DNA of 30,538 nt from a virus, in the IMG/VR virus record IMGVR_UViG_3300008740_000635, positions 1 to 30,538 of that record, one strand, 5' to 3'. A model generated the notes under the pieces. That model saw only the letters and a list, made by a program, of their open reading frames with translations. It ran no database searches and was not told the DNA's origin. Shown piece after piece: positions 1 through 30,538 of the stretch. Within the stretch, counting starts at the first letter, position 1; every line of letters begins with the position of its first letter. Position numbers and translations under genes: made by a program.

Positions 1-795
1 GCATTCGGTCTCCAACGCTGACACGGGAGCGACCCGGGAAACGATCAGCCGAGACGCGCGGCGCTCGGCGTCAGCACGGCCGACAAGCCCGATCAGCTTC
101 GCGGTCCGTGTGTCCCCCTCGAGCGCGTCTAGCGCGGCCAGAACGGCCGGAGAGCAACGGAACGAAACGGTAACCAGCGCGGGTCGGTGCATCACTGACA
201 CTTTACCCCGTGGCGCTGACGCCGCGGCCCATAGGGGGCGCCGGCCGGCGTAGCCCGCGGGTCGGACGGCGCCGAGCTTCCACATCCAATCCAGGTCGGC
301 CCATTGCGTCGAGGGGTGGACGCCGACAAGCCGGGCCAGCTCCGAGCAAGCCAGCGGCCCCATCCGGTCGAGGTGACCCAAGGCCAGGAGGCGCCGGTGA
401 TGGGTGAGCGACGACGACCCGAGGCGCCGAGCTGGACGCCGCTGCGATCGGGCGTGCTCCCGCCGAGCATCGATCGCGGCCGCCAACCCGTCCCGCTCAT
501 CCGTCCCGATCGCCGTGAGCGCCACGTCGGCGGCCCGGCCGATCTCCCCTCTCCGGGTAGCGCGTCGATGGCGTTGCTCGGCGTGGGATACCACCGAGCG
601 CGCTACCATCACCACATAAGTCGAGAAGGCGCCGCGCCCAGGCTGCCACCCCGTCCCGCGCCGCTCCCGGAGCACGAGGCGCCGGAGCACGTCCTGCACT
701 ACATCGTCTAGATCCGCCCCGATCGCTGCACACCGACGCGAGAACTGGGACTGCACCAGCCGAGCGACCTCGGTATGCCGCCGAGCTATCTCCAC
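1..795 (-). CDS. Sigma-70 region 2-like protein with C-terminal DNA-binding segments (3' end outside window)
   Basis: An open frame starts at GTG 795, just downstream of a GGGGGG purine run and an in-frame stop (TAG at 813-811), and stays open to the left edge: 265 codons seen. Residues 29-85 look like sigma-70 region 2: DLDDVVQDVLRRLVLRER, then a GAFSTYVVMVARSVVSHAEQ stretch and a basic RHRRATRRGE tail. This matches the core-binding/-10-recognition helix pattern of ECF sigma factors. Residues about 135-180 (LLALGHLDRMGPLACSELAR, LVGVHPSTQWADLDWMWKLG) read as a winged helix-turn-helix. From Met202 on, VTVSFRCSPAVLAALDALEG resembles a ribbon-helix-helix half, so the ORF may be a fusion, or a second gene may begin at ATG 192 in the same frame. 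It is the distal gene of the leftward early operon, separated from the VirE-like gene by the repeat region. Residue patterns are seen; transcription function is inferred, with no database search behind it. Confidence 0.62.
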   Translation of the reverse strand, partial: MEIARRHTEVARLVQSQFSRRCAAIGADLDDVVQDVLRRLVLRERRGTGWQPGRGAFSTYVVMVARSVVSHAEQRHRRATRRGEIGRAADVALTAIGTDERDGLAAAIDARREHARSQRRPARRLGSSSLTHHRRLLALGHLDRMGPLACSELARLVGVHPSTQWADLDWMWKLGAVRPAGYAGRRPLWAAASAPRGKVSVMHRPALVTVSFRCSPAVLAALDALEGDTRTAKLIGLVGRADAERRASRLIVSRVAPVSALETEC

Positions 796-796
796 G

Positions 797-1075
797 GTGA
801 CCCCCCGTGACTACCCGTGACCCCATAGGCAGTCACGCGATACCCGGCCGACAACGCCACGGATCCGCCTCCGTGACCCCCGTGACTACCTGGGCGCCTA
901 TATATTGATCTATCTCGAAAGAGAGAACCCCTATTCGAACCCTCTCTCTTATTGCAAATGATTCCATATATACGGGAGTAGGTAGTCACAGGGGTCACGG
1001 CGGTCACTATCATAGGTAGATCCCCCCATATAGCGTGACTACCCCAGGGGTCACGGCGTGACTACCTGGGGTCAC
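797..1075. repeat. GTGAC repeat cluster with AT-rich core (candidate replication origin or operator array)
   Basis: This non-coding gap holds about a dozen GTGAC/GTCAC half-sites in two flanking groups. GTGACTACC or its complement lies at 807-815, 882-890, 981-989, 1035-1043 and 1058-1066. GTGACCCC or its complement lies at 797-804, 817-824, 873-880, 991-998, 1047-1054 and 1068-1075. Shorter GTGAC-type half-sites are at 831-836 and 1002-1007. Most occur as adjacent pairs; 1035-1054 is an inverted pair of exactly 20 bp. Between the groups, about 897-975 is strikingly AT-rich for this genome and contains an inverted repeat. Iterons beside an AT-rich unwinding element, next to primase and helicase-like genes, is the classic look of a phage origin. 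An operator array controlling the sigma-like gene is the main alternative. The last copy overlaps the VirE-like stop codon. Confidence 0.6.
919..950. other. Inverted repeat in AT-rich core
   Basis: AAGAGAGA (919-926) pairs with TCTCTCTT (943-950) around a 16-nt loop. A smaller TCTC-gaaa-GAGA hairpin overlaps its left arm (913-924). No T-run follows on either strand, so an intrinsic terminator is not well supported. A structured element within a replication origin is an alternative. Confidence 0.4.
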
Positions 1076-2586
1076 GGCCCGGGCTCCCACACTTTGCCCG
1101 AGCGGGTGTGGCGTCGGACCCATCCATCGCCCCGTAGGATCCGGGCTATGCGCATCGAATGGCCCTGCCGGAGATCGCCTAGCCGCTTGCCTAGCGCCTC
1201 GGTCCAGACCGTAGCGATAGCGACCGGGCCACCGCCCCGAGACGCCAGCCAAGCCAGGATCGGATCCTGCCACGCGTCCACCTCGGAGAACAGTGGGGCG
1301 CTCTCGATCCGGCGCTCCTCTTCGGCCGGCGTCAGCCACCACGGCTCATCCGCCCGAAACAGCGCCACCGCCTCGGCCCACAGCTGATCCCGGACCGACG
1401 CCAACCCGTCCAGGTCGATCGGCTTGCCGTTCGCCCCGGTCTGGACGGGCCAGAAGCGCCGGCTACCGGTGGAGTCCCGCAAGAACGTGTCCTCATTGCT
1501 CGAGCCCACGATCACGCATTGCCGAGGGTAGGCGGACACGGCCCGACCATAGGGCGGACGATAGTAGTCGACCTGCGACGAGAGGAACGCCTTAACCGCG
1601 GTGACCTCGCTCCGGGCCACCTGATCGAGCTCGGCCATCTCGTAGAGCCACACCCGACGCAGAGCGAGCATCGCGTCCTTGTTCCGCAGGTCGATCACCG
1701 TATCTGCAAACCAATCCCCGCCCGCCAAGAGCCGAAGCGCCCTACTCTTGCCCAGCCCTTGATCGCCTTGCAGGATGAGCGTCGTGTCCACCTTGCATCC
1801 GGGCCGGTACACCCGGGCCACCGCGGAGATCAGCCACCGCCGAGCGTACGCCCGGACGATCCGCCGATCCGGGCTGCCGCAGTAGTCGACCAGCCACCCA
1901 TCCGCCCGCGCTACGCCGTCCCACTCGAGCCCGTCCAACCAATCGCAGATCGGGTGATACGGGTCAGCCTGGGCGACCAGCTCCACCGCCATCACGGTGT
2001 CCGCCTGGCTCACCCGGATCCCATAGGCGACGTCGAGCCAGATCCGGATCCGCCCGTTGTCGTGGTCCTCGATCGCCTTGCCGTCCAGCTCGGCGCCTTG
2101 GGCGTGTTCGTTCCACCGGATCCGGCCGCGCCAGTGGGGATCGAGCCGCAGCGCCCGCTCGGCATTGGCCAGGCTCCGGACGGGCTCACCCGAGGCGCCA
2201 TAGTCCAGCGCCGACAAGACGGCGTCGTGCCTCGGCGTCGCCCCGTCCTTGCAAGCCGCCCGGGTGACCCGGATCGCCGTCCGTAGCTCATCCGAGACCG
2301 CAGCGAACCCGCGCGAGTCTCGGAGGTGATCGAGCGACGCGGCCACCTCATCCGGATCGCACGAAGCCAGCGCCGCTAACAGCGTCGCATCACGGAGCAA
2401 CGCCCGCGCCTCGGCGCCCTTGGCCTCTTTGGCTTCGGCTCGGGCGGCCAGGTCCACGAGCAACGCCAACGCCTCCGCCCCCGATGTCGGCCCGCTCGGC
2501 TCGGCCTCATCCGGAGGCACCCACGGAACCCGCTTGATCTTGTCTAGCGTCCGCTCTCCGGGTGGGAGATCGTCGAAGCCCTTCAC
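1072..2586 (-). CDS. VirE-family P-loop NTPase (replicative helicase-like)
   Basis: The 504-aa protein has a Walker A motif, GDQGLGKS, at residues 274-281, a Walker B-like VWLYEMAEL at 312-320, and the segments SEVTAVKAFLSSQVDYYRPP (326-345) and FLRDSTGSRRFWPV (368-381). Together these are diagnostic of virulence-associated protein E-type proteins. In phages, members of this family sit after a primase-like protein and are thought to act as DNA-dependent ATPases/helicases in replication. The N-terminal 200 residues are alanine- and arginine-rich without a motif I can name. The start is GTG 2586, which overlaps the upstream primase stop by one base (TAGTG), implying translational coupling. The stop codon lies inside the GTGAC repeat cluster. 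Family assignment is firm; the exact enzymatic role is inferred from context. Confidence 0.9.
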   Translation of the reverse strand: MKGFDDLPPGERTLDKIKRVPWVPPDEAEPSGPTSGAEALALLVDLAARAEAKEAKGAEARALLRDATLLAALASCDPDEVAASLDHLRDSRGFAAVSDELRTAIRVTRAACKDGATPRHDAVLSALDYGASGEPVRSLANAERALRLDPHWRGRIRWNEHAQGAELDGKAIEDHDNGRIRIWLDVAYGIRVSQADTVMAVELVAQADPYHPICDWLDGLEWDGVARADGWLVDYCGSPDRRIVRAYARRWLISAVARVYRPGCKVDTTLILQGDQGLGKSRALRLLAGGDWFADTVIDLRNKDAMLALRRVWLYEMAELDQVARSEVTAVKAFLSSQVDYYRPPYGRAVSAYPRQCVIVGSSNEDTFLRDSTGSRRFWPVQTGANGKPIDLDGLASVRDQLWAEAVALFRADEPWWLTPAEEERRIESAPLFSEVDAWQDPILAWLASRGGGPVAIATVWTEALGKRLGDLRQGHSMRIARILRGDGWVRRHTRSGKVWEPGP

Positions 2587-3578
2587 TAGGTCCCCCGATA
2601 GACGCCGCAGCGCCGATAGAGCGCGGCGCCGATCGCCGCCTGATAGCCTTGGCCCGCCCCGTCGTCGTCGGTGGCGATGGTCACCACGGCCCCATCCGGC
2701 ACGCGTGCCGCGATCTCATCCGTCCAGCTACCCGCCACGACCCCGAGCACCGACGGCACGCATAGCGCGTCAACGCTGTACTCAGCCGCGGCCGCGAGCC
2801 AGCTCGGCCCGCCCTCGACCACGAGCACCTCGAACGGCGCACCGTCCGGCCACCACGTCGGCCGCGTGCCGTCCCGGAGCATCGCCCGGCCGGGTAGATC
2901 CGCGAAGACCAGCCCACCCGCCCGATACCCGGCCGGCGCTAGTGTCTTCGGCCCATCCCGCCCCGGCTCGACCTGCCGAGCCCGAATAGACCGCAGCGCC
3001 CCCGAGGCGTCGTACATCGGGAGCGCGCATCGGTGGCCGCTCTCATGCCACCGAGCCGTCGCCGGGTGGCTCGAGCTGGTCACGGCCCGGGCTAGATCCC
3101 GATCCTCGACGGCGGACGGGTCGACCTGCCGAGACTCGAGCCACCCGGCCACCTCGGCCGCGTCGCACACCATCGCAAGCGACGCCCACACCGCCTCGAC
3201 CATCTCCGCGGGTGGATAGCCGCGCTCGGGCTCGACCTGGGCGTCCACCTCGGCCCGGGGCGACGGCCTCCGCCTCCGTCGTCCCCGGGCGGGCTCATCC
3301 AGCCCGAACCACTCGCCCACCTCCCCGGGCTCTCGTGGGTCCACAACGGCGCCAGTCAACGCCCACGAGACCAGATCCACCACCGACCCGCCGCGCTCAC
3401 AAGCCCAGCAGCGCCACCGGCCCGCGTCGCTCACCGTGATCGGCGGCCGCTTGTCGCTCCGGCTTCGGCGGGACGCGTCGCAAGCCGGGCACGGACGGAT
3501 CCCCCGCCCCCACGTGAGCCCAAGCCGCTCAACGGCATCACGGATCGGCGTCCGCTTTGCCTCGGCTATCCACCTCAC
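2586..3578 (-). CDS. DNA primase-like protein: zinc ribbon plus TOPRIM-like domain
   Basis: A 330-aa protein. Four cysteines arranged CPAC...CWAC (residues 30, 33, 57, 60) form the N-terminal zinc ribbon typical of DnaG/gp4-type primases. TOPRIM-like signatures follow: VLVVEGGPSWLAA (about 251-263) with the conserved Glu, and ATDDDGAGQGY (about 302-312) with the acidic metal-binding cluster. The central CDAAEVAGWLESRQVDPSAV region resembles the linker seen in phage primase/helicase proteins. I chose GTG 3578 because it overlaps the upstream gene's stop as GTGA and removes a 40-residue Gly/Arg-rich stretch that only mirrors the neighbouring gene. It is followed by the VirE-like NTPase, so the two probably act together at the replication fork. 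An origin-like repeat region lies just downstream of that pair. Confidence 0.87.
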   Translation of the reverse strand: MRWIAEAKRTPIRDAVERLGLTWGRGIRPCPACDASRRSRSDKRPPITVSDAGRWRCWACERGGSVVDLVSWALTGAVVDPREPGEVGEWFGLDEPARGRRRRRPSPRAEVDAQVEPERGYPPAEMVEAVWASLAMVCDAAEVAGWLESRQVDPSAVEDRDLARAVTSSSHPATARWHESGHRCALPMYDASGALRSIRARQVEPGRDGPKTLAPAGYRAGGLVFADLPGRAMLRDGTRPTWWPDGAPFEVLVVEGGPSWLAAAAEYSVDALCVPSVLGVVAGSWTDEIAARVPDGAVVTIATDDDGAGQGYQAAIGAALYRRCGVYRGT

Positions 3579-3862
3579 AGCAGCGCCCGCCAGTCCCCAC
3601 CGTCCGCCATGTGTCCCCGGATCGTCTCCACCGGATCCGGGTGGCCGTCCGCCTCGAGCAGCAAGAGCGCCCACGACCACTCCGCCACCCACGCGCAATT
3701 GCGCGGCTCATCCGCCATCTCAACGAAGACCAGCAGCCCGGTCGGGTACGGTGAGCGCTGGACCACCCGCCACCCGGCCACCACATCACCGGCCCGCGGG
3801 TCGGTTCGCGGGTCTCGGGGCGAGAGCCACCCGGGCCGCGTGAATAGCTCGATCTGGCTCAT
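3575..3862 (-). CDS. Small hypothetical protein in the early operon
   Basis: A 95-aa protein beginning MSQIELFTRPGWLSPRD. I do not recognise a family. It is tryptophan-rich (GWRVV, CAWVAEWSWALLLLE) with an acidic C-terminal half and no signal peptide or membrane segment. I preferred the ATG at 3862 over one 18 bases upstream because it overlaps the preceding stop as ATGA. Its own stop overlaps the primase GTG by four bases. It is translationally coupled on both sides, between an HTH protein and a primase, which suggests an accessory early role. Confidence 0.75.
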   Translation of the reverse strand: MSQIELFTRPGWLSPRDPRTDPRAGDVVAGWRVVQRSPYPTGLLVFVEMADEPRNCAWVAEWSWALLLLEADGHPDPVETIRGHMADGGDWRALL

Positions 3863-4125
3863 GCCCGCGCCCTCCCGCAAAGCTCGTGAGCAAAGAGCCG
3901 GACCCCCTCCGGGAAGGCCAGCACGTCGAACAAGATCACCCGGTTCCGATCGTCCGGGATCGTCTCACCCGAGAGCCACCGCCACGCGGTCGAATCGTCA
4001 CACGACCCACCGCGCTCTCGGCACGCCCGGGCCAGATCGGCCGGCGTCCAGCCCATCCGATCGAGCCAAGCCGACAGCAGCTCGCCCAGGGTTTGACACC
4101 GGGCACAATCGACAGGAAGCAACAT
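3859..4125 (-). CDS. Cro/CI-like helix-turn-helix protein (candidate early repressor)
   Basis: An 88-aa protein. The segment LGELLSAWLDRMGWTPADLA, followed by STAWRWLSGETIP and NRVILFDVLAFPEG, reads as an XRE/Cro-type HTH: helix 2, turn, recognition helix, then helices 4-5. Two Cys pairs (CARC near the N terminus, and CRERGGSC) could bind metal. ATG 4125 is chosen because GGAGG lies five bases upstream; the longer frame to 4167 would run into the palindromic operator. It is the first gene of the leftward early operon and faces the plus-strand recombination genes across a control region with two related palindromes. It is therefore the best candidate to bind them; that link is inferred. Confidence 0.72.
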   Translation of the reverse strand: MLLPVDCARCQTLGELLSAWLDRMGWTPADLARACRERGGSCDDSTAWRWLSGETIPDDRNRVILFDVLAFPEGVRLFAHELCGRARA

Positions 4126-4153
4126 CACCACCTCCGATCCCCGGTCTAGCAGA

Positions 4154-4174
4154 GTCTTGCATGCCATGCAAGAC
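4154..4174. promoter_or_regulatory. Operator 1: perfect palindrome
   Basis: The core TCTTGCATGCCATGCAAGA (4155-4173) is a perfect inverted repeat around a central C, extended one more base pair on each side. It lies just upstream of the leftward HTH gene. It has the same TTGCA-N5-TGCAA architecture as a second palindrome 54 bp away (centre to centre), as expected for the paired operators of a dimeric repressor. Confidence 0.7.
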
Positions 4175-4180
4175 GATCGC

Positions 4181-4208
4181 TTGACGCCCCATCACGCCGA
4201 CGTGTTAG
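4181..4208 (+). promoter_or_regulatory. Candidate rightward early promoter
   Basis: TTGACG at 4181-4186 matches a -35 hexamer. TGTTAG at 4203-4208, 16 bases later, is a weak -10. The pair sits between the two palindromes, and operator 2 begins directly after the -10, so repressor binding there would block initiation. It would drive the small acidic, ERF and RusA genes. Confidence 0.45.
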
Positions 4209-4227
4209 GGTTGCACGGCACGCAACC
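4209..4227. promoter_or_regulatory. Operator 2: imperfect palindrome related to operator 1
   Basis: GGTTGCACGGCACGCAACC has arms GGTTGCACG and CACGCAACC around a central G, with two mismatched inner pairs. With operator 1 it gives a shared pattern TTGCAYGSCAYGCAA. Its position between the candidate -10 and the ribosome-binding site of the gene at 4242 suits repression of rightward transcription. Confidence 0.62.
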
Positions 4228-4241
4228 GAGAGGAGCAGCAC

Positions 4242-4583
4242 ATGGGACGAAACCGCGCATATCCTGGACCCGACGACGACGTGGGGGATGAGCACGAGGA
4301 GCGGTGGCCGGACTGTACCTACACCGCCTCACTAATGGCGGACGGGTGGACGCTGGCCGAGGCGCAAGAGATCGCCGCCGACGCCGAAGCCAAGTCCGCC
4401 CGGCGCCCCCGCCAGACCGAGCCGGACACGACGCCGATCCCATTCAGCGCCGACGACCCGGACGGCGCCCTAAACTCGCGGCGCATCCGCCGCCACCTTG
4501 AGGCCATCGCCGAAGAGGCTCTCCGCCTCGCGATCGAGACCGTCACCGAAGAGGCTCTCCGCCCCGTGGACGGTGAACCTTGA
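4242..4583 (+). CDS. Small acidic hypothetical protein
   Basis: A 113-aa protein with an N-terminal acidic stretch (PDDDVGDEHEERW) and a helical segment, DGWTLAEAQEIAADAEAKS. The C-terminal part carries two copies of EEALR/TEEALR encoded by a repeated GAAGAGGCTCTCCGCC (near 4512 and 4549). No family is recognised. GAGAGGAG six bases before the ATG is a strong ribosome-binding site. It is the first gene of a three-gene rightward operon, and its stop overlaps the TTG start of the ERF gene. Its place ahead of recombination genes suggests an early accessory role. The acidic character would also fit an anti-host or DNA-mimic role, but nothing in the sequence proves that. Confidence 0.75.
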   Translation: MGRNRAYPGPDDDVGDEHEERWPDCTYTASLMADGWTLAEAQEIAADAEAKSARRPRQTEPDTTPIPFSADDPDGALNSRRIRRHLEAIAEEALRLAIETVTEEALRPVDGEP

Positions 4584-5248
4584 TCGCCTCGGCCGAGCTG
4601 GGCGATCTGGCGGTGGCGCTGGCCGCAGCGCAAAGCCAGATCCTAGCCGCCAAAGAGGACAGCACTAACGCCCACCTCCGGAGCGGCTATGCGTCGCTGT
4701 CGTCGTGCTGGGCGGCTTGCCGCGGCCCGCTCACGGCTAACGGCCTCGCGGTGGTCCAGGGTCTCACCTGCGACGGTGAGGCGTTGACGTGCTCGACCCG
4801 CCTCATCCACAGCTCGGGCCAGTGGGTCGAGGCGTCGCTATCCCTCCCGGTCGACCACCGGAAGGGGTTGACGATCGCGCAGTCGGTCGGCTCGGTGGGC
4901 ACCTACGCCCGGCGCTATGGGTTGTGCGCGCTCGTGGGGATCGCGCCCGGGGACGACGACGACGGAGCCGGGGCACCCACCGCGCCCAAGCCCAAGCCCA
5001 AGCCCAAGCCGCCACGGTGGACGAAGACGGCGCAAGGGCGATTCTTCGCCCGCCTCCGGGATGAGGTGCCGTGGCTGGGCGAGCACCACGGATCCGACGC
5101 CTACGATCGGATCGTGGCGCCGCTATGCGAGAGCATCGGACGCCCGCGCCCGTCCGCCATGACAGATAGCCAGCGGGACGGATTGATCGCGTGGCTGATC
5201 TCCGACGCCGGCCGAGCGGCGGTGGCCGAGTACGCGGCGGCGCTATGA
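4580..5248 (+). CDS. ERF-family single-strand annealing recombinase
   Basis: A 222-aa protein. The ERF family signature is clear: YASLSSCWAACRGPLTANGL (37-56), VVQ (58-60), HSSGQWVEASLSLP (77-90), and QSVGSVGTYARRYGLCALVG followed by IAPGDDDDG (101-129). ERF proteins anneal complementary single strands during phage recombination or genome circularisation, as in phage P22. A KPKPKPKP linker (137-144) separates this core from a C-terminal helical domain of about 75 residues that I cannot assign. The start is TTG 4580, overlapping the previous stop as TTGA. The RusA resolvase start overlaps its stop by a few bases, so annealing and junction-resolving functions are co-expressed. Confidence 0.93.
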   Translation: MIASAELGDLAVALAAAQSQILAAKEDSTNAHLRSGYASLSSCWAACRGPLTANGLAVVQGLTCDGEALTCSTRLIHSSGQWVEASLSLPVDHRKGLTIAQSVGSVGTYARRYGLCALVGIAPGDDDDGAGAPTAPKPKPKPKPPRWTKTAQGRFFARLRDEVPWLGEHHGSDAYDRIVAPLCESIGRPRPSAMTDSQRDGLIAWLISDAGRAAVAEYAAAL

Positions 5249-5709
5249 TGTTGCCTCACCTCACGTTTACCGTCCCCGGGCCGCCTCATGGCAAGGGTCG
5301 GCCCCGTGCCGCCCGGATGGGCAATATGGGCGTGCGGATGTACACCGACGCCAAGACCGTAGCCTATGAGGATCGGGTGGCGCTGTACGCGTCCCAGGCG
5401 GCCAACGGGCCACCGCTCGAGGGTCCGGTCTCGGTGTACATCGCCGCCTTTCGGGCTCGACCGAAGCGGCCCGGGCCGCGCCACGAATGCCGAGCCGGCC
5501 CGGGTGGAGAGCATCCGCTTTGCACGGCCAAGCCCGACGCGGACAACATCGCAAAGAGCGTGCTAGACGGATGCTCCCTTGCTGGGATCTGGCGGGACGA
5601 TCAACAGGTCGTGATGTTGTCGATCCTCAAGCTCTGGTGCGCCGCGGGCGAGCTACCGCGGACGGAGATCCGGATCGGCTCGGCCGGGGCCGGTGAGCCG
5701 CCCGAGTAG
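5245..5709 (+). CDS. rusA: RusA-family Holliday junction resolvase
   Basis: A 154-aa protein with the RusA catalytic pattern KPDADNIAKSVLDGC (96-110) followed by GIWRDDQQV (114-122). The aspartates at 98, 100, 108, 118 and 119 correspond to the metal-binding cluster of this endonuclease family, and PGPPHGKGRPR near the N terminus also fits. RusA cuts four-way junctions made during recombination or replication. A short insert just before the active site (about 72-95) contains HEC...HPLC, a possible zinc-binding loop. ATG 5245 (or the adjacent ATG 5248) overlaps the ERF stop, and the longer frame to 5191 is only the ERF shadow. It is the last gene of the rightward operon and converges on the methyltransferase cassette. 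Confidence 0.93.
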   Translation: MMLPHLTFTVPGPPHGKGRPRAARMGNMGVRMYTDAKTVAYEDRVALYASQAANGPPLEGPVSVYIAAFRARPKRPGPRHECRAGPGGEHPLCTAKPDADNIAKSVLDGCSLAGIWRDDQQVVMLSILKLWCAAGELPRTEIRIGSAGAGEPPE

Positions 5710-5711
5710 CC

Positions 5712-5864
5712 GATCGCGGCCGGTAGAGGCAAGATGCGGTGAGCGCCCGTCAAACGCCCTCGGGTCCCGGTGCTCTCGCCGGAGCGCGCCAGAATTACGC
5801 CACCCACGCCGCGAAATTGCGACGCGGCAGCTCCCGCCTCATCTTGCCTCTGCCGACCGCGATC
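5712..5864. repeat. 25-bp inverted repeats bracketing a convergent intergenic segment
   Basis: The arm at 5712-5736 and the arm at 5840-5864 are inverted copies with two mismatches in 25 bases. They enclose 103 bp with no gene I can support. The left arm begins two bases after the RusA stop and the right arm ends in the stop codon of the methyltransferase, so the element exactly fills the gap between convergent genes. A long stem in both transcripts (bidirectional terminator or processing site) or the terminal repeats of a small inserted element would both fit. A minor hairpin, GCCGCG/CGCGGC, lies inside at 5808-5828. Confidence 0.6.
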
Positions 5865-5902
5865 AGCCAAAGAGCACCCCTTGACGTGGATCCGGTGTCG
5901 GC
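5863..5902. repeat. 40-bp direct repeat, copy 1 (3' end of SPPY methyltransferase)
   Basis: Identical to 6836-6875 except for one base (5895 versus 6868). On the minus strand it encodes the terminal DPRQGVLFG and the stop codon. It also overlaps the right arm of the 25-bp inverted repeat. Confidence 0.85.
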
Positions 5903-6843
5903 GCTCGAAGGTTGGCGGCCGGGTTGGCGATCCTGGCCTCCGCCAGCGCTGCAAACGCCGGCGATAGCTCACACCCGATGAAGCGCCGGCCGTGGCCAGT
6001 GGCTACGACGCCCACCGTCCCAGCGCCGGCGAATGGGTCGAGCACCAAGCCCCCAACGGGTGACCCGGCCTTGACGCACGGGATCACCAGCGCCGGAGGC
6101 ATCACGGCGAAGTGAGCGCCGGGGAATGGCTGGGTCGGGATGGTCCAGACGGAGCGCTTGTTGCGGTACGCGCCCCCCGTCACCAGCCCGCCGACGCTGT
6201 GCTGCCCCCGCTCGACGTGGCTTGCACCACCCACGTTGTCCGCCCGGACAGGCTCGACGCTTCGCTCCTTCACAGCGTCGGCATCGTAGTAATACCGCCC
6301 CTTGCTCTCGGGATGGGCCAGCAGGAACAGGTACTCATGGGCCTTGGTGGGCCGGTCCGTGACGCTCTCCGGCATCGGGTTGGGTTTCGCCCAGATGATG
6401 TCGGAGCGCAGATACCAACCGTCCGCCTGGAGAGCGAAGGCCACACGCCAGGGGATGCCGCATAGGTCCTTTGGCTTGAGCCCGGGCGCTTTGGGGCGCG
6501 ACCCTTGCGGTCCTGGGTTGCCACTGCCTAGATGGTTCCCGCCCCTACCGCCTATGTCCCGGTCTGCGTCGTTCCGGCCCATTGTTCCGCCGCCCGCGTA
6601 ACTATCGCCCAGATTCAGCCAAAGGGTCCCATCCGGCCGCAGGACCCGCGCAACGGCCCGGAACACCTCAACCATGCCGGCCACGTATTCGTCGGGCGTC
6701 TGCTCAAGCCCCATCTGTCCATCGTGGCCATAGTCCCGGAGACCCCAGTAGGGCGGGCTGGTGATGCACGTGTGGACGGACCCGGCCTCCAGGGTGGCCA
6801 GGCCATCCCTACAATCACCCACGATGATCCGAGCGTCAGCCAA
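5863..6843 (-). CDS. Beta-class DNA methyltransferase (SPPY type, m4C or m6A)
   Basis: A 326-aa protein. Catalytic motif IV, TSPPYWGLRDYG (28-39), precedes the AdoMet-binding motif I, DPFAGAGTVG (269-278), which is the beta-class order of DNA amino-methyltransferases. The SPPY form is commonest in N4-cytosine enzymes, but m6A cannot be excluded. The segment ALQADGWYLRSDIIWAKPNP is also typical. TTG 6843 is preferred over ATG 6930, which would overlap the upstream gene by about 95 bases. AAGGGG lies six bases before the TTG, within the 40-bp repeat that encodes the end of the upstream methyltransferase. The same repeat recurs at this gene's own 3' end, so both proteins finish with DPRQGVLFG. 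No restriction nuclease is nearby, suggesting protection of phage DNA from host restriction. Confidence 0.87.
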   Translation of the reverse strand: MADARIIVGDCRDGLATLEAGSVHTCITSPPYWGLRDYGHDGQMGLEQTPDEYVAGMVEVFRAVARVLRPDGTLWLNLGDSYAGGGTMGRNDADRDIGGRGGNHLGSGNPGPQGSRPKAPGLKPKDLCGIPWRVAFALQADGWYLRSDIIWAKPNPMPESVTDRPTKAHEYLFLLAHPESKGRYYYDADAVKERSVEPVRADNVGGASHVERGQHSVGGLVTGGAYRNKRSVWTIPTQPFPGAHFAVMPPALVIPCVKAGSPVGGLVLDPFAGAGTVGVVATGHGRRFIGCELSPAFAALAEARIANPAANLRAPTPDPRQGVLFG

Positions 6844-6875
6844 AGAGCACCCCTTGACGTGGATCCGTTGTCGGC
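6836..6875. repeat. 40-bp direct repeat, copy 2 (junction of the two methyltransferase genes)
   Basis: This copy encodes the last residues (DPRQGVLFG) and stop of the DPPY methyltransferase. In another frame it carries the AAGGGG ribosome-binding site and TTG start of the next methyltransferase. The two copies are 973 bp apart, so the SPPY methyltransferase gene is exactly bounded by direct repeats. Confidence 0.85.
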
Positions 6876-8098
6876 CCGGCGCCGTCCGGGGCGTCCACCC
6901 TGCCCGAGCTTGCCCAGGCCACCCGAGCACGAGCTATCCGCAGGTATTCCATAGACAGGTCCACGCCGATCCCGCCCATCCCCTCGGCGGCCGCTGCTAC
7001 CAGCGTCGATCCCGAGCCGCAGAACGGGTCGACCACCAGCCCGCCAGGAGGGGTCACGAGGCGCACGAGCCACCGCATGATCTTGAGCGGCTTTACACAC
7101 GGGTGATGGTTTCGGACGCCCTCCGAGGTCCGCCCGGCACCCGCCCGGGGATTGTCAACGCCCGCGCTCCCCTCGGCCCGGCCCACGGCATCGTATCCGG
7201 CGATCGGCTCGATCCCCGCCTCGATACACCCCGCCTCCCGCTCGGCTCGGCTGGCCTTGGGACAGTACAGGAGATTCGCGGGGAAGCGACCCAGAGCATG
7301 TAGCGATATCGGCACGTCGGCCGCGTCCCGCCCGAATGCGCCATATGTCCCGCGCTCCCCAGAGCCGCGCCACACTGCGTCCACCTCGCCATCCGGCCCC
7401 GGCCACATCGGATCGCCCGGCTTGAATCGGCACGCGCCCAGGTGGAGCCCACCCACGCCCCACCGCAACACGTTGCGCGCGATCGAGGACTCCGACAGCG
7501 GCTTACGCAGGAGTAGCCAGTACTCTGCGGCCGGCTTGAGCCCCGTTCCCCATCCGTCCCAGCGCTTAGCGTCTTCGGTGGCCGGGGCGGTGTATTCGAT
7601 GGTCTGGGCGTTTAGTCCGCAGCTCGACCCGGTCATTACGGCACCACGGCCGCGCGACGTAGGCCGCGCCCCCACCACCTCACGCTCGGCACCGTGGAGC
7701 CGGTCGATCTCTTTGCCGATGTCCGTGCTCTTTGGGAAGCCCTGCCACGTACACCACACCCCGCAGTCACGCACGGCCAGCCCACCAAGCCGGCAGGCGA
7801 TCCCCATGAGGTCTACGGTGCGAGAGCCGGCGAAGACCACCGCATGACCTCCCGGCTTGAGCACCCGGGCCACCTGGGACCACACCAGCGGGCCGGGCAC
7901 GAAGCTATCCCAGCCCTTACCCATGAACCCCGATCCGCCGTGTTCGTACGTCTCGCCCGCGAGCCAATGGCGCAGAACGGCCGCCACATCGGGAGGCGCC
8001 GAGAGCCCATAGGGCGGGTCGGTGACCACGGCGTCCACCGAATCGGCGTCGAGGCCCGATAGCACCTCGAGCGCGTCCCCGTGGATGAGCCGGATCAC
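6836..8098 (-). CDS. Beta-class DNA methyltransferase (DPPY type, probably m6A)
   Basis: A 420-aa protein. The N-terminal VIRLIHGDALEVLSGLDAD leads to motif IV TDPPYGL (26-32). Motif I, DPFCGSGSTLVAA, lies near the C terminus (about 357-369), after HHPCVKPLKIMRWLVRLVTP. The order IV then I and the DPPY form indicate a beta-class N6-adenine methyltransferase. The roughly 250 residues between hold the target-recognition region. I chose GTG 8098, which overlaps the upstream stop as GTGA; the longer frame to 8386 adds about 96 residues of Arg/Gly-rich shadow. The C terminus DPRQGVLFG is shared with the next methyltransferase through a 40-bp direct repeat. It is part of a five-gene overlapping modification cassette, and no cognate nuclease is visible. 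Confidence 0.9.
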   Translation of the reverse strand: MIRLIHGDALEVLSGLDADSVDAVVTDPPYGLSAPPDVAAVLRHWLAGETYEHGGSGFMGKGWDSFVPGPLVWSQVARVLKPGGHAVVFAGSRTVDLMGIACRLGGLAVRDCGVWCTWQGFPKSTDIGKEIDRLHGAEREVVGARPTSRGRGAVMTGSSCGLNAQTIEYTAPATEDAKRWDGWGTGLKPAAEYWLLLRKPLSESSIARNVLRWGVGGLHLGACRFKPGDPMWPGPDGEVDAVWRGSGERGTYGAFGRDAADVPISLHALGRFPANLLYCPKASRAEREAGCIEAGIEPIAGYDAVGRAEGSAGVDNPRAGAGRTSEGVRNHHPCVKPLKIMRWLVRLVTPPGGLVVDPFCGSGSTLVAAAAEGMGGIGVDLSMEYLRIARARVAWASSGRVDAPDGAGPTTDPRQGVLFG

Positions 8099-8535
8099 CG
8101 ACGCCCCCGCAGCGGATGAGGCAAGCCACCCACCCGGGCGACGATCAGCGCGTGCCCGGCCTCGGCGTCGGCCCGGGTGGCGTACTGGGCGCAATCGAAC
8201 GGGACGTCTTCGCGCGCCCAGTCCTCCGAGCCCATCACCACCGTCTCCCATAGGCGCGGCGGGCCACCCGGCGACGTGATGGCGCCACCGTCGATCCCGA
8301 GAAACACCGTTGAGACCGTGAGCCCGTTGTCCAACCGGTCCAGCTCGAGCGTGCGCCGCTCTTGATCGCACATGAGATCGAACCACACCCGGTGATCGGT
8401 GGCCCGGTACGGATCACCGGCATCGTCGAGGCACCAGTACAAGCCCGGCACCGTGAGGCGCGGACTCGGGCAACACTCGGCGCCACCCGCCCGCCATTGC
8501 CCGCAAGAGGGGCACTGCGCGTCCCATTGCGTCAC
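8095..8535 (-). CDS. Small phage protein with N-terminal CxxC motif
   Basis: A 146-aa protein. CPSCGQW (8-14) and ECC (20-22) near the N terminus suggest a small zinc site. The middle, TVSTVFLGIDGGAITSPGGP, leads to RLWETVVMGSEDW and the C-terminal QYATRADAEAGHALIVARV. This pattern recurs in unnamed phage proteins as far as I recall, but I cannot give a function. The start is GTG 8535, with GGAGG seven bases upstream, overlapping the C5-methyltransferase stop as GTGA. Its stop overlaps the next methyltransferase. Its fixed place between methyltransferases hints at an accessory role in the modification cassette, but that is only context. Confidence 0.8.
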   Translation of the reverse strand: MTQWDAQCPSCGQWRAGGAECCPSPRLTVPGLYWCLDDAGDPYRATDHRVWFDLMCDQERRTLELDRLDNGLTVSTVFLGIDGGAITSPGGPPRLWETVVMGSEDWAREDVPFDCAQYATRADAEAGHALIVARVGGLPHPLRGRR

Positions 8536-9533
8536 GTCGTCACCTCCATTCGATCGAGCACCCGCAGCCCCACCTCATAGGCGCACTGCGGCACGACGGC
8601 ATTCCCCAGGCACCGCAGCCGAGCCACCCGATCTGGGACGGAGCGCGGCGGGACGGTGCGCGCTATCCCTCGCTCCCATTCTTCGGGATCGGTGCCTCGG
8701 TATGCCCAGGCGGAAAGCCCATGAGCAGCTCCACCCACGCCGGGTTCAGGGACCCCGCGGCTTGCCCGGCTAACTTGCCCCTCTTTGCTATCTTCGCCCA
8801 ATCGACATTCGCGCCGCTGTCCTTGTGATCTCGGCTGCACGGCGTAGACCATCTCCGGGGCGTGTTGCTGTTGCCGAATCGAACCGCGTCGGTCAGGCTC
8901 ACCCCCGCGTGGGCCTTGCTCCCCTCGAGGTTGCGCGACCCGCTGCCCTTTGCGTCGCCGGCCGTCGCCGTCGGCCACCGCCCCGTGAGCGGGGCCCGCG
9001 GCGTCGGGTAGCCACGCGATGATGAAGATCCGCCGACGAAGATGCGGGGCTCCCACCTCGGCCGCCGATAGCACCGACCACTCAGCATCGTACCCGAGTC
9101 CGGCCAACGCTCCGAGTACAACGTCAAGCCCCCGAACAATGAGCGCTGATACGTTCTCCAGCACGACGAATCGGGGTCGAACATCGCGAATGAGACGCCA
9201 CAGCTCCCACCACAGCCCAGATCGGGACCCCTCGAGCCCGGCGCCCTTGCCGGCGACGCTGATGTCTTGGCAGGGGAAGCCCCCGCAGATGAGATCGCAC
9301 GGCGGGAGCGGTTGGGTGAGCACACATCCGCCTCCGTCAACGGGTACGGCACGGTGAACCATTCGCACGTCTTCATATTGGATAGCCTCCGGCCAGTGAC
9401 GACGAAGAACCCGCCGACAATAGGGATCGAGCTCGACCTGGGCGACGGTATGGGCTCCGGGGATCGCCGCTTCAAGCCCCATCTCGAGCCCGCCGACGCC
9501 CGCGAATACGGAAACGATGCGAAGATCAAACAC
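8532..9533 (-). CDS. C5-cytosine DNA methyltransferase with two compensating frameshifts
   Basis: The frame reads 333 aa. Motif I FAGVGGLEMGL (10-20), the catalytic GGFPCQDIS (84-92, Cys88), ENVSAL (126-131) and RRRIF (166-170) define a C5-cytosine methyltransferase. The C terminus holds motif X, RLRCLGNAVVPQ. Between about 8990 and 8690, however, the expected family sequence (WPTATAGDAKGSG, LNPAWVELLMGFPPGHT) is in another frame. Removing one base from the GGGG at 8991-8994 and adding one to the GGG at 8685-8687 joins all parts into a normal protein. As given, the target-recognition region is scrambled, so the enzyme is inactive or the sequence has homopolymer errors. GTG 9533 is chosen for GAGGGG seven bases upstream; ATG 9554 is an alternative. 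The start overlaps the PAPS-reductase-like gene. Confidence 0.85.
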   Translation of the reverse strand: MFDLRIVSVFAGVGGLEMGLEAAIPGAHTVAQVELDPYCRRVLRRHWPEAIQYEDVRMVHRAVPVDGGGCVLTQPLPPCDLICGGFPCQDISVAGKGAGLEGSRSGLWWELWRLIRDVRPRFVVLENVSALIVRGLDVVLGALAGLGYDAEWSVLSAAEVGAPHLRRRIFIIAWLPDAAGPAHGAVADGDGRRRKGQRVAQPRGEQGPRGGEPDRRGSIRQQQHAPEMVYAVQPRSQGQRRECRLGEDSKEGQVSRASRGVPEPGVGGAAHGLSAWAYRGTDPEEWERGIARTVPPRSVPDRVARLRCLGNAVVPQCAYEVGLRVLDRMEVTT

Positions 9534-10362
9534 CACACATCCCCTCGCATTCATTGCCCCAGTGTCCCCATAGGTCGCCTTGCGCGTCGAAATCAATGTT
9601 ATCGATCGGCACACCCGACCTGTGAAGCGTCGGTCTTGCCGATACCCCGGCGATCGCTCCTGCTTTCTCATATATGCGATGCATAGAACGCTCGAACCGC
9701 ACCGCATGCGCGAACGCGTCCGGTTCTTGGCTTTTGAGCCGCTTCCATTCCGCGTTCGAATGGAACGGACAGAACGTGCAGGCCGATCTAGGCGCGTCGA
9801 TCCCTGCATCTGAAAGCATCTTGAGACAATCTGTTCGCCTCAGTCCGAGATCGATCAGCGGATAGGCCACGTCATACCAGCCAGCCCCGGGCGGTTTCAT
9901 TCGGTGGGCCTCGTCCAAGGAAATCCCCATCCATTGGACCACCTGAATCCCGCTGCGCGGCCGAATCTCGAATCGATCCCTCAGCCATCGCTTGATCGGC
10001 CTAATCTTGAATCTTTCTGTGCATTGCCTGCGCGCTGGCATCCGGGCGCCAGGCTTTGTCGGATCTGGGATAAAGATCGGCGGCTGGATCACGTTGCCCC
10101 GCTCCTCAGCGGCAGACAAGAACAACGCTGACAACGACATTCCGGATTCATGCTTCACGATAGCAAGCTCCGATCCCATTGCCGCGATCCGGGCCCTCGC
10201 CCATTCCAGCTGTCTATACACGGACTGAGGCTCGTCGCCGGTGTCCGCAAAGATCCACGCATCGGGCGTTGGTAACTGGCCTTGTTCCACTAGATACAGA
10301 ATCGCCGTCGACTGTACGCCCGCCCCGAAGCTAACAACGATCGGCGCGCCCGATTGGATCAT
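9526..10362 (-). CDS. PAPS-reductase-family (PP-loop) protein
   Basis: A 278-aa protein. VSFGAGVQSTA (10-20) is an SxGxxS-type PP-loop that binds adenylated substrates, as in PAPS reductases and related enzymes such as DndC and tRNA-thiolation ATPases. Later conserved features are RRQCTERFKIRPIKRWL (111-127), CTFCPFHSNAEWKRL (195-209) and a terminal CEGMC (272-276). The spread cysteines could hold an Fe-S cluster. In phages such proteins are common, usually with unknown substrate. ATG 10362 overlaps the upstream HTH stop as ATGA, and the C5-methyltransferase begins within its 3' end. Its base composition is visibly more AT-rich than its neighbours (for example around 9990-10030), suggesting separate acquisition. 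Sulfur assimilation, nucleic-acid thiolation or another adenylation role are all possible. Confidence 0.85.
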   Translation of the reverse strand: MIQSGAPIVVSFGAGVQSTAILYLVEQGQLPTPDAWIFADTGDEPQSVYRQLEWARARIAAMGSELAIVKHESGMSLSALFLSAAEERGNVIQPPIFIPDPTKPGARMPARRQCTERFKIRPIKRWLRDRFEIRPRSGIQVVQWMGISLDEAHRMKPPGAGWYDVAYPLIDLGLRRTDCLKMLSDAGIDAPRSACTFCPFHSNAEWKRLKSQEPDAFAHAVRFERSMHRIYEKAGAIAGVSARPTLHRSGVPIDNIDFDAQGDLWGHWGNECEGMCGV

Positions 10363-10637
10363 GGTCGCCCCCTATGGTCGAGCGCGCCCGGTGGCGTCAG
10401 CGGCTCCACCTCATCCGGTTCGGGCTCCCACCACCCGAGCACCGACACCAACGGCAAGCCCACCCACGCGGCGATCCGGCGCATCCCGTCCAGCTCGGGC
10501 GTGGTGGCGCCACGCTCCCACCTGGAGAGGGTCTCGGGGTGGACGCCGATCTGACGCGCGGCGTCGAATTGACGAAGGCGCCGCAGATGGCGCGCGGAGG
10601 CAAGGCGGGATCCGCCCGTGGGCTTGTCGGTGGTCAT
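10359..10637 (-). CDS. XRE-family helix-turn-helix regulator
   Basis: A 92-aa protein. The core FDAARQIGVHPETLSRWERG followed by ATTPELDGMRRIAAWVGLPL is a textbook XRE/Cro HTH: helix, turn, recognition helix ending in SRWERG, then the helix that packs beneath. The C-terminal tail is acidic and proline-rich. The start is uncertain: ATG 10637 (MTTDKPTGG) or ATG 10649 are both possible, and no strong ribosome-binding site decides between them. It is the first gene of the leftward methyltransferase cassette and faces the rightward accessory genes. It probably controls this divergent region, perhaps through the 10-bp-spaced TGTCACG repeats beside it; that is inferred. Confidence 0.82.
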   Translation of the reverse strand: MTTDKPTGGSRLASARHLRRLRQFDAARQIGVHPETLSRWERGATTPELDGMRRIAAWVGLPLVSVLGWWEPEPDEVEPLTPPGALDHRGRP

Positions 10638-10683
10638 GCCCCTATTCATACGGCACCACAACCGAGCGAACCAACAGCGGAGT

Positions 10684-10733
10684 TGTCACGATATGTCACG
10701 CCGTCCAACAGGTGCGCCGAATGCGGCTATGAT
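10684..10733 (+). promoter_or_regulatory. Divergent control region: TGTCACG direct repeats and TATGAT
   Basis: TGTCACG occurs at 10684-10690 and 10694-10700, a 10-bp period placing both on one face of the helix, as expected for a bound regulator. TATGAT at 10728-10733 is a good -10 for the gene at 10758, though no clear -35 lies 17 bases upstream. The XRE protein encoded on the left is the likely ligand. Confidence 0.4.
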
Positions 10734-10757
10734 GGATGCACCAAAGGGAGCGACCCC

Positions 10758-10979
10758 ATGAGCTACGACCGATTCAGAGCAACCGCCACCGCAGCCCGAA
10801 AAGAGCGCACGGTTTCGGCCGTGCTCGCCCTGCTCATCGAGTATGCGAATGGCGGATGGGCGATTTATCCAGCCGACGCTAACCTCTTCGCCGAGTTTGA
10901 TTGTCAGGCGCTCGGCTTCGATCTTCGCCCATATGTGGCCGGCAATGGCGGATATACGGTGCACAGGATCGACCGATGA
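10758..10979 (+). CDS. Small hypothetical protein (73 aa)
   Basis: It begins MSYDRFRATATAARKERTVS and continues AVLALLIEYANGGWAIYPAD; the rest is soluble-looking and ends HRIDR. No family is recognised. The longer frame to 10374 crosses the divergent control region and is rejected. AAAGGGAG lies about seven bases before the ATG. Its stop overlaps the next gene's ATG (CGATGA), and the ribosome-binding AGGA for that gene lies inside its own last codons. It is the first of a four-gene rightward accessory operon. Confidence 0.72.
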   Translation: MSYDRFRATATAARKERTVSAVLALLIEYANGGWAIYPADANLFAEFDCQALGFDLRPYVAGNGGYTVHRIDR

Positions 10980-11278
10980 CCACCACCACAGCAATCGACC
11001 ACGCCAGAGGCGACTCCACCAAGCCCGCGCCCGAGATGACGCGCGAAGAGGCGAGCCGCATCCTGATCGACGGCATACCGGACGATCTCGGTGTTCGGCG
11101 CATCGTTTGCGAGATTGACGAAGCCGATCGCATCGTTTGGTGGACCGCGGACGTCTTCGATCCCTACATGCCCGAAGGGCGCGACGTGATCGGAACGGCC
11201 AGCTTCGCCGAGCACTACCCCAGCGTGGATATTTGGTGGACCACCACCACCACCACCAACCAAAGGATCGACCGATGA
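10976..11278 (+). CDS. Small acidic hypothetical protein (100 aa)
   Basis: It starts MTTTTAIDHARGD and contains EMTREEASRILIDGIPDDLG and RIVCEIDEADRIVWWTADVF. No family is recognised. Near the C terminus a run of six ACC codons (about 11240-11257) encodes polythreonine, a site prone to replication slippage. It ends NQRIDR, like the preceding gene's HRIDR, because both 3' ends contain AGGATCGACCGATGA, which supplies the Shine-Dalgarno and start of the following gene. Start ATG 10976 overlaps the upstream stop. Confidence 0.75.
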   Translation: MTTTTAIDHARGDSTKPAPEMTREEASRILIDGIPDDLGVRRIVCEIDEADRIVWWTADVFDPYMPEGRDVIGTASFAEHYPSVDIWWTTTTTTNQRIDR

Positions 11279-11730
11279 GCACCACCGACACCCGGCCCAC
11301 CGAGCCGGAATCCTGCGATCGATGCAATGCCCCGGTCAGCTGGGTGACGCTCCCGGCTGGTGCGCCCGAGCGCGTGGCGTTGCTTCTGTGCGCCCCGTGT
11401 GTCTCCGAGGTCGGCCCGCTGGACTGTGCCCGGGATCAGGTGCCGCAGATCGGCCGCTGCCCCGAATGCGAGACGCCCCGGGCCAGACAGGAGGATCCGT
11501 GCGATTGGTGCAGCGCCGGCGCCGAGATGGCCAGGCGTGCCGTTGGGTGGCTTCGGCTGGCCTATGCGGCCGGCTACGCTGGCGGTTGGGAGGATCGCGA
11601 ATGGTCGGGACACGCCCTTGCCGATGCGGCCCCCTCCTTCGAGACGTGGCTGCGCGGCGGCGCCGGCGACGGTCCGCCATTCCCCGAAGCCGCAGCCCTG
11701 ATCGCTGCGTTGGAGGATCGCCATGAGTGA
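11275..11730 (+). CDS. Zinc-ribbon hypothetical protein (four CxxC motifs)
   Basis: A 151-aa protein with CDRC (14-17), CAPC (about 39-42), CPEC (about 62-65) and CDWC (about 75-78). This is the layout of two zinc ribbons or one double ribbon, which in phages often mediate protein or nucleic-acid contacts. The C-terminal half (AVGWLRLAYAAGYAGGWEDR and PSFETWLRGG) is helical and unassigned. ATG 11275 overlaps the previous stop as ATGA, preceded by AGGA at eight bases. Its own 3' end overlaps the next small frame. No function can be assigned beyond metal binding. Confidence 0.8.
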   Translation: MSTTDTRPTEPESCDRCNAPVSWVTLPAGAPERVALLLCAPCVSEVGPLDCARDQVPQIGRCPECETPRARQEDPCDWCSAGAEMARRAVGWLRLAYAAGYAGGWEDREWSGHALADAAPSFETWLRGGAGDGPPFPEAAALIAALEDRHE

Positions 11731-11917
11731 GCTCTACACCCTGGCCTTGACTCTGATCGCCGTCCGTGCGGTGTTTCGGGCGACCCGCGGGCGGAACATC
11801 CCGCCGTGGGTCAATCCTCCGCCAGCTGTGCCACGTGGACGCCGGCCGCGTACTCTTCGACCAGCCCGGCCCACGACGCCGGGCGCCACCTCGGGCCGAT
11901 CTTCCCCGACCGGCTAG
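11723..11917 (+). CDS. Possible small protein overlapping the convergent lysin gene
   Basis: A 64-aa frame starting MSELYTLALTLIAVRAVFRA with GGAGG seven bases upstream, overlapping the zinc-ribbon gene's stop. The first 18 residues could form a short hydrophobic helix. The rest is Pro/Arg-rich and lies antisense to the 3' end of the NlpC/P60-like gene, where it may be mere shadow. The strong ribosome-binding site supports translation; the length and tail make it doubtful. Confidence 0.42.
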   Translation: MSELYTLALTLIAVRAVFRATRGRNIPPWVNPPPAVPRGRRPRTLRPARPTTPGATSGRSSPTG

Positions 11918-12404
11918 ACGCCTCGAGCACCCGGAGACCGGCCGGGCCGCGCGAATGCAGGATCACCGCGTGCCCCCGCCAATCGCCCGGGTCCGGCCCG
12001 GCTACCCGCCAGCCCTGACAGAGAGCCCACCCCGGCAAGGGCGCCGCCACTCGAGCACCGACGCCGGCCCGCTCCACCGCCCGGATCGGGCTATCTCCGA
12101 TGCCATCCGCGAGCCGATCCGCAAAGACCTGTAGATCCCCGTAGCTCTGGCCGTCCCATCCCCCGTCCGGGTAGACAGCCAGGAGCACGCCCGCGGTGAG
12201 GGTCGAGCAATTCGTAACGCCACCGATCCCGTTGACCACCGACCCGGGGATCCGCTCGGCTGCATACGGGACGCGCGGGCTCTGGTACGTGTAGCGCCAC
12301 CCGATAAAGTACGCCGCGCAAGCGTGAATCCGGACGCCGAGCGGGAGCATACACCAATCGGAGCGGCTCAAGCCGAGCGCCGCCCACGGGGTCGGCTCGC
12401 TCAC
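11811..12404 (-). CDS. NlpC/P60-like cysteine peptidase (candidate endolysin)
   Basis: A 197-aa protein. TNCSTLTAGVLLAVYP (65-80) resembles the D/N-C-S-x-L active-site helix of NlpC/P60 and related papain-fold amidases, with Cys66 as nucleophile. RGHAVILHS (143-151, His145) followed by LRVLEAS (158-164, Glu161) matches the strand pair that supplies the catalytic His and polar third residue. Such enzymes cut peptidoglycan peptides. There is no signal peptide. It is the last gene of the late operon, immediately after the spanin-like pair and a small unknown gene, the usual place for a lysin. GTG 12404 overlaps the upstream stop as GTGA. The fold is inferred from motif spacing, so confidence in function is moderate. 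Confidence 0.68.
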   Translation of the reverse strand: MSEPTPWAALGLSRSDWCMLPLGVRIHACAAYFIGWRYTYQSPRVPYAAERIPGSVVNGIGGVTNCSTLTAGVLLAVYPDGGWDGQSYGDLQVFADRLADGIGDSPIRAVERAGVGARVAAPLPGWALCQGWRVAGPDPGDWRGHAVILHSRGPAGLRVLEASSRSGKIGPRWRPASWAGLVEEYAAGVHVAQLAED

Positions 12405-12712
12405 GATCCGCGCTTCGGCTTGGCCTTGGTGGCCTTGGCCTTGCGGGTTGCTTTGCGGCTCTTGACCTTGCCCGCGCTCAACAGGGATTCAAACGCAAAC
12501 TGGATCACGAGGTGCAACACCACGCCGTCTAGCGCCTCGGCCGTCCGCCCGGCCGCTCCGGGTCCCCACTCGATCAGCCGGTCCAGCTCTCCGGCCATGT
12601 GGCGCCGGGCCGCCTCGGCCTTGCGCTTCGGCGTCTTTGCGCCGCTGGCCTCGGCCGCAAGCACGGCCGCCTCAGCCAGATCCGACAGGATCCCCGGGTC
12701 GATCTTGGGCAT
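12401..12712 (-). CDS. Small hypothetical protein with highly basic tail, lysis region
   Basis: A 103-aa protein beginning MPKIDPGILSDLAEAAVLAA. The C terminus is strongly basic (KSRKATRKAKATKAKPKRGS). In between, ALDGVVLHLVIQFAFESLLS (about 64-83) is a hydrophobic stretch that could be one membrane segment or an amphipathic helix. It could be a holin-type protein given its neighbours, but the evidence is weak. The start is ATG 12712, two bases after the lipoprotein stop; the longer frame to 13018 is shadow. It is coupled to the NlpC/P60-like gene by a GTGA overlap. Confidence 0.7.
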   Translation of the reverse strand: MPKIDPGILSDLAEAAVLAAEASGAKTPKRKAEAARRHMAGELDRLIEWGPGAAGRTAEALDGVVLHLVIQFAFESLLSAGKVKSRKATRKAKATKAKPKRGS

Positions 12713-12714
12713 AG

Positions 12715-12984
12715 CTACTCCGTCTCGGGTGGCGTGGGTGGCTCGGGTGGCGTGGGTGGCTCGGCCTCTTCGACCTGGGCGAGAGCCGCGATCAGCGCGT
12801 CGATCTTGTCGGCCGCGTCGGCCACTTGCTCGGCCAGCTCGGCGGGCTCGACCGGGTCCGACGTGTCGATCGTCTCGGTGGGCTCGGGCGCTGGGCTCTC
12901 GGCCCGCTCGGGGGCGGGTGGCCCGGTCTGGGCGCAAGCGGATCCGGCGCCGAAGACAAGCAACGCCAGCGCACCCGGGCTCAT
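12715..12984 (-). CDS. Proline-rich candidate lipoprotein (outer-membrane spanin-like)
   Basis: An 89-aa protein starting MSPGALALLVFGAGSACAQ, a short hydrophobic signal with a possible lipobox ending at Cys17. The mature part has an acidic, proline-rich tail (EEAEPPTPPEPPTPPETE, encoded by a GC-rich tandem repeat near 12725-12765) and a short helical segment, EQVADAADKIDALIAALAQV. Size, lipobox and proline content match Rz1-like outer-membrane spanins, although the helical part is unusual. Start ATG 12984 overlaps the upstream membrane protein's stop as ATGA; the longer frame to 13176 is shadow. With its neighbour it may fuse inner and outer membranes at lysis, implying a diderm host. Confidence 0.66.
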   Translation of the reverse strand: MSPGALALLVFGAGSACAQTGPPAPERAESPAPEPTETIDTSDPVEPAELAEQVADAADKIDALIAALAQVEEAEPPTPPEPPTPPETE

Positions 12985-13214
12985 GGCTTGCTGCCCAGGT
13001 CCACGTCGGGATGAGCACGGACGAAGCCGATCAGCAGCGCGTCGATCTTGTCGTCCAGCGCGTCGACCTGCTCTTGGAGCTGGGCGATGTCTTCGGACGC
13101 CTGGGTATTGCCCAGATATGCACCACCACCACCGACCACGGGGACGCCGAGCAAGACCCCGGCCAGGTACACCCACGGCGGGAGTTGTGGGATCTTCGCG
13201 GCATCGTCAGCCAA
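12981..13214 (-). CDS. Single-pass membrane protein with coiled coil (inner-membrane spanin- or holin-like)
   Basis: A 77-aa protein. PPWVYLAGVLLGVPVVGGGG (12-31) is a clear membrane segment, followed by a heptad-rich SEDIAQLQEQVDALDDKIDA helix (about 39-58). A transmembrane anchor plus a periplasmic coiled coil is the plan of an inner-membrane spanin, and the next gene encodes a candidate lipoprotein partner with a similar helix. A small holin cannot be ruled out. The start is TTG 13214, with GAGGAG five bases upstream inside the end of the preceding structural gene. Confidence 0.68.
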   Translation of the reverse strand: MADDAAKIPQLPPWVYLAGVLLGVPVVGGGGAYLGNTQASEDIAQLQEQVDALDDKIDALLIGFVRAHPDVDLGSKP

Positions 13215-13216
13215 GC

Positions 13217-14104
13217 CTACTCCTCATACCCAAGCAAGACGCCCGCCATGTTGAGCGTCCCCGCCGCCTCGTTGAAGAACACCCCGCTCACGAACGACAG
13301 CGGTTCCGCGAATGACAATTGCAAGATGCTGATGGACTCATCGCCCCCGGAGCCCGGATCGGCAATGTTGAGCGGGAGTACTAGGGTGGAGGTGGCCGTA
13401 CCTGCGTCATCGTAAATGTCGAGCGACCCGGGCGCGGCCCCGGACCCATTGGAAACGGCGAGCAAGATATCAGTAATATAGAGAGTCTTCCCCGTAGTCG
13501 GAACGAACACGTTCACGGGAGCGGTCGCGTGATTGACTACGATCCGAACCGCCGTCCGGCCGGGCAGTTGGCTGGGTCGAGCACCAGAGGCGACGCTAAG
13601 AGACCGATAGGTGCCGGCGACGTTCGTAGACGTGGCCACCGACACATTCTGAAACTCGTCCGCTAGTACATCCTTGCCGCCGATAAACGCGCGGACGTTC
13701 TGGACGTCCTCATCGTCCCCCACGGCTTGATCCAGCCGCGACACCAGGCGAATAAATCCCGCGTGAGTCATTGTCTGAATATCGAGCGTCGTGTGGGCTA
13801 CGCTCGCGTTTACGTATTCGATCCGGAAATACCGCGCGACCGTGCCGAGCGTCCGCGGTGGCGTCGCCGCCACGTCCTCCACCGCGATATTGATCGATCG
13901 GTGGATCGTGGCGCCGTCGTGGCTGAATTGCATCTTCAGCGTACCCGGCGCCGGAGACGCCGCCGTGCCGTCCACGAGCACGCTGATCCCATCCCACACG
14001 CTCACGTCTACCCATGAGCCGGTAAATGTCGCCGCGGCGCCGAGGGGCGTGGACGTGCTATTAGCGGCGTTGACCGTGCCCCTAACCGCGGGTTGATATG
14101 CCAT
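13217..14104 (-). CDS. Late structural protein, probably tail-associated
   Basis: A 295-aa protein beginning MAYQPAVRGTVNAANSTSTP. Beta-rich, with many Thr/Val/Ala segments such as TLYITDILLAVSNGSG and GTLNMAGVLLGYEE. These are typical of phage fibre, head-decoration or tip proteins, but no named family is evident. ARYFRIEYVNASVAHTTLDI suggests a jelly-roll-like domain in the first half; this is impressionistic. AGGGG lies seven bases before the ATG. It is the last structural gene before the lysis genes, where receptor-binding proteins often sit. Confidence 0.75.
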   Translation of the reverse strand: MAYQPAVRGTVNAANSTSTPLGAAATFTGSWVDVSVWDGISVLVDGTAASPAPGTLKMQFSHDGATIHRSINIAVEDVAATPPRTLGTVARYFRIEYVNASVAHTTLDIQTMTHAGFIRLVSRLDQAVGDDEDVQNVRAFIGGKDVLADEFQNVSVATSTNVAGTYRSLSVASGARPSQLPGRTAVRIVVNHATAPVNVFVPTTGKTLYITDILLAVSNGSGAAPGSLDIYDDAGTATSTLVLPLNIADPGSGGDESISILQLSFAEPLSFVSGVFFNEAAGTLNMAGVLLGYEE

Positions 14105-14118
14105 TGTGTGCCCCTATC

Positions 14119-14589
14119 CTAGTAAATGAACCAATCGGTGCCGTCGCTGATTAGGCTGATCTGTTCCCATTGTGCGGTCAGAGACAATCCGGCCGCGCTG
14201 TAGTCGGTGCCGTCGATGAGAATGCCCGCGCCACTAGTGCGAACCTCGACGCCGACGGGCGAAGCCGCGATCGCCTTGCACGCCACCCGAGCGCCGGCCG
14301 ATGGCGCAGGGAGCGTTACCACACACGTTACGGCGTCGACCAGGACAAACTCACCGCCCGCCGCGGATCGGCTTGCGGTGGTCTCGGTGACCACCGACCA
14401 CACGGCCCCACCGCCACCCGGAAGGGTGCCGATCGTGATCCGCCTCTTTGCGTTGCTCGCGGCGGAGTCCTCGATCAGCAGGAGATCCGCGCTCACCGGC
14501 GACATTTTGGCCGCCACGGTGGCGATCTCGGCCGCGGTCGAGCGGTGGATCGCGTCCGGGTCGGTGGCGCCGAAGAATGACCCGATCAT
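14119..14589 (-). CDS. Small tail fibre-like protein
   Basis: A 156-aa protein starting MIGSFFGATDPDAIHRSTAA. The C-terminal part (LVDAVTCVVTLPAPSAGARV, SGAGILIDGTDYSAAGLSLT and QWEQISLISDGTDWFIY) is the repeated beta-structured ending seen in many phage fibre and head-fibre proteins. The start is ATG 14589, sharing one base with the upstream stop (TGATG). The longer frame to 14910 is a shadow of that gene. It probably forms part of a distal fibre or decoration. Confidence 0.8.
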   Translation of the reverse strand: MIGSFFGATDPDAIHRSTAAEIATVAAKMSPVSADLLLIEDSAASNAKRRITIGTLPGGGGAVWSVVTETTASRSAAGGEFVLVDAVTCVVTLPAPSAGARVACKAIAASPVGVEVRTSGAGILIDGTDYSAAGLSLTAQWEQISLISDGTDWFIY

Positions 14590-14975
14590 CACAGCGTCCA
14601 AGAGACGCGGGCGATCCCCGTAGCCGTCCCCGCGTCGGTCTTCGCGTTGACGTAGATCGAGCCACCCGAGCCGACCCGGGCAAAGGCCAGCGTCGCCGCC
14701 ACGCCGCCCGATGTTGCGGTAGCGCCATCCGCGACGATCGTGGTGGTGAGCGTCGGCGTGATAGGGGCGTCCCCATCCGCATCGGCGGAGAGGTACCAGA
14801 TCACCGAAGCGGCGCCAGAGATCGTCGTCAGCTCGAGAGACGCCCAAGAAAGCGTCACCCGATCCGGGAGCGCTTCGGAGAGCGGGTCGGCCGCTGGCGT
14901 CGCCGTGCAAGCCATCCGCGCGTAGGTGGTGGAGAGCGCGGTACTAGCGCCCGCAGATAGGCCAGTGCGCGCCAT
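14589..14975 (-). CDS. Small structural protein (Ala/Thr-rich, beta-structured)
   Basis: A 128-aa protein beginning MARTGLSAGASTALSTTYAR, with Ala/Thr/Gly/Ser-rich strands (LTTTIVADGATATSGGVAAT) and ending GIARVSWTL. It looks like a compact Ig-like or decoration domain, but I cannot name a family. ATG 14975 follows a leader containing the GGTAGAATGGGG and CCGGGTCGCTCCCG elements that also precede the major capsid and major tail genes. That suggests it too is made in large amounts. Confidence 0.78.
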   Translation of the reverse strand: MARTGLSAGASTALSTTYARMACTATPAADPLSEALPDRVTLSWASLELTTISGAASVIWYLSADADGDAPITPTLTTTIVADGATATSGGVAATLAFARVGSGGSIYVNAKTDAGTATGIARVSWTL

Positions 14976-15008
14976 GTGCTCGGCTCCGTGGTGGGTGTGA
15001 CGCGAGAG

Positions 15009-15042
15009 CGGGAGCGACCCGGGACCATTGCCCCATTCTACC
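15009..15042 (-). promoter_or_regulatory. Late leader element, copy before the 14975 gene
   Basis: On the minus strand, GGGTAGAATGGGGC is followed by CCCGGGTCGCTCCCG (15023-15009), whose CGGG/CCCG arms can form a small hairpin. It matches the leaders of the capsid and major tail genes with a few differences and lies 34 bases before the start codon. It could be a promoter, an RNA-processing site or a translation enhancer. Confidence 0.55.
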
Positions 15043-15051
15043 CGAGCCCGA

Positions 15052-16746
15052 TCAGGTGATGCGGCGGGCGGTCTGGAGCGGGTGGTCGAGGAGCACGAGA
15101 TCGATCGCGATCTCGGAGACCGAGGTGGTCCGCTCGATCACCAGCGCCACCCGGGACGATATGCCCACCTCCGAATCGGTGAGCGTCACCACGTCGCCGG
15201 GTAGCAGCGTGCGCAGCTCGAGCCCGCCCGTATAGCGGGCCGTCCGCTTCGGATAGGCCGACCGGAGCGCCCGGTATTGGAGGATGAGCTGCGCCGTCGC
15301 ATCGTCCCACACCCACGGCGCCTCACCGGCCCACTCTCTCACCCCGTAGAGGGGTTGAGACCACTGGCATAGCGCCGAGCCCAGGATCCGATCGTCCCGC
15401 TCGGAGGTGGCTTGCCACGGGAGCATGGACCCGGTCGGCGGCAATGGCGGGCCGCCCATTGCCGCGGCGTACAGCTCGCCATCCACCGACGAGAGCACCC
15501 GTCGGGACGAATAGCCCACGGGGCGATCTGACGCCGAGTGTAGGATCGGCCGATAGTCCAGGGTGAACAGGTTCTCGATCGGCTCATCCCAGGTCCGGAT
15601 CTGGCCATCCCGGGCCACCTGCCGCCCGTCCGCGTCGAGGTGCGCGATCGCGTCGGTGGCGGTGGCGTCCCATCGGAGAGGCGCGAGATAGTATCCGTCC
15701 GGCCCATCCACGCCGATCACCGGCAAGAGCGGCAAGATCGCGTCTTCGAGCCACCGCGCGACGTTGACGCGCGGCTGAATGTAGGTGGACACCCGGAACC
15801 GATCGAGCCAGTCCTGTACCGCGACCATCCGGGCCGCGTCGATCGTGGCGTCGGTGAAATACTCGAGCGCCCACCGGGCCACCTCTCCGGCGCCATCCAT
15901 CGCCGCGCCCGTGAATGGGGAGATCACGCCCCCGCCCCATCCGGACGTGTCCTGGAATCCGATCGCATATTCGTCCGTTGCGTCCGCCAGCGACCCGGTC
16001 TCGACTACGGTGACGGTTTGCCCGAGTAGATCGGTGGTGGTGAACGGAACGAGATCGACCCGGTCCAGGTCGGCGGACGTGATGTTGTAGAGGCTCACCT
16101 GGGCCGCGGCGATCCGCCCGAGCGCGATCACCCACCGCTCATCCACGTTCGTCGGATCGTTGCGTTCCACGTAGACGGCGGGCACGGCCGCCTCGGGGAT
16201 GGCCGGCGCCCCGGGCTTGACGTGGTGGCCCGGCACGCCGATCGGGATCGGGTATCGTTGCCCCTCCATCACGGCCGGCAAGGTCCGGCCCGCGGTTACT
16301 GGCCAGGTCCGGGCGTCCGCTACCGCTTGCGGCGGTGGAAGCCACAGCGACGTCTCGGCCGGATCCGCGACGACCGTGGTGGTGAGCGCCGTTCCCGTTG
16401 GGCCGTAGGCGGATCGCTCGGTCCGCCCCGTGATGTATACGTCTGCCGCCTCGAGGGTTTGACCGGTGAGCCACAATCGCACCACCGCCCGGCGCCCATC
16501 CAGCGGCAAGCCCCGGGCCACTTGTAGCGCCCAGTCCAGATCCGACAAGATCGTCAGCGGGACGCTTTGCCGGCCGAGCGCCCGCGCCGATCCGAGCGTG
16601 AGCGGCGCCAGCCCGCCCGCGTAGTCGAGCACATCACCCGCAGCGGTGGTGACGGAGACCGGCCGGGACGCGTAGCGCAAGATCGGGCCGCCCGCGTGGA
16701 TGTCTACCAGCCACGTGGCCCGCTGACGATTCGATCCGAGACCCAT
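15052..16746 (-). CDS. Tail hub/tip-like structural protein
   Basis: A 564-aa protein starting MGLGSNRQRATWLVDIHAGG. The N-terminal third (RYASRPVSVTTAAGDVLDYA, LWLTGQTLEAADVYITGRTE) is typical of distal-tail or hub proteins. The rest is rich in Trp/Tyr with a late LLPGDVVTLTDSEVGISSRV segment common to phage hub proteins. No catalytic motif was seen. It directly follows the Asp-box protein (TAA then ATG with no gap). Order after the tape measure supports a role in the baseplate-like tip. Family assignment is by position and general look. Confidence 0.75.
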   Translation of the reverse strand: MGLGSNRQRATWLVDIHAGGPILRYASRPVSVTTAAGDVLDYAGGLAPLTLGSARALGRQSVPLTILSDLDWALQVARGLPLDGRRAVVRLWLTGQTLEAADVYITGRTERSAYGPTGTALTTTVVADPAETSLWLPPPQAVADARTWPVTAGRTLPAVMEGQRYPIPIGVPGHHVKPGAPAIPEAAVPAVYVERNDPTNVDERWVIALGRIAAAQVSLYNITSADLDRVDLVPFTTTDLLGQTVTVVETGSLADATDEYAIGFQDTSGWGGGVISPFTGAAMDGAGEVARWALEYFTDATIDAARMVAVQDWLDRFRVSTYIQPRVNVARWLEDAILPLLPVIGVDGPDGYYLAPLRWDATATDAIAHLDADGRQVARDGQIRTWDEPIENLFTLDYRPILHSASDRPVGYSSRRVLSSVDGELYAAAMGGPPLPPTGSMLPWQATSERDDRILGSALCQWSQPLYGVREWAGEAPWVWDDATAQLILQYRALRSAYPKRTARYTGGLELRTLLPGDVVTLTDSEVGISSRVALVIERTTSVSEIAIDLVLLDHPLQTARRIT

Positions 16747-19700
16747 TTAGACCAGCTCCACGAGCCGGAGCGAGTCCACCCGTAGCACCTCATCTACGCC
16801 CAGCTCATCGCCGGCGATCTGCGTAGCGCGGACGGAGCCCACGAGACGCCCATACCGGAACCGGGCCGGGTCCGTGATGCTCTCACCCGGATCCGGGATG
16901 GGCTCGATCCCCACCACCGGGATCTCGCCCGACCGCGTCAGCTCCACGAGTCCCACCAGTTGACGGTGGATGTCCTCGGCGCCGGCGTTGGGGACCCCCG
17001 CGGCCGGGCCGACGTAGTCCGCGGCTACCTGGGCTCGGAGCGCCCGGAGGTTAGCCGGGTCCGGCCAGGCGATCGTCCAGTCCCCGGCAAGCGGACCGCG
17101 CTCCCGGATCCGCATCGTCCCCCATTCGTCGGTCGCCTCTTCGACGTTGGGCGCGTGCTCCTCGATCCGCCCCCATCCGATCGCGGCTCCGAACGCCTGC
17201 ACCCGGGCGATCTGAATCGACCCGGCTTCATAGTAGCTCTCACCGTCCGGCGTATCGACGCCCGCCGAGCCGGCCGGGATCCGCCACCGCCAGCGCCGGG
17301 CGAAGAGGTCCGCGGCCGGGTGGACGATCAGCACCCCATCCGACGCCACGAGATCACACGTCCCACTCGCGGCAAGGGCGCCGGGCGTCTCGAGCCGGAG
17401 CATCGGCCGGACGGAGGTGGACTGCGACCACGCGCCGGCCGTTTGCGCCTCGATCCGGGATGAGCCCGCGGCGGTGTACACCCACGCCCCCGCCCGCTCT
17501 TGCTCCCATAGCCACCGGCCCGCCTCGGCCGTGGCGCCCGTGTCCGGGTGCATCGTCTCACCGGTGAGCGTGTAGGTGAGCCCAGCGAAGCCGACCGAGA
17601 GATCGAGCGTGCCGATCGACACCCACGCCCCACCGACCGGATCGAAGTACTCGAGCGCGATCGCCTTGAAATTCGCGCCGGTGACGAAGAGCCCGACGCT
17701 ATGCCCCATCCATGAGTCGGCGCCGAGATCGTAAACACCCGCTTGCTCGGTGGTGTCCGTGCTACGCCACGCCCGAGCGGGTGACGGCGATATGTGGCAG
17801 TGGACGTGGTCGATCGAGTAATCCCGATAGGCGGCGATCGTAAACCCGTCGTCGCGTCGAGCTGGCCCGGCCGTGATGGCAAGCCAGGCCACATCCGGAG
17901 AGGCGCCGAGTACCGGGACGGGCTCCGGGCGCGAGTTAAGCGGCTTGCCCACGTGCGACGCGATCGAGGCGCTGATCGCCGGCTTGATCGTCGTCTCGGA
18001 TGAGCTGCACCAATGCACCTGCCGCCACCGGCTTGTCGCGGTGGACGCGGTCTCGTGCCCGAACCGGATCCCACCGGACGCGGACGGCGTGACCGTATCG
18101 GCCGCGAGCGTCCCCGAGTAGGCGGCCGTCCATACCGTCTCACCTGGGCGCCGGTGATAGACGGCGATCGTCCCGCTCGTGGACGCCTCGACCATCACCT
18201 GCAGCAGCGCCGACAGCGATACGGACACGTCCGCAAGCGTGGTGCCGGCGTTGTCGTCCCGGATCCGGTAGCCGCCCGCGGCGAAGTGCAACGCCCACTC
18301 ATAGTCCGTCGTGCCGTCCGCGAGCTCTCCGCCCAGCATCACATCCGACGTCGCGAGAGAGCCGCCCGCGGTCAGGTACAGCTCCACAAGCGCGACGTGC
18401 CCGGCCCGGCCGACCTGGGCCGGGCTATCCCCGTAGCCGGTCGCGGCCGCAGTGTTGATCAAGAGATCCGACGTGCCGGTGAGCGTGCCAAAGGTCCCCG
18501 TCCACGTCCAGCCCGTAAGATGCGGGCGTGAGAAGGGGACCCACGTTTGCCCGTCGCCCGCAGCGGCGCCGATCGCCAGGTGTCGAGCCCATCCCCACCG
18601 CTCCCACGGTTGAGCGCCGGACCCGCCGATCAGCGGCGCCGAGGTCCACCCGCCGAGCCACACGATCGCCACCGAGTCCCCCGAGTACACCCCGGAGGCG
18701 TTGCATAGCAGCGCCACCGACCCGGCCGCCCATGCCATGAGTGGCGACGTGATGGCGGCCGGCGCCGCGCCAAAGGTGAACGGCGTCCCCCGCCACGAGG
18801 TCCAGGCCACACCCCCATCCACCGACGAATACATCCGGGCGGTCTGGGCGTCGGTGTACAACAGGTAGACGGTCCCGCCCCCGTCGCTCACGATCGCGGT
18901 CGAATCCGCCACGCCCGCAGCGACCACCGTACCCGTCGCCGCGTCAAGCGGATCGAATGCGCTCCCGAGTAGGCGGTGGGTCGCGTCGCCCGTGGCGGTG
19001 GTCCAGCATACGTGGATCCCCTCTTCGGATGAGGCAAGCCCGATCCCCGTACCGAGCGCGGCATAGGTGCCCACGAGCTGAAACGACGCGCCCAGGTCCG
19101 ACGATGCGAGCTGGTACACCGTCCCGGCCACTGCGGAGTCCTCGACCAGCACGATCACATCACCGCGATAGTGGGCCGCAACGCTCCGGCCATAGTCGGT
19201 CGTGTCCTCTTCGGTGAGCGCTTCGGACCACGTCGCCCACGTGGCGCCCTCATCGTCGGAATAGTACGCGGCGCCACCATAGAACAAGATCACCCGCTCG
19301 GAGCCCGGGAGCGTCACCAGCGCCGGCCAATTCCACGAGTCCCCGGGCGGCCGGGCGGCCGCGTGGACGGTAGCGACCCGGTCCACGGAGACCGAGGCGG
19401 CCGATACCGTGTTCGTCGGGATGAGCACCGAAGCCGGCCAAGCTACAATCACGTGTTGATTACTTGGGATCACCGTCACGGCAAAGCGTCGGTTCTGGAG
19501 CGCCGTCGCCCCGTTGACGTAGTCGAGCGGCGTCCACCCGTTGACCACGCACGGCGCGTCCCACCCACGCCAAGACGCGGCGCCCTCGGCCGATGTCTTA
19601 AACGCCACCTGGGCGCCATCTCGAGCGGGTGAGCCCGCCTTGACCACCCGGACGTCGGCGTCTTCGCCCTGCGTCCCGCTCACCTCGATCCGGAGACGGC

Positions 19701-19854
19701 TAAACGCGTCGTCAGCCACCGCAAAGCCCGGCCGCGGTGATGCCTCGGTGTAGCTGCTATCGGTGAGCCCGGCGCCGACCGGGGCAAGCGTGGCGCGGGT
19801 GGCCCGATCCGGGATGAGCAAGCCGCCCGGGAGCGGTGTAATACGGGATCCCAT
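16747..19854 (-). CDS. Large tail-tip protein with Asp-box (BNR) beta-propeller repeats
   Basis: A 1035-aa protein. SDDEGATW (199-206) is an exact Asp-box (S-x-D-x-G-x-T-W). SSDLGASF (251-258) and SSVDGGVAW (343-351) are degenerate copies about 50-90 residues apart, pointing to a sialidase-like beta-propeller spanning roughly 130-420. Asp-boxes occur in sialidases, other glycosidases and carbohydrate-binding propellers, so the fold does not prove hydrolysis. The C-terminal 300 residues are a separate region leading to GVEPIPD-like and DEVLRVDSLRLVELV ends. It lies between the tape measure and the hub-like gene; GGAGG eleven bases before the ATG overlaps the tape-measure stop. Likely role: host surface glycan recognition from the tail tip. 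Confidence 0.8.
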   Translation of the reverse strand: MGSRITPLPGGLLIPDRATRATLAPVGAGLTDSSYTEASPRPGFAVADDAFSRLRIEVSGTQGEDADVRVVKAGSPARDGAQVAFKTSAEGAASWRGWDAPCVVNGWTPLDYVNGATALQNRRFAVTVIPSNQHVIVAWPASVLIPTNTVSAASVSVDRVATVHAAARPPGDSWNWPALVTLPGSERVILFYGGAAYYSDDEGATWATWSEALTEEDTTDYGRSVAAHYRGDVIVLVEDSAVAGTVYQLASSDLGASFQLVGTYAALGTGIGLASSEEGIHVCWTTATGDATHRLLGSAFDPLDAATGTVVAAGVADSTAIVSDGGGTVYLLYTDAQTARMYSSVDGGVAWTSWRGTPFTFGAAPAAITSPLMAWAAGSVALLCNASGVYSGDSVAIVWLGGWTSAPLIGGSGAQPWERWGWARHLAIGAAAGDGQTWVPFSRPHLTGWTWTGTFGTLTGTSDLLINTAAATGYGDSPAQVGRAGHVALVELYLTAGGSLATSDVMLGGELADGTTDYEWALHFAAGGYRIRDDNAGTTLADVSVSLSALLQVMVEASTSGTIAVYHRRPGETVWTAAYSGTLAADTVTPSASGGIRFGHETASTATSRWRQVHWCSSSETTIKPAISASIASHVGKPLNSRPEPVPVLGASPDVAWLAITAGPARRDDGFTIAAYRDYSIDHVHCHISPSPARAWRSTDTTEQAGVYDLGADSWMGHSVGLFVTGANFKAIALEYFDPVGGAWVSIGTLDLSVGFAGLTYTLTGETMHPDTGATAEAGRWLWEQERAGAWVYTAAGSSRIEAQTAGAWSQSTSVRPMLRLETPGALAASGTCDLVASDGVLIVHPAADLFARRWRWRIPAGSAGVDTPDGESYYEAGSIQIARVQAFGAAIGWGRIEEHAPNVEEATDEWGTMRIRERGPLAGDWTIAWPDPANLRALRAQVAADYVGPAAGVPNAGAEDIHRQLVGLVELTRSGEIPVVGIEPIPDPGESITDPARFRYGRLVGSVRATQIAGDELGVDEVLRVDSLRLVELV

Positions 19855-19862
19855 TTGTGCAC

Positions 19863-21740
19863 CTACCTCCGTCGGAATCCGAGCGCGGCCAGGCTCGGCG
19901 CGATGGCTCGAGCGGTGGCCCGGGCTACCCCGGGATCCGCCATTGCCGCGCCCAAGATCCGCCCGTCTAACTCGATCGTGATCTGCGTAGCGCCGACCAT
20001 GCCGGCGTTCATGGCGTCCACGCCGGCCGGGCCGCCGACCGTGCTGACGCCCCGGGGCGTCAGGATTGCCTCATCGCGTTGGGCGCCGATCGCAAAGTGG
20101 TCCCCGTCGATCCGGTCCCCGACCATGCCGCCCGTTGGGAAGCTCGGCGGCCTCTGGGCGTCGATCTGGGCGAGTTGGAGCGCCAGAGACGGGCCGACCA
20201 CCGCCGCGGCCGCAAACGGGGCGCCCGCCGATAGGTAGGCAAAGCTACGCAGTAGCGCCATATACGCGGACGCCGCCTCCATGAGAGCGGCCGCCCGTTC
20301 GAGCTGTTGGGTCTGGCGGAAAGTCTTGAGCGCTGCGGCCCGCTTCTCCGAGAGTAGCCGCTTGAGCTGTTTCCGCTCGGCGTCGGTGAGGTCGGCCCGG
20401 TTCTTGATCTGTGCCTTGATCCCGTCCGCCTCGGCCTCGAGCGCGTCTAGCTTCATAGCGTTGAAGCCGGCCCACGCGTCCCGGGTGCTCTCGATCGACA
20501 TAAGCGCCGCGGCCTGGAGCGTCTTGATCCTGGCCATCCGCTCATCGTGGATCCGTTGCTCTTCGGCGTCTTGCTCGACCGATGCGGCCACCTGGGACTG
20601 AACCCCGGCCAGCCACGCGTCGGCCCGGGCTTGGCTCTCGGTGAGCGCAAGCGCCGTTAGATCCCGCTGGCGTCGTGCCTCGGCGGCCGTCATTGCCGCC
20701 TGCACCTCTTCGATCTCGGCGCTGGCGAAGACAAGCGCGGCGATCGCATCCATCCGACGCTGGTATGCCGCCTCGATCTCATCCGATGCGGTGAGCATAT
20801 CGGCCGATGCGTCGGTGGCGATGGTCTGGAGAGCGCGATGGGTGGCCGCCTCTTCTTTGACCTGGGCGATCAAGTCCCGGGTCGCCTCGGCTTGCGCCCG
20901 CTTGGCCGCCGCGTATCGGTCCGCGGAACCCTTGCCCTTATCCTCTTCCTCCCGGACGGCCGCCATCTTGGCAAATAGCTCATCCAGGCGGGACGTCATC
21001 TTTGCGCCCGCTTCCCCCGCCTCGAGCGTCCCCACCGCAAAGAGGCGCATAGCGGCTTCATTTATGCCGCCCAGCAACATGCCGGTGAGCCCGCCCCCGT
21101 CTTCGATCGCGCCGAGCGACAAGAGTAAGTCCTCGGTAACCAGCAACATCGCCGCGGCGTGCCGGACCCAAGGCTCCATCCCTTCTGTTACGCCGCTGGC
21201 GAGCTGGACCCCGACCCGCTTTCCCACCACCACGAGCGCGTCTAGCGCGTCGTTTAGCTCGACGATCGACGCCTCGGCGGCCGGCGCCGCGCTCATCCCG
21301 ATCCGGTCCAGGTCCTCTATCCACCGATCCGCAGCCCGGACGGCGCCCACAAGCGCGTCGGTAGCCTTGAATGCAGCAAAGCCAACGCCCGCCAGAGCAA
21401 GAGCCGCGGTAGCCGCCGAGAGACCGACCGGCCCAAGGGCTGCGGTAGCCGCTCCGGCGCTCTTGCCGAACTTGTCCATCATGCCGAAGGCGCCGCCCAG
21501 GCTCCCGCCCATCCCCTCGGCCGCCTCTTTCAACGCGTTGAAGCTATCCTTAGCTTGCTCGCCCACGTTGGTTTTCATGGCTTTGTTGAGCTTGCGCGCC
21601 TCATTCGTGGCGGATCTAAATTGCTTCTTCAGACCGCGCACCATCTTGCGGGCTTCCTTGTCGGTGACGCCGTCGATCTTGCCGAGTTGATCTAGCAGCT
21701 CGGAGAGGTCCGCCCCGATCGAGATATCAAAAGTCGCCAC
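19863..21740 (-). CDS. Tail tape measure protein
   Basis: A 625-aa protein with N-terminal charged helices (KEARKMVRGLKKQFRSATNE), a long hydrophobic segment (about 96-133, rich in Ala/Gly/Leu), long coiled-coil stretches and a C-terminal GGMVGDRIDG, DEAILTPRGVSTVGGP motif. That last motif is characteristic of many siphophage tape-measure C termini. Such proteins set tail length and enter the host envelope during DNA ejection; 625 residues implies a fairly short tail. The start is GTG 21740, three bases after the upstream stop. It follows the chaperone and gp10-like genes and precedes the tip genes, as expected. Confidence 0.9.
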   Translation of the reverse strand: MATFDISIGADLSELLDQLGKIDGVTDKEARKMVRGLKKQFRSATNEARKLNKAMKTNVGEQAKDSFNALKEAAEGMGGSLGGAFGMMDKFGKSAGAATAALGPVGLSAATAALALAGVGFAAFKATDALVGAVRAADRWIEDLDRIGMSAAPAAEASIVELNDALDALVVVGKRVGVQLASGVTEGMEPWVRHAAAMLLVTEDLLLSLGAIEDGGGLTGMLLGGINEAAMRLFAVGTLEAGEAGAKMTSRLDELFAKMAAVREEEDKGKGSADRYAAAKRAQAEATRDLIAQVKEEAATHRALQTIATDASADMLTASDEIEAAYQRRMDAIAALVFASAEIEEVQAAMTAAEARRQRDLTALALTESQARADAWLAGVQSQVAASVEQDAEEQRIHDERMARIKTLQAAALMSIESTRDAWAGFNAMKLDALEAEADGIKAQIKNRADLTDAERKQLKRLLSEKRAAALKTFRQTQQLERAAALMEAASAYMALLRSFAYLSAGAPFAAAAVVGPSLALQLAQIDAQRPPSFPTGGMVGDRIDGDHFAIGAQRDEAILTPRGVSTVGGPAGVDAMNAGMVGATQITIELDGRILGAAMADPGVARATARAIAPSLAALGFRRR

Positions 21741-21743
21741 GGG

Positions 21744-22169
21744 CTAGCCCTCCAATGCTCGGGTGATGGCCCGGCCGATCCGCAGCTCGACGTCTACCGA
21801 TGCCCGCTCCATCGGACGCCGGACAAACGCCACGTGCGGCGATCCCCCGTATAGCTTGCGAGCCTTGATGAAGAACCAGTATTGACGCCCGCTCTCGTCG
21901 CGGGCGGTGGAGATAATCCGCGCCCGCGCCTGGTTGGATGATTCGTCGACATAGACGTCCATTCGGAGCGATTCGCCCGATCGGCGTCGCCGCTGCTTCG
22001 GGCGGTCTCCGACCGGCCATTGCCGCCGAGCATCGGCCAGGATGGGCGCCACCTCGGCCTCGAGGGCCGCCATCACCTCGGAGAGAATCCCGCCCATGCG
22101 GCGCTCAAGCTCGGCCCCTATGTCGGGCACGGTGACCGATACATTGCCGCTGCGGAACGTCGTAGACAC
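21744..22169 (-). CDS. HK97 gp10-like tail/neck component
   Basis: A 141-aa protein starting MSTTFRSGNVSVTVPDIGAE. ARRQWPVGDRPKQRRRRSGE (48-67), the central beta region ARIISTARDESGRQYWFFIK and the late ELRIGRAITRAL helix resemble the HK97 gp10-like family of minor neck/tail proteins. Here it lies between the chaperone and the tape measure rather than before the major tail protein. The start is GTG 22169, downstream of a GGTAGAGTGGGG leader and GTGAGGTGG. Assignment is moderate. Confidence 0.7.
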   Translation of the reverse strand: MSTTFRSGNVSVTVPDIGAELERRMGGILSEVMAALEAEVAPILADARRQWPVGDRPKQRRRRSGESLRMDVYVDESSNQARARIISTARDESGRQYWFFIKARKLYGGSPHVAFVRRPMERASVDVELRIGRAITRALEG

Positions 22170-22182
22170 GGGGCCACCTCAC

Positions 22183-22194
22183 CCCCACTCTACC
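22183..22194 (-). promoter_or_regulatory. Late leader element before the gp10-like gene
   Basis: GGTAGAGTGGGG on the minus strand, overlapping the stop of the frameshifted chaperone product by one base. It is identical to the copies before the portal, capsid and major tail genes but lacks the CCGGGTCGCTCCCG hairpin part. Confidence 0.55.
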
Positions 22195-22678
22195 TATGGG
22201 CGCGCCTCGGCCGCGGCCCGGTGTAACTCCATCCGATAGGCGATCAGCTCGGCCCGTCGCTCGCTCGGGAGCGTGTCCCACCACTCGGGAGCCTGGCCAA
22301 ACATCCGGCAGATGTCTAGGACGGCGAAGACGTATCCGCGGCCGCCGCCGACTCGGAGTTTCCCAAGGCCGCATTGACCTCATCCTGGCCCACGATCGAG
22401 CGGGCGATCAGCGCAAACGCGCGGCCGCCCGCCTCGAGCACGTCCGCCATATCGACGCCGTCCCGCTGGAGGAGCTCCTCCAGAACGCGTCCCGCAAACT
22501 CGGCCGGGTCCGCGGCGTTGTATCGCGTCGTCGCCTTGGGTCGGCCGGGACCACGCCAGCAAACGCCGAGCGCCGCAGTAAAGCCCCGATGGGCGTTGTT
22601 CGTCCCGAGCTGGACCACGTCCCATCGGACGGCCAGCGCTGGCGGCAATTCTAGCCGCGCCTCGCTTGGGTGTTTCAT
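22194..22678 (-). CDS. Tail assembly chaperone, -1 frameshifted long form
   Basis: A slip from the short chaperone frame at GGGAAAC (22364-22358) into the -1 frame gives an open extension of 54 codons ending at TAG 22196-22194. The extension contains YVFAVLDICRMFGQAPEWWD followed by TLPSERRAELIAYRMELHRA. That PEWW...LP..RRAEL pattern is typical of the second (T-like) part of siphophage tail chaperones. The fusion would be about 161 aa. It has no start codon of its own and no ribosome-binding site, so expression depends on frameshifting, as for lambda gpGT. The short and long forms act together in loading tail protein on the tape measure. Confidence 0.82.
22316..22678 (-). CDS. Tail assembly chaperone, short form
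   Basis: A 120-aa protein starting MKHPSEARLELPPALAVRWD. The position between the major tail protein and the tape measure, the small size and the programmed frameshift near its 3' end identify a gpG-like chaperone. It ends ALGNSESAAAADTSSPS; the slippery heptamer lies at the GLY-ASN pair. GAGAGGGACGACACATG before the start is a shorter version of the cassette ahead of the scaffold and head-protein genes. Confidence 0.85.
   Translation of the reverse strand: MKHPSEARLELPPALAVRWDVVQLGTNNAHRGFTAALGVCWRGPGRPKATTRYNAADPAEFAGRVLEELLQRDGVDMADVLEAGGRAFALIARSIVGQDEVNAALGNSESAAAADTSSPS
22358..22364 (-). other. Slippery heptamer GGGAAAC for -1 ribosomal frameshift
   Basis: Read on the minus strand in the zero frame as G GGA AAC, a perfect X XXY YYZ heptamer and near-identical to lambda's GGGAAAG. 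It lies 42 bases upstream of the short form's stop. GC-rich sequence immediately downstream could form a stimulatory structure. Confidence 0.85.
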
Positions 22679-22707
22679 GTGTCGTCCCTCTCATGTTGCC
22701 GGGGGCG

Positions 22708-23238
22708 CTATGCCTCCGTCACGGCCAGATCGCCGCCGATCGCTCCGAGCACCGGACCCGATAGCGTGATCTCATTCGGATCCCCCTCGGAGAATCCCCA
22801 CTCCTCGATCCGCCAATCCGCCGCGGTGAGTAGGATGTCCGCGGCCTCACCGAAGTCCGTCCCCTCGATCTGGAACGACGCATCGCAAGCAAAGGGGACC
22901 TTGCCGGCCGTCGCTCCGGACGGGGCGATCGTAGACACGCGGGCCGCAAACGGCGTGCCGGACGTGCCCAGGATGAAGTCGGAGATCGTCCCGGCGCTGG
23001 TGTCGGTGAACGTGGCCATTTGGAACGTGACCGAGAGCGACGGGTACTTGCGGGTCGTGTATGCGCTCGAGACGTACTTGCCTTTCCGCTCATAGTCCGA
23101 CGTCTCGCGGAGCCCGGGGACAACGCCGGAGAGTTGGACCGTGCCCAAGTCCATGTCGCACGTGTGCGAGAGCGCCGCGGGCGTGGTGCCATCGGTGAGC
23201 ACGAGCGATCCCATTGTGAAGTTTTTCAGGTACGCCAT
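22708..23238 (-). CDS. Major tail protein
   Basis: A 176-aa protein starting MAYLKNFTMGSLVLTDGTTP. Small, beta-rich, with VTFQMATFTDTSAGTISDFI and an acidic C-terminal region (WRIEEWGFSEGDPNEITLSG). Size, order directly before the chaperone pair and a strong expression leader fit the tail tube protein of siphophages. GGAGATCAAAC precedes the ATG. It shares a nearly identical leader of about 38 bases with the major capsid gene, the other protein needed in hundreds of copies. Confidence 0.85.
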   Translation of the reverse strand: MAYLKNFTMGSLVLTDGTTPAALSHTCDMDLGTVQLSGVVPGLRETSDYERKGKYVSSAYTTRKYPSLSVTFQMATFTDTSAGTISDFILGTSGTPFAARVSTIAPSGATAGKVPFACDASFQIEGTDFGEAADILLTAADWRIEEWGFSEGDPNEITLSGPVLGAIGGDLAVTEA

Positions 23239-23272
23239 GTTTGATCTCCGTCCACCCGTGGCGCGATTCGAT

Positions 23273-23311
23273 CGGGAGCGACCCGGTGGCGTTCACCCCC
23301 ACTCTACCGCG
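23273..23311 (-). promoter_or_regulatory. Late leader element before the major tail gene
   Basis: On the minus strand GCGGTAGAGTGGGGGTGAAC is followed by GCCACCGGGTCGCTCCCG. It differs from the capsid leader at only two or three positions. It starts 14 bases after the tail-terminator-like start region's upstream gene boundary and ends 35 bases before ATG 23238. The CGGG/CCCG arms can form a hairpin. Confidence 0.65.
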
Positions 23312-23324
23312 CGGCCCGGGCGCC

Positions 23325-23771
23325 CTAGTCGAGCGCCATCACGTGCCACGCGTCGATCTGAACGAGCCCGCGGTATACGGTGCCGTCCCCCGCGATCTGC
23401 CGCGTGGACTGCGTCCATGTGACCCGCGGGCCGTCCGTGCCGGTGGTGCTCATCGCGCCCTTAATCACGGCCGCCTCGGCGTCTAATGCGGCGTCGTAGT
23501 CGTCTACCTGCGAATCCGCCCGGAGCCGATAGGCAAATCGAACCGAGAGCGCGGTGTGAGTCCCGACGCCGTCCGGGCGTCGCTGGCGGGCCGTGGGTGG
23601 CGTCGGGCCCGAGCGGTCCACGGAGACGGAGTAAACCTTGTGACGGCCCGGGCGCGTGCCGGTTGAAAGCATCGTCTCCGGCGCCCATACATCCTCGCGC
23701 CAGTCCGCGCCCAGCTCGACGCCGATCGCGGCCGCGATCCGCTGGCGCACCACCGAGACCGCGAGCGCCAC
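23325..23771 (-). CDS. Tail terminator/completion-like protein
   Basis: A 148-aa protein beginning VALAVSVVRQRIAAAIGVEL. Short N-terminal helix, then DWREDVWAPETMLSTGTRPG and beta-rich SVRFAYRLRADSQ, with a C-terminal YRGLVQIDAWHVMALD. Size and place just before the major tail protein match tail terminator/completion (gpU-like) proteins; this is mainly positional. The start is GTG 23771, one base after the connector gene's stop; the frame to 23828 is shadow. Confidence 0.7.
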   Translation of the reverse strand: MALAVSVVRQRIAAAIGVELGADWREDVWAPETMLSTGTRPGRHKVYSVSVDRSGPTPPTARQRRPDGVGTHTALSVRFAYRLRADSQVDDYDAALDAEAAVIKGAMSTTGTDGPRVTWTQSTRQIAGDGTVYRGLVQIDAWHVMALD

Positions 23772-23772
23772 C

Positions 23773-24516
23773 CTAGCGCCCGCCCAGCCAGATCCCGGAC
23801 GGGGCCGTGCCTCGGCGCCCGTGGGCATCGTCGATCACGCCGTCTCCGTCCGTGTCCTGTAGTGTCGTCATCGCCTTATACGCTAGATCGTACTGACGGC
23901 GCCAGTCCTCGGCCCGGGCTGCGTAGGCGGGATCGAGCCGGGTGGCCAGGTCCTCGAAGATGATCGCAAGCGTCAGCAGTAGATGGGCTTGTCGGGTCGA
24001 AGACGGAGAGCGAATCCAAGCGGCACGCAGCCCGTCGTTGTAGATCCGCCAACTGATCTCGGTCCATGCCTCGTCAAGCTGATCCTGAAACGTGCTCGAG
24101 CGCGTGATCGACGCCGGCCCGCTCGGGTCCAGCGACGGGACGCGCCGATACAGATCCGCATCCGTCACGACCGGGTACAGCTCGCGGCGGACGATCGCGG
24201 CATCATTGACCGCCTCGAGCACGTCACCCCCGCCGAAGTCCAGCGACCACACCGAGCGCCACCGATCGGCGACGTCGGACTGGGCGAATGTGCCCGCGGC
24301 GATCGTATACTCGGCCACCGAGCCCGAGACCGTCACCGCCGTCGCCGCGATCCGGGTCGTATTGGAGGCGTCGATCAGCTCGAAGGTCGACGCCGCGCCC
24401 GGCGCCACGAGCGCCCCCGCCAGATAAACCGGGGCGTACAGCGTAGTCGAGAGCCCGTAGACGATATCGTGCGGGAGCGGAAACCGGACCGTACGACGCT
24501 GATCGAGTAGTGCCAT
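23773..24516 (-). CDS. Head-tail connector-like protein
   Basis: A 247-aa protein starting MALLDQRRTVRFPLPHDIVY. The N-terminal 110 residues are beta-rich (STFELIDASNTTRIAATAVT). The C-terminal half is helical with FQDQLDEAWTEISWRIYNDG and LLLTLAIIFEDLATRLDPAY, the kind of four-helix layout seen in gp6/gp15-like head-tail connectors. Position between the capsid and tail genes supports this. The ATG is two bases after the stop of the 53-aa gene upstream. Confidence 0.72.
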   Translation of the reverse strand: MALLDQRRTVRFPLPHDIVYGLSTTLYAPVYLAGALVAPGAASTFELIDASNTTRIAATAVTVSGSVAEYTIAAGTFAQSDVADRWRSVWSLDFGGGDVLEAVNDAAIVRRELYPVVTDADLYRRVPSLDPSGPASITRSSTFQDQLDEAWTEISWRIYNDGLRAAWIRSPSSTRQAHLLLTLAIIFEDLATRLDPAYAARAEDWRRQYDLAYKAMTTLQDTDGDGVIDDAHGRRGTAPSGIWLGGR

Positions 24517-24518
24517 CT

Positions 24519-24680
24519 CTAGCGCTTCACGAGCTGATCGCGGGCGTCAATCGCCTGATCTGCTTTACGCCGCGCCTCTTTGTAGGTCGTGGCCTGGCCG
24601 CTCCGAAGCGCCCGATCGGTCAGCCGATCGCGCACCACCGAATCCGGCGCCTCGTGCTCTAGTCGCTCACGCTTGCCCAT
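24519..24680 (-). CDS. Small charged protein (53 aa)
   Basis: The frame starts at ATG 24680 with MGKRERLEHEAPDSVVRDRL and ends QAIDARDQLVKR at a TAG two bases before the connector gene. It is almost entirely charged and helical, without a signal peptide or recognisable family. It overlaps the end of the upstream head gene by 14 bases and exactly fills what would otherwise be a 150-bp gap in a tightly packed operon. That context supports it as a real gene, perhaps a head-joining accessory. Confidence 0.7.
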   Translation of the reverse strand: MGKRERLEHEAPDSVVRDRLTDRALRSGQATTYKEARRKADQAIDARDQLVKR

Positions 24681-25518
24681 GTTCCGACTCCAGCTCTACC
24701 AGCCGACGGGAGATCGCCCGCTGGACACCCTTGCGCCCGTCCGCCTCGGCGGCCGCCTCGAGGATCGCCGGGTCGGTGACCTCGGCCACCCGGGCGACCA
24801 CGTCCGCCACTTTGCCATCGGTGAGCCCGGGAGGCTCGGCGGGCTCGGCCGCCTCGGCGGGTGGCTCCACCGGGGCGGATCCGCTGGACATGGACTGTCC
24901 ACCCAAGAGCGAGTCACGCGCCGCGGTCAAGATCGCCAGATCGTCGGTGAGGCGCTTGTGCGGTCCACGGAGGCTCGGCGTGTGGGCCACCCGATCCGCC
25001 ATCGTGTCGACCTGCCGCTGGGTATCCTCGATCATTCGCTCGACCACCCGCAGCGCGATCGGCGGGAGCACGCCCCGACCGATCAGCCCGGCAAGCCAAG
25101 AGGCGTAGCCGTCCAGGTCGCACCCGACCTGCTTCGACCCGCGATATAGCTTCGTCCACCGCGTCGCGTGGACCGTGCCCCGGATCCCCTCATGGGCGCG
25201 GATGTAGCTCGTGCCCTCTCCGTCCACGTCCCACGGGATCGTGATCCAGCCGCGCTCTTCGGTCTTGGCTAGGGCAAACTTGTAATTCCCCGCCTTGTCG
25301 ACCCGGTTAACTCCGGGCTCGATCCGCATCTGACGAAGCGACGGCACGAGGCGGCCGGCCATGATGGCCCACCGCTCCGGGTGAGCTTGTAGCAGGAAGA
25401 TCGGCGCCGGTGGGTGGTCGACCCGATGCACGGACGCCCGATCGGTATCGGGCAAGACGGGAGCGGATCCGGAGCTTTGCGCGCCCAGGTCCGCGGCGGG
25501 CTTGGTGAGTCTGGCCAT
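24667..25518 (-). CDS. Hypothetical head-region protein
   Basis: A 283-aa protein starting MARLTKPAADLGAQSSGSAP. The N-terminal half contains NRVDKAGNYKFALAKTEERG and GTVHATRWTKLYRG; the middle is helical. The C terminus (DPAILEAAAEADGRKGVQRA, ISRRLVELE) resembles the short helical LEAE..GK.RKGV..AI..R element found near the ends of many phage head proteins. Function unknown. It lies directly after the major capsid gene. ATG 25518 has the GAGGACGACGACACATGGCC cassette; the longer frame to 25608 runs back into the hairpin region. Confidence 0.72.
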   Translation of the reverse strand: MARLTKPAADLGAQSSGSAPVLPDTDRASVHRVDHPPAPIFLLQAHPERWAIMAGRLVPSLRQMRIEPGVNRVDKAGNYKFALAKTEERGWITIPWDVDGEGTSYIRAHEGIRGTVHATRWTKLYRGSKQVGCDLDGYASWLAGLIGRGVLPPIALRVVERMIEDTQRQVDTMADRVAHTPSLRGPHKRLTDDLAILTAARDSLLGGQSMSSGSAPVEPPAEAAEPAEPPGLTDGKVADVVARVAEVTDPAILEAAAEADGRKGVQRAISRRLVELESEHGQA

Positions 25519-25533
25519 GTGTCGTCGTCCTCT
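25513..25533 (-). repeat. Repeated ribosome-binding cassette, copy at the 283-aa gene
   Basis: AGAGGACGACGACACATGGC (minus strand) plus one more C, 21 bases identical to 27218-27238 before the scaffold gene. A shorter variant precedes the chaperone at 22678. The SD-like AGAGG is about ten bases from the ATG. Confidence 0.75.
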
Positions 25534-25560
25534 CTGGTAGGGCGGACCCCCGAGAGGCGC

Positions 25561-25590
25561 CGGGAGGGGACGACAACGCCGAGCCTCCCG
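25561..25590 (-). other. Hairpin after the major capsid gene
   Basis: CGGGAGG (25561-25567) pairs with CCTCCCG (25584-25590) around a 16-nt loop, 15 bases after the capsid stop. No T-run follows, so it looks more like an RNA-stabilising or attenuating hairpin than an intrinsic terminator. Confidence 0.4.
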
Positions 25591-25604
25591 AGAGCCGCCA
25601 GAGA

Positions 25605-26519
25605 TCACGCGTCGGTGATGATGCTCACGCCCGCGGCGTCGATCGCCTCGGCCGCGCCACAGTAGAAATTGGTGATCGCTGCGGTCTCGGCCGTCCGGCC
25701 GCTCCGGTCCAGCTCGAGCAACACCTTGCCCATGTTGATCCCGACCACCGCGGGATCCGGTGGGACCATCGCGTCAGCCCAGATCAAAGCGCCGCGCCCG
25801 AACATGCCGCCCGCCCGGTCGGCGCCGGCGTTTGCGGTCGGCACGTGGGAGCTCGTGAACACGTCCACGCCCCACACCGAGCCCTTGAACCCGTTGCCGC
25901 GTGCTTGCTGCATCTCGAGCGACGCCGGATCGAGCTGGAGCGGCCCGGTTTCGGACTGCGTCGCCACCCGGAGATCGGCCCACTGTTGCGGATGGAGCAA
26001 GGCGAAGAACGGAGACGCTACGTTGGACGTCTCGAGCTGGGCAATAGCCGCATAGAATTGCGCCACCGTGAGATCCGATCCGCTCACGCCCACCGTCGCA
26101 GTGAAGCCGCCCACGAGCGCGGCGATCAATTCAGTAAGCCGGACACCCGCCGAGACCGCCGCATCCTGGGCGAACGCGGACGGTGAGAGGTGACCGATCG
26201 AATCGGTGAGCTTGGCCAGGTCGCTCGGCGCGTAGGCTTTGGCTTGACGTGCCACGCTGACTGTGTGACTCGCATCGGTGAGCGCGGTGTTCGCGACCGT
26301 GGCGCCCTCGGCCACCGCGGCCAGGGAGTCATACCCCATCCATCCGATCTCACCGACCTTGATCGTGGTCGAGCCGGAGCCCGACGCGTCGCCCGCATAG
26401 ACGAGCGCCGGATGCTGCATGATCGCGTTGCGATCGGCCAGCGCGAGGAGCACCTCTTGGGACAGAACTTCGGCCAGCCGGAGATCGCCCAGTCCACTGT
26501 AAAGAATCTCATTCGCCAA
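25605..26519 (-). CDS. Major capsid protein
   Basis: A 304-aa protein starting MANEILYSGLGDLRLAEVLS. QHPALVYAGDASGSGSTTIK, VARQAKAYAPSDLAKL, PSAFAQDAAVSAGVRLTELI and FFALLHPQQWADL, with a C-terminal VGINMGKVLLELDRSGRTAE, fit an HK97-fold capsid subunit. Position after the scaffold-like gene agrees. The start is TTG 26519; an in-frame TGA lies two codons upstream, so no earlier start is possible. A TTG start on the most abundant virion protein is unusual, and a conserved leader lies 44 bases upstream. No protease domain is seen in the window. Confidence 0.88.
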   Translation of the reverse strand: MANEILYSGLGDLRLAEVLSQEVLLALADRNAIMQHPALVYAGDASGSGSTTIKVGEIGWMGYDSLAAVAEGATVANTALTDASHTVSVARQAKAYAPSDLAKLTDSIGHLSPSAFAQDAAVSAGVRLTELIAALVGGFTATVGVSGSDLTVAQFYAAIAQLETSNVASPFFALLHPQQWADLRVATQSETGPLQLDPASLEMQQARGNGFKGSVWGVDVFTSSHVPTANAGADRAGGMFGRGALIWADAMVPPDPAVVGINMGKVLLELDRSGRTAETAAITNFYCGAAEAIDAAGVSIITDA

Positions 26520-26562
26520 GAGTCACCGCCTCGGATGGTCGTTAGTGCCTGATCGCGGTGTA

Positions 26563-26600
26563 CGGGAGCGGCCCGGTGGCGTTCACCCCACTCTACCGCG
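26563..26600 (-). promoter_or_regulatory. Late leader element before the major capsid gene
   Basis: GCGCGGTAGAGTGGGGTGAA followed by CGCCACCGGGCCGCTCCCG on the minus strand; nearly identical to the major tail leader. It begins just after the scaffold stop. TAGAGT could serve as a -10-like box, but no -35 is visible 17 bases upstream. Confidence 0.65.
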
Positions 26601-26602
26601 CC

Positions 26603-27223
26603 TCACCCGCGGCGGTTCATTGACGCCAAGATCGCGTCCCGGTGCTCGGTGTATTGCTCGGGCGTCAGTTGTTTGATCCGCTCGGGCGTCCACTCGATCG
26701 AGCCATTCTCACCCACGCCAACGCGGGCGCCGGCCGATGATGGCGGGAGCGGTGGCCGGGATGGGGCGCCGGTGCCTTGCTCGCTCTCCGGCTCGAGAGC
26801 CACGGTGGACGCGGGAGCCTCGGCCGGCGTCAGGTATGGACGGAGCGGGATCGGGGCGTTGGATGGGTCGGCCCGAAGCCCATCCAGCCACGCCGCCATA
26901 TCGCCGCGCGTGTCTTCGGGGGCGCGATCGTAGAACATCCGCGCGACGGCTCGGCCGGCGTCGTCCGTAAAGCCGGCGCCGATCAGCGTGAGATCCCGGG
27001 CGTGGTCCACCCGGAGCGCCTCGAGCCCGGCCCGCGCCTCTTCGAGCTGGACGGTGAGCGCCGATGCGGTGGCCGCTTGAGCCTGTAAATCCGCGATCTC
27101 GTTCTTGAGATCGACGATCTGGCCTTGGGCGTCGTTGCGTTGCTCAACCACCCGTTGGAAGCGGTCGTATGGAATCCGCCCGGGCTCGACCGGGGGCGCC
27201 TCGTGATCGTGTTCTTCGGCCAT
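26603..27223 (-). CDS. Scaffold-like protein
   Basis: A 206-aa protein starting MAEEHDHEAPPVEPGRIPYD. FQRVVEQRNDAQGQIVDLKN and EIADLQAQAATASALTVQLE form a coiled coil (about 22-70). An acidic, proline-rich C terminus ends with TPERIKQLTPEQYTEHRDAI. This acidic/coiled-coil plan between the portal and capsid genes is typical of capsid scaffolds. ATG 27223 carries the GAGGACGACGACACATGGCC cassette. Confidence 0.82.
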   Translation of the reverse strand: MAEEHDHEAPPVEPGRIPYDRFQRVVEQRNDAQGQIVDLKNEIADLQAQAATASALTVQLEEARAGLEALRVDHARDLTLIGAGFTDDAGRAVARMFYDRAPEDTRGDMAAWLDGLRADPSNAPIPLRPYLTPAEAPASTVALEPESEQGTGAPSRPPLPPSSAGARVGVGENGSIEWTPERIKQLTPEQYTEHRDAILASMNRRG

Positions 27224-27238
27224 GTGTCGTCGTCCTCT
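27218..27238 (-). repeat. Repeated ribosome-binding cassette, copy at the scaffold gene
   Basis: 21 bases identical to 25513-25533, including the ATG and the second codon. It overlaps the end of the portal gene region. Confidence 0.75.
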
Positions 27239-27239
27239 G

Positions 27240-28679
27240 CTAGATGGGGCCGAGCGTGGCGCGGCTCTCTCGGATCCGGCGTAGCGCGTCCCGCGCCTCG
27301 GTCTCGGTGGTGCCGGGGTTTAGCTCCCGGTAAGCGTCGATCGGATCGAGTAGCCCGGCGCCGATCAGGCTCACTAGATTCTCGCGCCGTGCCCGTTGCT
27401 CTTCGGGTGAGAGCGGGACGCCTTGGAATGCGATCGTGTATCCGCTCTCCGGGAGCGGTGAGCCCAGGTCCACGGCGCCGGCGTCGGCGGCCCGGTTCAG
27501 CAGGATCGCGGTCAGGTTGAGCGTCTCGGAGATCCCCGCCCTGAATTGCGGCTCATACCGGCGTTGGGCGGCCCGGATCGCCGCGTGAGACACGGAGACC
27601 GCATAGCCCGAGCGCGGGTCGCCGCTCATCCGGATCAGGTCGGCGGGATTGATCCCGGCGAACGACGCTAGGCGCCGCTCATACATCGAGATCGCCTCCT
27701 GGGCGTCGATCGGGCTGGACGGGCTCGACCATTGCTGGAGGCTCGGCTGGCCCGCCTCGGGGTTGACCACGTCCCACAGCAGCACCAGCGACGGATCCGC
27801 GACCACCTCGTGGCGGCGCTTGCCGTCCCGGTCCTCATCCGCGATCCCGGTGCCGGCCAGTTGCAGGTTGATCGCGTTCCGCTGACTCCACGCACTATTG
27901 CGCTCTTGGTGGCCTAGAAAGGTATATTTGACCCCGAGGTTTAGGGTGCCCTCGATCAGCTCCACCGACGCATAGGGGTCCCAGAGCCGCGACGTCGCGG
28001 CCGCGTGGAACATGACATACGGGAGCACGGGGGTCCCATCGGCCATCCGATACGGGTATGCCTCTCCGGACTGGCTCCCGCCCAGGTATTCGTCGGTGAG
28101 GTCCGTGCCGTCGTCGGCCAGGATCCGATAGCTCGGCCCGGCCAGCTCGAGCACGTCCCAGGTCCACTCAAGCCGGCCCGTCGCCACCCGCTCCCGGAGG
28201 CGTTGTTCGCGCACCTCGATCAGGCGCCCGGGGATCTGCGGGTCGTCTCGGCAGATCACGAAGTCGGGAAAAACGGAGCGATAGACCACCCGATCCCCGA
28301 CCACGTCCACCCGGAGCAACATCTCCCGCAGCGCCAGCGTGTCGCGCTGGACCCGAGACATAAGCGGCCACAAGCCGGCGTCATGGACGTAGGGCATGAG
28401 CCGGTCGGCGCCCTCACCACCGACCACCGGCCACCGATCAAAGAGCACCGAGAGCGCGTCCCATACCTGACGGAACAGGTTGGCGGAGAGGTCCACGATC
28501 CCCCATGCCTCACGCCGGACGGATCCGACCTGGCATTGCACGCGGCGCTCTAGATCCGCCCGCCATTGCCCATACAGGATCCGCCGCGCTAAGCCGGTCC
28601 ACTCCCACCGCCGAAGCTCGGCCGGGTCGTGTGGCTGTGGGCGGATCGTGATCGGGCTTGAGCCGGGCGGTGAGACCAT
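27240..28679 (-). CDS. Portal protein
   Basis: A 479-aa protein starting MVSPPGSSPITIRPQPHDPA. EEAISMYERR-like helix (DAQEAISMYERRLASFAGIN), PADLIRMSGDPRSGYAVSVS and a late GYTIAFQGVPLSPEEQRARR, LVSLIGAGLLDPIDAYRELN correspond to the stem and C-terminal helices of SPP1/HK97-type portals. The stop is adjacent to the scaffold leader. It forms the DNA-entry ring with the terminase encoded just upstream. GGTAGAGTGGGG lies immediately before the ATG. Confidence 0.88.
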   Translation of the reverse strand: MVSPPGSSPITIRPQPHDPAELRRWEWTGLARRILYGQWRADLERRVQCQVGSVRREAWGIVDLSANLFRQVWDALSVLFDRWPVVGGEGADRLMPYVHDAGLWPLMSRVQRDTLALREMLLRVDVVGDRVVYRSVFPDFVICRDDPQIPGRLIEVREQRLRERVATGRLEWTWDVLELAGPSYRILADDGTDLTDEYLGGSQSGEAYPYRMADGTPVLPYVMFHAAATSRLWDPYASVELIEGTLNLGVKYTFLGHQERNSAWSQRNAINLQLAGTGIADEDRDGKRRHEVVADPSLVLLWDVVNPEAGQPSLQQWSSPSSPIDAQEAISMYERRLASFAGINPADLIRMSGDPRSGYAVSVSHAAIRAAQRRYEPQFRAGISETLNLTAILLNRAADAGAVDLGSPLPESGYTIAFQGVPLSPEEQRARRENLVSLIGAGLLDPIDAYRELNPGTTETEARDALRRIRESRATLGPI

Positions 28680-28680
28680 G

Positions 28681-28692
28681 CCCCACTCTACC
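28681..28692 (-). promoter_or_regulatory. Late leader element before the portal gene
   Basis: GGTAGAGTGGGG one base before ATG 28679 on the minus strand, between the terminase stop and the portal start. The CCGGGTCGCTCCCG part is absent. GTGGGG is too close to serve as a normal Shine-Dalgarno. Confidence 0.5.
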
Positions 28693-28698
28693 CCCGCG

Positions 28699-30141
28699 CT
28701 ATCCGACGTAAATCCGCGCCCGCGAGCGTCGGGGCGTGGCGAAGATCTGCCAATCCAGCGCGTATCGGATGGCGTCCAGAATGTGCTTGTATGGGCTATC
28801 CGAGCGCCCGTCGTACCTCTCGAGCGAGGTGATCACCTGCTCACACCGGGCGCCGACGTTGAAACAGCCACGCCGGACCATCGCCCGATGTAGGTATACC
28901 TCACCCATATGCACCGACCCGGCCCCGTGTCCCTTGCCGCGCTTGACCGTCCGGAGCTGCGGTGAGAGCGTGTCCGGCTTGCGCTTGATCTTGCGCCCGA
29001 TCGCCCGCATGAGCTGGCCGTTGCTCTTCTTCTGCATAGACCCACGGCGCCACGGCCGATCCCCGTAGGCGTGATCGAGGTCGTCCCATGACAGCCCCCA
29101 CCGAGAGAGCATGGACAGGATCCCGCGGGCGTCGTCGCGTTCGTCCGTCTCGCCCTCGCTCACGTATTCGTCGAGCACCCACACCCGCGGGTGGGTCGGG
29201 TCCGGCTCGAGCGCCACGAGCACGGCCGCGCTCGAAAAGTTTGCGCCGCTCCCGTGGTCGATCCCGACGCAGAGCTTGACGTCGCCGGGCGGGACGCGAT
29301 CCGAGACGTGCGCATCCGGGCCGGTGGACGCAAACGCCCGGAACAGCCGCCCGATCGCGCGGCAGTCCCACTCCCCATCCACGACGACGGGTTCCTCGGC
29401 GTCAAGCGTGGACGCCCGGATCGAGTCTATCCAAGCGGCGTCGCAAAGCGTGCCGTCGGTGAGCCGGATCGGCCGGCTTTGCCCAACCGGGATCATAGCC
29501 TCGGGCGTCAATGGGCCGTGGATGTCCTCGACCTGGCCGGACTCGGTGAGCTCTCGCAGGTAATCGACCGGCGCATTAATCGGCGTCAGCGTCCCCCACA
29601 CCCACCCATTGGTGCGGATCACCCGCTTAGTGATCTCGCCCCACACCCGCCGAGACGCGGGCGGCTCGTCGAACATGGCCCATCCGATCGTTCCGCCCGC
29701 GAGCTGGAGCGCGCCTTGCCGGGCGGTCTTGATCCGGATCAGCGACCCGTTCCGGAATCGCACGAACGGGTGTTTGCCTCTGAACCCGTGCCCCTCGATG
29801 TATTCGGTGGACGGGTCGATCGCGTCCTTCGGTAGCAGTGACCACAGCTTGCTCTGGATCTCGATCGACTGGCCCCATGAGGCGCAAACGATGTAGCCGG
29901 CCACCGGTGGCGCCGGGACGCGATAGAACGGGTGGCGGCCGATCGAGTGATAGATCGCGTTTGAGAGCCCGGCCCACGTCTTGCCCTGGGCCTGGTTTCC
30001 GGCCCGCATGATCCGGAGCCGGGCGGGCGAGGATAGGAACCGATGTTGCAGCGGGAGCCACCGAACCGCCTCGAGGGGGTTCCGCTCTCGGGCGTAGCGT
30101 AGCGCCCGGGCCGCTCGAAGAGCCGGGCCGAGCCCGCCCAC
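28699..30141 (-). CDS. terL: Terminase large subunit
   Basis: A 480-aa protein. GNQAQGKTW (48-56) is a deviant Walker A, GWAMFDEPP (153-161) the Walker B with catalytic Glu, and GTLTP (183-187) a motif III coupling segment. The nuclease half has CVGIDHGSG (291-299, Asp295), HAYGDRP (357-363, Asp361) and HILDAIRYAL (453-462, Asp456), the three acidic positions of the RNase H-like headful/cos nuclease. The protein packages DNA through the portal. GTG 30141 follows the upstream stop directly (TAG GTG). Confidence 0.94.
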   Translation of the reverse strand: MGGLGPALRAARALRYARERNPLEAVRWLPLQHRFLSSPARLRIMRAGNQAQGKTWAGLSNAIYHSIGRHPFYRVPAPPVAGYIVCASWGQSIEIQSKLWSLLPKDAIDPSTEYIEGHGFRGKHPFVRFRNGSLIRIKTARQGALQLAGGTIGWAMFDEPPASRRVWGEITKRVIRTNGWVWGTLTPINAPVDYLRELTESGQVEDIHGPLTPEAMIPVGQSRPIRLTDGTLCDAAWIDSIRASTLDAEEPVVVDGEWDCRAIGRLFRAFASTGPDAHVSDRVPPGDVKLCVGIDHGSGANFSSAAVLVALEPDPTHPRVWVLDEYVSEGETDERDDARGILSMLSRWGLSWDDLDHAYGDRPWRRGSMQKKSNGQLMRAIGRKIKRKPDTLSPQLRTVKRGKGHGAGSVHMGEVYLHRAMVRRGCFNVGARCEQVITSLERYDGRSDSPYKHILDAIRYALDWQIFATPRRSRARIYVG

Positions 30142-30538
30142 CTATTCCACCAAGTGCAACAGCGGCTTACCGAAGCGCCGCGCCACCGCATCGGCGATCG
30201 GCTCCAGGTCTCCGGCCGCCATCCGCTCGATCTCGTGCACGAGCGCCGAAACCAGCTCGGGCGGGCTCAGCTCATCCTCGGGCGTGCCCTGGGATCGGAG
30301 CCGCTCGGAGCGGTGGCGATCGTATGATTCGCGCCGGGCGTCCGCGCGAGTCCCCCACCGGCACGCAAGCGACCCATCCTCGGCCGCGCGCTCTTTAGCG
30401 GTGGCGTACTGGGTGGCGACGCGCCACCACTCCTCGGGATCCTCGATCCACTCGGGCAATGCGACCGGGGCCGGCGTCGCCTCGGGCGCGGGCGGGCGGG
30501 CGCGAGGATCGCCGGCGCCCTCTTCGCGCCATTGCCGG
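30142..30538 (-). CDS. Possible terminase small subunit (5' end outside window)
   Basis: The frame is open to the right edge, so the 105-aa version starting at TTG 30459 is probably truncated. Visible are a Pro/Ala-rich stretch, then PEWIEDPEEWWRVATQYATA, KERAAEDGSLACRWGTRADA and a C-terminal ELVSALVHEIERMAAGDLEP helix. A charged helical protein directly before the large terminase is usually the small terminase, but no DNA-binding motif is certain in the visible part. Confidence 0.6.
   Translation of the reverse strand, partial: RQWREEGAGDPRARPPAPEATPAPVALPEWIEDPEEWWRVATQYATAKERAAEDGSLACRWGTRADARRESYDRHRSERLRSQGTPEDELSPPELVSALVHEIERMAAGDLEPIADAVARRFGKPLLHLVE

Follow-up and report, generated by a model that had tools for sequence, protein, structure and literature searches.

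To our knowledge, characterized phage sigma factors are few, and most of the known ones come from genomes larger than 30 kb. Three of them provide the closest points of reference here. The phiEco32 factor gp36 has no region 4 homology and serves promoters built of a single element, tAATGTAtA, from which transcription starts 6–8 bp downstream (PMC8948821). The late promoters of T4 have a −10-like element, and their −35 is not conserved (PMC7892883). Phage 7-11 encodes gp47, a factor with region 4 whose promoters are bipartite, of the form GTAAtg-(16)-aCTA (PMC8948821).

The window analyzed here is a complete IMG/VR record of 30,538 bases; contigs of this type may be fragments. Its minus strand carries, in order, genes for terminase, portal, capsid, tail, methylase, primase, and a VapE-type helicase, followed at the left edge by the gene of a sigma-like protein (Table 1). 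The capsid gene was assigned by PHROG; the putative portal gene is named from its position after terminase and the putative major tail gene from position alone, the PHROG search having returned no match for either. We computed directly a sigma-70 region 2 domain in the sigma-like protein and five copies of a short element, together with their position and strand. From these we infer, with slightly better than an even chance of being right, that a phage sigma factor reads GGTAGARTGGGG and drives the late genes. One 30-kb sequence is enough to name both a candidate sigma factor and its candidate promoters.

Table 1. Features of the sigma-like gene, the late elements, and the leader blocks (window positions).
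Feature	Position	Strand	Basis or remark
Sigma-like gene	1..795	-	GTG start at 795; 3' end beyond window
Sigma-70 region 2, residues 19–77	565..741	-	PF04542; structural match
Helix-turn-helix, residues 138–185	241..384	-	PF22168 sub-threshold; winged-like or diverged region 4
In-frame ATG, residue 202	190..192	-	Overlaps TGA of another frame (TGATG); ORF 192..500 ends there
Ribbon-helix-helix-like segment, within LVTVSFRCSPAVLAALDALEGDTRTAKLIGLVGRADAERRA	61..180	-	Sequence pattern
Late element GGTAGAGTGGGG	28681..28692	-	Directly before putative portal start 28679
Late element GGTAGAGTGGGG	26586..26597	-	Ahead of major capsid gene, start 26519
Late element GGTAGAGTGGGG	23297..23308	-	Ahead of putative major tail gene, start 23238
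Late element GGTAGAGTGGGG	22183..22194	-	Ahead of gene 21744–22169
Late element GGTAGAATGGGG	15031..15042	-	Ahead of gene 14589–14975
Leader block CCGGGNCGCTCCCG, capsid gene	26563..26576	-	Possible hairpin
Leader block CCGGGNCGCTCCCG, putative major tail gene	23273..23286	-	Sequence repeat
Leader block CCGGGNCGCTCCCG, gene 14589–14975	15009..15022	-	Sequence repeat

The GTG-started frame running off the left edge, described in a sequence-only reading of this DNA, is present, with 265 codons visible and only about five further open codons upstream of the GTG (an open frame of 270 codons). In log-odds of codon usage, for which the remaining phage genes served as training set, the sigma-like frame outscored both other minus-strand frames at each 120-nt step within the gene; values were low near 350–500 and 140–260.

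Residues 19–77 are a real sigma-70 region 2, carrying DLDDVVQDV, which resembles region 2.2, and GRGAFSTYVVMVARSVVSHAEQRHRRA, which resembles regions 2.3/2.4. Against a curated cut-off of 24 bits, PF04542 scored 23.8 with the whole protein (0.2 bits short), 25.4 in the genome search, and 26.7 with the segment. The NCBIfam ECF sigma family TIGR02937 matched at an E-value of 2e-4, with 20.6 bits for the whole protein and 21 for the segment, below its curated cut-off of 42.9; all NCBIfam matches lie below their cut-offs, and all are sigma factors except one weak hypothetical. A single-sequence AlphaFold model was unusable (pLDDT 40). A second model, built from residues 1–200 paired with a single ECF sigma sequence, was usable only over about residues 1–85, and its mean pLDDT per ten residues was 65–87 across residues 1–80. 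When this model was searched with VIA-align, sigma factors or holoenzymes made up 13 of the 16 rows with Z of at least 2, at Z 5.2–8.2, values near 8 not being unusual for helical models; the non-sigma chains were spectrin and Cbl (Z 2.6–3.0) and a chain of an RNA polymerase II complex (Z 4.5). Since Z near 8 is not unusual and the ECF sequence in the alignment may have pushed the model towards a sigma shape, the sigma assignment rests first on the profile.

Overall, the region 2 helix pattern noticed in the sequence was borne out by profile and by model: PF04542 exceeded its cut-off for the segment, and structure prediction returned a sigma-type match, so that the outcome named beforehand as refuting the pattern, a lack of structural match to region 2, did not occur. 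We regard it as very improbable that the region 2 match reflects chance or helical resemblance and that the protein is a plain helix-turn-helix regulator. The whole-protein shortfall would fit that account, as would a Foldseek search of the PDB, which found no sigma match. It is opposed by the segment score, by NCBIfam matches nearly all named sigma factor, and by the dominance of sigma chains in VIA-align. Moreover, two proven phage sigma factors scored lower than the window protein against PF04542 from the same library (18.3 bits for phiEco32 gp36 and 13.1 for T4 gp55).

Beyond region 2, the protein is harder to classify. A later winged helix-turn-helix had also been proposed; the helix-turn-helix is plausible, and its wing finds little or no support in profiles. 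The best helix-turn-helix profile, the regulator C-terminal family PF22168, has a cut-off of 27 bits and reached 18.1 (E 0.003). The following stretch, LGAVRPAGYAGRRPLWAA, reads like a wing; we tentatively take the segment for a winged helix-turn-helix. Region 4 may be absent or diverged: its profiles PF04545 and PF08281 gave no match to the protein at E-values up to 10. As yardsticks in the same type of search, a Myxococcales ECF sigma (L014) scored 51.9 bits, and phiEco32 gp36 gave no match either. BLASTP aligned the Myxococcales protein with the window protein (2e-8, 32% identity, residues 27–168), and the alignment ends inside the region 4 of the former. This extent, along with the precedent of 7-11 gp47 and its bipartite promoters (PMC8948821), would suit an ordinary two-domain ECF-like sigma with a diverged region 4 and a bipartite promoter yet unrecognized. 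We nevertheless consider such a protein improbable, given the missing region 4 match beside the clear one of the Myxococcales sigma, the wing-like LGAVRPAGYAGRRPLWAA, and elements that have no conserved upstream block. The Myxococcales protein also differs in having no ribbon-helix-helix end.

That single ordinary ECF sigma was the only match among GTDB contigs, and a whole-genome search at E 0.01 did not retain it. Searches of phages, plasmids, and IMG/VR found no homologues of the sigma-like protein, and the sister contigs (L005–L007) stop short of its gene. Most likely, the protein is a new phage sigma factor of an already known kind.

Turning to the 3' part of the gene, a ribbon-helix-helix-like pattern spans residues 206–245 and shows the beta-alpha-alpha order in a low-confidence model. 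Residues 196–265 gave no ribbon-helix-helix profile match in Pfam, NCBIfam, or PHROG; being short, domains of this kind easily escape detection. The ribbon-helix-helix-like end of the sequence-only reading is therefore retained as a sequence pattern, with no backing from these profile collections. The same reading had placed all segments in one frame, and the frame is indeed open as sequenced, but a one-base assembly error in a GGGG run shortly before the ATG at 192–190 would split the ribbon-helix-helix part off; none of the sister contigs covers this spot.

The ATG is possibly the start of a separate ribbon-helix-helix protein. The locus would then hold two adjoining genes, one for a sigma/helix-turn-helix protein ending near residue 200 and one for a small ribbon-helix-helix regulator, their fusion being the product of that assembly error. 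We give this arrangement, which is compatible with a late sigma factor, a tentative probability somewhat short of even. A TGATG stop-start overlap falls exactly at the ATG, and the coding score drops around it. Directly upstream, at 207, lies GGTAAAGTG, which differs in one base from the first nine positions of the late element. Conversely, the sequence as it stands leaves the frame open, both sides of the spot are coding, and base composition already predicts roughly one GGTANANTG site on each strand (our own estimate from base frequencies). Given this chance level, we left GGTAAAGTG at 207, which would be a sixth element-like site, out of the late-element count.

The repeated leader elements reported ahead of major late genes are real. 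GGTAGARTGGGG occurs in five exact copies, on the minus (late) strand only, which end 2, 67, 59, 14, and 56 positions ahead of the next late gene start (in the order of Table 1, where the higher coordinate marks the beginning of each copy). Of the 12 positions in the 12-mer, 11 do not vary; these include the GG that precedes and the GGGG that follows a TAGAGT/TAGAAT hexamer. GGTAGARTGGGG was absent from all 200 sequences of equal length generated from an order-3 Markov model of the window. For a randomly chosen position, the probability of lying no more than 80 nt ahead of a start is 0.077, based on a list of starts that we selected ourselves from the ORF table. All sites precede late genes, and none lies before an early gene in the window. 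Beyond the 12-mer, the five elements share no conserved −35 or other upstream block; the −35 hexamers scored 4, 3, 2, 2, and 2, where random positions most often gave 2. All seven copies that we found in the sister contigs preserve the 12-mer, which is weak support from such close relatives. The element before the putative portal gene stops right before the ATG and thus fits a transcription start at or next to it.

The strongest rival to a phage-encoded reader is the host primary sigma. Both TAGAGT and TAGAAT pass as −10 hexamers. The elements could accordingly be host promoters of the TANNNT type, some nearly leaderless, with the phage protein acting otherwise, for example at other promoters or by competing with the host sigma; tagagt is also listed as a host −10 (PMC4331800). 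This account gains from the protein and the elements being linked by inference only. We nonetheless judge it rather unlikely: 11 of 12 positions do not vary, GG and GGGG flanks included, the −35 is absent, and the sites are confined to late genes within the window.

We favor the phage sigma factor because a region 2 protein and a single −10-like element form the same pairing as in phiEco32 and T4, with the protein as late sigma and the 12-mer as its promoter. The elements match the form used by phage sigmas without region 4, which strengthens the proposal that the sigma-like protein drives the late genes. In the mechanism that we envisage, region 2 would bind the host RNA polymerase core and recognize GGTAGARTGGGG, which would act as one extended −10-like element, and the polymerase would then transcribe the portal, capsid, tail, and further structural genes, presumably late in infection. 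The helix-turn-helix, and perhaps the ribbon-helix-helix segment, may replace the classical region 4 by contacting upstream DNA or serving autoregulation. In its strictest form, region 4 would be replaced by both a winged helix-turn-helix and a ribbon-helix-helix, so that one polypeptide combines a −10 reader with two unrelated operator-binding modules and serves a strict 12-bp single-element late promoter; this we consider unlikely. If it holds, promoter-reading modules of sigma factors would be exchangeable.

The nearest system in these terms is phiEco32. Like the window protein, gp36 has region 2 and no detected region 4, and its single-element promoters precede middle and late genes, similar in form and position to the GGTAGARTGGGG sites, here candidate promoters. 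The two proteins have no sequence relationship, sharing an 8-residue match alone (E 2.5); the phiEco32 element differs from that of the window, gp36 lacks the extra helix-turn-helix and ribbon-helix-helix-like part, and the phiEco32 genome measures 77.6 kb, compared with about 30 kb for the window record. Similarly, T4 gp55 is a region-2-type factor serving −10-only late promoters, but with a different element, and it works with gp33 and the sliding clamp gp45, neither of which was identified among the window proteins searched. Phage 7-11 gp47 resembles the candidate in serving promoters ahead of late genes and differs from it by its region 4 and its bipartite promoters.

Further repeats accompany the late genes. 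About 25 nt downstream of the element, including CCGGGNCGCTCCCG, are common to the leaders of the capsid and putative tail genes, and CCGGGNCGCTCCCG could form a small hairpin. An exact copy of the leader block (CCGGGTCGCTCCCG, window 24–37) lies within the 3' part of the sigma-like frame and has no 12-mer upstream. The start context GAGGACGACGACACATGGCC, or a near-match, precedes three late starts (27218–27238, 25513–25533, and 22679–22700).

The sigma-like gene falls at the contig edge, as would any element preceding the terminase genes. In a distantly related record (L004), the terminase genes follow within a few genes of the helicase, so the sigma gene may lie just upstream of the packaging genes on a circular map. 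The ends of the contig could not be joined through L005 or L007, which show no overlap with the left end of the window. Both exceed its right end by about 180 nt (L005 1–186, L007 1–179). Their starts lie at most 7 nt apart, just upstream of the start of a putative small terminase; this point may be a physical end of the genome or a break in the assembly.

The intergenic region at window 781–1082, which separates the sigma-like gene from the VapE-type helicase, contains 13 GTGAC boxes, compared with 0.45 expected, mostly as inverted arms around the window's lowest-GC stretch (45% versus 68%). This region folds far better than shuffled sequences (z −5) and is a candidate replication origin or operator array. 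Elsewhere, the putative primase (2586–3698) weakly matches the PADLOC model RTasDnaG-like (E 3e-5), probably through no more than a shared primase domain. A phosphoadenosine phosphosulfate reductase-like gene (9526–10362) adjoins three DNA methylases, and a 40-nt block is repeated at 98% at the 3' ends of two adjoining DNA methylase genes (5863–5902 and 6836–6875).
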